From assembly GCF_001047135.2 (NCBI RefSeq), contig NZ_DF968079.1, positions 16,007 to 80,006 of the forward strand: DNA of 64,000 bases, in the 5' to 3' direction. Source of the DNA: Fructobacillus tropaeoli. GTDB lineage: Bacteria > Bacillota > Bacilli > Lactobacillales > Lactobacillaceae. A program made the position numbers and the translations under genes. The notes below the pieces were generated by a model. It was not told where the DNA came from, did not search any database, and saw only the letters and a program-made list of their open reading frames with translations. Below are positions 1 to 64,000 of the stretch, piece by piece. Each line of letters opens with the position of its first letter. Position 1 is the first letter of the stretch.

Positions 1-178
1 CCAGACTTAGTCCTGAATAAATCGAAACAAAGATGATAAAGTTCAAGAAGAGATTATCCTGAATAGCGGGATAAACCTTTTCAACCTGGTCAATACCAAT
101 AAAACTACCTAAGATAATGAAAATACTGCTAATGGGGAAGCCTCTTTTTCGGCGTTCGGGTCTCGATTTTGCTTGCAT
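1..178 (-). CDS. Membrane protein, N-terminal part (runs off the window)
   Basis: An open frame reads from an ATG at 178 off the left edge. The start is preceded by an AAAGG ribosome site about nine bases away; a second ATG at 184 is too close to that site. The first 14 or so residues are strongly basic (several Arg/Lys), followed by a hydrophobic stretch of the SSIFIILGSFIGI type and a second hydrophobic run before the edge. This fits a small positive-inside membrane protein. It begins about 30 bases after the end of the cation ATPase gene and may be co-transcribed with it. The family cannot be named from this fragment. Confidence 0.6.
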   Translation of the reverse strand, partial: MQAKSRPERRKRGFPISSIFIILGSFIGIDQVEKVYPAIQDNLFLNFIIFVSIYSGLSL

Positions 179-210
179 ACTCATTTACCTTTCGAGTAAG
201 TTGTTAGTCA

Positions 211-2853
211 TTAAACCTGAAAGAGCTTGGGACTGATTTTCTTCAAGATTTCTAAGATAATTGTCGGCACAACAGTTAAGAGAACAATCATCAACCAATG
301 GTTAGCTGATAAGCTAACCAAGCCGAAGAGTCCTTGAACACCCGGAATCACAGAAACGGCAATGGTAATCAATGTTGCTAAGATGGCCATGTTCACCAAC
401 GATGGGTTGGCACCATAGCGAATTGAAAAGAGCGACTTTTCAGAACGGATATTGAAAACGTGAATAATCGACGTTAATGACAAGACCACGAAGGCCATCG
501 TCTGGCCCACTTCTTCTGAAGTGGCGATACCACCCATGGCCACGTTTTGACCAAACCAGATGGCACCTAAGGTCACCAAGGCAAAGAGCGATGCGTTTAA
601 GGCAATCTGTCGGCCAAGTCCCTGGCTAAACAGTGATGCATTTTTTGGCATTGGCGCCTTATCCATCACATTTGTTAACATTGGTTCACGACTCAAGGCG
701 AATCCTGGCAAACCATCGGCTACAAGGTTGATAAAGAGCAAATGGATTGGGAGTAATGGTGAACCCCAGCCCAAAATCATGGCAATCAAGATGGCGATTA
801 ATTCCGAAATGTTAGCGGACAGAAGGAAATTAATGGTCTTACGAACCTTAACATAAACCCCTCGTCCTTCTTCGATGGCACTAATAATCGTTGCAAAGTT
901 ATCATCCGTCAAAACGATATCGGAAGCACCACGAGCAACGTCAGTTCCGGTTTGACCCATGGAAATACCAACATTGGCTGCCTTCAGGGCCGGCGCATCA
1001 TTAACACCATCACCCGTCATGGCAATCGTGGCATCTTGTCGCTGCCATGACTTGATAATTCTGATTTTATCAGTTGGCGTTACACGAGCATAAACACTAT
1101 AATCCTTAACATTCTTATCCAATTCAGCATCGGATAATTGGGCCAATTCGGCACCGGTTAATGTTTTGTCGCCTGGTTGTAAAATTCCGATTTCACGGGC
1201 GATTGCACTCGCCGTTTCAACGTGGTCACCGGTAATCATCACCGTCTTAACCCCAGCTTGTCTTGCCTGGGCAACAGCCGCTGCCGATTCTGGACGTGGT
1301 GGATCAATAATACCAACCAAACCGACCAGTTCTAAGTTGCTTTCATAAAATTCCTGAGTTGGTTCTTCGGGCAACTGATTAAAGACCTGCTTTGTAATGG
1401 TCAACACACGCAGTGCCTGACGACCGAACTTTTGGTTAATCTTTTCGGCTTCGGCCACATCACCATTTGCCAACATTGGGGCCAAAACATCAAAGGCTCC
1501 CTTAGTGATGGCAATGTAACCACCATCTGGTCGCTGATGAACGGTTGTCATCCGCTTTTTTGTTGAATTAAATGGTACCTGATCAACTACAGGATATTCA
1601 GTCAATAAGTCTTCTCGACTTTTAATTGGGTCAATAGCCCGCACCAACGCAACTTCCGTTGGCAAGCCATCAAAACGAGTTTCCCCATCTTCATCTTCCG
1701 CTACGGCAACGTTTGTTGACATTGCGGCCAGTGACAAAACTTCCTCGGCTTCAGGTGTGATACCATCTGCTGTGGCTGATAACTGATTTTGACTCGCTTG
1801 CCAGACTTGACGAACTGTCATCTTGTTTTGCGTCAACGTTCCAGTCTTATCCGAAGCGATGACATTCGTTGTTCCCAGCGTTTCAACCGCTGGTAATCGA
1901 CGAATAATAGCGTGCTTCTTGGCGATTCGCTGAACGCCAAGAGCTAGAGTCATGGTCACGATCACTGGCAGCGTTTCCGGCACAATGGCAACGGCTAAGG
2001 AAATGGCCGTTAAGAAGATGTGCTTCAAATCCATTCCTTGCACAATTCCCAGCGTCAAAACGACAATAGCCGAGATAATGGCCAAATAAGAAATATTACG
2101 ACCTAATTGAGCCAAACGACGTTGCAATGGTGTCAATGGCGTGCTGTTTTCGTTGTTCAACAGGCTGGCAATCTGACCCATTTCGGTTGCCATTCCGACG
2201 GCCGTGACAATGGCAAGACCATGACCATTAACAACGGTCGTACCACGGTAAACCATCGTTACTCGTTCACCGAGGTCGACGTCCTTGTCTCCCTCAAAAG
2301 TAGCCTCCGCATCTTTTTCAACGGGTAAACTTTCACCAGTTAATGCAGACTCTTCTGTCTGCAATTCAACAGCTTCAATTAAACGCGCATCAGCGGCGAT
2401 GGATCGTCCGTTTTCTAAGAGCAAAATATCGCCGACAACAACGTCATCCGAATCAATTAATTCCGGCTGGCCGTCACGCAAAACCTTAACCTGGCTCTTA
2501 TTCAGATCCTTCAAGGCGGCTAAAGAGCTCTCCGCCTTTCCTTCTTGGAAAATGGACAATGCTGAGTTGATGACCACAATCCCAATCACCAACAGACTTT
2601 CGAAGTAATTATTACTTCCTTCCAAATAAGTGGCGACAAAGGAAATCCCGGCCGCAATCAGCAAAATGATAGTTGCCACATCCTTTAAACTAAGCAAGAT
2701 TTTCTTAGCTAAAGACGTCTTCTTTTCAGCAACGAAAACGTTTTTTCCGTGTTCTTGCCGGCTTTTCTCGACCTGATTTTCCGAAAGCCCTTGGTCCGGT
2801 TTTGTCCCAAGAGCCTTGAGTGTTGCTTGAACTCCTTTTTGGAATGCTTGCAT
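211..2853 (-). CDS. P-type cation-transporting ATPase (Ca2+/Mn2+ type)
   Basis: An 880-residue P2-type ATPase of the SERCA/PMR1 class. It shows the phosphorylation motif DKTGTLT, the TGES actuator motif, the hinge [10 protein letters not shown] and about ten membrane segments. The M4 motif reads PETLP instead of PEGLP. M5 carries ANISE and M6 carries NLVADG, which keep the Asn/Glu/Asp residues used for divalent-cation binding in SERCA. I chose the ATG at 2853 because it has an AAAGGA site eight bases upstream; a longer frame to 2889 starts inside the structured leader. The leader may respond to Mn2+, so Mn2+/Ca2+ export is the favoured role, but the cation is inferred. Confidence 0.9.
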
Positions 2854-2885
2854 GAGTATTCCTTTCAATGGTTCATGAGAAGGTA

Positions 2886-2989
2886 TCACACCAGAGATGG
2901 TCTCCTGGCCACGGCACGTCTTCTCTTGCGTGACCGTGTTGGCAGTTGCATACTACTCAAAGTTCGGCGCCGACAATAAAGTGGTGTAA
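2886..2989 (-). promoter_or_regulatory. Structured leader of the cation ATPase, possibly a yybP-ykoY-like Mn2+ riboswitch
   Basis: On the minus strand TTACACC (2983-2989) can pair with GGTGTGA (2886-2892), enclosing about 100 bases. Inside are GAGTAG (2953-2958), a strong hairpin with CACGG-bulge-CACG pairing to CGTGCCGTG, and AGGAGACC (2898-2905). GAGTAG and AGGAGACC resemble the two conserved loops of the Mn2+-sensing yybP-ykoY aptamer, which is known upstream of P-type ATPases in lactic acid bacteria. The usual GGGGAGTAG is TTTGAGTAG here, so the family call is tentative, but a structured leader is clear. Confidence 0.5.
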
Positions 2990-3191
2990 GTCCCCGAATT
3001 TTGAAATCGTGTCTCTTCATAGATAAAAAGCGAACATTTGTGGCTAATCGTTTGCGATTAACATGTAGGTTTTTAGCTAATTGGAATACTGGCACAATTA
3101 ACTGTCAAAATTAATATTCAGATATGTATGAAAGTACGACGCCATTAGAGTGAATAAAAGTATTCTTAAACTAATAAGTATGACTAATATT

Positions 3192-3221
3192 ATTGTAGCA
3201 TACTTATAACGATTTTTGTAA
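3192..3221 (-). promoter_or_regulatory. Candidate promoter for the cation ATPase
   Basis: TTACAA (-35, 3216-3221), an 18-base spacer and TACAAT (-10, 3192-3197) with an upstream TG, i.e. an extended -10. It would give a leader of over 300 bases. A TTGACA at 3103-3108 without a convincing -10 is a closer alternative. The remaining 3000-3300 stretch is AT-rich and shows no gene. Confidence 0.4.
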
Positions 3222-3303
3222 TTTTTAGCGGATAAAATAATTTTTCTAATAAAAAAAGCTGTTAAATCAGCAACTATATAATTTAATTAGAATAATATTG
3301 ATT

Positions 3304-3337
3304 AAAAAAACGCCTATACCAATTTTGGAAGGCGTTT
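3304..3337 (-). terminator. Terminator after the acetyltransferase pseudogene
   Basis: AAACGCC (3308-3314) pairs with GGCGTTT (3331-3337). On the minus strand the stem is followed by a T-run. It lies 40 bases past the end of the GNAT reading frame. Confidence 0.75.
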
Positions 3338-3376
3338 ACCGATTGAACATTCCGTCTCGCTTTACGGAATAGACCG

Positions 3377-3826
3377 TCAATCACTCACTAAGACAAATTT
3401 CTTTTGCGTTTTCACTTCTTCAAAGCCAAGATGTCGATAAAAGGCATGGGCATTTTGGCGATTTGCACCAGAATTAAGCCGGATGATTCGAATTTTTCGG
3501 CTTTTGCCCGCCGCCTCTAACCACCCAATTAAAGCCGTGCCAATTCCCTGCTCCTGCGCTGACTGGTTAACCGCCAATGCCAGGATATTCAACGCAGGAT
3601 CAGCATAAATTTCCTGGTAAACTTCGGCATGAAGTTAACCTAAAACCTCGTGTTGTGAACTTTCAGCAACCGCCAACAGGTGGTGGCGTTGATCTTCCAG
3701 TAATTGCAATAACTGATTTTTCGCCTTCTCAATTGGGTAATCATAACCTAACTCATTTGTATTGAGCGTATGAAGGGCAGCCAAGTCAAGCAGCGTAGCC
3801 TCACGAATAAAAAATTTTTCAGCCAT
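3377..3826 (-). pseudogene. GNAT N-acetyltransferase interrupted by an in-frame TAA
   Basis: Two open segments, 3635-3826 and the frame continuing to 3377, are in the same reading frame and separated only by a TAA at 3635-3637. Read through, the protein is about 149 residues. It starts with an IREATLLDL strand typical of GNAT enzymes and ends with the acetyl-CoA binding region (Q-EQGIGTALI, then HAFYRHLGF). The stop falls after VLG, just where related proteins usually continue with an aromatic residue, so a Tyr codon mutated to TAA is the simplest reading. It begins 3 bases after rmlB ends. Sequencing error or a split functional protein are alternatives. Confidence 0.75.
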
Positions 3827-3829
3827 TTT

Positions 3830-4840
3830 TCACCGACGTCCTTCCTGAAGGTACTTAACTTCGACAATCGAGTGCGCTTTTTGCCACCAATCCTCGTGAT
3901 TTTGGTACCAAGCAATCGTTTCTTCTAAACCGGCATCAAAATCAGTGAAGACCGGGTGCCAGTCAAGAACTGCCATCGTGCGGCTAGCATCCAAGGCATA
4001 ACGCTGATCATGACCGGGACGATCAGCAACATGCGAAATATTCGACGGATCTTGGCCAAGCTGGTCCATGATTTTTTGCACAACTGTTAAATTACTCAAC
4101 TGACAATTAGCCGAAAAAAGGTAGGTTTGACCACTTTTCCCTCTTTCCAAGACAGCTAACAGGCCTCGAACGTGATCCGTCACGTGCAACCAATCACGCA
4201 CCTGCTTCCCCGAACCAAATACTTGGGGCTTTTCATCACTCATGACAGTAGCAATTGTCCGTGGAATTAGCTTTTCAACATATTGATAAGGGCCATAATT
4301 ATTCGACGAGTTTGAAATCGTAGCTTGAATACCAAAAGACCGGACCCACGCCCGAACCAAGTGGTCAGAGCTTGCCTTGGTTGCCGAATATGGTGACGAA
4401 GGTTGATAACGAGACTCTTCTTGAAAAGTCGCCGTTGAATCAATCGGTAAGTCACCAAAGACTTCATCAGTGGAAACGTGATGGTAAAAGACACGGTATT
4501 TACGAACTGCTTCCAGCAACGTATAGGTACCGATAATATTTGTATCCAAAAATGGCCTTGGATTGGCTAATGAATTGTCATTATGGCTTTCCGCCGCAAA
4601 GTTCATCACGACATTGACAGTCTGAACCAGCTGATCAACCAGTGGCGCGTCACAAATATCGCCAACCACTACATGCAGTCGTTCAGTTGATAAATCGGCT
4701 AGATTGTCCAAGTTTCCGGCGTAAGTTAACTTATCTAAAACCGTGATTTCGACTTTCTGTTCATGCTCCAGCAGATAACGAACGAAGTTAGCGCCAATAA
4801 AGCCAGCGCCTCCCGTTACGAGTATTTTTTGATAACGCAT
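3830..4840 (-). CDS. rfbB: dTDP-glucose 4,6-dehydratase
   Basis: A 336-residue extended SDR enzyme that converts dTDP-glucose to dTDP-4-keto-6-deoxyglucose, the second step of dTDP-rhamnose synthesis for cell-wall polysaccharide. It has the N-terminal Rossmann motif TGGAGFIG, the VSTDEVFGDL segment with Thr-Asp-Glu, and the YSATKAS motif containing the catalytic Tyr and Lys. Length is normal. An AGAGGAGAGA ribosome site precedes the ATG. No rmlA, rmlC or rmlD genes are next to it, so the rest of the pathway must be encoded elsewhere. Confidence 0.93.
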   Translation of the reverse strand: MRYQKILVTGGAGFIGANFVRYLLEHEQKVEITVLDKLTYAGNLDNLADLSTERLHVVVGDICDAPLVDQLVQTVNVVMNFAAESHNDNSLANPRPFLDTNIIGTYTLLEAVRKYRVFYHHVSTDEVFGDLPIDSTATFQEESRYQPSSPYSATKASSDHLVRAWVRSFGIQATISNSSNNYGPYQYVEKLIPRTIATVMSDEKPQVFGSGKQVRDWLHVTDHVRGLLAVLERGKSGQTYLFSANCQLSNLTVVQKIMDQLGQDPSNISHVADRPGHDQRYALDASRTMAVLDWHPVFTDFDAGLEETIAWYQNHEDWWQKAHSIVEVKYLQEGRR

Positions 4841-4881
4841 GGCTTTCTCTCCTCTTTGCTGATTTTAAAAAATATTATAAC

Positions 4882-4920
4882 AAAAGGGCCCCCTCAGCAA
4901 GCACTGAATCGAACCCTTTT
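4882..4920 (-). terminator. Terminator after the ClC transporter gene
   Basis: AAAAGGG and CCCTTTT arms enclose a 25-base loop, with a T-rich tail on the minus strand just before rfbB. It lies directly after the ClC stop codon. Confidence 0.55.
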
Positions 4921-4928
4921 CAATATTT

Positions 4929-6458
4929 TTACATTTTTAATAGAAGCGATGCGCGAACCTTTTTGGATTCGGCTTGTGCCGTCCGAACATAAATGGTATC
5001 CCCCGGCCGTAAAATCAGGTCTCCAGCTGGTAGTAAGCTTTGATTTCCCCGCTTCACCATCGTAATTAAGCTTTGACTGAGCCAGTCAATATTGCGAATT
5101 TCACGATCCTCTAAAACTGTACCGGCCAAAACTGGCACTTCCAAGGTAATCAGTTGCTGGCCGCCATCTTCTTCCTGATTTTGCAAAAGACGGTTCAGCA
5201 AGGATTCATAGATTGGTGCACCATTGCACAAATCGACCACTAGGTAAGCTACTAAACTGACAAAGGCCAATGGCAAAACATGGGTCACGGAACCGACCAT
5301 CTCAATGATCAGGATGATAGCCGTAAAGGGTGCTTTCCCAATGGCCGCAAAATAAGCAGCCATGCCGATAACCACGAAATCAATGAGATAAGACGCAGAC
5401 AACCAACCAAAAATGACAAAAACCTGACCAATGATAGCACCATTTAAGGCACCAAGCGTCAAAATTGGTAAAAAGATGCCTCCAGGAAGACCTGAGCCGT
5501 AACTAATCATCGAGAAGATAAAGCGAACCAGTACCATGGCCAATAAAATTTTGATGCCTGGAACGTGGTGACCAAGCGCTAAGACTAAATTATTGCCCCC
5601 ACCAAGGCCATTTGACCAAAAAAGGCCTAACGGAATGACAAGCATCAGTGGAATCAGGCCGTTTAAATATTTTGGTAGGTGTGTCCATTGATAGATTTTC
5701 TGGCTGGCCAAGAGCGTTTTTTGGTACAGAAAACCAAGCAAACCGAGAACAAGTCCCAAAATTAATAGCAGGCCATAGAGGCGGACTGGAATAATTGGTA
5801 ATTGTCCAACCGCCAAAACCGGCGTCTGGCCGAAAACAATCGTGGAAATTGCATCGGCAATCACTGAACCAGCCAATGCCCCCAGCCAGATAACTGGTGA
5901 GAAACTATGGTAAATTTCTTCCAAAACAAACATCACACCAGCTAACGGTGCATTAAAGGCAGCAGCCAAACCAGATGCCGCACCGGCCGCAATTAATGAT
6001 TTTTTCTGGCTATGGTCAACCTTGATAGTTTCAGCAACCCCCTGTCCGACGGCGGCACCAAGTTGAATCGAGGGTCCTTCGCGTCCCAACATCAGGCCCG
6101 AACCAATAGCTAAAATACCGGCAACAAATTTCCGCCATAGAATCGAAAAATAATTTAAATGCAGTTGATCCATCAACTGCCCTTCAACCTGTGGAATCCC
6201 GGAACCCGCGATATTGGGTTCCTTTTTCACTAACAGCGCGACAATCACGCCGATTACTAAATTAATAAGAACAACGAGGACAAGCATTGACCAGTGACCA
6301 TTTTTAATGTACGTATACATATCACGCCACCACGAAAGCGAGTGTTCAATGCTCATTCGAAAAACGGACACCGCAATCCCGGTTAAAACACCAACCAAAG
6401 CCCCGTTAATAATGACCATCAATCGATTTGTATTAAAATGAAAGGTATTTTTTTGCAT
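4929..6458 (-). CDS. ClC-family chloride channel/H+ antiporter with RCK-C domain
   Basis: A 509-residue integral membrane protein of the ClC family. The three ClC selectivity signatures are present: GSGIPQ, GREGPSIQLG (with the gating Glu) and GSGLPGGIFLP. A conserved EE pair follows in MFVLEEIY, near where antiporters carry the proton-side Glu. Roughly residues 440-509 look like a TrkA-C/RCK-C regulatory domain (LTMVKRGNQSL, RPGDTIYV). The start has an AAAAAGGTG site upstream. Such proteins help acid tolerance and anion balance. Chloride is the default assignment from the motifs; the exact ion is not proven. Confidence 0.9.
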   Translation of the reverse strand: MQKNTFHFNTNRLMVIINGALVGVLTGIAVSVFRMSIEHSLSWWRDMYTYIKNGHWSMLVLVVLINLVIGVIVALLVKKEPNIAGSGIPQVEGQLMDQLHLNYFSILWRKFVAGILAIGSGLMLGREGPSIQLGAAVGQGVAETIKVDHSQKKSLIAAGAASGLAAAFNAPLAGVMFVLEEIYHSFSPVIWLGALAGSVIADAISTIVFGQTPVLAVGQLPIIPVRLYGLLLILGLVLGLLGFLYQKTLLASQKIYQWTHLPKYLNGLIPLMLVIPLGLFWSNGLGGGNNLVLALGHHVPGIKILLAMVLVRFIFSMISYGSGLPGGIFLPILTLGALNGAIIGQVFVIFGWLSASYLIDFVVIGMAAYFAAIGKAPFTAIILIIEMVGSVTHVLPLAFVSLVAYLVVDLCNGAPIYESLLNRLLQNQEEDGGQQLITLEVPVLAGTVLEDREIRNIDWLSQSLITMVKRGNQSLLPAGDLILRPGDTIYVRTAQAESKKVRASLLLKM

Positions 6459-6504
6459 ATTTTTAGTTTACACCTTTTTATTCTAAAATCGTAACAGAAA
6501 ACAA

Positions 6505-6542
6505 AAATAGTTCAAAAAGATTGATAACTTTTTGAACTATTT
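6505..6542. terminator. Bidirectional terminator between clc and proA
   Basis: A perfect 15-base-pair inverted repeat (6505-6519 with 6528-6542) around an 8-base loop, with A/T arms that serve either strand. It lies just after proA and before the clc start region. Confidence 0.85.
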
Positions 6543-6569
6543 AATAAGAAATTGTCTGGATGTTTGATT

Positions 6570-7811
6570 TTAATGGCGCGTTTGACCATCGCCAAAAACT
6601 TCGTACTTAATAGTCGTTAACGCTGGCAAGCCCATTGGACCACGAGCGTGCAACTTTTGCGTGGAAATCCCAATTTCGGCACCAAAGCCAAATTCAAAGC
6701 CGTCCGTAAAGCGGCTTGAAACATTTTGGTACACCACCGCTGCATCCACTCGGTTCATAAAATCAGCGACATGCTGTGGATTTTTTCCAAGGATAGTTTC
6801 GGAATGGTGAGTCGTATGCGCATTAATCCAATCAATGGCAGCATCGATATCGGTCACAACCTTAATCGCCATGATTAAGTCATTGTATTCCGTATCCCAA
6901 TCAATTGGTGTTGCTAATGAGAGACGGCCATCAATAGCCACAGCCTGGTCGTCGCCGCGTAGTTCAACACCAGCTTCAATCAAGGCCGAAGCCACCTTCG
7001 GCAAGAATTCAGCAGCAATTTTTTCATGAATCAGTAGCTTTTCGGCGGCGTTGCAGACAGCGGGCTTTTGCGTTTTTGCATTGACAATCACTTCGATTGC
7101 CTGATCCTGGTCGGCATCTTCATCCACAAAGATGTGCGTGTTGCCTGCCCCGGTTTCAATCACTGGTACGGTGGCGTTCGTCACCACAAAGTCAATAAAG
7201 CTACCAGAACCACGAGGAATTAAGACGTCCACGTATTGACGCAGATGAAGCAATTCGTTAACGGAATCATGTGTGGTATCGGTGATCAATTGAATAATAT
7301 TAGGATTCAATTGATGGTCCGTCAGTACGGAACGCAGCACCTGCGCCAAGGCAATGTTGGAATGGATTGCTTCTTTACCACCACGTAAAATCACGGCGTT
7401 ACCTGATTTGAACGTCAAGGCAGCGGCGTCCACTGTCACATTTGGTCGGGCCTCATAGACCATCGCTACCACTCCAAGTGGAACAGTTTTCTTGATAATT
7501 TTGAATCCAGATGGGTGTTCCCAGTTTTCGTAAGGACCGGCCAACGGATCATCCAAGTCTGCCACAGCTGCCAAGGAAGTAGCGATGCCCTCAATCGTCG
7601 CATCATCAAGCGTTAGGCGATTGCGCATTGGGCCAGAAAGCGCTGTCGCGTTTTCTAAATCCGTTTGGTTTGCGGCCATAATAGCTGACTTTTGCTCCCG
7701 CAAGGCTTCAGCCATCGACAATAAAATTTGGTTGCGGTCTTGTATTGATAATTGCGCAACAACGTGTGCTGCTTCTTTGGCCTGTTGGCCAATTTTTTCA
7801 ACTGTTGTCAT
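6570..7811 (-). CDS. proA: Gamma-glutamyl phosphate reductase
   Basis: A 413-residue NADPH-dependent reductase that forms glutamate 5-semialdehyde, the second step of proline synthesis. The aldehyde-dehydrogenase fold is recognisable from VAMVYEARPNVTVDA, ILRGGKEA, LIPRGSGSFI and the catalytic-Cys region KPAVCNAAE. The C-terminal GPMGLPALTT ending is typical. It starts three bases after proB ends, so the two genes form a tight operon, and the activated gamma-glutamyl phosphate is handed directly between the two enzymes. A strong terminator follows. Confidence 0.96.
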   Translation of the reverse strand: MTTVEKIGQQAKEAAHVVAQLSIQDRNQILLSMAEALREQKSAIMAANQTDLENATALSGPMRNRLTLDDATIEGIATSLAAVADLDDPLAGPYENWEHPSGFKIIKKTVPLGVVAMVYEARPNVTVDAAALTFKSGNAVILRGGKEAIHSNIALAQVLRSVLTDHQLNPNIIQLITDTTHDSVNELLHLRQYVDVLIPRGSGSFIDFVVTNATVPVIETGAGNTHIFVDEDADQDQAIEVIVNAKTQKPAVCNAAEKLLIHEKIAAEFLPKVASALIEAGVELRGDDQAVAIDGRLSLATPIDWDTEYNDLIMAIKVVTDIDAAIDWINAHTTHHSETILGKNPQHVADFMNRVDAAVVYQNVSSRFTDGFEFGFGAEIGISTQKLHARGPMGLPALTTIKYEVFGDGQTRH

Positions 7812-7814
7812 CGT

Positions 7815-8600
7815 CTATTCCTCAAAAAGTGTCCCAATTTCTTCTCCTGCAATCACAGCAAGGATATTGGCCGGGTCATTCCCATTCACCAAGGCCATTT
7901 TTTGACCATTTTTCATCGTTAAATCAGCTGCCGCTAACTTTGTGCTCATGCCACCAGTGCCCAAACCGGAAGTTGAACCCGTTGCACTAAGCCAAATTGT
8001 TTCCGTAATCTCTTCCACTCGGTGAATCGGCTTGGCATTTTGATCAATATTTGGGTTAGCCGTATAAAGTGCATCAACATCACTCAAAATAATTAAGCCA
8101 TCGGCTTGAATTTGCTTCGCCACTAATGCGGCTAAGCGGTCGTTATCACCAAACGAGTGTTGGTGATCCAACTCGTCAACGGCAATCACATCGTTTTCGT
8201 TAATAATCGGAATCACACCCTGGTCAAAAAGTGCCTCAATGGCATTTGTAGTATTTTCTAGCATGACTGGGTTATCAAAGACATCATAAGTCAAAAGAAC
8301 CTGCCCAACCTGCTGCTGATAGAAGGCAAAGCTTTGGTGGTACAAAGACATTAAATACCCCTGCCCAATGGCAGCGAGCGCCTGTTGCTTTGGAATTTCC
8401 TTTGGCCGCTGGTGCAAATTCATCTGGTTCAAAGCGACTCCAATGGCACCTGAGGTCACCAATAGCACCTGGTGACCATCCTTTTGCAAGGTCGATAGTG
8501 TTTGAGCTAAACGGTTCACAACCGGGTATTTGATTTGCCCATCCAGGTCCACAATGGTACTTGTTCCAACTTTTACAACGATTTTCTGCCAGTCTGCCAT
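7815..8600 (-). CDS. proB: Glutamate 5-kinase (short form)
   Basis: A 261-residue amino-acid kinase that phosphorylates glutamate at the start of proline synthesis. Seen motifs are VVKVGTSTIV at the N-terminus, LVTSGAIGVAL, INENDVIAVDE, FGDNDRLAALVA and GTGGMSTKL. The C-terminal PUA domain of longer (about 370 residue) enzymes is absent, as in many lactic acid bacteria. Proline feedback inhibition is known to act on the kinase domain, so it may persist. First gene of the proBA operon. Confidence 0.95.
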   Translation of the reverse strand: MADWQKIVVKVGTSTIVDLDGQIKYPVVNRLAQTLSTLQKDGHQVLLVTSGAIGVALNQMNLHQRPKEIPKQQALAAIGQGYLMSLYHQSFAFYQQQVGQVLLTYDVFDNPVMLENTTNAIEALFDQGVIPIINENDVIAVDELDHQHSFGDNDRLAALVAKQIQADGLIILSDVDALYTANPNIDQNAKPIHRVEEITETIWLSATGSTSGLGTGGMSTKLAAADLTMKNGQKMALVNGNDPANILAVIAGEEIGTLFEE

Positions 8601-8660
8601 GCACTTTTTCCTTCATTAAGTTTATTCTATTATAGCAAGAAAACAGGATAGTAGCGCAAT

Positions 8661-8695
8661 AAAAAGAAGCTAAGCTCAGTTTTGAGCCTAGCTTC
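8661..8695 (-). terminator. Terminator after the secreted C39-like protein gene
   Basis: A 13-base stem (8666-8678 with 8683-8695, one mismatch) and a 4-base loop, followed by five Ts on the minus strand. Confidence 0.85.
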
Positions 8696-8748
8696 AAGTG
8701 ACAGAAGAGAGGACAATGTCCTAATTTTTATCAATCTAATCGTTTGTT

Positions 8749-10776
8749 TTAGATTATGGCAACGTTCATGGAAGCTGGTGCACCATAGCCAGTTGGCTGC
8801 ACATTGGAGTTCAAATACTGCCAATCACTTGTTGACAGCCAATAATTGGCACCACGAGCAATTTGTAGTGGATCAGCAATCTTAAAGCCACCATTTTGGT
8901 AACCGTAAATCAGTTGAACATGGAAGTTGTTACTTGCATTATTAAGCTGCAAGTTCCATGGGACGTAGGTAATAACTGGGTTCCATGATAATAATTGAAC
9001 CAGCACGTCATTGACACCGGCTCCTGTGATGTCCTTGGTTTGAACGCCAAAGACGCCGTTCAAGTTTCGGGCCAAGGCAGAGGCCAAAACCGTTTGAGTA
9101 TACCATTGGCCGTAGCCAAATGGGTTGCCATGGAAACCTTGGTCAGCTGAAACGTTAAAACCATAACCAATCTGATTATAAATATCGTGAATATTTGGCA
9201 CATTCTTGCCCTTGGCGGAAAGCGCCATCTGGAATGAAACGCCTTCACAACCTTCTGGTGCGCCTAGTTGTCCTTGGTTCAAAGAAACATGAGGAAAATC
9301 AATATTCAACTGGCTAACATCTAAACGACCGTTACCATCGAACGAAACTGAACGGCCCAAAACATTTTGGTTACCAGTCAATGCACGACCATCACCACCG
9401 GCATAGTAGATACTGTTACCATCCGTATAGTATTGGTTAGTTCGCATGTAATAAGTACCATCATAACCAAAGAAATAAGTACCGTTATCAATGCCTTGAA
9501 TACCTTGTACAGCGCGGCCATCTTGATCCGTATAATAGGTTAGCCCCCACGCATTCCGCCAACCCTGATTTTGCCGAACACCATCGACAAACCAGTAATA
9601 AGTGCCAGTGTAGGCTTTAAAGCCAGTATAAAGATTACCGTTATCATACCAACGGTAACCACCATTTTGAGCTGATCCATCCCACAAATAACCATTTAAC
9701 GGCCGTTCATAGTAGGTATTGTCATCACCAAAATCATATAACTTACTATCAATAATCCGGCTGCCCTGGACAGCACGACCATCTTGATCAGTGTAGTAAG
9801 TTAAGCCCCAGGCACTACGCCAACCTTCATTTTGTCGAACACCATCCAAGAACCAATAGTAAGTGCCCATATAACCACGAAAGCCAGAATAAAGTTGACC
9901 ATTGTCGTACCAACGATATCCACCATTTTGCGCTGAACCGTCATAAAGGTAACCAGTTGATCGCAAGTAATACGTGTTATCATTACCAAAATCAAAATCC
10001 TGACCATTAATGTTTTGAATACCCTGGACAGCACGGCCATCTTGGTCTGTATAATAGTTCAGATTCCAAGCATTCCGCCAACCCTGATTTTGTCGGACAC
10101 CATCAACAAACCAGTAATAAGTTCCCTCATGATATTGGAAGCCTGTGTAGGGCTTTCCATCAACAAACCAATTCCAACCACCATTCGCTCCTGAAACATC
10201 AGGTGAATAGATATAACCATTAACATGCTGCTGAGCCAAATTAGTCAGTGCCGTATCGCGTTGACTTTGTTGATTATCAGCCGCTTTTTGACCATTATTA
10301 GTCGTTGCTGCAGATTGATTATTGGTCGTATTCTTTTGATTTTGGTCAGATGACGTTGACTGGCTATCGCTAGTACTCACGGTAGACTGACTTTCAGCTG
10401 TTTTGGTTGATTGCTTTGAATCATCAGCCGATTTTTGAGCGCTTTCTGAACCAGTGTTCGTACTATTTGTAGTCGTTGTCTTGAAGTTCGCTTCACTAGT
10501 TGTTGCTGTGTTGTTTGAGCCCTGTGCTAAATCACTTTTATCGTTAACCGTGTCGGCTTGATTTGTATCATTTGAACTGCCACTTGTAGCCTGATCAGCA
10601 GCCTTCTGTTGGCTTTGTCCTGATGAGTTCACCGTAGCAGTCGCCGTTGCCTGGTTGTTACTTTGTGCGCTAGTTACATCAGCACTCGCGGAAATACCCG
10701 CCAAAGTTAAGGCACTAGCAATCGCCACTCCCATCATGACCCAGTTTTTACCCGATTTAAACATCTTAATTCGCAT
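8749..10776 (-). CDS. Secreted protein: KxYKxGKxW-like signal, glucan-binding-type repeats, C39-like cysteine peptidase domain
   Basis: About 675 residues. Residues 5-13 read KMFKSGKNW, matching the KxYKxGKxW secretion motif with Phe for Tyr, then a hydrophobic core and a likely ASA-DV cleavage near 33. Residues 35-185 are a Ser/Thr/Asn/Gln/Ala-rich linker. Residues 187-447 hold three repeats of about 87 residues (GGYRWYDNG, GTYYWFVDGVRQN, YYTDQDGRAVQG), like the YG repeats of glucansucrases. Residues 500-660 resemble peptidase C39_2, with Cys511 (GCEGVSFQMAL), His620 (FHVQLIYGY) and Asp636 (IADP). I infer a surface, glucan-bound papain-fold enzyme or a binding protein. The ATG at 10776 is preferred over the GTG just before it. 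Confidence 0.8.
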   Translation of the reverse strand: MRIKMFKSGKNWVMMGVAIASALTLAGISASADVTSAQSNNQATATATVNSSGQSQQKAADQATSGSSNDTNQADTVNDKSDLAQGSNNTATTSEANFKTTTTNSTNTGSESAQKSADDSKQSTKTAESQSTVSTSDSQSTSSDQNQKNTTNNQSAATTNNGQKAADNQQSQRDTALTNLAQQHVNGYIYSPDVSGANGGWNWFVDGKPYTGFQYHEGTYYWFVDGVRQNQGWRNAWNLNYYTDQDGRAVQGIQNINGQDFDFGNDNTYYLRSTGYLYDGSAQNGGYRWYDNGQLYSGFRGYMGTYYWFLDGVRQNEGWRSAWGLTYYTDQDGRAVQGSRIIDSKLYDFGDDNTYYERPLNGYLWDGSAQNGGYRWYDNGNLYTGFKAYTGTYYWFVDGVRQNQGWRNAWGLTYYTDQDGRAVQGIQGIDNGTYFFGYDGTYYMRTNQYYTDGNSIYYAGGDGRALTGNQNVLGRSVSFDGNGRLDVSQLNIDFPHVSLNQGQLGAPEGCEGVSFQMALSAKGKNVPNIHDIYNQIGYGFNVSADQGFHGNPFGYGQWYTQTVLASALARNLNGVFGVQTKDITGAGVNDVLVQLLSWNPVITYVPWNLQLNNASNNFHVQLIYGYQNGGFKIADPLQIARGANYWLSTSDWQYLNSNVQPTGYGAPASMNVAII
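9439..10221 (-). repeat. Three tandem ~260-bp coding repeats
   Basis: Units at 9958-10221, 9697-9957 and 9439-9696 encode residues 187-274, 275-361 and 362-447 of the secreted protein. Units 2 and 3 are closest to each other; unit 1 has a diverged first third. The blocks encoding TYYWF-DGVRQN and YYTDQDGRAVQG are shared by all three, which suggests intragenic duplication with recombination potential. Confidence 0.85.
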
Positions 10777-10901
10777 CACAAAACCATCTCTCTTCTAATT
10801 TATAATATCTTACGTAATATATTATACATATTAGCAATTAATATAAAAGTTTTACTTTCTCTCTAAATCAGCCTCCCTAATCAGTTAATTTTAAATTAAC
10901 A

Positions 10902-10929
10902 AAAAAAGCAAAGTTAACTTTGCTTTTTT
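10902..10929. terminator. Palindromic terminator between cysE and the secreted protein gene
   Basis: A perfect 28-base palindrome (GCAAAGTT-AACTTTGC flanked by A6 and T6) that can act in either direction. It probably ends the cysE transcript, about 145 bases past the cysE stop. The rest of 10780-11073 is AT-rich with a TATAAT-like element near 10830, and no gene is seen. Confidence 0.8.
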
Positions 10930-11073
10930 CTATGAATTGTTTCAATTTTAATTAGGAAAAGACGATATAATTGACAGGCCACATTAATGCTAGCTCTGAG
11001 CCATTTACAAAAATGTTACTACACTTTTATCAATAACTATCCTCTTTCAAAAACTCAACCCAGCTGATTTCCA

Positions 11074-11577
11074 TTAATTGACCACACGGGCAGGAATACC
11101 CACAACCGTCTGACCAGCAAGGATGTCTTGCAAAACAACAGCATTGGCACCGACTTTGCTATCCTGGCCAATGTGGATGTTCCCAATTACCTTGGCACCA
11201 GCACCGATTAAGACTCGGTCGCCAATGGTTGGATGACGCCGTACGCCATCCTTAACAGCGCAACGAGCGCCTAAGGTGACGCCCTGGTAAATTGTCACGT
11301 CGTCACCAATCACAGTTTCTTCACCAATCACAACGTTGACACCGTGGTCAATCACCAAGTTTTTACCAATTGTTGCGCCGGGATGAATATCAATCCCGGT
11401 TTTTCTCTTACTATGGGTCGCAAGTAGCTGAGCCAAAAATGGGTGGCCATGCGTCCAGAGGTAATGGCTTTTACGATAAGCCCTGACCGCCTTATAACCA
11501 GTATGAAAAAGCAAAACCTGGTAGCGGTGCTGTAAAGCAGGATCACGTCGAATAAAATCATCAGCAGTGTCAAACAT
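11074..11577 (-). CDS. cysE: Serine O-acetyltransferase
   Basis: A 167-residue left-handed beta-helix acetyltransferase that makes O-acetylserine for cysteine synthesis. The hexapeptide repeats run from about residue 60 (GIDIHPGATIGKNL, VVIGEETVIGDDV, IYQGVTLGA) to the C-terminal GIPARVV. His in DIHPGA and in VIDHGVNV are the family's active-site histidines. It is a short form without the long N-terminal helical domain of the E. coli enzyme. AAGGAGAACTC precedes the ATG. No cysK lies next to it. The leader carries an attenuator-like terminator. Confidence 0.9.
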   Translation of the reverse strand: MFDTADDFIRRDPALQHRYQVLLFHTGYKAVRAYRKSHYLWTHGHPFLAQLLATHSKRKTGIDIHPGATIGKNLVIDHGVNVVIGEETVIGDDVTIYQGVTLGARCAVKDGVRRHPTIGDRVLIGAGAKVIGNIHIGQDSKVGANAVVLQDILAGQTVVGIPARVVN

Positions 11578-11594
11578 GAGTTCTCCTTATTGAT

Positions 11595-11622
11595 AAAAAC
11601 CCTGGTGTATTCGGTCACCAGG
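11595..11622 (-). terminator. Terminator inside the cysE leader (attenuator candidate)
   Basis: CCTGGTG and CACCAGG arms (11616-11622 and 11601-11607) enclose an 8-base loop, followed on the minus strand by five Ts. It sits only 18 bases upstream of the cysE ATG, after the presumed promoter, so transcripts must read through it to reach cysE. Confidence 0.7.
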
Positions 11623-11658
11623 TCAGCAATTCATCGCGTTTCCCGAATATTTACTGAC
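11622..11658 (-). promoter_or_regulatory. Leader hairpin upstream of the cysE terminator
   Basis: On the minus strand GTCAG (11654-11658) pairs with CTGAC (11622-11626), with further ATTC/GAAT pairing inside. The bases TATTCGG at 11643-11649 are exactly complementary to CCGAATA in the loop of the downstream terminator (11608-11614). This allows an alternative or kissing pairing, as in attenuators. I do not recognise a known riboswitch class or a T-box here. Confidence 0.45.
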
Positions 11659-11685
11659 GAATATACCCCCCTTTGCCTAACAAGG

Positions 11686-11749
11686 CATATAATCTTTGTC
11701 AGGAAAGCTACCAAATTTAAATTGGTACAGTTATAACAAGCGGTATGAT
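11686..11749. promoter_or_regulatory. Divergent cysE/amt promoters sharing one palindrome
   Basis: The inverted repeat TACCAA-N7-TTGGTA spans 11709-11727. Its right arm TTGGTA is the -35 of a plus-strand promoter with TATGAT at 11744-11749 (16-base spacer) facing amt. Its left arm, read on the minus strand, is also TTGGTA and has TATATG at 11686-11691 (17-base spacer) facing cysE. The geometry is read directly; shared control is inferred. Confidence 0.55.
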
Positions 11750-11795
11750 AAGACCTGTAATAAATAGCAGGGAAACAGTACTTGGAGGAATTCAC

Positions 11796-12998
11796 ATGGA
11801 TAGTGGAAGTATTGCTTGGGTCCTGACATCAGCCGTTTTGGTTTGGATCATGACCCCAGGTTTGGGATTGTTTTACGCAGGATTAGGCGACAAGAAAAAC
11901 TTGTTGCATACGGTTGGTATATCAGTATTGCTGATTGGTCTAGCCACAGTAGTCTGGGCATTGTTAGGTTATAGCTTATCCTTTGGTGGATCTGGTTCCT
12001 TTATTGGAAACCTACATTACTTGGGACTGAACCACGTCTCTCTTTCAGGGTCTACTCGCGGTTTGAACATTCCAGATGGTGCCTTTGCCATCTTCCAAGG
12101 AATGTTCCCAATTATCACCATTACCATCATCACTGGTTCAGTAGTTGGACGGATGCGTTTGAAGTCAATGTTAACTTTCCTAACATTATGGTTGATTTTC
12201 ATTTACGCTCCCCTTGCCCACATGGTTTGGGATAACGGTTTCTTAGCTAAGTTGGGTGCTATTGACTTCGCTGGTGGTACCGTTGTTCACATCTCGTCTG
12301 GTGTCACAGGTTTGGTATTGGCCTTGATTCTTGGCCCACGTAACGATCAAAAGCCACACCAAACAAATCCAATCTTCGTCTTGGTTGGTGGCTTCTTACT
12401 TTGGGTTGGTTGGTTTGGATTCAACTCTGGTTCAGCTTTAGCTGCCAACAACCAAGCCATTGTGGCATTGCTTAATTCATGGGTAGCTTCATCAGCAGCT
12501 GTTCTTTCATGGGGAGTGATTGCTTACCAGATTCAAAAGAAGGTCACGCTCGATGGATTGGTAACTGGTGCCTTAGCTGGTTTGGTAGCAATTACACCAG
12601 CAGCTGGTTACGTTCAACCATGGGCTGCTATTGTCATGGGCTTGATTGCCGGCGTCCTTGGTTTTGTCAGCATCACAACGATTAAGAACTTCTTCGGTTA
12701 CGACGACACATTGGATGCCTTTGGTATTCACGGAATTGGTGGTACCGTTGGCGCTCTTCTGACTGGTGTCTTCGCTGATAAGAACTTACCTGGTAGTGCC
12801 GCTGGTTTAATTTCTGGCCACTGGGACTTACTTGGTCATCAAGCAATCGCCGTTTTGGTAACACTTGCTTTGGTCATTATTGGAACACTAGTTTTGGCTG
12901 GCGTTACTCGAGTGATCGCTGGTCCATTACGTGTAAGCGATGCTGATGAAAGCACTGGTTACGACAAATTGATTCACCTACTCGTTATCAAAGACTAA
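11796..12998 (+). CDS. amt: Ammonium transporter
   Basis: A 400-residue Amt/Mep/Rh channel with eleven hydrophobic segments. Key residues are visible: the twin histidines in VVHISSGVTG and GIHGIGGTVGA, the Asp of AIDFAGG, and the pore Phe of AIFQGMFP. The start is the ATG at 11796 after a strong GGAGGAATTCAC site; an in-frame upstream ATG at 11745 overlaps the promoter. No glnK/P-II gene follows, unlike many bacteria. A perfect terminator ends the transcript, so amt appears monocistronic. Confidence 0.95.
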   Translation: MDSGSIAWVLTSAVLVWIMTPGLGLFYAGLGDKKNLLHTVGISVLLIGLATVVWALLGYSLSFGGSGSFIGNLHYLGLNHVSLSGSTRGLNIPDGAFAIFQGMFPIITITIITGSVVGRMRLKSMLTFLTLWLIFIYAPLAHMVWDNGFLAKLGAIDFAGGTVVHISSGVTGLVLALILGPRNDQKPHQTNPIFVLVGGFLLWVGWFGFNSGSALAANNQAIVALLNSWVASSAAVLSWGVIAYQIQKKVTLDGLVTGALAGLVAITPAAGYVQPWAAIVMGLIAGVLGFVSITTIKNFFGYDDTLDAFGIHGIGGTVGALLTGVFADKNLPGSAAGLISGHWDLLGHQAIAVLVTLALVIIGTLVLAGVTRVIAGPLRVSDADESTGYDKLIHLLVIKD

Positions 12999-13020
12999 GT
13001 CAATTGAATCAATGCACAAT

Positions 13021-13053
13021 AAAAGGGCTGTCACAATGACAGCCCTTTTATTT
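13021..13053. terminator. Bidirectional terminator between amt and the amidotransferase gene
   Basis: AAAAGGGCTGTCA and its exact complement enclose a short loop (13021-13048), with a T-run on the plus strand and matching As for the minus strand. It serves the convergent genes on both sides. Confidence 0.93.
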
Positions 13054-13063
13054 TTGTCTGAAA

Positions 13064-13744
13064 TTAATTTGTTTGGTCAACTAAATAGTCCAACAACAAA
13101 AACATGATTTCCTGATTTTTACTTGGAACACCGTGAGCTAAAATATCAGCGCCCGTTTGGTGCAAAGCATTTTTAGCATCGTTGGCATACGCGCTATCAT
13201 TAGCAACCATTTCGCGAACGTTGTCCGCCTCTGGCTCAAAGTGAAACTGTAATCCTAAGAGATTTTCAAAGACAAAACCCTGATTTTTGACCAAATCAGT
13301 ACTGAACAAAAGCTCTGCCTGATCAGGTATGGTAAACATTTGCTCATGCCAATGGAGCGCTTCCACTTTCTCCGGCAATCCCGGAATACGATCGCTAACT
13401 CTCTTAACCGGTGCCCAACCAACTTCCTTATAAGGGGCATCAAGAACTTCGCCCCCAAGAACCTTAGCAATTTGCTGAGCACCATAGCACGCCCCAAAAA
13501 TCGGCTTATGCTGGGCCATTAGTTGCGCAATTAATGATCGCTCTTCAGCAATCCAAGGCAAGTCATCATTAGGACTCATAGGCCCACCCAAAATAACTAA
13601 GAAATCAACATCTTCCGCACTTGGCAAGACATCTTGAAATTGAGCTGGGTGGTGAACAGTCATCTCATGACCGTGTTTCTGTGACCAACGAGCAATGCTC
13701 CCTGGTCCTTCGTTTGGTGTATGTTGCAAAACATGAATGCGCAT
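13064..13744 (-). CDS. Class I glutamine amidotransferase-like protein
   Basis: A 226-residue stand-alone GATase1 domain. The nucleophile Cys lies in FGACYGAQQIAKVLGG and the His/Glu pair in GLQFHFEPEADNV, so the triad looks intact. It resembles the GuaA-N-like proteins annotated as GMP synthase-like amidotransferases, with no synthetase domain or partner nearby. The start is the ATG at 13744, placed after AAAGGAGG; a longer frame has no ribosome site. The substrate is unknown. Confidence 0.85.
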   Translation of the reverse strand: MRIHVLQHTPNEGPGSIARWSQKHGHEMTVHHPAQFQDVLPSAEDVDFLVILGGPMSPNDDLPWIAEERSLIAQLMAQHKPIFGACYGAQQIAKVLGGEVLDAPYKEVGWAPVKRVSDRIPGLPEKVEALHWHEQMFTIPDQAELLFSTDLVKNQGFVFENLLGLQFHFEPEADNVREMVANDSAYANDAKNALHQTGADILAHGVPSKNQEIMFLLLDYLVDQTN

Positions 13745-13822
13745 CAAAAAAGCCTCCTTTTTTGGACGGCAATTTGATACGGGTTTCGCCTGCATATGCC
13801 CTTAATACGATTATTTTAACAC

Positions 13823-13852
13823 AAAAAAGTCCTGACGGTTGACGTCAGGACT
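13823..13852 (-). terminator. Terminator after the YeiH-type gene
   Basis: AGTCCTGACG pairs with CGTCAGGACT and a six-T run follows on the minus strand. It lies 18 bases past the stop codon. Confidence 0.9.
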
Positions 13853-13869
13853 AATTTTTCAACGAATAT

Positions 13870-14871
13870 TTAAAAGAATAAATGAATCAAAACAACAGCG
13901 AGCAAAACTTGAACAGCGCCGACCAAGAAACCAAAACTAAGGAACTTAACCCCACTCTTTTTGATAACTGACCATTTCAAGTTCAAGCCAATCGCAGCCA
14001 AGTTAACCACACCAAAGAATGTCGACACCGTGTGACTGAACTGGTGAATTGGGGCCGGCAAGGCCATGATTGAGTTCACTACCAGTAAGATGGCAAAGAC
14101 GATGATGTACCAAGGTAGAATCGTAATTTTAGCCTTTTCGTCCTCTTCGACCGCCTCTTTTGCATTTTGCCGCTTAGCGATATAAGCAAACAAAACAACC
14201 ACAAAGACCAACATAATGACCCGCAACAGCTTAAACAACGTTGCAAAGGTCACAACATTTGAGTTAATCAAGGAAGCTGTTCCAACAACCTGGCCAACAG
14301 ATTGGACAGTGCCACCGACTAAGGCACCACGCAATAGGTTGTTATCACCAAATAAGAAGTGCGACAAACTTGGCAATGTCAGCAAAAGCAGCATTCCCGT
14401 CAAAGAAACGGTTGCGACCGCCGTTCGACGATCATCATCCTTGGCCTTGATAACGGGCGCAACAGCCGCAATGGCACTTGAACCGCAGACGGCATTGCCG
14501 GCACCCATCAGCATCGTGCTGTTATCATCAACCTTAAACAGGTACTTCCCCAACAAGAAGACAATCCCGATCACCAAAATCATATTAATAATGATAAAGA
14601 AGATACCATTCAATCCTAATTTGGAAAGTGTTTTAAAGGTCAAAGTCGACCCCAGCAAAGCAATCCCAATCTCAATTGGATATTTTTCTGACCATTTAAC
14701 CCCAGCACCATACTGGTCACCAGCAAAAATAGTGTTTCCCAACAAAATCCCAATAATCATGGCCAAACTTTCGGCTCCCAATTGCGGTAAATATTTACTC
14801 AAAAATTGGGCAAAAAGCGAAACCACGACTGCCAGGACAATCCCGACAACATGCTTCTTCTCGATTCTCAT
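13870..14871 (-). CDS. YeiH/UPF0324 family membrane protein (putative sulfate exporter family)
   Basis: A 333-residue protein with about ten hydrophobic segments. Family landmarks include LGAESLAMIIGILLGN near the N-terminus, KWSEKYPIEIGIALLGSTL, GAGNAVCGSSAIAAVAPVI and GGTVQSVGQVVGTAS. These match the conserved UPF0324 family, for which sulfate or other anion export has been proposed but is poorly proven. The ATG follows AGAAGGA. A TTATCAA/TTGATAA inverted repeat lies about 90 bases upstream (14959-14981) and may be an operator. Confidence 0.85.
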   Translation of the reverse strand: MRIEKKHVVGIVLAVVVSLFAQFLSKYLPQLGAESLAMIIGILLGNTIFAGDQYGAGVKWSEKYPIEIGIALLGSTLTFKTLSKLGLNGIFFIIINMILVIGIVFLLGKYLFKVDDNSTMLMGAGNAVCGSSAIAAVAPVIKAKDDDRRTAVATVSLTGMLLLLTLPSLSHFLFGDNNLLRGALVGGTVQSVGQVVGTASLINSNVVTFATLFKLLRVIMLVFVVVLFAYIAKRQNAKEAVEEDEKAKITILPWYIIVFAILLVVNSIMALPAPIHQFSHTVSTFFGVVNLAAIGLNLKWSVIKKSGVKFLSFGFLVGAVQVLLAVVLIHLFF

Positions 14872-15059
14872 CAGACAATCATTCCTTCTTTCGTTAGTAT
14901 TTTAACAAAAAATATTACCTCCCCATTAAACACCTAACCAGGGGGGCTTCGTCAAGTTTATCAAGATTAAAATTTGATAACAAAGGACGTTTTTTAATCA
15001 TTTTTAAAATCAGTTCGGAACGCCCCTTTTTCTTTTAAAATAAAACAAAAATTAAGGGG

Positions 15060-15088
15060 TTGTCTTTTAACCACCGTGTTATCATAAT
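15060..15088 (+). promoter_or_regulatory. Promoter of the HAD phosphatase gene
   Basis: TTGTCT (15060-15065), a 17-base spacer and CATAAT (15083-15088), about 36 bases before the start codon. Confidence 0.5.
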
Positions 15089-15124
15089 TAAAGTTAATTA
15101 TAGTATAGAAAGTTGGATTGTAGC

Positions 15125-15817
15125 ATGACCTATGAATACTTGATTTTTGACCTTGATGACACCCTCTTGGATTTTACCGGAGGCGAAGTCGCCGCCATTC
15201 GTCAGCTTTTTTCAAATGAATTAGGCTTAACAGGCACTGATTTAGACCATGCACTAAAGATTTATCAAGAGATTAACCACCATCTCTGGCAACAATACGA
15301 ATTCAAAGAAATTGCTCGCCAACAAATTTTTGAAGAGCGTTTCAAAAAGACCCTCGAAGCTCTCGGAATCGACTATGATGCCGACCGACTTGAGCAAGAA
15401 TACGCCACATTGCGTGACCATAATTATCGGATGCTCCCCTATGCAACTGAAATTTTGCAACACCTGCAAGACCAATATACCATTATCGCTGGTACGAATG
15501 GCCAGGATGCCACTCAACGCCTGCGCCTCAAGGAAACTGGCTTAGATCAGTACTTTGACCAAATTTTCACTTCTGAAATGATTGGTGCTTCTAAACCCGA
15601 CGCAGCATTCTTCGACCGCATTTTTCAAGATAACCCACAAATGACCAAGGAAAATACAGTAATGATTGGGGATGGCTTAACTTCTGACATCTTAGGTGGC
15701 CAAAACTATCAACTCGACACCATTTGGATTAATCCCAATCACAAAGACAACCCGGCAGAAATCAAACCAACCCAAGTAGTTGAGGATTTGCCAACTTTGG
15801 AAGCACTCTTGCAATAA
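15125..15817 (+). CDS. YjjG-type HAD hydrolase (pyrimidine nucleotidase-like)
   Basis: A 230-residue HAD-superfamily phosphatase. Motif I is FDLDDTLLDF, motif II the Thr in AGTNGQDATQ, motif III the Lys in GASKPDAAFF, and motif IV GDGLTSDILGG. The helical cap between residues 15 and 90 and the double Asp in DLDDT are typical of YjjG/YfnB nucleotidases that clear non-canonical pyrimidine nucleotides. I took the ATG at 15125; a TTG four codons upstream is in frame. The ribosome site is weak. Single-gene unit with its own promoter and terminator. Confidence 0.82.
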   Translation: MTYEYLIFDLDDTLLDFTGGEVAAIRQLFSNELGLTGTDLDHALKIYQEINHHLWQQYEFKEIARQQIFEERFKKTLEALGIDYDADRLEQEYATLRDHNYRMLPYATEILQHLQDQYTIIAGTNGQDATQRLRLKETGLDQYFDQIFTSEMIGASKPDAAFFDRIFQDNPQMTKENTVMIGDGLTSDILGGQNYQLDTIWINPNHKDNPAEIKPTQVVEDLPTLEALLQ

Positions 15818-15847
15818 TGAAAGCTGCGATTCTATCATCGTCAGCTC

Positions 15848-15884
15848 AAAAAAAGTCAGACCTTTGCGGGTCTGACTTTTTTTA
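15848..15884. terminator. Bidirectional terminator between convergent genes
   Basis: AAAGTCAGACC pairs with GGTCTGACTTT around a short loop, with A and T runs on both flanks. It serves the HAD gene on the plus strand and the thiamine operon on the minus strand. Confidence 0.93.
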
Positions 15885-16181
15885 TTTTTGGTACTTACCG
15901 ATTTTTTGATCAATCGTTAAGATTTCACCATCGGGTTGATAGGCGACCTTGATATAGGCGGAAACCTTCTTGGCACCTGCCCGAACAGCCACATGCTGAC
16001 ACTCTTTCACGATGTCCATCAACTGGTTGTAATCATTGCCTTCAATGGTTGTTTCAAAGGGGCCAACTTCATAACGTAAGCCAGTACTTTGAATATAAGA
16101 AATCACCTCATCGACCATTCGACACAATTCTTGGTCATTTTCGGCCGCTGGTAAGACCTGAATCGCTACACTTGCACTCAT
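15882..16181 (-). CDS. Thiamine-binding protein of the UPF0045/MTH1187 family
   Basis: A 99-residue protein of the small ferredoxin-like fold family (MTH1187/YqgV) that binds thiamine. It reads SVAIQVLPAAEN at the start, then YIQSTGLRYEVGPFETTIEGN, the family hallmark, and ends with a VSAYIKVAYQ strand. Its start overlaps the end of the HAD gene by four bases, so translation is probably coupled. It is the last gene of the TPP-riboswitch operon. A role as thiamine buffer or sensor is inferred. Confidence 0.85.
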   Translation of the reverse strand: MSASVAIQVLPAAENDQELCRMVDEVISYIQSTGLRYEVGPFETTIEGNDYNQLMDIVKECQHVAVRAGAKKVSAYIKVAYQPDGEILTIDQKIGKYQK

Positions 16182-16834
16182 TTATTTTCTCCTTTTACTA
16201 CAGTCGCAAAATCAATCGTTTCGTCTGCTAAATTTTGTAAATCAGTCCACTCTTTCTTTGACTGATGGTCGTAGACACCAATCAAATGAAAACCCGCCCT
16301 CTTTGCAGTTGAAGCCGCATACAGTGCGTCCTCGTAGACTGAAATCTTGTTCGGTTGCTGGCCAAAATACCGTGCAGCAGCCTGGTAAATTGTAGGTTGC
16401 GTTTTATCCTGCCCAACATCTTCACAGAAAAAAACAAAGTCAAAAAATGGCAGCAGTTTCAGACGACGTAGACAGTCTTTGGCCAACACCGAGCTACTAG
16501 CGGTTGCCAGAACGATTTTGCGACCAGATTGGTATGCATTTTGTAAGTATGCATACACGCCAACCTTAAGCGGAATATCATTTCGATAGTGTTGGTCCAT
16601 CAAAGCTCGCATCTCCTGCGCCAAGCTCTCTGCTGTGACCGGTAACGCAAATAACTCTTGTATAAAGACGGCCGAATCCGTCAAAGTCATGGTTTGAATC
16701 CGGTCATGCAAGTCTGCTGGCAACTGGTCAATGCCATGTCGGTGAAGCAATTCAGTGGCTAAATTCTCCCAAAAAGGCATGGAATCAACTAATGTGCCAT
16801 CGAGGTCAAAAATCAGATATTCCTTACCGCTCAT
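16178..16834 (-). CDS. HAD-superfamily phosphatase in the thiamine operon
   Basis: A 218-residue HAD hydrolase of the beta-phosphoglucomutase/GS1 class. Motif I is IFDLDGTLVDS, motif II the Thr in VLATASSSV, a Lys lies in VGQDKTQPT, and motif IV is SVYEDALYAA. The helical cap spans about residues 17-85. Since it sits between thiW and the thiamine-binding protein behind a TPP riboswitch, a phosphatase acting on thiamine phosphate or a precursor phosphate is a reasonable inference, but the substrate cannot be read from sequence. Confidence 0.82.
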   Translation of the reverse strand: MSGKEYLIFDLDGTLVDSMPFWENLATELLHRHGIDQLPADLHDRIQTMTLTDSAVFIQELFALPVTAESLAQEMRALMDQHYRNDIPLKVGVYAYLQNAYQSGRKIVLATASSSVLAKDCLRRLKLLPFFDFVFFCEDVGQDKTQPTIYQAAARYFGQQPNKISVYEDALYAASTAKRAGFHLIGVYDHQSKKEWTDLQNLADETIDFATVVKGENK

Positions 16835-16893
16835 CGCTCACTCTCCCCTTTACCAACCCTATTACCAAAACCGCCCTGATTGACCGTGATTAT

Positions 16894-17400
16894 TTAGTCC
16901 AAGCTCGCGTGCATCCGCTTAAGCAGTCCCGTCTTCTGAAAAATCAGAACCACTGCCAATCCCATTCCAGCACCGACAATGGCAGCTGGTGTGTAATATG
17001 GCACAAAGTAATACCACTTGTGGACGTCCAAGCCATAGAAAATCTTCATCAATGGATAAGAAGTCAACGCCCCTAAAATACCCGTTCCAATCACTTCACC
17101 AAGGAAAACCAGGTAAAGGTTGTGGGTTTTACGATAAATCAAACCACCGAGGATGGGGCCAAAAATAGCACCCGTCACGGCTTGAATCGTCCGACCGGAC
17201 ATCATTCGCAAAATACCACAAATCAAGGCACTAGCAAAGCCATACCATGGCCCCACCAAAACGGCGGCTAAGACATCAACGAAGTGTTGGAAAGGTGCCA
17301 TTGCCGGGAAATAGACAAAACTATTTAAAACATAGGCCAAAGCAGCCAACAAGGCCGTCACTAACATCTTCTTCGTTGATAATTTTTTCTGTGTCTTCAT
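16894..17400 (-). CDS. thiW: ECF transporter S component for thiazole precursor, ThiW
   Basis: A 168-residue membrane protein with about five hydrophobic segments. The N-terminal KKMLVTALLAALAYVLN and the PMAPFQHFVDVLAAVLVGPWYG region (seen here as FPAMAPFQHFVDVLAA) match ThiW, the substrate-binding S component for hydroxyethylthiazole. Further motifs are ILRMMSGRTIQAVTGAIFG and GEVIGTGILGAL. It needs the shared EcfAAT module, which is not in this window. The ATG follows AAAGGAGC. A TPP riboswitch and terminator lie upstream, so it should be off when thiamine pyrophosphate is plentiful. Confidence 0.92.
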   Translation of the reverse strand: MKTQKKLSTKKMLVTALLAALAYVLNSFVYFPAMAPFQHFVDVLAAVLVGPWYGFASALICGILRMMSGRTIQAVTGAIFGPILGGLIYRKTHNLYLVFLGEVIGTGILGALTSYPLMKIFYGLDVHKWYYFVPYYTPAAIVGAGMGLAVVLIFQKTGLLKRMHASLD

Positions 17401-17489
17401 CTGAAAACGCTCCTTTTAAAATCAGTGGGGTAGCGAAAAACAGCGCTCCTTTCCCACTCTTGCGGTTAAACCAGTCAGGCAGACCCTGT

Positions 17490-17585
17490 CTAGTAAAAAG
17501 TTCGGTCGAGACTAATTGGTCTCCTCTCACGCCGGAACACGGCTTCCCATCGCTGTTTTTTCAGGATCAAGGCGCTCCCCTTCAT
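17490..17585 (-). other. Short ORF of 31 codons in the thiW leader
   Basis: An ATG-started frame of 31 codons, rich in Arg/Lys (for example KKQRWEAVFRRERRP), lies between the riboswitch terminator and thiW. No good ribosome site precedes it. The whole 17403-17642 stretch is GC-rich with several short inverted repeats. It may be untranslated leader; the ORF is noted only because the leader is unusually long. Confidence 0.2.
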
Positions 17586-17642
17586 CCCGCCACGGCATCA
17601 TCACCGTGAATTGTTCACTACCACTCCTTTCTCATTTAAAAG

Positions 17643-17677
17643 AAAAAATCGAGCACCCCAAAACGGAGTCCTCGATT
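17643..17677 (-). terminator. TPP-riboswitch terminator
   Basis: AATCGAG (17671-17677) pairs with CTCGATT (17647-17653), extended by an inner CTCC/GGGG helix, and six Ts follow on the minus strand. It lies 12 bases past the aptamer, the standard place for the expression platform. Confidence 0.9.
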
Positions 17678-17688
17678 ACAAAAGTGAT

Positions 17689-17776
17689 ACGATTTCCTCC
17701 GCCGGCATTATCCGGTTCAGGTGTTCGGGTCAATGGTTTACCATCCTCTCAGTCTGTTACACAAACTCCCCGATCG
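17689..17776 (-). promoter_or_regulatory. TPP (THI-box) riboswitch
   Basis: On the minus strand the conserved TPP-aptamer blocks appear in order: GGGGAG, ACTGAGAGG, GACCCGAACACCTGAAC, then CCGGATAATGCCGG and GGAGGAAATCG. The P4/P5 arm (CCGG-ATAATG-CCGG) is intact. An intrinsic terminator follows, so TPP binding should stop transcription before thiW. Confidence 0.96.
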
Positions 17777-17786
17777 ATTTTATTCA

Positions 17787-17819
17787 AAATAAAAGGCCGC
17801 CCAATTTATTGGTACGGCC
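17787..17819 (-). terminator. Terminator just upstream of the TPP aptamer
   Basis: GGCCG with an inner CCAAT/ATTGG helix and CGGCC (17795-17819), followed by TTTTATTTT on the minus strand. It lies between the promoter at 17922-17950 and the TPP aptamer, so it would cut most transcripts before the riboswitch unless another promoter lies between. Confidence 0.75.
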
Positions 17820-17828
17820 AATTGTTGT

Positions 17829-17906
17829 TTACTGAAACAGACAATTTGGAACCGCTAAAATGGGTGACTGAACAATGAAGGTTACCAACATGATGGCAAC
17901 CGGCAT
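17829..17906 (-). other. Short hydrophobic ORF (25 codons) upstream of the TPP riboswitch
   Basis: An ATG-started frame (AIMLVTFIVQSPILAV in its middle) lies between a good promoter and a terminator. It looks like one membrane segment. No convincing ribosome site is present. In-frame upstream codons without a start extend the similarity to a membrane-protein tail, so this may be a remnant of a decayed transporter gene or a small membrane peptide. Confidence 0.3.
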
Positions 17907-17921
17907 TGCCCAACGGAAATG

Positions 17922-17950
17922 ATTATACTCATTTTAACGTAAAAAGACAA
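17922..17950 (-). promoter_or_regulatory. Promoter upstream of the thiamine operon leader
   Basis: TTGTCT (17945-17950), a 17-base spacer and a perfect TATAAT (17922-17927) on the minus strand. The -35 overlaps the terminator arm of the preceding gene. Confidence 0.75.
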
Positions 17951-17961
17951 CTATTCTGTCT
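17941..17961 (-). terminator. Terminator after the MhpD-type gene
   Basis: AGACA pairs with TGTCT around an 11-base interior on the minus strand (17946-17961), then five Ts. It lies about 20 bases past the stop codon. The stem is short. Confidence 0.5.
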
Positions 17962-17981
17962 GATATTTCAAAATTGTTTGT

Positions 17982-18803
17982 TTATTTACTAACTTCCACC
18001 ACAACATCTGCAAAATCGTGGTTAAAGCTAGCTGTCCAAGTTCCTTCTGTTAGATGTGGGGGCAATAGGAAGGTTCCTGAAGAAACTCGCTCCCCCGCAT
18101 GCAAGGTTTTTCCTTGCGCTGCCAATCTTTTAACTAGCCATTGCAACGATTTAAGTGGATTACCCAAAACTTCAGCTGAACTTCCTTCAGCGACCACTTC
18201 GCCATTATGGGCCAAATGGGCCTTCACATCCTCAAATTCAGCAACGGTCAAAGATGTACTTTCTCGTTCTGGTCCATAAACCACAAAACCGCCAACCGCT
18301 GCATCTGCCATGACTAAGTACTTGCTCAACGATGGGAACCAGTCCGTAAACCGGGCATCAGGTACTTCCACACCAGCTGCCACAGTCGTTTTACGACGCA
18401 AATCTTCCAAAGAATCAGTGACTTGCAAGTCTTCCTTGGCTTTGAAGACCAATTCCACCTCTGCCAATGGGTCCAACAAATCGCTCTTCAACGAAAGATT
18501 GGCTGGTGACTGAACAAAATGATTCTGCACCTGAGCCCCATACAATGGTTCATTTGAGTCGAACATATCTTGCGTTTCTTGGCTAGTCAAACTGACCTTG
18601 TAACCCCCAAGTGGCTGATTTTTCAATTCCATCAATTGGTCTTGCACTTCATAGGCAGTTTGATCATCGCTGACAACCTTCTCCCATTCAGTCATCTCAA
18701 GCGGCTGACGTTCTTGATAAGCATGATAGAGGGCTTGCGCCAATTTGTCCTCTTGCTTTGCTGGTACTACCTTTACCTTGGTCTTCAATTCAGTCATTGT
18801 CAT
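17982..18803 (-). CDS. MhpD-type 2-keto-4-pentenoate hydratase/fumarylacetoacetase family protein
   Basis: A 273-residue protein of the MhpD hydratase/decarboxylase family. Family signatures are GYKVSLTSQETQ, the metal-binding AEVELVFKA (ExE), GVEVPDARFTDW with MADAAVGGFVVYG, and GNPLKSLQWLVKRLAAQG near the C-terminus. Typical family members hydrate 2-hydroxy-dienoates in aromatic degradation, but no such pathway is nearby, so the natural substrate is unknown. The start follows GAAAGGAGC. A T-box leader controls it, which suggests a link to an amino acid. Confidence 0.85.
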   Translation of the reverse strand: MTMTELKTKVKVVPAKQEDKLAQALYHAYQERQPLEMTEWEKVVSDDQTAYEVQDQLMELKNQPLGGYKVSLTSQETQDMFDSNEPLYGAQVQNHFVQSPANLSLKSDLLDPLAEVELVFKAKEDLQVTDSLEDLRRKTTVAAGVEVPDARFTDWFPSLSKYLVMADAAVGGFVVYGPERESTSLTVAEFEDVKAHLAHNGEVVAEGSSAEVLGNPLKSLQWLVKRLAAQGKTLHAGERVSSGTFLLPPHLTEGTWTASFNHDFADVVVEVSK

Positions 18804-18855
18804 AATTAATGCTCCTTTCAGTATACAAACAGCTCACGACGGTACGAAACTTCAC
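18790..18855 (-). CDS. Short leader ORF (21 codons) overlapping the MhpD-type gene start
   Basis: A GTG-started frame of 21 codons begins five bases after a consensus AAAGGAGG site and directly downstream of the T-box terminator. It ends with TGA at 18790, fourteen bases inside the hydratase gene in another frame. The peptide begins MKFRTVV and has one Cys. The strong ribosome site and overlap suggest translational coupling or a leader peptide. It could still be chance. Confidence 0.4.
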   Translation of the reverse strand: MKFRTVVSCLYTERSINYDND

Positions 18856-18886
18856 GGTGCCCTCCTTTTCTAAAAAATCAGCAGAT

Positions 18887-19165
18887 AAAAAAACGCCCTC
18901 AACCACGAAAAAAATCGTTGCTAAGGGCGCTTACGCACGGTACCACCTTAATTTGTTGAACGGCAAAGTCCAACCTCAAACGTACGGCCAAAAAGGCGAT
19001 ACGCCGGTTTGATAACGGTACCAACCGAGCAAGGCTTACTTTATTCAGCCCACTAACTAAAGAATGATCGTCTTTGAGTTTGAAAACGACGCCCTTTCAC
19101 CAAACAGGCGCTCTCTAATCATTTTCTCACTCAGACAGTTCTTATTATCGCTTGTCTTTTCTATC
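18887..19165 (-). promoter_or_regulatory. T-box riboswitch with terminator
   Basis: The T-box antiterminator sequence AAGGTGGTACCGTGC lies at 18935-18949 on the minus strand. The terminator pairs GCGCCCTTAGC with the GTTGAGGGCG side (18893-18930) and has seven Ts. Upstream, the stem I hallmarks GAGTGAG, AGAGAGCGCC and TTTGGTGAAAGGGCG are visible. The specifier codon is not certain: GAC at 19070-19072 is one candidate, but the pairing around it is ambiguous. A likely promoter is TTGGCA-N16-TAAACT at 19177-19204. Confidence 0.92.
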
Positions 19166-19233
19166 TTTTGATTTGTAGTTTACAACTTTATGAGCGAATG
19201 CCAACCATTTTATCATTTATTTTTAATTTAAAT

Positions 19234-19263
19234 AAAAAAAAAACCAAGGGCGCCCCTCGGCTT
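19234..19263 (-). terminator. Terminator after the NAD(P)-binding protein gene
   Basis: CCGAGG pairs with CCTTGG around GGCG-C and ten Ts follow on the minus strand, ten bases past the stop codon. Confidence 0.85.
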
Positions 19264-19272
19264 CATTTTGAA

Positions 19273-19935
19273 TCAAAAAATATTTTGAATGTTCTGATGA
19301 CCAGTTGTTAAATCATAGATTTGATTAGCTGATTGTTCAGGATGAGCTAATACTTCTGTGACAAAGGAAGCAACATCTGCTCGCGGAATTTGCAAATCTT
19401 CTTTGGGACCAGCAAAGTCCACACTCAATGAAACCTTACCAGTACCAGCAGTGTCCAAAAGCAGCGTTGGGCGAACAATCGTATAATCCAAACCGGAATT
19501 TTGCAAATACAAATCAGCATAGTGCTTCATCATAAAGTAATGATAAATACCGGATGCAGACCACCGACTGCGGTCATCTGCTCCAGCAGCTGAAACCATC
19601 ACATAGTGGGCAACACTAGCTTTTTTGGCAGCAACCATCGTTTTAATGGCGCCGTCCAAATCGACTTCTACCGTTCGCTCGATACCACCCTTGCCTCCGG
19701 CACCGGCCGTGAAAACAATTTGGCCAACTTGATGGTCCATGAAAAATTGGGCCATCGCTTGTTCATCGGCATCAAGGTCAAAATAAACGCCCTCAACGCC
19801 TGCTAAATCAGCTGCTGTTTGCAATTGGTCTTTATTCCGAAAGGCCGCTAAAACCTCCCGCTGATTTTTAGCTAAATCTTGAACCAAAATTTGACCAACT
19901 TTACCGTGTGCACCAATCACAAGTGTCTTTGTCAT
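19273..19935 (-). CDS. NAD(P)-binding (atypical SDR, NmrA/YwnB-like) protein
   Basis: A 220-residue Rossmann-fold protein of the NAD(P)H-binding atypical SDR group. The dinucleotide motif is VIGAHGKVGQILV near the N-terminus. Other group landmarks are VFTAGAGGKGG, HYVMVSAAGADD and YTIVRPTLLLD. The usual YxxxK is not evident, as in this group (redox sensing or epimerase roles). The ATG at 19935 follows GAAGGGAGA. It lies 16 bases downstream of the nitroreductase gene, so the two probably form an operon. Confidence 0.8.
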   Translation of the reverse strand: MTKTLVIGAHGKVGQILVQDLAKNQREVLAAFRNKDQLQTAADLAGVEGVYFDLDADEQAMAQFFMDHQVGQIVFTAGAGGKGGIERTVEVDLDGAIKTMVAAKKASVAHYVMVSAAGADDRSRWSASGIYHYFMMKHYADLYLQNSGLDYTIVRPTLLLDTAGTGKVSLSVDFAGPKEDLQIPRADVASFVTEVLAHPEQSANQIYDLTTGHQNIQNIF

Positions 19936-19951
19936 CAAAATCTCCCTTCAC

Positions 19952-20605
19952 TTAATCCAAAATTGTCAAAATACTTTTCGTGTCCATGCGACCAGAACGA
20001 ATTTGATTTAACAAACTATCTTCATCGCGATAACCGAGCCCAACGCCCATTACAACCTGTTGGTCATCTGTTAACTTGAGCGGTGCCATTAAATCATCAG
20101 CAAATTTAACAAATTCATAAGCCGGCAAAGAATCAACACCTGCATCTTGGGCCGTCAGCATCAATGCTTCTGAAAAGGCGCCCAAATCAACTAATGACCA
20201 ATCAGGATAATCCTTAGGCAAAGTTAAGTAAACGATTGCCTGGGCATTATAGAGGTTGGCACCTGCCTTCCCCATCATTGTACCCCAATCATCACCAATT
20301 TGTTCCTTGGTACTAGCAAACCACCCCATGATATTCGCTTTGGCGCCATCGTCCCACTCTGGAATTGGTTGATATGGCAATACTGATTGACTCGGTGTTT
20401 GGTTCAAAACGGATTGTAAGTGTTGTTCTCGAATCGTTGCCAAGGTATTGCCAGTGGCAATCACCACTCGGACTGGTTGCGAGTTTACAAAAGATGGGAC
20501 TTTCTGTGCCGTTTCGACAATCGCCTGTAGCGCTTCCGTGGAAACTCCTCGATCTTGAAACCAGCGAATGGAACGCCGACTATTCACAACAGTTTGAAAA
20601 TTCAT
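19952..20605 (-). CDS. Nitroreductase family protein
   Basis: A 217-residue FMN-dependent nitroreductase-like enzyme. The N-terminal SRRSIRWFQDR and the NSQPVRVVIATG segment form the FMN site; SLVDLGAFSEALMLTAQDAGVDSLP and GVGLGYRD are the usual C-terminal motifs. It probably reduces quinones, nitro compounds or flavins with NAD(P)H. The ATG at 20605 is preferred, with GGAG ten bases upstream. The promoter carries a symmetrical operator-like repeat. Followed by a Rossmann protein, giving a small redox operon. Confidence 0.88.
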   Translation of the reverse strand: MNFQTVVNSRRSIRWFQDRGVSTEALQAIVETAQKVPSFVNSQPVRVVIATGNTLATIREQHLQSVLNQTPSQSVLPYQPIPEWDDGAKANIMGWFASTKEQIGDDWGTMMGKAGANLYNAQAIVYLTLPKDYPDWSLVDLGAFSEALMLTAQDAGVDSLPAYEFVKFADDLMAPLKLTDDQQVVMGVGLGYRDEDSLLNQIRSGRMDTKSILTILD

Positions 20606-20644
20606 TTGGTAGGGACTCCGATTTCTTTCAATATTTGTTAGCAC

Positions 20645-20674
20645 ATTATCCCTATTTGTTGAAAATAATTCAAC
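20645..20674 (-). promoter_or_regulatory. Nitroreductase promoter with overlapping inverted repeat
   Basis: TTGAAT (20668-20673), a 17-base spacer and GATAAT (20645-20650) on the minus strand. The perfect inverted repeat GTTGAA-N5-TTCAAC at 20658-20674 covers the -35 and half the spacer, the expected position for a repressor site. Confidence 0.5.
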
Positions 20675-20764
20675 TTTTGTCTCAATTGGTATCGTTGCTA
20701 ATCATTTGTGCTATTTTTAAAAATACAGCAAATAGCATAAAGAAATCAGAACTGATTTTTAAAA

Positions 20765-21487
20765 TTATTTGACAGAAGAGCGCACAATTTCCTTTTTATA
20801 AACAGATAAACTTTTATCAAATTCATAAATAATCGGTTCACCGTTTGGAATTTCGACTTTGGTGACCTGGTCCGGTGTCAAACCCTCGATGAGCTTCGTC
20901 AAAGCCCTGATGGAGGTTCCATGAGCAACAATCAAGACGTCTTCTCCCGCACGCAACCGTGGCACGATTTCCTCTTCAAAAAGCGGTCGCACTCGAACTT
21001 CTGTACTTTGAATATTCTCGCTCAGTGGCAAAAGACCGTATGGCACCTGGGCATAGCGGTGGTCAAAAGCCGGGTAAGTTCGGCCATCAATGGTAACTGT
21101 CGGATCATATGCCGGCTGTTTAGGTGGCAAGACAGAATAAGACCGTCGCCAGATTTGGACCTGCTCTTTACCATACTTGGCACGCATATCATCCTTATCC
21201 TCACCTTGCAAGATGCCATAATGGCGTTCATTTAACCGCCAAGACTTCGTTAGCGGAATATATGATTGACCCAATTCATCCAAGATGCGATTAATGGTCA
21301 TGATCGTCCGACTAAGAACTGAACTATAGGCTCGGGAAAAATGAATCTCCTGTTTTAAGAGCGCCTGCCCGGCATCCTGTGCTTGTTTTTTGCCAGTTGC
21401 AGACAAATAAGTATCGATCCAACCATTAAAACGGTTAGACTGGTTCCATTCACTTTGACCGTGACGTAGTAAAACAAGTTTTGGCAT
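20765..21487 (-). CDS. gpmA: 2,3-bisphosphoglycerate-dependent phosphoglycerate mutase
   Basis: A 240-residue histidine phosphatase-fold glycolytic enzyme that interconverts 3- and 2-phosphoglycerate. Seen: LVLLRHGQSEWN with the phospho-accepting His, RFNGWIDTYLS, the proton-donor Glu in LNERHYGILQG, and the second His in VAHGTSIRAL. Length is normal. The ATG at 21487 has AAAGGAGC seven bases upstream; an earlier TTG is in frame. Paralogs are common in lactic acid bacteria, so it may not be the only mutase. Confidence 0.93.
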   Translation of the reverse strand: MPKLVLLRHGQSEWNQSNRFNGWIDTYLSATGKKQAQDAGQALLKQEIHFSRAYSSVLSRTIMTINRILDELGQSYIPLTKSWRLNERHYGILQGEDKDDMRAKYGKEQVQIWRRSYSVLPPKQPAYDPTVTIDGRTYPAFDHRYAQVPYGLLPLSENIQSTEVRVRPLFEEEIVPRLRAGEDVLIVAHGTSIRALTKLIEGLTPDQVTKVEIPNGEPIIYEFDKSLSVYKKEIVRSSVK

Positions 21488-21555
21488 AATCAAGCTCCTT
21501 TGCGCTCTATTTTACACCGATTCTCTTTAAGCAGGCAATGCTTTCTATAAACAAA

Positions 21556-21582
21556 ATAAAAAGCCTTCAAAAGAAGACTTTT
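21556..21582 (-). terminator. Terminator after pyruvate oxidase
   Basis: AAAAGTCTTC pairs with GAAGGCTTTT (one wobble) on the minus strand and is followed by Ts. A separate palindrome ATAAGCTAGCTTAT (21588-21601) abuts the stop codon. Confidence 0.75.
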
Positions 21583-21603
21583 ATAATAAGCTAGCTTATA
21601 AGT

Positions 21604-23427
21604 TTACCATTCAACGCCGTATTCTTCAAAGAATTCTGGGAGTGTTTTCAAGTTTTGACCATCGTATGAATCTAAGAATTCACGAACCGAACTTGGTCGT
21701 TGCAAATCAAGGTTACTGTTATAAGTTGGGTTGAGCGTTTCTTCCATACCCTGGTCGGTCTGCTTTAATTGTAATTCTTCGACAGGCAACGAACGGGCAT
21801 CTGAAATTTTAGCTTCAATCAAGAATGGTCGACCAGCCTTCGTGACCTTAATCGCCTTATCAAAGGCTGCTGGTAATTCATTAGCCTTGGTAACCGTCAC
21901 TGATTCAACACCCATTCCCTGGGCAATCATGGCGAAGTCTTGATCAGCAAGATTAATTCCTGAATGATGCATAGCCACATCATCTTGTTCACTCTTAATA
22001 AAGTTCAACGTCTTGTTGGCTGTAATAACATTAATAATTGGCAAATCGTACTTCTTCTCGGTCAGCAAATCTTGCATAATCATCGAGAAAGCACCATCAC
22101 CCGCGATGTTCCAAACTTGGCGACCAGGGTATGACAATTGGCCAGCCAAAGCAGCTGGTAGTCCAGAACCCATAGAAGCAAAGATAGCAGAAATCACGAA
22201 CTTATTCTTTGGCGTCACATGCAAATGACGGAAGGAGTTAATGATATTGTCACCAATATCAATGGCAAAAACGGCATCCGGGTCAGCAACACGGTTAATT
22301 TCTTTGTAAATTGGTTCAGCTCGGAGCGGCTCACGGGTATCATCTTGCAATTGCTTTTGGTAAGCAAACCAGTTTTCCTTGTCAGCACAAGCGGCCTTGA
22401 AGAATGCAGATTCTGGTGCTGATTCACTACGGTCCAAGGCAGCCTGGACAAAGGCAGTTGCATCCGACCAGATACCCAAATCGAGGTTATGATGGCGACC
22501 AAGTTCTGTGCGGTCGTTATCAACCTGAACGAACTTAAACGGATGGGTCGTGTAAACTAATTTGGCAAATGGGAAATCAGCCCCAATGGCAATCAACAAA
22601 TCAGCACTCGCCATGATTTCATCGGCAGCCTTTGAGGCAGCACGGTTAGCCATACCTAAGTTTCCTGCATAGCTTTCGTCAACATGGCCCTTTGCCAAAC
22701 CGGTCATGACCAAAGGAATTTGCAATTTCTTTGATAATTCAATCAGGATGTCACCACCCTCTTGAATCCCACGACCAACGTGGATAACTGGTCGCTTGGC
22801 TTCCTTGACCATTGCCAAGAATTGGTCAACTTCGTCAGCAGTTGGTTCTGGCTGTGGCGTCTTCTTATCATCTGTGGCTCCATGGGAACCATAAGCGATA
22901 TCCGGAATTTGTTCGTAGCCCAAGTCGTTTGGAATAATCACCGTTGCGACACCCTGATGCTTGTAGGCCTCACGAATGGCCTGATCGACCACGTGTGGCA
23001 AACTTTCAGCCGTCATGACAGTTCGGCAATAAACGGATACATCTTCAAAGATTGGATCTTCGTTGAATTCTTGGAAAAAGTGTGAGTTCATCACCGCGCG
23101 TGGCGTTTGACCAACAAGGGCCAAAACAGGTGCATGGTCTTCCTTAGCATCATAAAGACCTGTTAACAAGTTTGTAGCTCCAGGTCCGGCTGACCCAAAG
23201 GCGACACCAATCTTACCAGTGAGCTTGGCATCCGCCGCGGCTGCCAAAGCACCAACTTGTTCATGGCGAACTTGGATATAGTGAATTTGTTCTTTTCGCT
23301 CTGCGAGGGCTGCCATGGTGGAGTTAAACGAACCCCCAGGATAGCCGAAGAGGTGATCAACACCCCAATCTTCAAGCACCTTCAACATTGCGATGCTTGC
23401 TGGAACTGTGTTTCCTGTTACTGACAT
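21604..23427 (-). CDS. Pyruvate oxidase
   Basis: A 607-residue TPP/FAD flavoenzyme of the SpxB/Pox family. It converts pyruvate, phosphate and O2 to acetyl phosphate, CO2 and H2O2. The N-terminal PYR domain has FGYPGGSFNS and the catalytic Glu in VRHEQVGALAAAADAK; the middle FAD domain reads RPVIHVGRGIQEGG; the C-terminal TPP domain has GDGAFSMIMQDLL. Length and segments fit Pox rather than acetolactate synthase. It gains ATP under aerobic growth and makes peroxide. The promoter carries two operator-like repeats. Known to be catabolite- and oxygen-controlled in relatives. Confidence 0.93.
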   Translation of the reverse strand: MSVTGNTVPASIAMLKVLEDWGVDHLFGYPGGSFNSTMAALAERKEQIHYIQVRHEQVGALAAAADAKLTGKIGVAFGSAGPGATNLLTGLYDAKEDHAPVLALVGQTPRAVMNSHFFQEFNEDPIFEDVSVYCRTVMTAESLPHVVDQAIREAYKHQGVATVIIPNDLGYEQIPDIAYGSHGATDDKKTPQPEPTADEVDQFLAMVKEAKRPVIHVGRGIQEGGDILIELSKKLQIPLVMTGLAKGHVDESYAGNLGMANRAASKAADEIMASADLLIAIGADFPFAKLVYTTHPFKFVQVDNDRTELGRHHNLDLGIWSDATAFVQAALDRSESAPESAFFKAACADKENWFAYQKQLQDDTREPLRAEPIYKEINRVADPDAVFAIDIGDNIINSFRHLHVTPKNKFVISAIFASMGSGLPAALAGQLSYPGRQVWNIAGDGAFSMIMQDLLTEKKYDLPIINVITANKTLNFIKSEQDDVAMHHSGINLADQDFAMIAQGMGVESVTVTKANELPAAFDKAIKVTKAGRPFLIEAKISDARSLPVEELQLKQTDQGMEETLNPTYNSNLDLQRPSSVREFLDSYDGQNLKTLPEFFEEYGVEW

Positions 23428-23460
23428 AAGACATCTCCTGTTCTACTTTGCTATAGCCAT

Positions 23461-23509
23461 ATTATAACCTTGTTTTACAAAGATGTAAAAGAATTTGCAC
23501 AGTTGTAAC
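23461..23509 (-). promoter_or_regulatory. Pyruvate oxidase promoter with two spaced operator-like repeats
   Basis: TTTACA (23484-23489), a 17-base spacer and TATAAT (23461-23466) on the minus strand. A palindrome TTTACAAAGATGTAAA (23474-23489) contains the -35. A near copy TTTGCACAGTTGTAAC (23494-23509) lies exactly 20 bases away, two helical turns, just upstream. No canonical cre box is apparent. Confidence 0.6.
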
Positions 23510-23561
23510 ATTCAACAGACAATTATTAATAAAAAGATGCCTAGTGCTGATTTGCCAGCGA

Positions 23562-23822
23562 TTATACTAACGTCACCTTCACCATCGTTTTGGACTTCAA
23601 AGTCGTAATCAGTCCTTCCAAATCTTTCACCCGCCGTCTGGGAACGGTTAAGATTTGACGAGAAATGGTTGAGCGACCAACCTGATTCCACTCAAAGAAA
23701 AAATTAACTTGTCCGGCATAGCGCTGGTCTACCACTCGTAATTCGTAAACGGTGTTTTTAGCCCGTTTAAATAATGGTGCCATTTCCTTTAAGATTTCAG
23801 TTATTAATTCATTTTCGACCAT
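23562..23822 (-). CDS. Small protein of unknown function in the umuC operon
   Basis: An 86-residue protein with no domain I can name. It has an acidic/hydrophobic N-terminal helix (ENELITEILKEMAPLFKRAK), a central strand-rich part (VYELRVVDQRYAGQVNFFFEW) and a basic C-terminal half (TVPRRRVKDLEG). The start at 23822 follows a perfect GGAGG seven bases away and overlaps the YolD-like gene by 14 bases. By context it is part of the SOS-type operon and may assist the translesion polymerase, but this is inference only. Confidence 0.6.
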   Translation of the reverse strand: MVENELITEILKEMAPLFKRAKNTVYELRVVDQRYAGQVNFFFEWNQVGRSTISRQILTVPRRRVKDLEGLITTLKSKTMVKVTLV

Positions 23823-24207
23823 GATCAACCTCCACAAACTGCAAGTCTTCCCAATTTTTTGGTTCTTTATCTAAGTAAAAACCATCCATAAAAAAGCCTG
23901 TTACTCGACCAATTTCCACAGGACTGGCCCGTCCCTCAATATCGAAACTGTTCGCTTGGACAACCAATCGCTGTGAATTCCGATAAGCCAAAGCAACTAC
24001 CTGCTGCATTTGCTCATATGCCATGGCCTCATGCAACTGTGTCTGATCTGCCTGGTCTTGATCCGTCTTCTGATTTTTTAATCCAGCAGTGTGATCCGAA
24101 AGAAAAAAGCCATTCCACTTGACCTTCCCTCGCTCGCGATAATCATGGTCAAAGTAGCCAGCGACGGTCGCTAACCAGTCTGGATTAGCAGAAAAATCCT
24201 TACTCAT
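23809..24207 (-). CDS. YolD-like protein
   Basis: A 132-residue protein with the YolD-like signature RGKVKWNGFFLSDHTAGL around residues 28-45, followed by a helical middle and a strand-rich C-terminal half (LVVQANSFDIEGRASPVEIGRVTGFF). YolD proteins are typically encoded with Y-family polymerases (as with UvrX/YqjW in Bacillus) and may interact with them. The start at 24207 overlaps the umuC stop by eight bases, so translation is coupled. Confidence 0.75.
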   Translation of the reverse strand: MSKDFSANPDWLATVAGYFDHDYRERGKVKWNGFFLSDHTAGLKNQKTDQDQADQTQLHEAMAYEQMQQVVALAYRNSQRLVVQANSFDIEGRASPVEIGRVTGFFMDGFYLDKEPKNWEDLQFVEVDHGRK

Positions 24208-25537
24208 AAGCATTTCCCCCATTGTGGCCCCCAACCAAATTAGCTCGGCTAATCGCCGTGGCCCCCTTTTCCAACGAAATTGAACGAACCAGGCTCGCCG
24301 CCCCAAAGCGACGACGGATTTGGTCAACCACCGTATCAACCGGGTCTTCCTCTTGATCTGTTGGGCTAGGCGCTTTGTCGAAGAGTGAAATTGCTTGTAT
24401 GCTTTCATTTGCCAAACCAGAAAAAGAAACTCCAATATAGCGAACTGGGTCACCCGACCAATTCTCTTGAAAAATACGTTTCAAAACGGCCATTAAGGTT
24501 TGACTGCGGTTAGTCGGTTCGATACGAACGGTCTGATGCAAACCTGTTTTGGGATTATGACGCGTATTGAAAGCGATTCCTTGGTCCGCATAACCCAAAT
24601 ATAGTGATGCCAGGGTTGCTTGTTGTTGGTGCGCTCGAAGGCGACTTGCCACCTGGTCTGCCATTTCTTGCACCACCACTTGGATGGCCACTCCATCATG
24701 GTAATTTTCTGGTAAGACTTGTGAGTTCCCATAAGACTTATCTTTTGGCGTGATTTTTTCCGTTAAATCAGACCGGTCAATGCCCCACGCCAAGGCATAA
24801 AGTTGCTCCCCCATTAAGCCAAGGCGCTCTTTAAGGACGTATGGATTTTGCTTGGCTAAATCGCCAATGCTTGCAATGCCCCACCGCTGCAATTTTTGTG
24901 CCGTTTTTGACCCAATACTCCAAACATGACCAAAGTTTGTCACGGGCCACAACTTCTCCGGTACATCCTCATAGTGCCACTCGGCCAGTAGGTGTGGTGC
25001 CTTTTTAGCTTCTAAATCCAAGGCTAACTTGGCTAAAACAGGGCTATCCCCGATGCCAACTGAAAGGTAAATTCCCATTTCAGCCAGGACTTGCCGTTGA
25101 ATTTTTTGGGCGACTTCTCTGGGGTTCTTACCAAATAGATGCCAAAAATCGGTGATATCCAAAATCGATTCATCAATGGAATACGGTAATAAGTGTTCAT
25201 CGTCAACGTATTGTTGGTAGATAGCATTAATGGCTAAGTTTTTTTTGATATAAAGGTTCATCCGCGGCTCCGCCTTGATTAGGCCAGGAACATCTGGGAC
25301 ATCCTTTTGTCTGGTAACGTTGGAAATCCCCAGTCGCTTCTTAGCCATTGGCGACGAGGCCAGGACCAGACCCCCAGTGTCGTTTTCCTGGTGTGACATC
25401 ACCACCAGCATGGCCTTCAGCGGATTTAAACCGCGTTCAACCGCTTCACAACTGGCATAAAAGCTTTTTGAATCGATTAGAAAGACAACCCGCCGGTCTT
25501 CATTTTGATAAATTTTTGCAAAATCGTTAGCAGTCAT
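24200..25537 (-). CDS. Y-family DNA polymerase (UmuC/UvrX type)
   Basis: A 445-residue translesion polymerase. The first catalytic Asp lies in VVFLIDSKSFYASCEA, the second pair in YSIDESILDITDFW, and the helix-hairpin-helix region in IGSKTAQKLQRWGIASIGDLA. The little-finger domain covers about residues 245-380. It belongs to the UmuC/ImpB-like branch common in Firmicutes rather than DinB. A consensus LexA box sits in the promoter. Two small genes follow with overlapping starts, forming a three-gene damage-response operon. Confidence 0.9.
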   Translation of the reverse strand: MTANDFAKIYQNEDRRVVFLIDSKSFYASCEAVERGLNPLKAMLVVMSHQENDTGGLVLASSPMAKKRLGISNVTRQKDVPDVPGLIKAEPRMNLYIKKNLAINAIYQQYVDDEHLLPYSIDESILDITDFWHLFGKNPREVAQKIQRQVLAEMGIYLSVGIGDSPVLAKLALDLEAKKAPHLLAEWHYEDVPEKLWPVTNFGHVWSIGSKTAQKLQRWGIASIGDLAKQNPYVLKERLGLMGEQLYALAWGIDRSDLTEKITPKDKSYGNSQVLPENYHDGVAIQVVVQEMADQVASRLRAHQQQATLASLYLGYADQGIAFNTRHNPKTGLHQTVRIEPTNRSQTLMAVLKRIFQENWSGDPVRYIGVSFSGLANESIQAISLFDKAPSPTDQEEDPVDTVVDQIRRRFGAASLVRSISLEKGATAISRANLVGGHNGGNAYE

Positions 25538-25569
25538 CCGACAGGTTTCTCCTCAGTAAGTCTGTTTTT

Positions 25570-25598
25570 ATTATACGAACAGATGTTCGCTTTCGCAA
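25570..25598 (-). promoter_or_regulatory. SOS promoter with LexA box
   Basis: TTGCGA (25593-25598), a 17-base spacer and TATAAT (25570-25575) on the minus strand. The spacer contains CGAACATCTGTTCG (25576-25589), a perfect match to the Gram-positive LexA/DinR consensus CGAAC-N4-GTTCG, touching the -10. Confidence 0.93.
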
Positions 25599-25624
25599 GG
25601 AAAAATCAGTAAAAATTTGCTAAG

Positions 25625-25652
25625 AAAAAGACCCAACGTCATCGTCAGGTCT
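25625..25652 (-). terminator. Terminator after the 5-formyl-THF cyclo-ligase gene
   Basis: AGACCTGACG pairs with CGTTGGGTCT (two wobbles) and five Ts follow on the minus strand. Confidence 0.75.
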
Positions 25653-25675
25653 CTCATCAAAATTTTATGTCATCA

Positions 25676-26221
25676 TTACTCGTCTGCTAAAGTCAAAACC
25701 TGGCCGACAGCTTCATCAAAGTTGTCAGGTACCCAATCAGCTCGTCTTTGCTCTGCCAGAGCGAGGCTGATACTTTCCCCCTCGTAATCGGCGAGAAAAC
25801 GGTCATAATAGCCCCCACCAAAACCGACCCGAAGGCCGGCATCACTAAAGGCGAGCCCTGGTACTAAGACCAAATCGATTGCTGATTTCTTCAGTTCCTG
25901 ACCATTTTCGGGCTCTAAAATACCAAAACTTTCACCAGCTGTCAGGGCACTATCGGCACTGATTTTAACAAAGGTTAATTCTCGATCAACCACCTTCGCC
26001 AAGCCAACCGTTTTACCGGCCTGCCAGGCGGCCTCCATAATCGGTGTTGTCTCCACTTCAAAAGGAAGCGATGCCGTCACCGCGATAGTTTGCGCCTGAA
26101 GCCAGGCTGATTGTTGAAACAGTTTTTGATACAACTGTTTTTCTTGTTCAGCCTTTGCTAGCGGGCTCAAGGCCTTCAACTTGGCTTTTTGTTCCTGGCG
26201 AATCGTCTTTTTGTCAGGCAT
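25676..26221 (-). CDS. 5-formyltetrahydrofolate cyclo-ligase
   Basis: A 181-residue enzyme that converts 5-formyl-THF to 5,10-methenyl-THF using ATP. The N-terminal basic KKTIRQEQKAKLKAL, the substrate loop VETTPIMEAA, the LVLVPGLAFSDAGLRVGFGGGYYDRFL motif (GxGxGYYDR type, seen in two parts) and the C-terminal LALAEQ strand are characteristic. The start at 26221 has GGAGGTG eight bases upstream. It lies just after glyA, whose side reactions generate 5-formyl-THF, which makes functional sense, although a terminator separates them. Confidence 0.9.
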   Translation of the reverse strand: MPDKKTIRQEQKAKLKALSPLAKAEQEKQLYQKLFQQSAWLQAQTIAVTASLPFEVETTPIMEAAWQAGKTVGLAKVVDRELTFVKISADSALTAGESFGILEPENGQELKKSAIDLVLVPGLAFSDAGLRVGFGGGYYDRFLADYEGESISLALAEQRRADWVPDNFDEAVGQVLTLADE

Positions 26222-26245
26222 CTGTTCACCTCCAGCGGATTCAAA

Positions 26246-26272
26246 GAAAAAAAGCTGCATTAACAGCTTTTC
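26246..26272 (-). terminator. Terminator after glyA
   Basis: AAAAGCTG pairs with CAGCTTTT around a six-base loop, then more Ts on the minus strand. It lies about 25 bases past the glyA stop. Confidence 0.85.
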
Positions 26273-26296
26273 ATCATTCTATACCATTATTGGTCA

Positions 26297-27529
26297 TTAA
26301 GGCAACTTGTGTGCCATTGCCAAGCGTTCTGCTTGCTTCTTAATGTCCTTTAATGCCTTTTCATCGTCATGGTTGTGAATTGCTTCAACAATCAAACGAG
26401 CAACTTCAGCACTATCGTTTTCATCGAAACCACGAGTCGTGATGGCTGGTGTTCCAATACGAATTCCAGAAGTAATAAATGGACTGCGTTGTTCGTTTGG
26501 CAAGGCTTCCTTGTTCGTCGTGATTGAGACACGGTCCAACAATTCTTGTGTTTCCTTACCAGTCAAATCAGTCTTCGTCAAATCCAAGTTAAAGAGATGG
26601 TTATCAGTACCACCAGCCACAACACGGATGTCATCAGTCTTTTCAAAGACTGCTACCATTGCTTGTGAGTTCTTGATGATTTGCTTTGCATAGTCCTTAA
26701 ATTCTGGACGCAATGCTTCACCGAAAGCAACGGCCTTCGCAGCAATCACGTGTTCCAAAGGTCCACCCTGTGAACCAGGGAAAATAGCTGAATTAATTTG
26801 CTTTGCGTACTTTTCTTGTGACAAGATTACCCCACCACGTGGGCCACGCAAAGTCTTGTGGGTTGTTGATGTCACGACATCAGCAATGCCAACTGGATTT
26901 TGGTGCAAACCAGCTGCAACCAAACCAGCAATGTGGGCCATATCAACCATCAAGTAGGCCCCAACTTCATCAGCGATTTCACGGAACTTCTTAAAGTCGA
27001 TTGTTCGTGAATAGGCAGATGCACCAGCCACAATCATTTGTGGCTTAACTTCCTTGGCCTGTGCCATGATGGCATCATAGTCCAAAGTTTCAGTCTCTGG
27101 ATCCAAACCGTAAGTTTCTGAATGGTAAACTTTACCAGAAAAACTTACCTTGGCTCCGTGAGTCAAGTGACCACCAGCATCCAAATCCATACCCAAAATT
27201 GTATCGCCTGGCTTCAAAAAGGCCATGTAGGCTGCTGCGTTTGCCTGTGAACCAGAATGTGGTTGCACGTTGGCATATTCTGCACCAAACAATTCCTTCA
27301 AACGATCAATCGCAGCTTGTTCAACGATATCAACGTATTCCGTTCCACCATAGTAACGCTTGTAGGGATATCCTTCTGCGTACTTGTTCGTCAATACCGA
27401 ACCTTGGGCGGCACGAACGGCTTTTGAAGCAAAGTTTTCAGAAGCAATCAATTCGATTGTCCGGTTTTGCCGGGCACCTTCTTGTTGAATGGCTGAAAAA
27501 ATCAATGGGTCTTGGTCAGTAAAATTCAT
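26297..27529 (-). CDS. glyA: Serine hydroxymethyltransferase
   Basis: A 410-residue PLP enzyme that interconverts serine plus THF with glycine plus methylene-THF, the main one-carbon source. Landmarks are [47 protein letters not shown] and the PLP-lysine motif [22 protein letters not shown] precedes the ATG. The upstream leader contains an ATCAGCT/AGCTGAT hairpin (about 27573-27595) of unknown meaning. Confidence 0.97.
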
Positions 27530-27659
27530 GATTTAAGCTCTCCTGGGCATCTTCTTTCACTAAATCAAACAACATCAGCTAGCCAGTCAGCTGATTAACT
27601 AGTGTAAAGTCATTATAGCAAAGATTTATTGCGATAGTCTAGCATAAGTACGACTTTTA

Positions 27660-28622
27660 TTAAAATTCGTGCAAGTAATTATTTAAATCGTTCGTGTTTA
27701 GCTGATTTTCCAGACCAATTAAGAGCTTTAGTCGGGCCTTTTGCCCATTAACGGCCGAGGCGAAGATAGCTCCGGCCTTTTCGAGCTGCACGCCACCACC
27801 AAGGTAATCATAAACCGGCTCCGCAATGCCCTTAAAGGACCGCGAAACAATCACAACAGGAATGCCAGCATCCAAGAGTTTCAAAACCCCGAGGGCAGCA
27901 TCCTCACCCAAGTTTCCTGCTCCAAGCGCTTCAATCACGATGCCATCAATGCCTGAGTCGGCTAAAAGACTCAGAATGTGGCCATCCATCCCGGCATAAG
28001 CTTTCATAACCGGAATTCTTTTATCAACGGCTTTAATTGGATAAGTTTGCTTATCTGGCAGGTCATAAAAGAAGAGAATCTTGCGCTTATTGACCATACC
28101 CATCGCCCCTGAAATCGGTGAGGCAAAAGTAGCAACGTTCGTTGCATGTGTTTTCGTCACGAACCGGGCAGCATGAATTTCATCATTTAAAACAACCATG
28201 ACACCCCGATTTCTTGACTGCTCGTCAATGGCCACGCGCAAGGCCGATTGGAAATTATATAAACCATCGGAACCCAATTCGTTGGAGGAACGCATAGCAC
28301 CGGTCATGACAATCGGAATTTCAAAGGAAAGTGTTCCATCCAAGAAGAATGAGGTCTCTTCCAATGTATCCGTCCCATGTGTGATGACTACCCCGTCAAA
28401 ATCTTGTTCCGCATCCTTGAGACGGTTATAGAGGGCCAACATATGGGTTGGGGTAATATGTTCGGACGGCAAGTTAAAAATGTTTTCAGTCGTCAATTCC
28501 ACTTCCGGTAAATCGAGGTGGGCATCATTCAGCGGGTTTTGTGCACCCTGTTCAACATCGCCATCAGCATCCTCGTGCATGGCAATCGTTCCACCAGTAT
28601 GTAAAACTAAAATTCTTTTCAT
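27660..28622 (-). CDS. ansA: L-asparaginase (type I)
   Basis: A 320-residue asparaginase/glutaminase family enzyme releasing ammonia from asparagine. The first catalytic Thr lies in HTGGTIAMHED and the second Thr, with Asp, in VITHGTDTLEETSFFLD. GAMRSSNELGSDGLYNF and VIEALGAGNLG are further family motifs. No signal peptide is present, so the cytoplasmic form is likely. It overlaps recO by four bases, so the two are translated from one message although their roles are unrelated. Confidence 0.93.
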   Translation of the reverse strand: MKRILVLHTGGTIAMHEDADGDVEQGAQNPLNDAHLDLPEVELTTENIFNLPSEHITPTHMLALYNRLKDAEQDFDGVVITHGTDTLEETSFFLDGTLSFEIPIVMTGAMRSSNELGSDGLYNFQSALRVAIDEQSRNRGVMVVLNDEIHAARFVTKTHATNVATFASPISGAMGMVNKRKILFFYDLPDKQTYPIKAVDKRIPVMKAYAGMDGHILSLLADSGIDGIVIEALGAGNLGEDAALGVLKLLDAGIPVVIVSRSFKGIAEPVYDYLGGGVQLEKAGAIFASAVNGQKARLKLLIGLENQLNTNDLNNYLHEF

Positions 28623-29404
28623 GGCTTTCCCTTTCGCGCCTTAATGGTCAGCTGCCCTTCAAAAGCAGCCATTTTTTGAATGAAGACCTTTTCCTTTGGC
28701 TTCAACCCGACTTGTCGGTCATAAAGATAATCAATTACCCGTTGAATACCGCGCTTGGTCATTAAAGATAAGGTTACCTTAGCAATCTTATTCATGTCAA
28801 TTGCTGAAAATTGCCGTAAATAATAGACAACTTTCTGGTCCAAGTTTAAACGTTGGTCATCAAGGTCAAAATGTGACCGTTCAATGATGCCGTTGTATTT
28901 TTCAGAATAGTCAAAGACTCCCGTTACTGCTCCGGAAATCGGATCAGCCTGCCAGTTTGGCGCCACACCAAAAGCGGGCAACAGCTGTAATTCAAAAATA
29001 TTGGTAATAACTTGAGGGTCTACCTGTTCATTGAGTTTTTCAAAACCAATCAGCGTTTTTTCATACCACTCCGGTTCTGATTTCCCTTCTTCGAAGGCTA
29101 AATCCAGGAGCTTTACAATTAGCGCTGCATAGGCACTCACATTGATGTCCCCAACCACATTTTTATAAGGATGACTATCCTGAACGTCATTAATGAAACC
29201 CAATCCCGTATTATTTTTTGGATAAGCGCCATCGAAAATTGCCCAGGAATAAGCCTGACAAGCAAAACCAACTTTTGACTTTGCCTTCTTGGCCCCACGA
29301 GCCATCAAAGTCATTATTCCCTGTTCCTTCGTAAAAACTCGAACCAGCAGATCATTATCTCGGTAAGGCCGTGTATACAAGACGAGACCTTCAATCAATG
29401 CCAT
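28619..29404 (-). CDS. recO: DNA repair protein RecO
   Basis: A 261-residue RecO. The N-terminal OB fold reads GLVLYTRPYRDNDLLVRVFTKEQG then MARGAKKAKSK; the C-terminal part is helical and lacks a clear zinc-binding Cys cluster. RecO loads RecA with RecF and RecR in gap repair. The start at 29404 has GGAGG six bases upstream. It follows era with a terminator between, an order common in Lactobacillales. Confidence 0.9.
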   Translation of the reverse strand: MALIEGLVLYTRPYRDNDLLVRVFTKEQGIMTLMARGAKKAKSKVGFACQAYSWAIFDGAYPKNNTGLGFINDVQDSHPYKNVVGDINVSAYAALIVKLLDLAFEEGKSEPEWYEKTLIGFEKLNEQVDPQVITNIFELQLLPAFGVAPNWQADPISGAVTGVFDYSEKYNGIIERSHFDLDDQRLNLDQKVVYYLRQFSAIDMNKIAKVTLSLMTKRGIQRVIDYLYDRQVGLKPKEKVFIQKMAAFEGQLTIKARKGKP

Positions 29405-29422
29405 CACGGCCCTCCTTTCCAT

Positions 29423-29451
29423 AAAAAAACAACCATCAAGCTGATGGTTGT
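29423..29451 (-). terminator. Terminator between era and recO
   Basis: ACAACCATCA (29429-29438) is exactly complementary to TGATGGTTGT (29442-29451) with a three-base loop and a seven-T run on the minus strand. It sits 30 bases past the era stop and just upstream of the recO ribosome site. Confidence 0.88.
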
Positions 29452-29481
29452 CTGCTCAGCTATTGTGGCTGGTAAAGCGGT

Positions 29482-30393
29482 TTAGAAATCATCCTTACGG
29501 TAGCCAAAGCTTTGCAAAGCCTGTGGTCGATCACGCCAACGTTCCTCGACCTTAACCCAGGTTTCCAAAAAGACCTTAGAACCAAGCAGGCGCTCAATAT
29601 CTTTCCGTGCTCGTGTACCAATTTCTTTAATCATTCGGCCTTGCTTACCAATCACAATGTTCTTTTGACTGGCACGCTCGACGATAATTGAAGCCTGGAT
29701 GCTAACCAAACCATCATCATCAGAGGAAATTTTATCAATCACGACCGCCACGGAATGTGGAACTTCTTGCTTAGTTAATTGCAAAACCTTTTCACGAATT
29801 AATTCGGAGATAACGAAGCGTTCCGGGTGATCCGTCAACTGATCTGAATCGAAGTATTGTGGTCCTTCATCCAAATCACCGATGACCGTTTCCAACAACT
29901 CGGGGACGTTGTCACCTTCTGTTGCCGAAATTGGGAAGATTTCCTTCCAGGCTGGTGCATCCTCTTGATACGACTGGATGACCTCGAACAGTTCTTCCTT
30001 AGGCAACAAATCCACCTTGTTGACCAGCAAATAAATCGGTGTCTTCGTTACTTCCTGCAAACGGTCGATGATATAGTTATCACCCCCGCCACGCTTTTGG
30101 CTTGCGTCAACGACGAACCAGATAGCATCAGCCTCATGCAAAGCTGAAAAAGCTGATTTGACCATATAGTCGCCCAAAGAATTTTGGGGCTTATGAACAC
30201 CGGGTGTATCAATAAAGACCACCTGGGCCTCATTGGTTGTATAAATACCTTGGATCTTATTTCGGGTAGTCTGCGCCTTATTCGACATGATGGCAATTTT
30301 TTCACCAACGATGCGATTCAATAAAGTCGACTTTCCAACGTTTGGTCGACCAATAATGGCAACGAAACCTGATTTAAATCCTGGATTTGTCAT
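29482..30393 (-). CDS. era: GTPase Era
   Basis: A 303-residue essential GTPase for 16S rRNA maturation. G1 is [11 protein letters not shown]3 [11 protein letters not shown]4 LVNKVDLL, and the C-terminal KH domain has the [21 protein letters not shown] motif. Length is typical. It follows dgkA by eight bases in the phoH-ybeY-dgkA-era cluster. Confidence 0.97.
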
Positions 30394-30401
30394 AAAATAA
30401 G

Positions 30402-30923
30402 TTATCCTTTCAAACGGTGGACGAAACGAGAGAAATTCGTTTCAATCCCAAAGTAATGCCAGATGTGTGGCTGGAAAATCAGAGCTAAGATAATCAACTC
30501 AGCACCAACAGCGACTAAAACCATTCCGGCCGAAACATCCTTCACCAGACCGGCTAATGGATGGTACTTGCGTTCAACCACCAGGTCTACGACGGCTTCC
30601 ACCACCGTATTTAAGAACTCGCCATAAACAGCCAAAAAGACCGCAATCACGACCCACAACCATTCAGACCGGTTAAGACCCAAGTAAAGGCCAAGCACCA
30701 GAATAAAGAATGCGAAGCTTAAATGGAAACGCATATTCCGCTCGCGAATCACCACCAAGAAAATCCCTTTCAATGCATGGTACATTGAAATCAAAAAATT
30801 CTTGTTCCGCCCTGATGGCGCCTTGGGATTGGTTTGTTCCGCCAACTCTTCCACAGCAGACTTAGGGTGAAAATCAGTCTCTTCAATCTGACCGTGGTTG
30901 TTATCGCGTAAGTCCGTAGTCAT
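30402..30923 (-). CDS. dgkA: Diacylglycerol/undecaprenol kinase family protein with N-terminal extension
   Basis: A 173-residue protein. Residues from about 43 match the small membrane kinase family: [21 protein letters not shown], three membrane segments, and the signature [15 protein letters not shown] followed by [17 protein letters not shown]. In Gram-positives this enzyme phosphorylates undecaprenol. The first 40 or so residues are a charged, probably disordered extension. The start overlaps ybeY by 23 bases and has a GAGGAAG site. A shorter start near residue 47 is possible. Confidence 0.9.
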
Positions 30924-31383
30924 CTAAAATCTTCCTCTGCAAATCAAACATCTCTTTTTCTTCGGCATCACCAAGCATGTGGTCATAACCGTTTAAGTGC
31001 AAGAAACCATGAACAACTAGAAAGCCAAGCTCACGTTCAAAGGAGTGACCAAGGTATTCCGCCTGGCTCTCGATAATATCAACGGAGACCAAAATATCCC
31101 CAATATTTTTAGCAATATCTTCGGCCATTTCTTCATCAAGAAGAACAGGGCTATCATCGCCATCCTCTTCAATGGCAAAAGAAATGACATCCGTTGGCTT
31201 GTCTTTACCGCGATAATCGCGATTATAAGCCTGAATGGCATCATTATTCATAAAGGTCACTGACATCTCAGTGTTGTCTGGTAATTCTAGATAGGCACCA
31301 GCATAATTTAAAACAGATTGGACGAGGTCTTGGTGAAACTGTGTCACACCGTCTTTCGTCTGATCAATTAATGCTAAATCCAT
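30901..31383 (-). CDS. ybeY: Endoribonuclease YbeY
   Basis: A 160-residue metal-dependent rRNA-processing nuclease. The zinc motif VHGFLHLNGYDHMLGD (HGxLHLxGYDH) is complete, and the N-terminal half has YNRDYRGKDKPTDVISF, also conserved. Start and stop overlap phoH by one base and dgkA by 23 bases, so the cluster is translationally coupled. Confidence 0.96.
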   Translation of the reverse strand: MDLALIDQTKDGVTQFHQDLVQSVLNYAGAYLELPDNTEMSVTFMNNDAIQAYNRDYRGKDKPTDVISFAIEEDGDDSPVLLDEEMAEDIAKNIGDILVSVDIIESQAEYLGHSFERELGFLVVHGFLHLNGYDHMLGDAEEKEMFDLQRKILDDYGLTR

Positions 31384-32384
31384 TAGTTATTGGCTTCTTT
31401 CTGTGCGTTTTTTAATTCAGCTAGTCGTGCATCCGCATCTTCATAGGCGGAAACAATCAGACCAACGACTGGGTGGCGAACGACATCACCACTCTCAAAG
31501 TTAATAAAGGCAATGCGGTTGACATCGCGGAGAATCCGGCGAGCAGCCACTAGCCCAGACCGAACACCATGTGGTAAGTCAATCTGGGATGGGTCCCCGT
31601 TAACGACCATCTTAGAGCCAAAGCCCAAACGTGTCAAAATCATCTTCATTTGAGCGTTCGTCGTATTCTGAGCCTCATCGACAATGATAAAGGCATCATC
31701 AAGGGTTCGACCACGCATATAGGCGAGTGGTGCAATTTCTAGGACACCCCGTTCAATTAGACGAGCAACGTGGTCTGCTCCGACTAAAGAATTCATGGCA
31801 TCGTAAATGGGCCGCATATAGGGGTCAACCTTTTCCTTTAAATCACCCGGTAAGAACCCAAGTGATTCACCAGCCTCGACTGCAGGGCGAGTAATCACAA
31901 TCCGCTCGACGTCACCCTTCTTTAAGGCTGAGATGGCCATGGCGACGGCTAGGAAAGTTTTTCCAGTTCCAGCGGGGCCGATTCCAAAGGTTAGATCATT
32001 CTTACGAATCGCCTGGACATATTGACGCTGACCATAATTTTTAACACGGACTGCCCGGCCCTTATTATCGCGGATAATACTTTCACTATACAAATCTGAA
32101 AAGTAATCCAATGTTCCGCGCTTCGCCATTGTCATCGCAGAGATAACGTCAGCAGGACCGACGGAAATTTGTTTCTTAATCAATTGTGTCAGTGCTTCCA
32201 AAACGGCGAGCGCCAAAGAAGCTTGGTTCGAATCGCCTTGGACAGCTACCTGATTGCCACGAACGAGCATTTTAACGGCCAAGCCCTCTTCCATTAAAAC
32301 CAGAAGTTGATCCTTTGGACCCGTTAATTTGGTCTGCTGTTCAATGTTCTCAAAAGTGAATAGTTTCTCTGTTTGCGTTGTCAA
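31383..32384 (-). CDS. PhoH-family ATPase (PhoL)
   Basis: A 333-residue PhoH-like ATPase. The Walker A motif is GPAGTGKTFLA, the Walker B region FIIVDEAQNTT, and the family motif ITRPAVEAGESLGFLPGDL is present. The start codon is TTG, with GAGGTG eight bases upstream. First gene of the cluster with ybeY, dgkA and era, which supports a role in RNA/ribosome maturation. Confidence 0.93.
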   Translation of the reverse strand: MTTQTEKLFTFENIEQQTKLTGPKDQLLVLMEEGLAVKMLVRGNQVAVQGDSNQASLALAVLEALTQLIKKQISVGPADVISAMTMAKRGTLDYFSDLYSESIIRDNKGRAVRVKNYGQRQYVQAIRKNDLTFGIGPAGTGKTFLAVAMAISALKKGDVERIVITRPAVEAGESLGFLPGDLKEKVDPYMRPIYDAMNSLVGADHVARLIERGVLEIAPLAYMRGRTLDDAFIIVDEAQNTTNAQMKMILTRLGFGSKMVVNGDPSQIDLPHGVRSGLVAARRILRDVNRIAFINFESGDVVRHPVVGLIVSAYEDADARLAELKNAQKEANN

Positions 32385-32437
32385 AAATCCCGCACCTCAT
32401 TTAGTTGAACTTACCTTATTTTAACACAACTTAGAAC

Positions 32438-32465
32438 AAAAAAAGCCCGACAAAATCGGACTTTT
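32438..32465 (-). terminator. Terminator after pyk
   Basis: AAAAGTCCGA pairs with TCGGGCTTTT (one wobble) with a T-run on the minus strand. Confidence 0.88.
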
Positions 32466-32476
32466 CAAGTAAATCA

Positions 32477-33895
32477 TTAGATTGTTTCAACAGAAACGTT
32501 GTTAGCTGACTTTGCCATGTCGATTGGGGCAACAGTCACAACAACAATCTTGTCACCAGCAGCTGCCAAACCTTGAGCTTGAGCAACTTCCTTGGCCTTG
32601 GCAACCAAGTCATCAACAGACTTTGGTGTGTCAGCCAAGATAGGCAAGATTCCGTTGTTCAAAGTCAATCCACGTTGTACGCGTTCTGACTTTGTCAAAG
32701 CAATTGTCATTGCAGTAGGACGGTGCTTTGAAACCATACGTGCGGCGTAACCAGTTTCAGTCAAGACAACAACGGCCTTAGCTTCAACTGAGTCTGACAA
32801 GCGAGCAGCTGCTGAGGCAACTGATTCAACATCATCATCACCGTAGAAAGTGTCAGCATGACGGCTGTACAATGACAAAGCTGATTCAGCCTTTTCATCA
32901 AGAGCGGCCATCATAGCAACAGCTTCAACTGGGTAGTCACCGTTAGCTGATTCACCAGAAAGCATTGTTGCATCAGTACCATCAAAGACAGCGTTGGCAA
33001 CATCAGAAGCTTCGGCACGTGTAGGACGTGGGTTTTCTTCCATTGAGTCAAGCATTTGAGTGGCAGTGATAACTGGCAATCCCAAAACGTTCATCTTGTC
33101 GATCATTTCCTTTTGGATCAAAGGCACGTTTTCGGCAGGGATTTCAACACCCATGTCGCCACGTGGAACCATCAAACCATCAGAAACTTCCAAGATAGCA
33201 TCCAAGTTGTCGATACCTTCTTGTGATTCGATCTTAGGGATGATTTGAACGTGTTCCATGTTCTTTTCCTTCAACAAGGCACGGATATCCAAAACATCTT
33301 CAGGCTTACGAACGAATGAAGCAGCGATATAGTTGATTTCATGGTCCAAACCGAAACGAATGTCATCAGCATCCTTTTCAGTGATACCAGGCAAGTTGAT
33401 TGAAACACCAGGGGCGTTAACACCCTTACGTGATCCCAACAAACCGTTGTTTTCAGCCTTAACAACCAATTCCTTGTTTGCTTCGTCCTTTTCAGTGACA
33501 GTAGTAGCTAACAAACCATCATCAAAGAGCACTTGTCCGCCAACCTTAACGTCGTCAAACAATCCAGGATAAGTAACTGCAATCTTTTCCTTTGTTCCTT
33601 CGATGCTGTCGTCCATTGAGATACGGAATACATCGCCAGTTGAGAATTGAATCTTACCGTCAGCTTGCTTAGTAGTACGGATTTCCGCACCCTTTGTATC
33701 AAGCAAACGACCAACAGTCTTACCAGTAATCTTTTCGGCTTCTGCAACTGCTTGCATACGGCCCAAATGTTCTTCGTGATCACCGTGTGAGAAGTTGAAA
33801 CGGAATACGTTAGCACCTGCTTCAATTAACTTCACAATTGTGTCTACATCAGTTGATGATGGACCAAGTGTTGAGACGATCTTCGTCTTTTTCAT
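32477..33895 (-). CDS. pyk: Pyruvate kinase
   Basis: A 472-residue glycolytic enzyme making pyruvate and ATP. MKKTKIVSTLGPSS, NFSHGDHEEH, the GLMVPRGDMGVEIP segment and the TATQMLDSMEENPRPTRAEASDVANAV signature (given in two parts: ITATQML and RPTRAEASDV) are clear. The extra C-terminal PEP-utiliser domain of Bacillus is absent. The start at 33895 follows AAAGGAGC; a long upstream frame lacks support. It lies after dnaE rather than pfkA, unlike many lactobacilli. Confidence 0.97.
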   Translation of the reverse strand: MKKTKIVSTLGPSSTDVDTIVKLIEAGANVFRFNFSHGDHEEHLGRMQAVAEAEKITGKTVGRLLDTKGAEIRTTKQADGKIQFSTGDVFRISMDDSIEGTKEKIAVTYPGLFDDVKVGGQVLFDDGLLATTVTEKDEANKELVVKAENNGLLGSRKGVNAPGVSINLPGITEKDADDIRFGLDHEINYIAASFVRKPEDVLDIRALLKEKNMEHVQIIPKIESQEGIDNLDAILEVSDGLMVPRGDMGVEIPAENVPLIQKEMIDKMNVLGLPVITATQMLDSMEENPRPTRAEASDVANAVFDGTDATMLSGESANGDYPVEAVAMMAALDEKAESALSLYSRHADTFYGDDDVESVASAAARLSDSVEAKAVVVLTETGYAARMVSKHRPTAMTIALTKSERVQRGLTLNNGILPILADTPKSVDDLVAKAKEVAQAQGLAAAGDKIVVVTVAPIDMAKSANNVSVETI

Positions 33896-33990
33896 GGGTA
33901 AATAGCTCCTTTGATATCTTGGTGAGTTGCCTACAAACAACTTCCTTTTCATATTGTAATACACTCTATAACCAATTCACAAGACACAAT

Positions 33991-36900
33991 TTAGTCTTTT
34001 TGTCGGAAAACGACATTTTTACTAGATAAAACCTGTTCTAATGCCCGTTTTAACTGTTCTGGTCCGGCTAAATTGTAAGATTGTGGTAACATTCGCCTGA
34101 TTTTTGTCTTCGGCCAATACAAAATCACCGGGTATTCACCTGGATTTTGCTGCATCACTCGCCAAAGCTGATTTTTAATCGGCTCCTGATCATGGCCTTC
34201 ATCTAAACGTAAAAACCAAGTGCCTGACTGAGCAGCCTTTAATGTTGATGCCGCCTCTTGATGAACCGGATGCTTTTTATCCAAATCAGCTTGGAAGCTT
34301 TGGCTTTGACTCGCATCCACAGCGTCAACGAAGTTTCCAATAACAGACAGCCCCTGACGGACCTCCGTTTTGCCACCTACCCGCACTAAGCGTCCAACCT
34401 TTAAGGTCGATTTTACTTTGTCATAGATTTTGGGGAAGATGGTGACGTCCACACTGCCAGTCATGTCCGTTAAATTAACAAAAGCCATATCGTCACCCCG
34501 CTTCGTCTGGATGACTTTGACATTTTTAACGAGGCCTAAAACTTTGACGTTCTGCCCAGCAACTAAATTAACCAGGGCCGTCACAGATCCCCGGTCGTAA
34601 TCGGCCTGAAAAGCCTCAGTTGGATGACCCGATAAATTAAAGCCAAGGGCCTCTTTTTCCGTTTGCAATCGCTCTACTAACGGTAAATCAGCTAATTTCT
34701 TGATTTTCGTCTCTGACAAGACCAAGTCACCGAAGCTAACTGCATTAATTAAATCCGGCAAATTAGCTAAGAGTTCTGCTCGGTTATAGCCAAAATGATC
34801 AAGCGCTCCGGCATAAGTGAGCTGATTGAAAAACTTTTCATCTTGGAATTTTTCAGGCAAAGCCTTGACGAGGTCTTGCAGACTGGCAAAGCGCCCAATC
34901 TGGTTGCGACTGTCCAGCAAAGCCGTCACAAAGGCCGTCTGTAAGCCATTAATATTGCCCAAGCCCATGACCAAGGCACCATCTTGAATAGACCAATCCC
35001 TAGTAGAGGTATTGACATTTGGCGGCAAGACCTTCAAGCCGAGTTTCTTGACCTCGGCCAAGTAGGTTTGCGCCTTTTCGACACCACCTTGATGAGCATT
35101 CAAAATCGCTGTATAAAAGGCCAATGGATAATGAGCCTTCATGTAAGCTAACTGGAATGATAACTGGCTATAGGCAACCGCATGCGATTTATTAAAACCG
35201 TAATTGGCAAACTGATCGATATAGGCGAACAGTCTTTCCGCTTCGTCAAGCCGGTGGCCTTTTTTTTGCGCTCCCGTTATAAAAGCAGACTTGGCAGAAG
35301 CCATCTGATCAAGCTTTTTCTTAGACATCGCCGACCGCAGAAAATCAGCCTGCGCCAACGAAAAGCCAGCATAAACCGCCGCCACCTGCATCACTTGCTC
35401 CTGGTAAACCAGGATGCCATAGGTCGGTGACAGGATTTGGTCAACGACAGGGTCAATAGTCGGCACAGGTTCTTGTTTCAAACGCCGCTTAATAAAGGGG
35501 TCGATATGTTGACTAGGCCCTGGTCGGTAAAGAGCCGTAGCCGCCACAATCAAATGAAAGTCGTCCACTTCAAGTCGCTTTAGGACATTCTTCATACCAG
35601 CCGATTCAAACTGGAAAATACCCGTTGTATTCCCGTTGGCAAACAGTTGCAACGTTTCTTTATCCTGAAAGTCAATTTTTTTAATATCAAAATCAGCCGG
35701 CAACTCGTCTTTGGCCAAGGCGATTGTTTGCGCCAAGATTTTCAAGTTTGTCAGGCCCAAAATATCAATCTTTAATAGGCCAAGTTCTTCAACCGGCCCC
35801 TTTTCAACCTGGGTCAGCAAGTAGCCATCGTTACCAACTTGAACTGGTAACGTATCGACTAACGGTTGGTCTGAAAGAACCACACCGGCAGCATGGGTTG
35901 AATAATTGCGGGGTAAGTTTTCAATGGCCAAAGCCGTTTTTATCAACAATTGGCCAAAGTCCAAGTCATAAATCGCTTGCTTAAGCTTTTGGTCAGGCGC
36001 CTCCCAGGCTTCTTTCAGCGGTACCTTACGGCCGTTCTTACCGGCTGGCACCCCTTCTGAAAGTCGTTTTTGCGCCTTGGAATCGAGGCCGAAGACACGG
36101 GCGGTATCACGCAAGGCCTGTTTAGCAGCCAGAGTACCAAAGGTAATAATCTGCGCAAAGGATTCCTGACCGTACTTATCATGGAGGTAGGCCAGAATTT
36201 CATCACGACGATCATCCGGCCAATCGATATCAATATCGGGCATCGATGCTCGCTCAGGATTTAAGAACCGCTCGAATAGCAATCCTTCGGCTAGAGGATC
36301 AACGTTTGTAATCCCTAATGTATAGGCCACCAACGAACCCGCAGCCGAACCACGGCCGGACCCCGTTTGGACATGATGGTCTCTGGCGTACTTAACAATG
36401 TCCCAAACGATCAAGAAATAATCAGCAAAACCCAGCCGCGCGATAACATCCAACTCATGGTTCAGCCGGTCCTGATAATTTTGAAAGTGGTCCTCATGAC
36501 CCGTTAACCGCCTCTTCAAGCCTGCATTAGCCAACTGGGTCAGGTAAGTTTTGGAATCCAAACCAGAATCTTGCTGAAAAACAGGCAAGGCCGGCGACTT
36601 AAACGCCAAATCAACGTTAGCCTCTTCAATCAGGGCCTCGTTATTCTGGTAAGCGCCACGCAAGGCCGCGCTTTTTTGATACGATTCAGCAATTTCCGCC
36701 AGTGACCGTAAGTAGTAAGCCCCTTTTTCGCGCGCTAAAAGCTCTAAATCTTCTAGTTGGGTCCCCTGATCGATTGCCCGCAAAACCTGGGCAAAGAAAG
36801 CATCATCCTCGTTTAAGTAGTCGACCTGGTCCCAAGCCATTAAACGGATTTGATGGGCTGTGGCATAAGCAACCAAGAGATCTTGATGATGACTTGACAT

Positions 36901-37392
36901 TAAGGGATTAATGCCCAAGTAAAAATCAGCACCATCAACCTTGTCGGCTAATTGGTCCAAATAATTTTTAGCCCCTGAATCTTCAGCAACAATCAGCTGC
37001 CCCAATTCTGATTTTGGTGACAAAGTCAAAGAAAGCCCATCAAGGTGACCAGCCAAATCAGTAAATTGAAGCGCCTGGTCAGGGTCCGCCATCTTTTTGG
37101 AAGACAAATAAACCAAGTTTTGATAGCCAACCTGATTTTTAGCGGTCAATAAAACCGGAAAAGCCGTCGCCACGTTCACCAGGCCATTCACTTGCAAAAC
37201 AAGCGAAAAGACCGGTTTGATGCCAGCCTTTTTTGCTGCCTTGTAAAAGGCAACCACGCTGTAAAGCACGTTTTCTTCCGCCAAAGAGACCGCTTGATAA
37301 CCCCGGCCTTTGGCGACTTGAATGATTTCTTCTACTGAGTTAGGACCTTGCAAAAGCGAATAAGCGCTTTTTTGTTGTAATGGTGCGTACAT
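33991..37392 (-). CDS. dnaE: DNA polymerase III subunit alpha (DnaE)
   Basis: An 1133-residue replicative polymerase of the DnaE type. The N-terminal PHP domain starts at residue 1 (PLQQKSAYSLLQG). The catalytic Asp residues lie in MPDIDIDWPDDRR, with GSGRGSAAGSLVAY just before it; YQEQVMQVA and the helix-hairpin-helix near residue 760 follow. An OB fold (KVLGLVKNVKVIQTKRGDDMAF) lies near residue 960. In Firmicutes DnaE extends primers alongside PolC. Length fits the short Lactobacillales form. The PHP metal ligands look partly lost (YSLLQG where others have HSxYS). Confidence 0.95.
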   Translation of the reverse strand: MYAPLQQKSAYSLLQGPNSVEEIIQVAKGRGYQAVSLAEENVLYSVVAFYKAAKKAGIKPVFSLVLQVNGLVNVATAFPVLLTAKNQVGYQNLVYLSSKKMADPDQALQFTDLAGHLDGLSLTLSPKSELGQLIVAEDSGAKNYLDQLADKVDGADFYLGINPLMSSHHQDLLVAYATAHQIRLMAWDQVDYLNEDDAFFAQVLRAIDQGTQLEDLELLAREKGAYYLRSLAEIAESYQKSAALRGAYQNNEALIEEANVDLAFKSPALPVFQQDSGLDSKTYLTQLANAGLKRRLTGHEDHFQNYQDRLNHELDVIARLGFADYFLIVWDIVKYARDHHVQTGSGRGSAAGSLVAYTLGITNVDPLAEGLLFERFLNPERASMPDIDIDWPDDRRDEILAYLHDKYGQESFAQIITFGTLAAKQALRDTARVFGLDSKAQKRLSEGVPAGKNGRKVPLKEAWEAPDQKLKQAIYDLDFGQLLIKTALAIENLPRNYSTHAAGVVLSDQPLVDTLPVQVGNDGYLLTQVEKGPVEELGLLKIDILGLTNLKILAQTIALAKDELPADFDIKKIDFQDKETLQLFANGNTTGIFQFESAGMKNVLKRLEVDDFHLIVAATALYRPGPSQHIDPFIKRRLKQEPVPTIDPVVDQILSPTYGILVYQEQVMQVAAVYAGFSLAQADFLRSAMSKKKLDQMASAKSAFITGAQKKGHRLDEAERLFAYIDQFANYGFNKSHAVAYSQLSFQLAYMKAHYPLAFYTAILNAHQGGVEKAQTYLAEVKKLGLKVLPPNVNTSTRDWSIQDGALVMGLGNINGLQTAFVTALLDSRNQIGRFASLQDLVKALPEKFQDEKFFNQLTYAGALDHFGYNRAELLANLPDLINAVSFGDLVLSETKIKKLADLPLVERLQTEKEALGFNLSGHPTEAFQADYDRGSVTALVNLVAGQNVKVLGLVKNVKVIQTKRGDDMAFVNLTDMTGSVDVTIFPKIYDKVKSTLKVGRLVRVGGKTEVRQGLSVIGNFVDAVDASQSQSFQADLDKKHPVHQEAASTLKAAQSGTWFLRLDEGHDQEPIKNQLWRVMQQNPGEYPVILYWPKTKIRRMLPQSYNLAGPEQLKRALEQVLSSKNVVFRQKD

Positions 37393-37552
37393 AAAGTCCT
37401 CCTCAACAGTGTCAATAGTCTAAAAACATTATACCGAAAATTTGTTTGCCTAGCTGAAAAATTCCAAGGATAGCCCCCTTCCCCTTTTGACTACTTTGCT
37501 TTTTTAACCAACACTTATCCGAAATTGTCGCCCTTAAATTAGACAAATTCTC

Positions 37553-37580
37553 TTGCGAATTTATAAGAGGGGCGTATCAT
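37553..37580 (+). promoter_or_regulatory. Promoter of the DUF2929 gene
   Basis: TTGCGA (37553-37558), a 16-base spacer and TATCAT (37575-37580), 30 bases before the start codon. Confidence 0.6.
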
Positions 37581-37609
37581 AGTGGGTAAATAATAAAGGA
37601 AGTGGAAAC

Positions 37610-37807
37610 ATGCGCTATATTACTGCCGCCTTCTGGTGTGCACTGTTTGGTGAAGTTCTTGGTTACTTGGTCGGACAAATGACCGGCGTAACTTTCAACC
37701 CAGGTTTGACAGCTCTCGTAACGATTATCGTTGGTGAAGCTGCCCTCATCTTGGTCCCTGCCTTGTCAGATTCTGCAGAAGCAGAAAAGGCAGACAGCCA
37801 AGCCTAA
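37610..37807 (+). CDS. Small membrane protein, DUF2929 family
   Basis: A 65-residue protein with two hydrophobic segments (about residues 5-25 and 33-52) and an acidic tail. The AAFWCALFGEVLGYL start and GEAALIL pattern match the DUF2929 family of small two-pass membrane proteins. Function is unknown. It has its own promoter, an AAAGGAAG ribosome site and a terminator, so it is a single-gene unit. Confidence 0.75.
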   Translation: MRYITAAFWCALFGEVLGYLVGQMTGVTFNPGLTALVTIIVGEAALILVPALSDSAEAEKADSQA

Positions 37808-37826
37808 AACACCAACAGCTTGCTTT

Positions 37827-37858
37827 AAAAAAGACTAGGAAAATTCCTAGTCTTTTTT
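37827..37858. terminator. Bidirectional terminator between DUF2929 gene and pepT
   Basis: AAAAAAGACTAGGA and its complement form a near-perfect palindrome with a four-base loop, serving the two convergent genes. Confidence 0.92.
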
Positions 37859-37899
37859 GTTGCCATTAATTTTGATATTAGCAGGCTAAATTAAGTATC

Positions 37900-39141
37900 T
37901 TACTTTGACCCTGCTGCCTTTGTCAGGATACCCAACAAAACGTCAGTTGCCTGTTCCATCACCTGCTTGGACACGAATTCGTAGCGACCGTGCATGTTTT
38001 CACCACCGGCAAAAAGATTTGGCGTTGGCAAACCTAAGAAGGTAATCTTTGATCCATCCGTTCCGCCTCGAGCTGGTTGTGTATCCGGCTCGATACCCAA
38101 ATCCGTCATAGCTTCATTGGCATATTGAACAACTTCTTGGTGATCCTTCAAAACATCACCCATGTTGTAATATTGGTCTTTCAGGGTCAAGGCCACACGG
38201 TCTTTTTGCAAGTCTTGATTGAGTTGGTCGACGATTTGGACCATCGTTTTCTTACGATTTTCAAACTTTTCCCGATCGTGATCACGGATAATGTAAGTTA
38301 ACGTAGCTTCTTCTGGCGTTCCTGCCATATCAATCAAATGATAGAAACCTTCACGCCCCTCTGTCTTTTCAGGCCGGTCATGCTCAGGCAATGCGTTATG
38401 AAAATCAATCCCAACTTGGATGGCATTAACCATCGCACCCTTGGCGGTACCAGGGTGAACGTTTTGGCCGGTAATCACAATCTCAGCCTGGGCAGCGTTG
38501 AAGGTTTCCCACTCCAGTTCGCCCAATGGGCCACCATCAACCGTGTAGGCAAAATCAGCATCAAAGGCAGCGACATCAAAATGATTAGCGCCGATACCGA
38601 TTTCCTCATCCGGACCAAAGGCAAAGCGAACGGGACCGTGCTTTACTTCTGGGTGGGCCAACAAATATTCGGCCAAGGCGATGATTTCAGCCACGCCTGA
38701 TTTGTCATCAGAACCAAGCAAGGTGGTTCCATCCGTTGTAATTAAATCATGGCCTTGATAGTTCTTAAGATGTGGGAAAACTGCTGGGTCCAACTTATAG
38801 CCAGACGTTCCCAATTCCAAAACAGAGTGCCCGTCGTAGTTATCAACCTCTTGTGGGTTCACATGCTCGCTTTCAAAATCAGCCGTATCGACGTGAGAAA
38901 TAAAGCCAATTTTGGTTCCCTGACGATCTGGCAAATTTGAAGGCAATTCAGCAAAGAGATAACCATCCTTCATCGTGCGGACGTTTTCCAAGCCGATTTC
39001 CTTTAACTCAACGGCCAAATCCTTTAAAAACTGAACTTCTTTTGATGATGATGGAATCGTCTGACTCTCTTCATCAGACCGAGTATCAACTTTGACATAA
39101 CGTAAGAAACGAGACACTAACTGTGGGTACTTCTCAGACAT
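37900..39141 (-). CDS. pepT: Peptidase T (tripeptidase)
   Basis: A 413-residue M20 metallopeptidase that removes the N-terminal residue of tripeptides. The first metal ligand lies in [10 protein letters not shown], the bridging Asp in [13 protein letters not shown], the catalytic Glu pair in [10 protein letters not shown], and the substrate region in ARGGTDGS. Peptidase T supports amino-acid supply from casein-type peptides in lactic acid bacteria. Confidence 0.96.
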
Positions 39142-39167
39142 GCAAAACCTCCTGCTTGCAAACAGAC

Positions 39168-39956
39168 CTAAAAATAGGTGTAGGGATCAGTATTCTTCTG
39201 GCTAGCCGTCACCGGCAGTTGCCCAGCAAACCATTCTTGAACTTTTTTGGCCATTGGTTCTTTAGCCAAGGCTTCCATATGGTGGTCCGGGTCTAACACG
39301 GCAAAACCAGCAGCCAGTATATCATGACCAACATGGTAGTACAAATCAGCGGTCAAGTAAAGGTCAGCGCCAGCTTCTTGCGCCTTTTTCCAAAACTTAC
39401 CACCATCGCCACCTAGAACTGCCACCCGTTTGACGACTTTATTCGCATCGTTAGCAATCAAGCGCACAGCATCTACCTGACAAACGGCTTTGACCTGTTT
39501 AGCAAAATCAGCCATGGTCATAGCAATCTTTAACTCACCAATCCGCCCCATCCCGGGTTGGTCCCCTTCACCCGGTAGTAGCGGTATCTGATTTTCAATA
39601 CCAAATGCCTGGCACAACCAATCATTCAGACCGCCAGCAGCGGCATCCAAGTTGGTATGAGAGGCATAAATCACAATATTATTTTTAATCGCAAGTGCGT
39701 ACATCGCATTTTGCGGGTCCGACAAGTCAAGGTTCTTCGCAGGCCGAAACATGGCTTCATGATGAGCCCAGATAAAATCAGCCCCTAAATCGATAGCCTC
39801 TTGGACGACTTCTGGTCGCACATCCAACGTGGTCAGAACACGATGGATTTCTTGCTCTGGTTGGCCAATTTGTAATCCGGTTGGGTCGCCCGGTTCGGCT
39901 AGCGACTTTGGGGCAAAGGCCTCAATTTTTTCAATCAATTCACTTGCTTTGACCAT
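39168..39956 (-). CDS. NIF3-like dinuclear metal protein (YqfO type, short form)
   Basis: A 262-residue Nif3 family protein. Landmarks are [21 protein letters not shown], the metal-binding [26 protein letters not shown], and [26 protein letters not shown]. It lacks the PII-like insertion of the long Bacillus protein. Start at 39956 after AGGAGG. It overlaps trmK by 17 bases; this trmK-nif3 pair is widely conserved in Firmicutes. The biochemical role is not settled. Confidence 0.92.
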
Positions 39957-40641
39957 CAAAAACCTCCTGGTTAATAAAGTTCAGCTTTTCTTGTAAGTTC
40001 ACGTACTTTTTGCTGCCCTTTTGTTGGGCACTTTCCAATCGTGATAAGACTTCAGCTGCTCGATTACGTTCCTGTTCCCACTTGGCCAAGAAAACTGGGT
40101 CTTTTGCCTGAAGGAGCTTTGGACCAAAGGTCCACTCAGCCCTGGTCAGCTCCTGTTGACCAGGAACGGCCACGATAATTTCATAGCGATGGTGCCCTTC
40201 TTGCACAATTTTTTCTTGATCAATTCGGTACCCATTTTTACTTAGCCAAAGTCGAACCGCCGCTTGATCGGTGTTTGGCTGCAAAATTAACTGGTTAAAC
40301 GGCCCTTTATTTTGACCAGCAGCCAAAATTTTTTCAATCAACAAACCGCCCATTCCGGCAATCACGACCGTTTCGATTTGGTCATCCGGTTCAATCGCTG
40401 CTAAACCGTCCGCTAACCGACAAGTCACCCGGTCAGACAAACCATAAGTCGCCACCGTATGAATAGCGTTCTCGAGTGGCCCTTGGGCAACCTCGCCCAC
40501 CAAGGCAAACTCGCTCTTTTTTTCCAATAGCAGAGCCGCTGCTAAATAAGCATGGTCTGACCCAATATCAGCCACGCGCGCCTGATCATTCACCAAATCT
40601 TTTACTGCGGCTAACCGCGGGCTCAGTTTAATTGCTGTCAT
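39940..40641 (-). CDS. trmK: tRNA (adenine(22)-N1)-methyltransferase
   Basis: A 233-residue SAM-dependent methyltransferase. The SAM motif is VADIGSDHAYLA, followed by VVIAGMGGLLIEKIL and LILQPNTDQAAVRLWL, all family signatures. The C-terminal helical tail (NRAAEVLSRLESAQ) is the usual coiled-coil. The start at 40641 follows AGAAAGGA. Coupled with the Nif3-like gene. Confidence 0.93.
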   Translation of the reverse strand: MTAIKLSPRLAAVKDLVNDQARVADIGSDHAYLAAALLLEKKSEFALVGEVAQGPLENAIHTVATYGLSDRVTCRLADGLAAIEPDDQIETVVIAGMGGLLIEKILAAGQNKGPFNQLILQPNTDQAAVRLWLSKNGYRIDQEKIVQEGHHRYEIIVAVPGQQELTRAEWTFGPKLLQAKDPVFLAKWEQERNRAAEVLSRLESAQQKGSKKYVNLQEKLNFINQEVFDGQSK

Positions 40642-40698
40642 AAGCAATTCCTTTCTCAATTAAACAATTATTTCTTGTGTCAGCACAAGCTAACTAGC

Positions 40699-40727
40699 AA
40701 AAAGGAGCAACAAAGTTTTTGCGCTCC
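40699..40727 (-). terminator. Terminator between rnhB and trmK
   Basis: GGAGC (40723-40727) and GCTCC (40704-40708) on the minus strand, with an inner CAAA/TTTG pairing, followed by five Ts. Confidence 0.7.
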
Positions 40728-40735
40728 ATAAAAAA

Positions 40736-41500
40736 TCATGATAAAAGCTTTTTCACCGGTTCAAAAGTCAGCCTGTGGATCGGCGTTGGACCTAATTCCG
40801 CTAGACCCGAAAGGTGCTTAGCCGTCCCATAACCAGCATTATGAGCAAAGTCATAACCCGGATATTCTCGGTCATAGTCAGCCATCATTTGGTCACGGGT
40901 AACCTTAGCCAAAATACTGGCAGCACCAATCGAGTTTGAACGAGCATCCCCCTTAATCAGCGACTGCTGCGGCAAAGCCGTGTCAATCGTCATCGCATCC
41001 ACCAGTAAATAGTCGGCTTCTGGCTGTAATTGTTCGACTGCCTGCTTCATCGCTAACCGACTGGCTTGATAGATGTTAACCTCGTCAATCACTTGCGCAC
41101 TAACCACGCCAATGCCATAAGCAATAGCCTCGTCCTTAATCGCCTGAACATATTCCAATCGGTGTTTTTCACTCACCTGTTTTGAATCAATCACACCGTA
41201 CTGGTCAAAGTCCTTCGGTAAGATAACTGCCGCAGCCACAACCGGGCCCGCTAATGGTCCCCGGCCGACCTCATCAACACCGGCAATATTTTGGTAACCA
41301 GCTGCCCAAAGTGGCTCTTCTAAGGCAAAGCGCGACAAAAAAGCCGCCTTTTGCTCGGCTAATTTTTCCTGCCGTCGATCAAAAGCTAAAATGGCTGCCT
41401 GAACACCTTTTCGGTCATCCAACCGCCAAGTTGCCAAGCGTGAATCATCTGATGCAGCTTCTTTTAAAGCCGCTTTAATGCTCGCAATCGTTTCACTCAT
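40736..41500 (-). CDS. rnhB: Ribonuclease HII
   Basis: A 254-residue RNase HII that removes ribonucleotides from DNA. Catalytic residues appear in GVDEVGRGPLAGPVVAAAV (Asp-Glu), in LLVDAMTI (Asp) and in SIGAASILAKVTRD with a following Asp in MADYDREYPGYDF. The N-terminal 70 residues are an extension typical of Gram-positive RnhB. The start overlaps rbgA by eight bases. Confidence 0.95.
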   Translation of the reverse strand: MSETIASIKAALKEAASDDSRLATWRLDDRKGVQAAILAFDRRQEKLAEQKAAFLSRFALEEPLWAAGYQNIAGVDEVGRGPLAGPVVAAAVILPKDFDQYGVIDSKQVSEKHRLEYVQAIKDEAIAYGIGVVSAQVIDEVNIYQASRLAMKQAVEQLQPEADYLLVDAMTIDTALPQQSLIKGDARSNSIGAASILAKVTRDQMMADYDREYPGYDFAHNAGYGTAKHLSGLAELGPTPIHRLTFEPVKKLLS

Positions 41501-42341
41501 GAATTAAATCTAGGGTATACGTACCCAACTTTCCTTGACGTAGATCATTTAAAACACGGACCGCCGCCTTATCGTAATCGTCCTTGAAGCCCAACTTGGC
41601 CGTAATAGCTAAGAGAATATCGACATCAGACATTGTTGTAAAGGCATCATCAGCCAAGTGATAGCGGTCAATGATGGCTTGTGGCCGATAGTCCCGGAAG
41701 AAAGCAATCAAAGACAGCACAGCGTCATCTTTGGCGAAAAGCGTATCCTTCACCGCTCCACTCAAGGCCAAGCGGAGACCGATTTGTTGGTCTTCAAACT
41801 TAGGCCACAAGACCCCTGGGGAATCCAAAATTTCCAAACCTGCTGGCGTCTTGAGCCAAGCAATCTTCTTCGTGACGCCCGGCTTATTAGCCGTTGGTGC
41901 CACATTCTTTTGAACCAGGTGGTTGAGCAAAGTTGACTTACCAACGTTTGGAATCCCTGCGAGCATTGCTCGAATGGGACGGTTCTCAATTCCACGCTTT
42001 TCCTGAGCCTTGATTTTATCAGCCAAAACAGCCTTAGCCGCCTTCGTCATCGTTTGGGGGGTCTTCGGACTCCGTGTATCCAAGACGACAACACTCAGGC
42101 CTTCTTTTTCAAAGTGTTCCTTCCAAGCCTTGGTCTGTTTTGGATCGGCTAAATCAGCCTTGGTTAAAACTAACAGTCTTGGCTTATCACCAATCAATTT
42201 ATCCACTTCTGGATTACGTGATGACGCCGGTAAGCGGGCATCGACCAGTTCAAAAACGATGTCTACCAAGTTTAAGTTTTCGCGCATCAAGCGAAAGGCC
42301 TTGGCCATGTGGCCAGGGTACCATTGTATTAATTGTCCCAT
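41493..42341 (-). CDS. rbgA: Ribosome biogenesis GTPase YlqF/RbgA
   Basis: A 282-residue circularly permuted GTPase for late 50S assembly. Motifs occur in permuted order: G4 LTKADL, G1 [16 protein letters not shown]3 LDSPGVLWPKFED. The N-terminal WYPGHMAKAFR is the family start. It is coupled with rnhB, an arrangement conserved across Firmicutes. Confidence 0.96.
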   Translation of the reverse strand: MGQLIQWYPGHMAKAFRLMRENLNLVDIVFELVDARLPASSRNPEVDKLIGDKPRLLVLTKADLADPKQTKAWKEHFEKEGLSVVVLDTRSPKTPQTMTKAAKAVLADKIKAQEKRGIENRPIRAMLAGIPNVGKSTLLNHLVQKNVAPTANKPGVTKKIAWLKTPAGLEILDSPGVLWPKFEDQQIGLRLALSGAVKDTLFAKDDAVLSLIAFFRDYRPQAIIDRYHLADDAFTTMSDVDILLAITAKLGFKDDYDKAAVRVLNDLRQGKLGTYTLDLIHE

Positions 42342-42364
42342 GGACTTTCCTTCCTATCTTTCTC

Positions 42365-42592
42365 TTAGCGCGAAGCTTGGTATTCGGACCAAGCCTCATC
42401 AAAAATCGTCATCGACATTAAATAGCTCGCTGAACCTTCCAAGTAATTTGAAAGCTCGTCAAAGTCCGTCGACTGTTTTGGAAAACTTTGGTCTAAAAAG
42501 GCGTTGTTAGCAAATTGTTGAATCTCGGTTGCTGCAACCGGATTGCGGTTGGTCATTAACCAACCATAAAAAGTTCGTGACTTACTGGGCAC
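42365..42592 (-). CDS. YozE/UPF0346 family protein
   Basis: A 75-residue protein of the YozE family: FYGWLMTNRNP, FANNAFLDQSFPKQ and DFDELSNYLE all match. The family is a small helical, sterile-alpha-motif-like fold of unknown role, conserved in Firmicutes. The start is GTG with an AGAGGT site nine bases upstream, overlapping ypmS by 11 bases. Confidence 0.88.
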   Translation of the reverse strand: MPSKSRTFYGWLMTNRNPVAATEIQQFANNAFLDQSFPKQSTDFDELSNYLEGSASYLMSMTIFDEAWSEYQASR

Positions 42593-43154
42593 TAGTATCT
42601 ACCTCTGCAAATTTAAAAATTCCATTCTGGACATCAATCTGCTTAGCTTGATAAGCTGTTTGACCGTCCTGAGTTAATTGTGACAAATCCAAAGTAATTT
42701 GACCCTGACTTGGTTGAATGGCCACGCCAGCTGGTGCCACATTTTGCTTCAGTAGGTAACCAAGAGCTGCCTTCGCTGGGACATCCAGTGAATTAACCTT
42801 CGCCTTGTTAACAGTCAAGACTACGTTTCCATCACTGGTAACCTTTGGTGTCATCGTCAGTTGCCCCTTTAAACTCGAACTCGTACTGCTCGCAACAATG
42901 TTTTGACCATCCAGGTTCACCTGGTAATGACTATTTTGCAGTTCAGACTGAATCATATCGTTGACTTTGTCTTTAGTGAATGATTTCGTTGCTAATACTT
43001 TCTTTGAACCAGTCGATTGGTCACTGTCTGATTTTTTAGTGCTAACCGTTGGACCCGTTTGGTTGGCCAGGTTGCTGTAAGCAACGCCTGCCCCTGCTCC
43101 CAAAACAACCACAATCCCGGCAATTGTTAAAATAACTATCTTACCCTTTTTCAC
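42582..43154 (-). CDS. YpmS-family membrane-anchored protein (DUF2140)
   Basis: A 190-residue protein: a short basic start, a single membrane segment at about residues 5-28, a Ser/Lys-rich linker and an extracellular beta-rich domain (about residues 55-190). The ending QAKQIDVQNGIFKFAEV and internal LGYLLKQN fit the YpmS family. Function is unknown. Conserved next to degV and yozE in this order. Confidence 0.8.
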   Translation of the reverse strand: MKKGKIVILTIAGIVVVLGAGAGVAYSNLANQTGPTVSTKKSDSDQSTGSKKVLATKSFTKDKVNDMIQSELQNSHYQVNLDGQNIVASSTSSSLKGQLTMTPKVTSDGNVVLTVNKAKVNSLDVPAKAALGYLLKQNVAPAGVAIQPSQGQITLDLSQLTQDGQTAYQAKQIDVQNGIFKFAEVDTSAQ

Positions 43155-43172
43155 TTAGTATCAACTCTTTCT

Positions 43173-44024
43173 TTATTCTGCTTCATAGAGAATGGCCAAA
43201 GCGCCCATCCCCGTATGGGTCGAGATAATTGGTGTTGCCACTGACAAAAGAATGTCAATGTCTGGCCAAATGGCATTTAAGCGTTGGACCATTTCTTCGG
43301 CCTCATCCTTGATGCCGGTATAAGTTACCCCAATCGCCTTCATCTGCTTATAGCCCTTCATTTGCTCGATCACGTTCTCGTTGAAGGCTTTAATAGTCTT
43401 TAATCCGCGGCCCTTCACCACGACATCCACTTTGCCTTCCTCATCAACCTTAGCACCGACCTTAATATTCAAGAGATTACCAATCAAGCCCTGTGTCTTT
43501 GATAAGCGACCACCAGCAACCATATTGTCAAGTGAGCGGAATGACAAGAAAATGTATGTTTGGTCTCGCGCAGTTTCCGCCACCTTCAAAACCTCCTCCA
43601 GGCTCTGACCAGCTTGTGCTGCTTTGGCTGCTGCCAAGACAACAAACGCTTCCGAGCGATCAGCACTCAACGTATCAAAAGCATGGACATCAGCTTTTGT
43701 TAAGGCGTTTGCCTGAGCGGCCGCATTTACCGTACCGGATAAGCCAGATGACAGGTGCAAAGATAAGACGACTGCATCGGGATCTTCTTGATAGCATTGA
43801 TCGTAAACTTCTTTAAAGGCCCCAATTGAAGGCTGTGAAGTCTGTGGCAATTGGTCGCTTTCTTGCATCTTTTCCAAGAATTCTTCAGCTGAAATGGTCA
43901 CCCCATCTTGATAAATTGTGCCATCAATCTGAACAGTCAATGGGACAACTTTAATTTGGTACTGGTCAATTTCTGCTTGGGTTAACTTAGCGGCTGAATC
44001 CGTTACAATCTGTACTTTAGCCAT
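43173..44024 (-). CDS. DegV family fatty-acid-binding protein
   Basis: A 283-residue DegV protein. The N-terminal IVTDSAAKLT, the LPQTSQPSIGAF segment with the Thr/Ser residues that hold the fatty-acid carboxylate, and LHLSSGLSGTVNAA are family signatures; VGAKVDEEGKV and STHTGMGALAILY follow. Some family members supply fatty acids to the FakA kinase (FakB). No fakA is seen here, so this assignment is only a possibility. Confidence 0.92.
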   Translation of the reverse strand: MAKVQIVTDSAAKLTQAEIDQYQIKVVPLTVQIDGTIYQDGVTISAEEFLEKMQESDQLPQTSQPSIGAFKEVYDQCYQEDPDAVVLSLHLSSGLSGTVNAAAQANALTKADVHAFDTLSADRSEAFVVLAAAKAAQAGQSLEEVLKVAETARDQTYIFLSFRSLDNMVAGGRLSKTQGLIGNLLNIKVGAKVDEEGKVDVVVKGRGLKTIKAFNENVIEQMKGYKQMKAIGVTYTGIKDEAEEMVQRLNAIWPDIDILLSVATPIISTHTGMGALAILYEAE

Positions 44025-44039
44025 GGAATCGTCTCCTAC

Positions 44040-44537
44040 TTACTTCCGTTTATATGTTAAAAAGGTTAATTGATAGTCGCCATCAACGGCCTCTTGTTGC
44101 GCTGTTAACGTGAACTGAGTCAAATCAACTGGGTCGACAAAGGTATCGCCATCAAAGTCACCGGCAACCTTTGTGACAATTAAGTCCGTCGCCATTGGCA
44201 TTAATGCTGTAAAGACTTGGGCACCACCGGCAACCGTCACGACGTGTCCCTGGCTGATTTCATCATCAATCAAGGCTTGTAAATCTGCTAGAGAATGAAC
44301 CACAGCAACCTCTTCAAAGCCGGGATCAAAATCAACTTGCCGAGTTAAAACAACCGTTTTCCGTTTTGGTAATGGACGACCAATGGCTGCCCATGTCGCA
44401 CGGCCCATTACCATGGTAGAACCGACTGTTTCCTTTTTAAAATGTTTTAAGTCCGATGGAATCGACCATGGTAAATCGCCATCTTTACCAATTGCATGGC
44501 GATCATCTTCCGCCCAAACCATTTTAACTGTTGCCAT
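44040..44537 (-). CDS. folA: Dihydrofolate reductase
   Basis: A 165-residue DHFR that makes tetrahydrofolate. The catalytic Asp lies in DLPWSIPSDLKHFK, with VMGRATWAAIGRPLPKRKTVVL and VAGGAQVFTALMP as the NADPH-binding landmarks. The usual thyA neighbour is missing. It overlaps cca by 14 bases. Confidence 0.95.
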   Translation of the reverse strand: MATVKMVWAEDDRHAIGKDGDLPWSIPSDLKHFKKETVGSTMVMGRATWAAIGRPLPKRKTVVLTRQVDFDPGFEEVAVVHSLADLQALIDDEISQGHVVTVAGGAQVFTALMPMATDLIVTKVAGDFDGDTFVDPVDLTQFTLTAQQEAVDGDYQLTFLTYKRK

Positions 44538-45741
44538 GTGTCTGCTCCTCTACAAGGGTGGTCAAGGCCTCTTTGGTATTGTCTACCTGACCTAAGACGA
44601 CTGCCTGTTCCATCTTCTTTAATGCCACACCCAAATCAGGCCCCGGCTGCGCCAAGCCGGCTGCAATCAAGTCCCCACCGCTTAAGGCAAGGTCCTTCAT
44701 TGAATAAATTGGCAGGCTATCATATGTCTTTTGAATGCGCTCCGTCACACTTTGGTCAACTCCCATGATTGTCAGCGTTTCCAGCAACGTTTTCACGTGG
44801 GCATTGTGCTCATAAATGGCCCACCGGTCAATTTGGTTGACATTGGCTAACAGTGGTCCAACCGCCAGCACGGCCTGCATCACTTCTTTTGATAACTTCC
44901 ATTGCCGCAGTTGTGCTTGCAGAGTGGGACCATCAAATCCTTGCTGACCTAAGTACAAAGCCCAGACAACTTGTTCACTTTGCGGTTGTTTTCTTTCCAG
45001 CTGATTCGCAACCCTTAAAACATCGGCTTCCGTCATCAAGCCGGTTTCCCCTGGTAAGTAAGGTAAGAGTCCAGCTTCAACTAAGATTTTCAAAGCTGAC
45101 CCAGCGGCCAACCCTTGCAACATTTTCTCAAATTCAACTCGAATGCGCTCAACGGCGATTTTAGCTAAATTCGGTCCTAATTCCACCAAGGCAGCTAAAG
45201 TTTGATCTTCAATTTGAAAATCCAATTGCGCAGCAAAACGCAGGGCACGCATCATTCGCAAAGCGTCCTCTGTAAAACGTTCTTTTGCTAAACCGACCGC
45301 CCTGATTTGTCGGTTGGCCAAATCAGTCAGACCGTCAAAATAATCAATCACTTGACCGTCTTCATCAAGGGCAAACGCATTAATGGTAAAGTCTCGGCGC
45401 TTCAAGTCCTCACTCAATGACCGCACAAACGTAACTTGATCAGGTCGACGAAAATCTGTATAAGTGGATTCCGTCCGGAAGGTCGTAATTTCATACCCTT
45501 CACCGTGATCTAAGACCATAACGGTACCGTGTTGAATACCGGTATCGACCGTCTTTTTAAAAATCTTTTTAATTTCTTCTGGGTAGGCAGAAGAAGCAAT
45601 ATCCACGTCGTGAATTGGTTTTTCTAAAATAATGTCGCGAACACAACCGCCAACAAAATAAGCCTGAAAGCCGGCTTGATTAATCTGCTTTAGAATCGGC
45701 TTGGCAGCCGTCAATTCACTTGGTAACAGTTCAAGCTTCAT
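44524..45741 (-). CDS. cca: CCA-adding enzyme (tRNA nucleotidyltransferase)
   Basis: A 405-residue class II nucleotidyltransferase that builds or repairs tRNA 3' CCA ends. FVGGCVRDIIL, HDVDIASSA (catalytic Asps), RRDFTINAFALD and EDALRMMRALRFAAQ are present. The start at 45741 has AAGGAGG five bases upstream. It belongs to the run of coupled genes from the TPR protein to yozE. Confidence 0.95.
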   Translation of the reverse strand: MKLELLPSELTAAKPILKQINQAGFQAYFVGGCVRDIILEKPIHDVDIASSAYPEEIKKIFKKTVDTGIQHGTVMVLDHGEGYEITTFRTESTYTDFRRPDQVTFVRSLSEDLKRRDFTINAFALDEDGQVIDYFDGLTDLANRQIRAVGLAKERFTEDALRMMRALRFAAQLDFQIEDQTLAALVELGPNLAKIAVERIRVEFEKMLQGLAAGSALKILVEAGLLPYLPGETGLMTEADVLRVANQLERKQPQSEQVVWALYLGQQGFDGPTLQAQLRQWKLSKEVMQAVLAVGPLLANVNQIDRWAIYEHNAHVKTLLETLTIMGVDQSVTERIQKTYDSLPIYSMKDLALSGGDLIAAGLAQPGPDLGVALKKMEQAVVLGQVDNTKEALTTLVEEQTHGNS

Positions 45742-45831
45742 CGCCACCTCCTTCTAATCATTTACTATTCATCTAATCTTAGCAAGATTTTACCCTGAAT
45801 GCACGAAACAAAGGGATTTCCATTCATTTTT

Positions 45832-47097
45832 TTAATCAAGCGATAAGTCAGCTAAGCGGTCGGCTAATTCAAAGTTGTCTGGATCGAGATCAACAGCCTT
45901 TTCTAAGGCAGTCAGTTCCTCTTTTCGTCGACCAACTTCGTGATACCAATCAGCGAGGTCGTGCCAAAAATCAGGATCCGCCGGGTAATCAACCTGCGCG
46001 GCCTGCCATTGTTCCTCTGCCTTGTCTTCTTCTTCCTTGGCATGGTAAGCCCGCGCCAAGTCCCAGCTAAAGCGTGGGTCAACTAAGTCTAATTCTTGGG
46101 CTGCACCAACGGTTTCGATGACGGCATCGTAGTCGTGACGAGCCAAATAGAGGTCAGCTAAAGCACTATAAGTTGCTAAGTCTTGGTCATCTAGGGCAAG
46201 CGCCTGATTGAAATCTTCTTTCGCCTGGTCGTACTGACCCAATCTAAAGGCTAAGAGCCCGGCTTGGCGATACAAAACCGGGTTAGTTTGATCATACGAC
46301 AGCCCCAAACGATAAGTCTTTTCCGCTTGGTCAAGGTCATTAATCCGTTCATAGAGTTGTCCAAGAAGTGGGTAAACAGAAGTGTACTGTGGGTCTGCCG
46401 CCAAAATATCTTCAAAGAGTGGTAAGGCATCCTCGTCAGCCTTCTTCTCGACATACAAGAAAGCCAGTTGGAACTTGGTGTCAATCGTCAAGTCAATCGG
46501 CTTAATCTGTTCGAGGTAGGCAATGGCGTTATCTACGTTTCCAATCGCTGCATAGGCCGTTCCAATTCGAGCAGCCATATCAACCTTAGCAATCCGTCGT
46601 TGACCGGCTAACAAGAGTTGGCGATAACCGCGAATGGCCTGATGATACTGACCGGTTGTAAAGTAAAACTCAGCCAAGGCAAAGGTTACCACCGGCTCAT
46701 CAGGTGCCAGCTGTGACGCCTTTGCTAAGGCATGTCCTGCCGACTCACTTAAACCTTCTGATTGGTACAAGTCCGCTTTAACCAGCAAGGCTTGCAAATA
46801 GGCCGGCGAATCCTCTGAAATTTGGGCCAAGTAGTCCTGCGCCAAATCCAAGTCGTTTTCTTCAATCGCTAATTCCGCCAAAGCCGTCTTCAAGTCACCC
46901 TCATCAGGGTATTTGGCTAGAAGGTGTAAATAAGCTTTCTTGGACTCTTCGACAAAACCAATGGCATAGAGATCTTCAGCCAGTGAATAAACCAAATCAT
47001 CTTCATCTTCGGCTAGTGATTTTTGAAAGGCTTTCTGTGCTTGGTCCATTTGTCCCAAGCGAATAGCAGCCATCATTTCTTCTGCATAATTAGTCAA
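45832..47097 (-). CDS. Tetratricopeptide-repeat protein
   Basis: A 421-residue protein made almost entirely of TPR-like helical pairs (for example YPLLGQLYERINDLDQAEKTY and YDQTNPVLYRQAGLLAFRL, shown in part), about ten units. It is very acidic and has no signal peptide. It resembles the cytoplasmic YpiA-type TPR proteins of Firmicutes. The apparent start is TTG, with GGAAAGG a little far upstream. Role unknown; a scaffold for protein interaction is inferred. Confidence 0.85.
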   Translation of the reverse strand: MTNYAEEMMAAIRLGQMDQAQKAFQKSLAEDEDDLVYSLAEDLYAIGFVEESKKAYLHLLAKYPDEGDLKTALAELAIEENDLDLAQDYLAQISEDSPAYLQALLVKADLYQSEGLSESAGHALAKASQLAPDEPVVTFALAEFYFTTGQYHQAIRGYRQLLLAGQRRIAKVDMAARIGTAYAAIGNVDNAIAYLEQIKPIDLTIDTKFQLAFLYVEKKADEDALPLFEDILAADPQYTSVYPLLGQLYERINDLDQAEKTYRLGLSYDQTNPVLYRQAGLLAFRLGQYDQAKEDFNQALALDDQDLATYSALADLYLARHDYDAVIETVGAAQELDLVDPRFSWDLARAYHAKEEEDKAEEQWQAAQVDYPADPDFWHDLADWYHEVGRRKEELTALEKAVDLDPDNFELADRLADLSLD

Positions 47098-47293
47098 TTT
47101 TTTAATCGCCTTTCCAAACGCTTTTTGCGTGAATGCTCTCTTCTATTTTACTAAATCAGCCTTTGAAACACAAAAAGCCTTCTTTGTAAAATAATAGTAA
47201 TACTCAAATAGACCAATTTGTGTTATTATTGTCTGGAACTTTTTCATAAGCAATTTATGGGAACTAGATAAATTCTAAAAGGAGGTCTTCAGG

Positions 47294-47845
47294 ATGTACT
47301 CATTAACAAAAAAACGTTGGCAAGCAATTCACAATCGAGATGCAGACTATAACGGTAGCTTTATCTACGGTGTCACAACCGATAAGCGGGTTTGTTGTCC
47401 CTCATGCGTCCATGGTAGTGACACCCACCCTGAAGATATTCAAATTTTCAAAACAAATGACGAGGCATTGTTCGAGGGTTTCCGTCCCTGCTCTGATTGT
47501 CAGCCATTTGGCGAACTATCCGATAAGGCTGATTTAGTCTTCCGAGTGAAAGAATACCTGTCAGCCAACTATAAGAATCGAATTACACTCGAGTCCTTGA
47601 GCGAAGACTTTTCTGTCTCATCCGGTATCCTACACCGGGCCTTTATGACCGTAGCCGAAGAAAGCCCACAAAGCTATCTTCTACGAGTGCGGATGTTCCA
47701 TGCCAAGAAGCTACTCAAAGATGGCAAAGACTCTGTCGCCCTCGTTGGCCTCAAGGTTGGCATCCCCAACCTCTCATACTTCAACACCGTCTTCAAGCAA
47801 GAAGCCGGTGTGACGGCCGTTCAATACCGCAAGCAAAACAAATAA
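47294..47845 (+). CDS. Ada-type zinc-binding transcriptional regulator with AraC domain
   Basis: A 183-residue protein combining an Ada N-terminal metal-binding domain with an AraC-type DNA-binding domain. The four Zn ligands fit Cys34, Cys38 (in VCCPSC), Cys66 and Cys69 (in FRPCSDC), matching the methylphosphotriester-accepting cluster of Ada/AdaA. The C-terminal half has two helix-turn-helix motifs (LESLSEDFSVSSGILHRAF and ALVGLKVGIPNLSYFNTVF). No methyltransferase (ogt) domain is present, as in B. subtilis AdaA. AAGGAGG precedes the start. It probably activates alkylation-repair genes. Confidence 0.88.
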   Translation: MYSLTKKRWQAIHNRDADYNGSFIYGVTTDKRVCCPSCVHGSDTHPEDIQIFKTNDEALFEGFRPCSDCQPFGELSDKADLVFRVKEYLSANYKNRITLESLSEDFSVSSGILHRAFMTVAEESPQSYLLRVRMFHAKKLLKDGKDSVALVGLKVGIPNLSYFNTVFKQEAGVTAVQYRKQNK

Positions 47846-47878
47846 ACTTGCCAATCCAAGTTCATTAAGATACAGTAG

Positions 47879-47907
47879 ACAGCGAAACCAACTTTCGCTG
47901 TTTTTTT
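47879..47907 (+). terminator. Terminator after the Ada-type gene
   Basis: ACAGCGAAA pairs with TTTCGCTGT around a five-base loop, then seven Ts. It separates the gene from the dehydrogenase 17 bases further on, whose own promoter I cannot identify. Confidence 0.85.
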
Positions 47908-47924
47908 GTACAAGGAGGAACTAG

Positions 47925-48710
47925 ATGTTTAACGATTTGAACAAAAAGGTTGCCGTGATTACCGGTGGCTCAAAGGGTATTGGTAATGCGATTGCATTGC
48001 GCTTTGCTCAAGAAAAGATGAACGTTGTCATTAACTACCATTCCGACGAAGCCGGGGCGCAAGCGGCCGTCGACAAGATTCGAGAAAATGGTGGCGATGC
48101 TGTTGCCGTCAAGGCTGACGTTTCAACTGAAACCGGCGTCAAGGCCCTTTTACAGGCTGCGATTGATAACTTTGGCGGTTTGGATGTTTGGGTCAACAAT
48201 GCTGGAATGGAAATTCAAACACCAACCCACAAAATCACACTTGAGGAATGGAATAAAGTCATTGGCATTAATATGACCGGTGTGTTCCTTGGGGCAAAAG
48301 AAGCCCTCAACTACTGGTTGGACAATGACCGGACTGGTAACATCATCAATATGTCTTCCGTCCACCAACAAATTCCTTGGCCAACCTTTGCTTCCTATGC
48401 AACTGCTAAGGGTGGTGTCAAGCTCTTTACCGAAACGATTGCCATGGAATATGCGCCAAAGGGTATTCGCGTTAACAATATCGCTCCCGGTGCCATTAAC
48501 ACACCAATTAATGCGGAAAAGTTTGCTGACAAGGCCCAATATGAAGAAACGCAATCGATGATTCCAATGCAAAAGATTGGTGATCCTGAAGACGTGGCCG
48601 ATGCTGCCGTTTGGCTAGCATCCGATCAAGCCAAGTACGTGACTGGTACGACCCTCTTTGTTGATGGGGGGATGACCCTTTATGCTGCCTTCCAAGATGG
48701 TAAGGGCTAA
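47925..48710 (+). CDS. Short-chain dehydrogenase (glucose 1-dehydrogenase-like)
   Basis: A 261-residue classical SDR. The NAD(P) motif is TGGSKGIG, NNAG occurs in WVNNAGMEI, the catalytic Ser lies in NMSSVHQQIPW, and the Tyr/Lys in SYATAKGG. The ending YVTGTTLFVDGGMTLY is typical. The long central part matches bacterial glucose 1-dehydrogenases, but substrate range in this family is broad. ACAAGGAGG precedes the ATG. Confidence 0.85.
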   Translation: MFNDLNKKVAVITGGSKGIGNAIALRFAQEKMNVVINYHSDEAGAQAAVDKIRENGGDAVAVKADVSTETGVKALLQAAIDNFGGLDVWVNNAGMEIQTPTHKITLEEWNKVIGINMTGVFLGAKEALNYWLDNDRTGNIINMSSVHQQIPWPTFASYATAKGGVKLFTETIAMEYAPKGIRVNNIAPGAINTPINAEKFADKAQYEETQSMIPMQKIGDPEDVADAAVWLASDQAKYVTGTTLFVDGGMTLYAAFQDGKG

Positions 48711-48727
48711 TTTTTTAAACACATACT

Positions 48728-48763
48728 AAAAGGAGTTCTCCTAAGTAGGAGAACTCCTTTTTT
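48728..48763. terminator. Bidirectional terminator between the SDR gene and thiD
   Basis: AAAAGGAGTTCTCCT pairs with AGGAGAACTCCTTTT around a four-base loop, with further Ts. Confidence 0.93.
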
Positions 48764-48799
48764 CTATCACAAAATCAGTAAAGGGTTAACTAGCCCGCT

Positions 48800-49615
48800 T
48801 TATTTCGACCACTTGGCACCAATCTGCAAGACGTTGCCATCCGTTCGACTGTCATTCAGACGATACCCCTGCTGAATGCTTTGATGAACAAAAAACTGAC
48901 TTTGCTCAACCGCTTGTTGCAAGTTCTCGCCCAAAGCTAATTTGGCCGTAATTGCTGCCGCTAAGGTACAACCGGCGCCATCAACAAAGGCATCCTCGCC
49001 TAAGGCTGCTTGTGCCAAATAACTAATTTGGCCTGACACTGCCAGCACATCCAGAGCTTTTTCATCCACAAATCCCTGGCCGCCCTTTAGGAATACGGCA
49101 GTTTGACCACGCTGACTGATTTCTTGTGCTAATTTTGCCAAATCACTCGACGTTTTCGCCAAGGCGCTAGCCCGCTCTGCCAAAGCCAACCCCTCATTTA
49201 AATTCGGTGTCGTGACCGTTGCCAGTGGCAACAGGCGGTCCAAGTACCCTTGGACCAGCGCTTTATTCTCGGTCAGGTGGCCTTCCTTCAAGGCCAATAC
49301 AGGGTCAACCACGATTGGACCGGCATAGTCTTGTAAAAAGGCAACCACCCGGTCCAATTGCTTGACCGACGTTAACATCCCCACCTTAATGGCAGCAAAG
49401 TCTTCGACCTGGGATAAAGAATTCAATTGCTGGTCAAAGACCTCATCTGGCACAGGAAAAACCGCCACATTACTAGGCTGAATACTGACAATACTCGTAA
49501 TCGCCGAAAAGCCAGCCAAACCAGCCTCGGCAAAGGTGGCCAAATCAGCCTGGAGTCCTCCACCGGCTAGCGAGTCCGATCCCGCAATGGTTAAAACTTT
49601 CTTACTTGTAGCCAT
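48800..49615 (-). CDS. thiD: Hydroxymethylpyrimidine/phosphomethylpyrimidine kinase
   Basis: A 271-residue PfkB-fold kinase. TIAGSDSLAGGGLQADL at the N-terminus and the DGAGCTLAAAITA active-site region (Cys form) match the ThiD/PdxK group; VVDPVLALKEG and TTPNLNEG are also typical. It may phosphorylate the thiamine pyrimidine precursor or pyridoxine; the Gram-positive ThiD-like enzymes often do the latter. The start at 49615 was chosen after AAAGGTGG. It is far from the thiW operon and has no TPP riboswitch. Confidence 0.85.
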   Translation of the reverse strand: MATSKKVLTIAGSDSLAGGGLQADLATFAEAGLAGFSAITSIVSIQPSNVAVFPVPDEVFDQQLNSLSQVEDFAAIKVGMLTSVKQLDRVVAFLQDYAGPIVVDPVLALKEGHLTENKALVQGYLDRLLPLATVTTPNLNEGLALAERASALAKTSSDLAKLAQEISQRGQTAVFLKGGQGFVDEKALDVLAVSGQISYLAQAALGEDAFVDGAGCTLAAAITAKLALGENLQQAVEQSQFFVHQSIQQGYRLNDSRTDGNVLQIGAKWSK

Positions 49616-49641
49616 ACAGCCACCTTTCTTACTCATTTCTC

Positions 49642-49704
49642 AAAAAAAGCCGTCCTTAGTGATATGAACCCAAAAATTAGGACATATCATTAGTGGCGGC
49701 TTTT
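49642..49704 (-). terminator. Long two-part terminator after topA
   Basis: AAAAGCCGCC pairs with GG-A-CGGCTTTT, then a symmetric internal loop (ACTAAT opposite ACTAA), then GATATG/CATATC. Seven Ts follow on the minus strand. Confidence 0.8.
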
Positions 49705-49715
49705 CAAAAATTCTT

Positions 49716-51872
49716 TTACTTCGCTTCACTCGTTTTTTTCTTCGCGGGTGCTTTTTTCTTCGTCTTAGTTGCGACTGCACCATTAGCTTCCTGGTCTTCA
49801 CCAGTTGCGCTAGCAGCCTGTTCGTCTACTTGAGTTGGATCCTTTGGCTTATCCCATGAGACAAAGTCACAGTCAGGATAGCGAGAGCAGCCATAAAACT
49901 TCCGACCACGCTTGGTTTTGCGTTCCACAACCTGTCCCTTACCACACTTTGGACAAGTGATGCCGATTTCTTGCACAATCGCCTTTGTATTCCGACAGTC
50001 AGGGAAGCGAGAACAAGCATAGAACTTACCATAGCGGCCCATCTTAATCACCATTGGTGCGCCACAGACTTCACAGTCCATGCCAGCTAATTCATCGTGC
50101 ATCGTAATTTTTTCCAAGGTCTCCTCAGCGGACTGAACTTCCTTAGAGAATGGCTTGTAAAATTCATCGACGACCGGGACCCACTTCTTATCACCGACTT
50201 CAATCTCATCTAGTGAATGCTCAACCTGGGCCGTAAACTTGGTATCGGTAATATCTGGGAACTTATCCTCAACAATTGTCTGGACAATTTCACCTAATTC
50301 AGTGGGCACAAATTTCCGTGCATCCACCCGAACATAGTTCCGCCGCTGAATGGTATCCAATGTTGGTGCATAAGTTGAAGGACGACCAACACCGTTTTCT
50401 TCCAAAGCCTTAATCAAAGACGCTTCAGTATAGCGGGCTGGTGGCATCGTGAAGTGCTGTTCGGGGTTTGTCTTCGCCAAGTCGACTTCATCCCCCTTTG
50501 CCAAGTCAGGCAAAAGGTTATCTTTTTCTTTAGCAGCCGGATAAGCCTTGGTAAATCCAGCAAACTTCGTCTTTGATCCATTGGCATGGAATAAAACGCC
50601 ATTTTGCTCAACCGTCACGGCTAAGGTATCCAAAATTTCTGGCGTCATCAAAGATGCGACAAAGCGCGACCAAATCAGGGAATACAGCTTGAATTGATCA
50701 GGAGTTAGCTTATCCTTAATCGACGCTGGTGTCTTCGTGACATCCGTTGGACGGATTGCTTCGTGGGCATCTTGGGCCCCTTCTTGCGGCGTCCCGGCAA
50801 CGGGCTTATGGCTTGAATATTCCTCGCCCCACTCGTCATGAATATACTGAGCAGCAGCATTCTTCGCCACGGCTGAAAGTCGGGTCGAATCCGTACGCAT
50901 ATAGGTAATTAACCCAACTTGACCGAGGCCACGCCCTAAGTTAATTCCTTCGTAAAGCTGCTGAGCCGTCATCATCGTCTTCCGTGTTCGGAACTTCAAC
51001 TGGGTGTTGGCCGCTTGTTGCATGGTTGACGTTGTAAATGGTGGCTGCGGTTGCCGCTTTCTTTCCTTGGCCTTGACTTCTGATACCTGGAAGGGCTTTT
51101 TCAAGTCCAAATCAGCCATGACCGCTTGAACGGCGGCGTTATCAGGTAACGGTTGCTTTTTACCAGCAAAACCATAGAAGTTCGCCTTAAACTTCGACTT
51201 GCCCTTCTTGAATTCGGAATCCAGTGTCCAGTATTCCTCTGGTTGGAAAGCTTGAATTTGGCGTTCTCTGGCAATAATCAAGCCGAGGGCAACTGATTGT
51301 ACTCGGCCGGCTGACAAGCCACGCTTAACCGTCTTCCACAACACTGGTGAAATTGAGTAACCCACTAACCGGTCGATAATCCGCCGAGCCTGCTGAGCAT
51401 CAACTAAGTCTTGGTTAATGGTCCGTGGTTCCTTGAAGGCATTTTTAATCGTATCCTTCGTGATTTCGTTAAAGACCACTCGGTTCTTTTGTTCTGGATC
51501 AAGGTCCAAAATATGCTGTAAATGCCAGGCAATCGCCTCTCCTTCGCGATCCGGATCGGATGCGAGATAGACTTGCTTGGCAGCCTTAGCAGCTTTTTTC
51601 AGGTCCTTAATCACCGGACCCTTACCGCGAATATTAATGTACTTTGGTTCGTAATCCTGGTCAACATCAACACCCAACGTTGACTTAGGGAGGTCGCGGA
51701 CATGGCCAATCGAGGCAACAACTTGATAAGTCGAGCCAAGATATTTTTCAATTGTCTTGGCCTTTGACGGACTCTCGACAATCACTAATTTTTTACTTGT
51801 TTTCTTCTTACTCTTTTTCTTTGGAGCAGTTGTTTTCTTGGTCTTTGCTTCTACCAACGTGTGATTCCCCAT
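49716..51872 (-). CDS. topA: DNA topoisomerase I
   Basis: A 718-residue type IA topoisomerase that relaxes negative supercoils. A Lys-rich N-terminal tail precedes the TOPRIM start [12 protein letters not shown], with [12 protein letters not shown] next. The active-site Tyr is in [13 protein letters not shown]. Two Topo_C4 zinc ribbons lie near residues 590-680 (CEVCGAPM...CSRFPDC and CPKCGKGQ...CSRYPDC). A second Lys/Ala tail ends the protein. The start is uncertain: ATG 51872 or a TTG five codons later with a better GGGG site. Confidence 0.95.
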
Positions 51873-52040
51873 TTTTCTAAAGCTACTTGATTGGCGACAA
51901 AGGTGATTGTTTTGAATCAATAATCACGTTTATCAACCAAAAGCAAGCTTTCCTTTTGGTTTAACTCTCCCATCATACCAGTCAAAGCTACGCTTTGGCA
52001 AGACGGGTGGAATCATTTTCCTACTATATAAGGCAAATTT

Positions 52041-52919
52041 TTAAGTCAAACATGAAACCGCTTTAATGATATCACTGCTCGTTAAGACTGGCAACGCACC
52101 TGCCTGAATTAATTCATTTGGGCCGACCGACAGGGGCGCATTAATCGGACCAGGAACCGCTAAAACCTGTCGATTTTCTTGTAACGCTAAATTAGCAGTA
52201 ATCAGCGACCCGGAATGGTGCTTGGTCTCAATCACTAACGTGGCACTCGAAAGGCCCGCAATAATTCGATTGCGGTCTGGAAAGTGGCTTCTCAATGGCA
52301 AGGACCCTACTGGGTATTCCGACAACAATAACCCCTGCTGACCAACCTGGTCTTGCAGTAAACGGTGATTTGCTGGATATGCCCGGTCCAACCCTGTGCC
52401 AATGACCGCCACCGGAACACCACCATAATGAAAAGTCATCTGATGAGCCATCACATCAATCCCCTTCGCCAACCCCGAAACAACACTAATCCCTGTCTTG
52501 ACCACATCCGGCAACAATTGCCGTAGGGCCGCTAGCCCATAAGGACTGGCAGCCCTCGCCCCAACTACTGCCAGTGACGGCAGAGTCAGCGCCCGAAAAT
52601 CCCCCTGGTAAAAGAGGACTAATGGCGGCTGATAAATCTCTTTCAATCTCTTCGGATAGTCAGCATCAAAGTAGGTCAACCAGTCTCCTTGGTATGCTAA
52701 AGCTTTGTCCAATGACCATTCATAGCTCGCCTGAATCTGCCGATATGGTTGTGATCCAGGTTCCAATCCTAGAACAAGGGCCAACGTTAAAAAGGGCCAG
52801 GGATAGGGCCCCTGCTCTGGGTTGCCCTGCTGATTCAAAGCGGCAATGACCTTTGCTTCTTTAGCCTTACCTAATCCAGGCGTCAGGTGAAGAGCTAGCA
52901 AAAATTGATTCAAATTCAT
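52041..52919 (-). CDS. dprA: DNA-processing protein DprA/Smf
   Basis: A 292-residue DprA with the Rossmann core: VVGARAASPYG, VSGLAKGIDVMAHQ, IGTGLDRAYPANHRLL and LVIETKHHSGSLITA. It protects incoming single-stranded DNA and loads RecA in natural transformation. No C-terminal winged-helix domain is obvious. AAAGGAGAAACCG precedes the ATG. Lies before topA, the common Firmicutes order. Confidence 0.95.
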   Translation of the reverse strand: MNLNQFLLALHLTPGLGKAKEAKVIAALNQQGNPEQGPYPWPFLTLALVLGLEPGSQPYRQIQASYEWSLDKALAYQGDWLTYFDADYPKRLKEIYQPPLVLFYQGDFRALTLPSLAVVGARAASPYGLAALRQLLPDVVKTGISVVSGLAKGIDVMAHQMTFHYGGVPVAVIGTGLDRAYPANHRLLQDQVGQQGLLLSEYPVGSLPLRSHFPDRNRIIAGLSSATLVIETKHHSGSLITANLALQENRQVLAVPGPINAPLSVGPNELIQAGALPVLTSSDIIKAVSCLT

Positions 52920-53020
52920 CGGTTTCTCCTTTTTTCAGCATCATTAGACGGAAACAAGGAGGACAATGGTCATTCAAAGCCCCAAAATAATCTTAGCCAC
53001 CTCAATAAAAAAACAGGGTT

Positions 53021-54937
53021 TTAGCCCTGTCCTTCAACAATTTCACTTAATTCGGCCCAGCGTTCCATTTTCGCATCAAGGGCATCAGAGACCTCTTGCA
53101 ATTGGCTTTGAATTTCAGCGACCTTTTGGTAATCGGCACCATTGGCGGCCATTTGGTCATTAAAATCCTCTACTTGCGCTTCCAAATCAGCAATCTCATC
53201 CTCAATCGTTTCCCATTCACGCTTTTCCATGTAGGTTAACTTACGCTCTTTAGGCTTTTGTGCTGGTACTGATGGCTTTTCAGTTGCTGATTTTTCTTTT
53301 TTATCCAGACGACCTGTCCCAGCACTCTTTTCACCGGGTAAGACAACCTCATCCAAGTAAATTGAAAACTCGCCATTATATCGGTCAACTTGACCATTAC
53401 CAGACAAGTAGTAACCATAGTCGGCCACCTTGTCCAAAAAGTAACGATCGTGGGAAACCGTCACGACAGTTCCTGCAAAGCGGGCCAGGAAATTTTCCAA
53501 AACAGTTAAGGTGCCGATATCCAAATCGTTAGTTGGCTCATCCAGTAACAAAACGTTTGGTTCCTGCAAAAGAATCTTTAGTAGGTACAACCGGCGCTTT
53601 TCACCACCAGATAACTTACGCACCAAAGTTCCATGCATAAAGCTTGGGAAGAGAAACTGCTCTAGCAGGTCCTTGGCGGAAATAACGTTTCCATCGCGGT
53701 CCTTCACACTCGAAGCAACATCCGTTAGGTATTCGATCATCCGCTTATCGGCCGGGATTTCCTCCGTTACCTGCGTGTAATAGCCGATTCGCACCGTTTC
53801 CCCGATTTCTAATACCCCATCAGTCAATGGCAACCGACCGGCCAAAACATTCAAAAGAGAAGATTTTCCAACCCCATTCGGTCCGGTAATACCAATTCGG
53901 TCGCGCTGACCAAAACGCAATGACAGGTCCTTAAAAATCACCTGATTGCCAAAAGCCAAAGAGGCATGATCTAAGGCAATTACTTTCTTACCCAGACGCT
54001 GCTGGCCCAATGACACCTCAACGTCTTGGTCCGTACGCACATTCCCTAGCGAGTCCTCTAACTCCGCGAAGGCCTTTTCTCGGCCCTTTTGCTTCGTTGT
54101 CCGGGCTCGGGCTGATTTTTTCATCCAAACCAGTTCTTTTTCATAAAGCTTTTCGCGCTTATGTTCAGCAGCCGCCTCGTTTTCCTGGCGAATAGCCTTG
54201 CCCTCGACGTAATCTTGGTAGTTTCCTTGGTATTCATAGAGTTTCCCAAAGGAAAGCTCAAAAATTCGATTCGTTACTCGATCCAAGAAATAACGGTCGT
54301 GCGTAACCGTCAATAAGGCACCCTTATACTTGGCCAAATACTGCTCTAACCAGGCAATGGAATCAAAATCCAAGTGGTTGGTCGGCTCATCTAAAATCAG
54401 GAGATCCGGCTCTTGAATCAAAACCTGCGCTAAACCAACACGCTTTTTTTGACCACCCGACAGGCTAGCCACTTCTTGATTTAAATTCGTTAAATGTAAC
54501 TGCGTTAAAATAGTCTTAATCTGGGCCTCGATGGTCCAGGCATCATCCCGATCCATGGCAGCCTGGGCCTTTTCAAAGCGGCTGGCTGCCTTTGGATTTT
54601 CAGGATCTTGCGCCAGAAAATCTAAGGACTCCTGGTAAGCCCGAATTGTTTGAAAAACAGGCTGGTCCCCAGCATAAATCGCATCTAGGACCTGCATGTG
54701 TCCAGCCAAATCAGGATCTTGTTCCAAGTATCCAACGCGATAATCATTTTGGGTCGAAATTGTTCCATGATCAGCCGGTTGTTTACCGGAAAGGGCATTT
54801 AACAGGGTCGTTTTCCCAGAACCATTGACCCCTACTAGACCAACACGATCACCCTGGGTAATCAAAAAGGAAAGGTCATCAAAGAGGACCTTTTCGCCGT
54901 ATACAGACGTTAAGTTTTCTACTCTAAATTGTTTCAT
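53021..54937 (-). CDS. ABC-F family ATPase (Uup/YfmR type with C-terminal coiled coil)
   Basis: A 638-residue soluble protein with two ATPase domains. First: GVNGSGKTTLL, LSGGQKKR, LILDEPTNHLDF. Second: GPNGVGKSSLL, LSGGEKRR, LLLDEPTNDLD. Residues 560-638 are a coiled coil (EDEIADLEAQVEDF), the Uup/YfmR hallmark that binds nucleic acid. ABC-F proteins act on stalled ribosomes. The start at 54937 is the first ATG with the conserved QFRVENLT. A TATAAT lies only 12 bases upstream, so the message would have almost no leader. Confidence 0.92.
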   Translation of the reverse strand: MKQFRVENLTSVYGEKVLFDDLSFLITQGDRVGLVGVNGSGKTTLLNALSGKQPADHGTISTQNDYRVGYLEQDPDLAGHMQVLDAIYAGDQPVFQTIRAYQESLDFLAQDPENPKAASRFEKAQAAMDRDDAWTIEAQIKTILTQLHLTNLNQEVASLSGGQKKRVGLAQVLIQEPDLLILDEPTNHLDFDSIAWLEQYLAKYKGALLTVTHDRYFLDRVTNRIFELSFGKLYEYQGNYQDYVEGKAIRQENEAAAEHKREKLYEKELVWMKKSARARTTKQKGREKAFAELEDSLGNVRTDQDVEVSLGQQRLGKKVIALDHASLAFGNQVIFKDLSLRFGQRDRIGITGPNGVGKSSLLNVLAGRLPLTDGVLEIGETVRIGYYTQVTEEIPADKRMIEYLTDVASSVKDRDGNVISAKDLLEQFLFPSFMHGTLVRKLSGGEKRRLYLLKILLQEPNVLLLDEPTNDLDIGTLTVLENFLARFAGTVVTVSHDRYFLDKVADYGYYLSGNGQVDRYNGEFSIYLDEVVLPGEKSAGTGRLDKKEKSATEKPSVPAQKPKERKLTYMEKREWETIEDEIADLEAQVEDFNDQMAANGADYQKVAEIQSQLQEVSDALDAKMERWAELSEIVEGQG

Positions 54938-54983
54938 GTCTTCTATTATACTCGAATCAAGAACCCTTTTTCTGGAATATTCG

Positions 54984-54992
54984 TGATAAAAT
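54984..54992 (+). promoter_or_regulatory. Extended -10 promoter of the amidase gene
   Basis: TGATAAAAT (TG at 54984-54985, TAAAAT at 54987-54992) on the plus strand, 33 bases before the ATG, with no clear -35. It faces the divergent ABC-F promoter. Confidence 0.45.
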
Positions 54993-55024
54993 AAACAGAA
55001 GTATATGAAGAATAGGCCGGATTG

Positions 55025-55903
55025 ATGTTTCATTTAATAAATTGGATTAAACAAAATAAAATCGGAGCCATCATCGTTGGCGTCTTCACCTTCGCGACCA
55101 TGATTCTCATCATCTCGCTGGCGCAACAAAACCAACTGACGACTCGTCCAGACCAAGTTCCCTTACGAACGGGTCCGGGACTGAACTACAAACAAATCAC
55201 CAAGTTGAAGGCCGGCACCAAACTGACTGTCGTTGCTAAAAACAATGGTTGGTGGCAGGTTAAGCGTGATAATAATCAAAAAGTGGGTTGGGTTGCTTCT
55301 TGGGTTGCTAATAACACTAAATTGAAAACTGCTACCCAGTTGTCTGAAGCAACCATCGTCTTAGACCCCGGTCACGGTGGTTCCGATACCGGTGCGATTT
55401 CAACGGATGGCAAGCATTATGAAAAGACCTACACCCTGAAAACAGCGTTGGCGACCGAAAAAGTTCTGACCGATGCCGGTGCGCGGGTCATCATGGTCCG
55501 CACCAAGGATGTCGTTGTTCCCTTACTTTACATCCCCCGCAAGGCCGAAAAGTATAACGCCGATGCCCAGATTTCCTTCCACTTCGACTCCTCAGAGTCG
55601 AACAACAGTGCTTCTGGCGTTTCCCAGTATTATTATAATGACAATTCACAATCACTCGCCCAAGCTTTAAACGGCTCACTGAATAACCTCCCACTTGAAA
55701 ATCGCGGTTACGAAACGATGCCTTACCTCGTGATTAAAGACGTCACCAGACCCGCCGTCTTACTCGAGAATGGTTTCATTAATTCAGACCATGACTTCTC
55801 TTACATTCGTCAAAGTTCCTATCAGCAAAAGATTGCTCGCGATGTCAAATCAGGTTTGGTTGCCTATCTAAACAACCTATACCCAAACAATAATGGACAA
55901 TAA
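55025..55903 (+). CDS. N-acetylmuramoyl-L-alanine amidase with SH3b domain
   Basis: A 292-residue cell-wall hydrolase. One N-terminal membrane segment (about residues 14-34) anchors or exports it. Residues 40-95 form a bacterial SH3 domain (VPLRTGPGLNYKQITKL, WWQVKRDN, GWVASWV). The Amidase_3 domain follows: VLDPGHGGSDTGA (Zn His), YEKTYTL (Zn Glu), QISFHFDSS (Zn His) and VLLENGFI (catalytic Glu). Divergent from the ABC-F gene. A weak ribosome site precedes the ATG. Confidence 0.93.
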   Translation: MFHLINWIKQNKIGAIIVGVFTFATMILIISLAQQNQLTTRPDQVPLRTGPGLNYKQITKLKAGTKLTVVAKNNGWWQVKRDNNQKVGWVASWVANNTKLKTATQLSEATIVLDPGHGGSDTGAISTDGKHYEKTYTLKTALATEKVLTDAGARVIMVRTKDVVVPLLYIPRKAEKYNADAQISFHFDSSESNNSASGVSQYYYNDNSQSLAQALNGSLNNLPLENRGYETMPYLVIKDVTRPAVLLENGFINSDHDFSYIRQSSYQQKIARDVKSGLVAYLNNLYPNNNGQ

Positions 55904-55907
55904 AGCA

Positions 55908-55955
55908 AAGACTCCGCTCTCCCTATCAACCGATAAGGAAAACGGAGTCTTTTTT
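55908..55955 (+). terminator. Terminator after the amidase gene
   Basis: AAGACTCCG pairs with CGGAGTCTT, with an inner CTATC/GATAAG helix, then a T-run. Confidence 0.88.
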
Positions 55956-56006
55956 CTGCCGATAATACTGTCGAACGGCTAGTCAGTAAAGCTAAGTTTT
56001 GAGCAT

Positions 56007-56067
56007 AAAAAAAACAGCACTCCGAAGAGTGCCGGGTAGGTAGATAGATAAACTACCTCAGTTGGTT
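56007..56067 (-). ncRNA. Candidate small RNA of about 60 nt
   Basis: A complete transcription unit without a protein frame. A promoter at 56074-56102 predicts a start near 56067. The RNA would contain AGGTAG pairing with CTACCT around a loop, then a very stable GCACTC-TTCG-GAGTGC hairpin (56017-56032) and eight Ts (56007-56014). It lies on the minus strand, 240 bases past the end of the dehydroquinase-like gene. I do not recognise the family. Confidence 0.5.
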
Positions 56068-56073
56068 AACAAT

Positions 56074-56102
56074 AGTATAACATCACTAACTTTGTTAGGC
56101 AA
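56074..56102 (-). promoter_or_regulatory. Promoter of the candidate small RNA
   Basis: TTGCCT (56097-56102), exactly 17 bases of spacer and TATACT (56074-56079) on the minus strand. Confidence 0.6.
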
Positions 56103-56173
56103 GCTCCTATCTCTTAAACGAGTTTTTCTAATCCATGCAGATTTATTTTATATCATAGGCAATCGAGCACTTC

Positions 56174-56200
56174 TGCATTCAACGTTTGCTGTTCAATGCA
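56174..56200. repeat. Inverted repeat in the 56103-56296 intergenic stretch
   Basis: TGCATTCAAC (56174-56183) and GTTCAATGCA (56191-56200) are complementary with one mismatch around a seven-base loop. No T-run follows on either strand. The rest of 56103-56296 is AT-rich and holds no gene I can support. Confidence 0.5.
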
Positions 56201-56296
56201 TTCTGATTCCCAAAATTATCGACAAGTAGCATCGCACAATTCGCACAAATTGTTGAAAAAATCTAAACAAACATCAGTTCATAGATACAGTAACAA

Positions 56297-57190
56297 TTAC
56301 GCCCAACCTAATTCACTAATCGTACTTTTAATCAACGGTGTCTGCCAATTTTCCCCTAAGGCTAAGGTGACGAGGGCAGATTGAAAAACAAGCCAAGATT
56401 CAATTTGATCCTTCGAAAGGATACCGGTAACCGTTAACACAAGAGCAGTTTCGCCGGCTCGATCAGCCAAACCGGCTAAAATTAATTCAAAATCAGCTAA
56501 GTCAATTTCAGCTAGTCGATCAGCTGCAACCTGCAAATTCACCACATCCGGATTCTTGGTCAACAAAGCAGAGAAAGCCGCTCGAATTGTTTCTGGCGTC
56601 AAATCATCAATTATTCCCGTTCGAATAACCGGAACAGCCACTTTCTCGGCGACGGCTATGACCTTTTCCTGCAAATTTTCATCCAGTTCCTCTGGCAAGT
56701 AGACTCCGGCAAAACGGTCTGCTCCGGCTTGCAATGCCGTGGCTAAGAAATAAGCCTGGTCAGCCGGCGCTAGTTCTCCCTGACCACCGGCCTCTTTCGT
56801 CGTATAAGCCAGCAAAACCAAGTGATCTCCTGCTGTTTGAAGAGCGTTGTCCACTAATTCCTTGACAATTTGCTGGTGCATAGCCGGCCAATTAGATAGA
56901 AATTCTTGGTGAGCCTGGTCCAATTCTGCCTTCATTACGGCTTTTTTCATCGCGGAAGCGTCTCTTTCTTCAACCGCCTGCGCACCACCGGCCTTAACCT
57001 GGTCCCAAATGACTTCTTTGGAAAACTCATCCACAATGGCATCAGCTTGCCAGATAACAGCATCTGGATTCTTCTGGTCTAACGCCTGCTTGAAGGGGGT
57101 AAATTTATCGGCCGGCCCCAATGCCATCGGAACGGCTAAGGCTGACTGGGCAATTGGCTTTTTCTGTTCAAATAATTCTGTAATTTTCAT
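56297..57190 (-). CDS. Divergent type I 3-dehydroquinase-like protein of unknown function
   Basis: A 297-residue protein whose segments line up in order with AroD-type dehydroquinases: AVPMALG near the N-terminus, NPDAVIWQAD where AroD has DIVEWRAD, YTTKEAGGQGELA where AroD has RTKKEGGE, and SALVTLALGENWQTP where AroD has SALTFG. The catalytic positions look lost: Glu and Arg of EWR are Ile and Gln, and no His or Schiff-base Lys is found in the expected strands. A helical insertion lies around residues 70-120. It may be a non-catalytic or repurposed TIM-barrel protein. The ribosome site is weak. Confidence 0.55.
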   Translation of the reverse strand: MKITELFEQKKPIAQSALAVPMALGPADKFTPFKQALDQKNPDAVIWQADAIVDEFSKEVIWDQVKAGGAQAVEERDASAMKKAVMKAELDQAHQEFLSNWPAMHQQIVKELVDNALQTAGDHLVLLAYTTKEAGGQGELAPADQAYFLATALQAGADRFAGVYLPEELDENLQEKVIAVAEKVAVPVIRTGIIDDLTPETIRAAFSALLTKNPDVVNLQVAADRLAEIDLADFELILAGLADRAGETALVLTVTGILSKDQIESWLVFQSALVTLALGENWQTPLIKSTISELGWA

Positions 57191-57204
57191 AGTCTAATAA
57201 TCCG

Positions 57205-57235
57205 AAAGCCAGCTGGATGAGCAGCTGGCTTTTTT
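57205..57235 (+). terminator. Strong hairpin between lacX and the dehydroquinase-like gene
   Basis: AAAGCCAGCTG pairs exactly with CAGCTGGCTTT around a six-base loop. The long T-run is on the plus strand, although both flanking genes are on the minus strand, where only three Ts follow. It may still end the lacX transcript weakly. Confidence 0.65.
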
Positions 57236-57264
57236 CTTTCATTGATTGATTTAAAATATTTTGC

Positions 57265-58140
57265 TTAAAAGAAATTCATCGAGTAGGAACCGTTAAAGGT
57301 ATCACCCGCTGCAAGGACGTTCACACCAAACTTTTCCTTAAAGTTACCGGTGGCATCAACCGTATCGGCAATCCCCCACCAAGGTTCAACGGCAATAAAC
57401 GGCGCATCCTTCCCGGCTGGTGTCCAAACACCAACAAACTGGGCATTATCAATCGTCATTTCCATGCCATGCTGGTTCGCTAGCCGAGCCAACAAGAAGG
57501 TTGTCTTCTGGCGATCGAGCTTCAAAATAATGGCATCATCATGATAGTCTTCTTGACGCAGACGCAATGGAATATTGGAAGAGAATGGCGTTGGCACATT
57601 TGGATTCGAATAAGGTCCAACCAAGCGAATTCGATCGTAAACCTTTTCGGGGGTCACAGACAAATAGTAATCCGAAAATTTACCACCATCAAGTGGGAGG
57701 TTAAAGGCCGGATGCCCTCCAACGGAGAAGAACAGTGAATCATGACTCGCTGGATTTTTAACCTCGTACTCAACTTTCAATGATGAACCATTCAGGGTAA
57801 AGATAACATCAAAAATAAAGGCGAACGGATAAATTCGCCGTGTCGATTCGGAATCCTCCAACCGCAAACGAACAGCGTCATCCTGCTCACTGACAATCAA
57901 AAAATCCATATTTCGAGCAAAACCATGCTGGTTCATATAATAAGTTTGACCAGCCAGTTCATACTGATCACCTTGAAGGCGACCAACAATAGGAAAAAGG
58001 TTAGGCGCATGCCGACCCCAATACATGGGATCCCCATACCAGATATACTCTAGTTCGGCTTCCTTATTCCACGCTGAAATCAGCTCCGCACCATGCTCGC
58101 TGATTTGTACCTTTAATTTGTCATTCTCCAGAATTATCAT
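57265..58140 (-). CDS. LacX-type aldose 1-epimerase family protein
   Basis: A 291-residue galactose-mutarotase-fold protein of the LacX group. Conserved residues appear in MNQHGFARNM (His), FSVGGHPAFNLPL (His) and FIAVEPWWGIAD (Glu). LFPIVGRLQGDQY near residue 48 is typical of this subfamily. It probably interconverts sugar anomers, but the preferred sugar is not visible. No sugar operon is next to it. Confidence 0.88.
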   Translation of the reverse strand: MIILENDKLKVQISEHGAELISAWNKEAELEYIWYGDPMYWGRHAPNLFPIVGRLQGDQYELAGQTYYMNQHGFARNMDFLIVSEQDDAVRLRLEDSESTRRIYPFAFIFDVIFTLNGSSLKVEYEVKNPASHDSLFFSVGGHPAFNLPLDGGKFSDYYLSVTPEKVYDRIRLVGPYSNPNVPTPFSSNIPLRLRQEDYHDDAIILKLDRQKTTFLLARLANQHGMEMTIDNAQFVGVWTPAGKDAPFIAVEPWWGIADTVDATGNFKEKFGVNVLAAGDTFNGSYSMNFF

Positions 58141-58215
58141 AACTTTATTTTACTATCTATTCTTAAGAATGACAATTTAATTGGCCCGCACTTTAAAAAA
58201 ACTGTTGGATAAAAA

Positions 58216-59163
58216 TCATCCCCCTCTTTTTGTGTGTCCTTCACCCGCTTTTTTGGCCCGTGGAAAGAAATTTTGATACGAATCCTGGAGCATCGCTTTC
58301 GAAACATGAGTATAGATTTGAGTCGTTGAAAGATTTGCGTGTCCCAATAGTTCCTGAACAGTCCGCATATCTGCTCCTCGGTTTAACAAAGCAGTCGCAA
58401 AGCTATGCCGTAGCATGTGCGGATGAATCTTACCCGTTAGGGTCGTTTTTTGCATCAACTGGTTGAGAATATAAGTCACACCGGCAGTAGTGATTGGGCC
58501 ACCATTGGCATTTAAGAAGACGACATCTTTTTGATCTAAACGGTGACTTTTAGCCATTAACATCGGCCGGCAATTGTCTAAATAGTCTTCCAAGGCTTTC
58601 TTGGCATATGAACCAAAAGGCACAAAACGGTCCTTATTCCCTTTTCCGTGAATCAGCACCAGACGCTGATTTAAATCAATTTGGTCCAATGTCAGTCCCG
58701 CAAATTCAGAAACTCGGGTTCCTGTGGCGAATAAGAATTCCAACAAAGAGGCATCTCGGCGCCAGAGGGGATGGTCATTTTGGTCATAGGCAACCTGAAA
58801 GAGTTCCAGCATCTCATTATCATAAAAAAATTCCGGTAAATGTGCCTGGTGCTTCCGCAGCGCCACCCCATCAAAGGGATTATCAACGGCTAAATTCTCA
58901 CTCACCAAATAAGCATAGAAATTTTTCAGACTCGAAACCTTACGGGCAATCGTTGTTCGCGCGAGCATTTGATCATAAAGACTGGCTAAGTAAACTCGAA
59001 CATCTAAGCTTTTAATGCTGGTAAAGCCAGTGAAGCCCCCATTATCGGTCAAATAGTTCACAAATTCGTCAATATCGGTTCGATACGCTTTCACAGTTTG
59101 AAGCGAATAACCACGTTCTGCCCGCAAGTATTGTTGGTATTGTTGTACAGCATTGATTTCCAT
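58216..59163 (-). CDS. Tyrosine recombinase of the XerC/XerD type
   Basis: A 315-residue recombinase. The N-terminal SAM-like domain covers about residues 1-90. The catalytic set is complete: Arg in ATGTRVSEFAGL, Lys in HGKGNKDR, His and Arg in MLRHSFATALL, His in LLGHANLSTTQ and Tyr in IYTHV. Length and motifs fit chromosome-dimer resolution (Xer at dif) rather than a phage integrase; no phage genes are near. TATAAT lies six bases upstream of the ATG, so the message may be leaderless. XerC versus XerD cannot be settled here. Confidence 0.9.
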   Translation of the reverse strand: MEINAVQQYQQYLRAERGYSLQTVKAYRTDIDEFVNYLTDNGGFTGFTSIKSLDVRVYLASLYDQMLARTTIARKVSSLKNFYAYLVSENLAVDNPFDGVALRKHQAHLPEFFYDNEMLELFQVAYDQNDHPLWRRDASLLEFLFATGTRVSEFAGLTLDQIDLNQRLVLIHGKGNKDRFVPFGSYAKKALEDYLDNCRPMLMAKSHRLDQKDVVFLNANGGPITTAGVTYILNQLMQKTTLTGKIHPHMLRHSFATALLNRGADMRTVQELLGHANLSTTQIYTHVSKAMLQDSYQNFFPRAKKAGEGHTKRGG

Positions 59164-59302
59164 ATTTCCATTATACAAAGACAAATATTAAGAAGAACTT
59201 AAGATAGTTAGGATTCCACTAACCTTGACCTATGTGACAGTAATTAGACGAATGGCATTGTATAGTAATACTAATTACAGAAACGATACGGAGGATTTCG
59301 TC

Positions 59303-59563
59303 ATGAATCTACCAGTTAATTCGACCAGAAGTTATTTACGCCACATTTTTGGGTTGAAGCGGGTCAAGGTCAATGCCTTCTTCTTGAGCATCCGTGATAA
59401 CATTTTAAATCACCGTGACCAACGAGAAGCATGGAAAAACGGGACGGCCTTCACACCGACCCATCATGAGGCCAAAGATTTACTCAATAAGCGGGTTGTT
59501 GCTGAAAACGACCGCTACTCTTATGGTCGACGCGCTCACCGTCAACACAATGATTTTAACTAA
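59303..59563 (+). CDS. Small basic protein of unknown function
   Basis: An 86-residue protein rich in Arg, His, Lys and Asn with no membrane segment. The N-terminal half is likely helical (SYLRHIFGLKRVKVNAFFLS), and the C-terminal half has VAENDRYSYGRRAHR. I do not recognise a family. A good GGAGG site lies eight bases before the ATG, and a perfect terminator follows, so it is probably real. It is divergent from the Xer gene. Nucleic-acid binding is a guess from composition. Confidence 0.6.
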   Translation: MNLPVNSTRSYLRHIFGLKRVKVNAFFLSIRDNILNHRDQREAWKNGTAFTPTHHEAKDLLNKRVVAENDRYSYGRRAHRQHNDFN

Positions 59564-59571
59564 TACGCATG

Positions 59572-59600
59572 AAAGGCCCACTGCAAAGTGGGCCTTTTTC
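59572..59600 (+). terminator. Terminator after the small basic protein gene
   Basis: AAAGGCCCACT pairs exactly with AGTGGGCCTTT around a four-base loop, then Ts. Confidence 0.93.
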
Positions 59601-59636
59601 TTATCATCATTTACCATGCCAAATATCAACGCCAAC

Positions 59637-59679
59637 AAAAAATGAGCCCAAACCAAACCTGGTCGAGGACTCATTTTTT
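59637..59679 (-). terminator. Terminator after the UPF0210 gene
   Basis: AAAAAATGAG pairs with CTCATTTTTT on the minus strand, with a partly paired interior, five bases past the stop codon. Confidence 0.85.
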
Positions 59680-59684
59680 CTTTT

Positions 59685-61028
59685 TTAATTCTTAAAGGAA
59701 TGAATTGGTGCAGGCACGTGCCCACCACGATTAATAAAATCAGCAGAAGACTTATCAACCACTGGCATCACTGGGGCAGTTCCCAACAAACCACCATAGT
59801 CGACCATGTCGCCAACCTTTGTACCATTCGTTGGCAAAATTCGCACAGCCGTCGTCTTATTGTTTTGCACACCAATCGCCGCTTCATCAGCAATCATTGC
59901 TGAAATGGTTGTCGCTGGTGTATCACCTGGGATGGCAATCATATCCAACCCAACAGAACAAACAGATGTCATCGCCTCTAACTTGGCCAATGACAACGTT
60001 CCGTCCTGGACGGCATCAATCATGCCTGCATCTTCTGAAACAGGGATAAAGGCACCTGACAAACCACCAACACCTTGTGAGGCCATCACGCCACCCTTTT
60101 TAACGGCATCGTTCAAGAGCATCAAAGCAGCAGTCGTTCCATGCGTCCCAACTTGTTCCAAACCGATTTCTTCCAAGACTTCGGCCACAGAATCACCACG
60201 AGCTGGTGTTGGTGCTAAGGACAAATCAACAATTCCAAACGGTACGCCAAGGCGTTCCGCTGCAATCGTTCCAACTAACTGACCAACACGGGTAATCTTG
60301 AAGGCCGTCTTCTTGATGGTTTCGGCAACCACAGTAATCGACTCACCCTTCACCTGTTCCAAGGCGCGCTTAACAACACCAGGGCCTGAAACACCGACGT
60401 TAATCACAACGTCTGGTTCTGAAACACCGTGGAAGGCGCCAGCCATAAAGGGATTATCTTCAACGGCATTGGCAAAGACCACCATCTTTGAATTTGCTGT
60501 ATCAGACTTGTCCGTAATGGCCTTAATCGTTTCACCCATCAACTTGACAGCATCAAGGTTGGTCCCAGCCTTTGATGAACCAACGTTAATGGATGACATC
60601 ACAACGTCCGTTTCCGTCAAAGCATTTGGCAATGACTTAATCAACGCCAAATCACCATGTGAAAAGCCCTTTTGGACCAAAGCGGAATAACCACCAATAA
60701 AATCAACGCCAACTTCTTTGGCAGCATCATCTAAGGCATGCGCCAAAACAAGGATTTCCTTTTCATCGGCATTACCAGCAATCAAAGAAACCGGCGTGAC
60801 CGAAATCCGCTTATTCGTAATGGGTACACCATATTCACGTTCAATTTGTTGACCAACCGCCACCAAGTTCTTGGCATAGGTTGTCACCTTTTGATAAACG
60901 TTCTTCGCCGTTTCTTCAACTGAACCACCAACAGTGTCCAGCAAAGAAATGCCCATCGTAATCGTCCGGATGTCAAAGTTATCTTCTTTGACCATCTGAA
61001 TTGTTTCTCGAATTTGTGTTGTATCCAT
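59685..61028 (-). CDS. UPF0210 family protein (PFL-like fold)
   Basis: A 447-residue protein of the conserved UPF0210 family, often labelled PFL family. [14 protein letters not shown] near the start, [33 protein letters not shown] and [17 protein letters not shown] are strongly conserved. Structures of relatives have a glycyl-radical-enzyme-like barrel, but the activity is unknown. The ATG at 61028 follows a modest AAAGAAG site. It is always paired with an ACT-domain gene, as here. Confidence 0.9.
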
Positions 61029-61074
61029 TATTTGCTTCTTTTCTTCGTCTTTGTTCGCACTAATTTTTTCAAAA

Positions 61075-61344
61075 TTAGATGTGGGACATCGTATCAAAAA
61101 TTTCTTCTCGTTGGACGTGTACAGTCACGCCTAAGCGAGCGCCTTCCTCTTTAACAGAGGCATAGACTTCATCAAAATCAGCAGCAGCATCGATTGCTAC
61201 TAACATTGACATGGTAAAAGTCTTCGACATAATGGTCTGAGACATATCCAAAATGTTGACCCCATGTTCTGACAAGGTAGTGGCAATTCCTGCAACGATT
61301 CCTGTTTGGTCTTGGCCAACAACGGTGACAACTGCTTTAATCAT
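61075..61344 (-). CDS. ACT-domain protein (UPF0237)
   Basis: An 89-residue stand-alone ACT domain: [35 protein letters not shown] and [10 protein letters not shown] are the family pattern. ACT domains bind small ligands such as amino acids, so this protein may regulate the UPF0210 protein encoded 46 bases downstream. The pair is conserved across many Firmicutes. Confidence 0.92.
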
Positions 61345-61408
61345 GATTTTCTCCTCTAATTAATGGTTCAAAGCCTGCAATTTTTGTCAGGCTTGGCTTT
61401 GCTGATTT

Positions 61409-61855
61409 TTAGATGACCTCGCCATCATATGGCTTTGCTGGCAAAGCTTCTAAATCATACGAAGCGACATCTTCAATCTTGTCGAAGTATACCGTTAATG
61501 ACATAGCAATCATTAAGTTCAACGTAATATCCGCTTCCTCTTTGATGACGACAACGGGAATTCCCTTGGCCTTCGCATAACCGATTTCCCAAGCAGTACC
61601 TGAATCGGTATCAGCCCGGTCAAAATCAGCCAACGCTACCATCACATCACAATTGTCGATGGCTTCAACATCAGACCCGTAGGCGGCGTGACGCCATGGC
61701 TCTGAAAAAAGTTCATACTCAGCATGCTGATGCTTTCGGGGTGAAAAAACATGACCAACTTGGTCGTGTTCTTCTAAGACCTTTTCGAGGCGCTCAGCCT
61801 TCTTAATCTGTGTTTCTGAAAAAAATGGTCCAGCCAAATAAATCCGCTTTGCCAT
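61409..61855 (-). CDS. Nucleoside 2-deoxyribosyltransferase
   Basis: A 148-residue enzyme that swaps bases between deoxyribonucleosides, known from lactobacilli that salvage DNA precursors. The N-terminal IYLAGPFFSETQ binds the base, and the catalytic Glu lies in DTDSGTAWEIGYA; the C-terminal NLMIAMSLTVYF is also conserved. Length matches the family. Downstream of mvaS with about 130 bases between. Confidence 0.92.
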   Translation of the reverse strand: MAKRIYLAGPFFSETQIKKAERLEKVLEEHDQVGHVFSPRKHQHAEYELFSEPWRHAAYGSDVEAIDNCDVMVALADFDRADTDSGTAWEIGYAKAKGIPVVVIKEEADITLNLMIAMSLTVYFDKIEDVASYDLEALPAKPYDGEVI

Positions 61856-61989
61856 GGGTAATTCTCCTTTACTTACCTGTTTACCTATTCTCTTAGTTTA
61901 CCAAAAGCAAGTTGCAACGGGATAACATTCTAAATGAAAAATAGGACAAAAATAGAACGTTTAGCACGCTTTGTCTCAAATGTTTGTCT

Positions 61990-63153
61990 TTAGCTCATCT
62001 TGTATTGACGGTGACCATTTTGCCAACCAACAAATTGGCACAAGCCCGCGTTCTCAGGACCCGCCGTCGTCACATCAACTCGATAGTCAAACAACTGCGA
62101 ATTGAAGACGTCCTCGTACTCACTGACTGAAAGCTGACGACGGTCGGCCAACATGCCATCAACATCCTGGCTAGCAACAGCAGACTGGAAGTTTTCTTGG
62201 ACCTTTAGTGAAAAGAGCTCGGCCTCCGCACCTGAACCATATGAAAAGACAGCCAACCGTTGACCAGCAGCGATTTGTCCCCTCTGCAATAGGGAAAGTA
62301 GTGCGAGATAGACTGACCCCGTGTAGAGGTTTCCAACCTGACGGTTATAAACCTGTGAGGCCGCCAGTTGTTCTTGGAGGAATTGCTGCTGCTCAGGCGT
62401 GGCTTGGTCCAAGATTTGATCCAACGCCTTCTTGCCCATCTTTGTGTATGGCAGATGGAAGGCAAAACCAGCAAAGTCGGCCAATGACAACTTTTGCTGT
62501 TCTGTATACCGAGTCCAAAGTGTCAAAAACATTTCCTTGTAAATATCCGTTGACAGATGGCCATCGACCAAGGCAGTTGTGGAAGCCACTGGTCGCCAAA
62601 AATCAGGAACGTCCTGGCTCATATAGACGGAATCATCTTCGATTTCAGCAATGGCCGGATTAGCGCTCACCACCATCGCAATCGCACCGGCTCCTTGTGT
62701 GACCTCTCCAGCTGTCTTCAACCCATAGCGAGCGATATCAGCCGCAATCACCAGAACTTTTTTGTCAGGGTGAACGTTCACGTAGTCCTTAGCTTGCATC
62801 AGACCAAAGGTTCCGGCATAACAAGCCTGCTTCATTTCAATTGTCCGAATATAAGGCGATAGGCCCAACAACTTCTGCGCAAAAACGGCTGCTGATTTGG
62901 AATTATCAACCCCGGACTCGGTAGCAAAAATCAGCATATCAATCGCCGCAATATCATCAGCGGTCAAGATTTTCTTGGCGGCATTAACCCCCATCGTCAC
63001 CACGTCTTCATAGTTCGGCACGACAGATTGAACCGACTGGCCAATCCCAATCGTATACTTGTCAGGTTCATCGCCTCTGGCTTTTGCCAATTCGACCATA
63101 TCAAGTGCTAGTCCTGGCGTGTAGAAAGCTAATTTATCAATACCTGCAGCCAT
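61990..63153 (-). CDS. mvaS: Hydroxymethylglutaryl-CoA synthase
   Basis: A 387-residue thiolase-fold enzyme that condenses acetyl-CoA and acetoacetyl-CoA in the mevalonate route to isoprenoids. The catalytic Glu lies in ATESGVDNSKSAA, the nucleophile Cys in EMKQACYAGTFGL and the His in FAFHLPYTKMGKKAL. AAAAGGAG precedes the ATG. Use of the mevalonate pathway fits Lactobacillales. Confidence 0.96.
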   Translation of the reverse strand: MAAGIDKLAFYTPGLALDMVELAKARGDEPDKYTIGIGQSVQSVVPNYEDVVTMGVNAAKKILTADDIAAIDMLIFATESGVDNSKSAAVFAQKLLGLSPYIRTIEMKQACYAGTFGLMQAKDYVNVHPDKKVLVIAADIARYGLKTAGEVTQGAGAIAMVVSANPAIAEIEDDSVYMSQDVPDFWRPVASTTALVDGHLSTDIYKEMFLTLWTRYTEQQKLSLADFAGFAFHLPYTKMGKKALDQILDQATPEQQQFLQEQLAASQVYNRQVGNLYTGSVYLALLSLLQRGQIAAGQRLAVFSYGSGAEAELFSLKVQENFQSAVASQDVDGMLADRRQLSVSEYEDVFNSQLFDYRVDVTTAGPENAGLCQFVGWQNGHRQYKMS

Positions 63154-63178
63154 TAAAAAATCTCCTTTTTACTTAAGC

Positions 63179-63199
63179 AAAAAAGCGCTCGAAAGCGCT
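63179..63199 (-). terminator. Terminator after the second ABC-F gene
   Basis: AGCGCT-TTCG-AGCGCT followed by six Ts on the minus strand, with a stable tetraloop. It lies about 30 bases past the ABC-F stop and just before mvaS. Confidence 0.85.
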
Positions 63200-63229
63200 C
63201 CTTGATAGTTCTCACCATCAGCTCATGAA

Positions 63230-64000
63230 TTAATCGTACAAAGCCTTCACCTTGGCTTGAATACTGTCCGTGTTAATAAAGTCATCATAAGTGGTATCCA
63301 AACGGTCAACCACGCCCTTGGCTGAAACTTCAACGATATGATTTGCCGTTGTTTCCAAGAATTCGTGGTCATGAGAAGTCATGATAACAGAACCCTTAAA
63401 GTCTGCAACTGCATCGTTCAATGACTGAATTGATTCCAAATCCAAGTGGTTTGTTGGATCGTCAAGCAACAAAACGTTAGCCTTCAACAGCATCAACTTA
63501 GCCAAAACGATTCGAACCTTTTCACCACCGGACAAAACCTTAATCTGCTTCAAGGCGTCATCACCCTTGAAGAGCATTTGACCGAGCATACCACGCAATG
63601 ACGTGTTGTCCTTCTGTTCTTCTTCGGCAAAATCACGCAACCAATCCAAGATGACCTTTTCCTGGTCATCGAAGTTATCGTTCAAATCCTTAGCCAAGTA
63701 TGATTGGGTGGTCGTGACCCCCCAAGTGACAGAACCAGTATCGGGTTCCATCGTACCGGCCAGGATTTGCATCAACGTGGTCGTTGCCAAATCAGACCGG
63801 GACAAGATGGCAATCTTATCGCCAGGACGGCCAGTAAAGGTAATGTTGTCCAAAACCTTTTCGCCATCAATCGTCTTGGAAACTCCTTCAACGCGAACTA
63901 AGTCATTTCCTAATTCACGGTTCAATGGGAAGGAAATGTAAGGGTACTTACGAGATGAAGGCTTGATATCATCCAAAGTAATCTTATCCAACTGCTTCTT
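63230..64000 (-). CDS. ABC-F ATPase, C-terminal part (YkpA/YbiT type; cut by the window end)
   Basis: The frame is open to the right edge, so the N-terminal half lies outside. The 256 visible residues hold the linker end and second ATPase domain. The signature is VLSGGEKVR and the switch His is in SHDHEF. The Walker A position reads SRSDLATTTLM, without the GxGKS core, and Walker B reads LLLDDPTNHLD with Asp for the catalytic Glu. A degenerate second Walker A is typical of the YkpA/YbiT branch. No coiled-coil tail follows. Confidence 0.88.
   Translation of the reverse strand, partial: KKQLDKITLDDIKPSSRKYPYISFPLNRELGNDLVRVEGVSKTIDGEKVLDNITFTGRPGDKIAILSRSDLATTTLMQILAGTMEPDTGSVTWGVTTTQSYLAKDLNDNFDDQEKVILDWLRDFAEEEQKDNTSLRGMLGQMLFKGDDALKQIKVLSGGEKVRIVLAKLMLLKANVLLLDDPTNHLDLESIQSLNDAVADFKGSVIMTSHDHEFLETTANHIVEVSAKGVVDRLDTTYDDFINTDSIQAKVKALYD

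Follow-up and report, generated by a model that had tools for sequence, protein, structure and literature searches.

The minus strand of the window (the whole stretch of DNA analysed here, 64,000 nucleotides long) almost certainly carries a genuine small RNA (sRNA) gene, which stands alone among neighbours that vary between lineages. Its promoter spacing, RNA core and terminator are conserved in 42 genomes far beyond chance, and the RNA very probably has a real regulatory job. The account that we favour, at a probability of roughly 0.55, is that of a trans-acting regulator which works by base-pairing. The locus comprises the following features:

56097–56102, minus strand: -35-like hexamer TTGCCT, agreeing with TTGACA at 4 of 6 positions and loosely kept in relatives.
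56074–56082, minus strand: extended -10 element TG-T-TATACT, with TG at 56082–56081 and TATACT at 56079–56074.
56007–56067, minus strand: predicted sRNA of 61 nt with its +1 at 56067, a purine in 42 of 42 copies.
56059–56067, minus strand: single-stranded 5' tail AACCAACUG, unpaired in the fold and reading ACCARCUG in 42 of 42 copies.
56038–56058, minus strand: hairpin 1, made up of AGGUAG, the loop UUUAUCUAU and CUACCU, as placed by folding.
56034–56049, minus strand: 16-nt invariant segment AUCUAUCUACCUACCC, identical in 42 of 42 copies.
56007–56034, minus strand: intrinsic terminator with an 8-bp stem, a UUCG loop and U8, in which 7 of 8 pairs show two-sided changes.

The first-pass annotation had read here a TTGCCT/TATACT pair with a 17-base spacer, an RNA of about 60 nt with an AGGTAG/CTACCT stem and a GCACTC-TTCG-GAGTGC-T8 terminator, in a place free of protein frames. 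The window sequence does contain all of these elements, the 17 bases between -35 and -10 included, on the minus strand, and the list of open reading frames holds none of at least 60 amino acids over the RNA. Downstream of the -10 element come AACCAACTGAGGTAGTTTATCTATCTACCTACCC, then a GGCACTC-TTCG-GAGTGCT stem with one additional closing C-G pair, and then T8. In hairpin 1, AGGTAG (56058–56053) pairs with CTACCT (56043–56038); the terminator stem with its TTCG loop occupies 56034–56015, and the T8 follows at 56014–56007. The predicted fold consists of the free 5' tail, the 6-bp hairpin and the terminator, and the energy of the 61-nt RNA, -19.8 kcal/mol, compares with -9.58 +/- 2.51 in 200 shuffles (z = -4.07; 0 of 200 as good), an excess to which the terminator contributes much. 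A 4-kb region of the window has five promoter-like sites; shuffles give 6.2 +/- 2.5. Since the promoter was no better than chance in the window, the window alone could not settle whether an sRNA is encoded there. Minus-strand scoring picks up a further terminator-like hairpin, of 20 pairs, at 55907–55952, in the stretch that separates the sRNA from a convergent amidase gene; the plus strand also has a T-rich tail, and the hairpin may terminate transcription in both directions.

A DNA search covering 60 relatives returned 16 matches, 13 of them in 13 of 13 Fructobacillus genomes (the source genome included) and three in other genera. A covariance model, R1, was built from 15 of these 16 matches, F. 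ficulneus being left out as misaligned, and was used to search 397 family genomes, with matches called strong at E <= 1.9e-10 and listed at E <= 0.1; in the window it matches 56010–56067 (contig 72016–72073). Forty-six genomes had a match at E <= 0.1, of which 42 were strong and four weak. Each of the 42 carries one strong copy, and all of them fall in six genera; the carriers are Fructobacillus, Leuconostoc, Oenococcus, Convivina, L. fallax and one further genus. The three weak matches inspected, one from one of the four weak genomes and two that were second hits, share only a similar terminator. Leuconostoc, searched alone, carries a copy in 19 of 19 genomes and Oenococcus in five of seven, the two misses being drafts that are 65 and 68% complete. 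The sRNA is present in every sufficiently complete Fructobacillus, Leuconostoc and Oenococcus genome searched, and its hosts are known from kimchi, sauerkraut, wine and flowers. Under stricter filters, a sample of 295 genomes from the order gave three matches, all inside the family and none outside. Plasmids and phages had no match to the sRNA, and an origin in a mobile element or phage was rejected on these searches. The pattern ACCA-N11-16-TCTATCTACCTACCC occurred in 31 records among named genomes; 29 of these come from Fructobacillus, Leuconostoc, Convivina, Oenococcus and two further relatives, and the two from Flavobacteriia are taken as chance, about ten chance matches being expected by a rough estimate.

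The anatomy of the RNA was read from an alignment of 42 rows, with covariation counted over 31 distinct sequences. By script, a -10 hexamer is present in 42 of 42 copies, with the extended TG in 29, and it ends 6 nt before the conserved block in 28 copies and 7 nt before it in 13 (41 of 42 together); for L. fallax the script gives 11 nt, and a -10 that is better by eye, TAAACT, lies at 6 nt. Because the edge of the block falls 6–7 nt past the -10 element and its first base is a purine in every copy, the conserved block starts where transcription should start, and the invariant block coincides exactly with the part of the predicted transcript that precedes the terminator. Within the 5' half, ACCA, CUG, GGU and a G are identical in 42 of 42 copies. 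One tail base varies, being A in 37 copies and G in five (Oenococcus), and one base of hairpin 1 is A in 40 and G in two, with a G-U pair preserved.

The two stems behave differently in this alignment. In the terminator, 99.2% of cells are paired and 7 of 8 pairs show two-sided changes in the model-fitted alignment; on a MAFFT alignment of 15 rows, made without model fitting, two-sided changes occur in 5 of 8 pairs and 100% of cells are paired. Its covariation score was reached by 0 of 500 shuffles. In hairpin 1, four of the five counted pairs never vary and the fifth is a G-U in a single distinct row. The same hairpin or an adjacent register is predicted in 7 of 7 sequences folded, and its existence, as modelled, rests on folding and not on covariation. 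That the terminator covaries while hairpin 1 hardly varies indicates a constraint on sequence, not on shape alone. Promoter, stem and terminator are conserved in relatives, the opposite of what would speak against the gene, and the position of the -10 together with the covarying terminator bears out the earlier proposal of an sRNA gene with its own promoter. The UUCG cap ascribed to the terminator is absent from some copies. Comparison and folding together establish the gene, its boundaries, its structure and its conservation.

We infer that the gene is transcribed and that its product acts in trans by pairing. Base-pairing is the commonest mode of trans-acting sRNAs, and it is the mode preferred here. 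A sigma-A-type promoter would start the RNA at 56067 and its own terminator would end it at 56007, giving a layout of a single-stranded 5' tail of 7–9 nt (R-ACCARC-UG), a short hairpin and the terminator hairpin, in which hairpin 1 would hold the invariant AUCUAUCUACCUACC across its loop and 3' arm. First contact with a partner RNA would fall to the free 5' tail, the loop or both; the C-rich 3' arm of the hairpin could then open and lengthen the pairing, and this would alter the translation or stability of the partner. The first-pass annotation had pictured the purine-rich AGGTAG touching ribosome-binding sites, which is unlikely, since Shine-Dalgarno sequences are also purine-rich and AGGTAG forms the 5' arm of the predicted hairpin. 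With 16 bases that never change in an otherwise changing gene, the RNA gives experimenters an easy way into post-transcriptional control in these bacteria.

Complements of the conserved segments were sought in several genomes. In all six genomes searched for a 13-mer complementary to the 3' invariant segment, with at most one mismatch allowed, the sRNA gene itself was the sole match, and a long antisense target was rejected on this result. The exact 9-mer complement of the tail, CAGTTGGTY, has 50 sites in one Fructobacillus genome against 85 for the reversed control and 78 in L. pseudomesenteroides against 70, and is not enriched over that control in either genome. The shared-target test, made on exact 9-mer sites in two species, found no start-codon-proximal tail site common to Fructobacillus and L. 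pseudomesenteroides among the sites examined (50 of 50 and about 70 of 78, respectively). The outcomes of these 13-mer and 9-mer searches weigh against the base-pairing account. Pairing of the 3' segment with rRNA was also rejected, as 31, 22 and 33 of 40 shuffles were as low in energy.

The neighbour genes differ between lineages, which argues for action in trans. In Fructobacillus, the sRNA lies downstream of a gene for a 297-aa protein (window 56297–57190, minus strand). This protein has no Pfam or NCBIfam match and shares 41% identity over 230 residues with the type I 3-dehydroquinate dehydratase (AroD) of Convivina. The motifs EWR, SYHD and VKLAV, present in two intact relatives, are missing from it, and QIES stands where those have SRIE; the catalytic residues of AroD presumably fall within these changed motifs. 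The reading frame is kept in several Fructobacillus species, and its sequence points to a decayed or repurposed AroD-type enzyme. In Convivina, L. pseudomesenteroides and one further genus, the sRNA directly follows aroD; its flanking genes are a Ham1-family gene and tex in L. gelidum, and a UvrD-like helicase gene and rnr-smpB in Oenococcus. At three Oenococcus loci, the modelled sRNA ends 22–24 nt before the script-read start of rnr (which encodes RNase R, with smpB next), and it may work as an attenuator-like element at those loci. A coding role for the sRNA is unlikely: the 61-nt RNA of the window has no ATG on direct reading, and the cores of different species differ by indels of one, two or more bases. 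In some species one reading frame does run through the RNA uninterrupted; a coding leader peptide was rejected because indels break that frame between relatives.

Several other explanations of the locus have to be weighed. Chance assembly of promoter-like and terminator-like sequence, with which the unremarkable number of promoter-like sites would agree, is refuted by the conservation across 42 genomes and six genera and retains a negligible probability. It is very improbable, too, that the locus is just the 3' end of the upstream gene with its terminator and includes no separate RNA. The nearest upstream gene does share the strand of the sRNA at 41 of 42 loci, and the sites listed for the window include no terminator-like one on the minus strand between 56297 and the sRNA; however, that gene varies by lineage and lies on the opposite strand in F. 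pseudoficulneus, a -10 as scored precedes the invariant block by 6–7 nt in 41 of 42 copies, and a plain terminator would not preserve 16 unpaired or half-paired invariant bases. Read-through from upstream, which the first-pass annotation had considered as an account of all signal, may add transcript in most species, the other 41 loci being co-oriented, but given F. pseudoficulneus it cannot be the common source. The main rival to base-pairing is recognition of UAYC repeats by a protein, which is possible although we regard it with some doubt. The partner of the invariant UAUC-UAUC-UACC-UACC and hairpin 1 would then be a protein of the KH-domain, cold-shock or a similar type, which the RNA might, just as tentatively, titrate or guide. 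The four tandem UAYC units would suit such binding, as would a hairpin 1 whose loop and both arms are near-invariant beside a terminator stem free to covary, and the 13-mer search of six genomes gave no long complementary target. The invariance of hairpin 1 fits protein recognition as well as it fits pairing, and so counts against the base-pairing account. The 5' tail, however, is equally conserved, and a repeat-binding model leaves this unexplained.

The same tail suggests a further reading, one that we consider unlikely, in which base-pairing between its ACCARCUGRG and CUCAGYUGGU, the D-arm sequence of precursor tRNAs or tRNA fragments, would let the RNA sense or affect tRNA supply. The tail is complementary to the D-arm consensus of many tRNAs, and the computed energies of the first 16 nt with tRNAs that contain CAGYTGGT are -16.6 to -21.2 kcal/mol. 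Mean energies were taken over 15, 22 and 27 distinct tRNAs of 37, 67 and 46 listed genes in Fructobacillus, Leuconostoc and Oenococcus, respectively. For the mean tRNA energy of the first 14 nt, GC-matched 14-mers from the window were as low in 0 of 400, 1 of 288 and 1 of 288 cases for the three genera in that order, and shuffles in 0, 0 and 2 of 300. CYCAGYTGGT has 69 sites in three genomes, 32 of them in tRNA genes, three in the sRNA and 34 elsewhere; these last 34 were rejected as targets, as they have no gene in common. The A-to-G tail change of Oenococcus, moreover, preserves the tRNA pairing. Against this, the likeness was first spotted by eye and the test was post hoc and on part of the tRNAs. 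When GC content is not matched, 33, 2 and 6 of 700 window 14-mers do as well, and for the best single tRNA 0, 4 and 30 of 300 shuffles do (Fructobacillus, Leuconostoc and Oenococcus in both cases). The D-arm is buried in folded tRNA, and the literature titles and abstract openings searched hold no precedent for a tRNA-directed sRNA. Because of the post hoc test and the buried D-arm, we keep the idea as a lead. If it were true, a clade-wide regulator pairing with a D-arm common to many tRNAs would serve as a tRNA-supply sensor or be titrated by tRNA, with the invariant UAUCUAUCUACCUACC module as its output site; this fuller version is no less improbable.

At the gathering threshold, no Rfam 15 family covers the sRNA in the window or in the loci of four relatives, the only match in the window being a TPP riboswitch elsewhere (RF00059, 17677–17782, minus strand, 69.3 bits). 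Weak matches to L10_leader, suhB and SSRC34_2 (17.0, 15.7 and 20.9 bits, with gathering scores of 44, 41 and 48) were rejected as chance level, and that to SSRC34_2 spans mainly the stretch downstream of the sRNA. The core sequence, in three spellings, had no match in literature text outside subscription journals. In the titles and abstract openings searched, 6S is the only sRNA named for Leuconostoc relatives (PMC8414754). With no match in Rfam and no description in those titles and abstract openings, the RNA represents a previously unlisted sRNA family.

The base-pairing account that we favour invites comparison with two known types of sRNA. RsaE/RoxS are C-rich pairing sRNAs of Firmicutes, and the RNA described here resembles them, as they are generally described, in that its C-rich invariant segment could pair with G-rich mRNA sites. 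It differs in that this segment is CUACCUACCC and not the plain anti-Shine-Dalgarno CCUCC, and in matching no Rfam 15 family. RybB of enterobacteria is a 5'-seed base-pairing sRNA with a hairpin and an intrinsic terminator. To this type, again by its general description, our sRNA is alike in being short and in having its own promoter, a conserved single-stranded 5' end, a hairpin and a Rho-independent terminator, whereas it belongs to another clade and keeps hairpin 1 invariant in addition to its 5' end.
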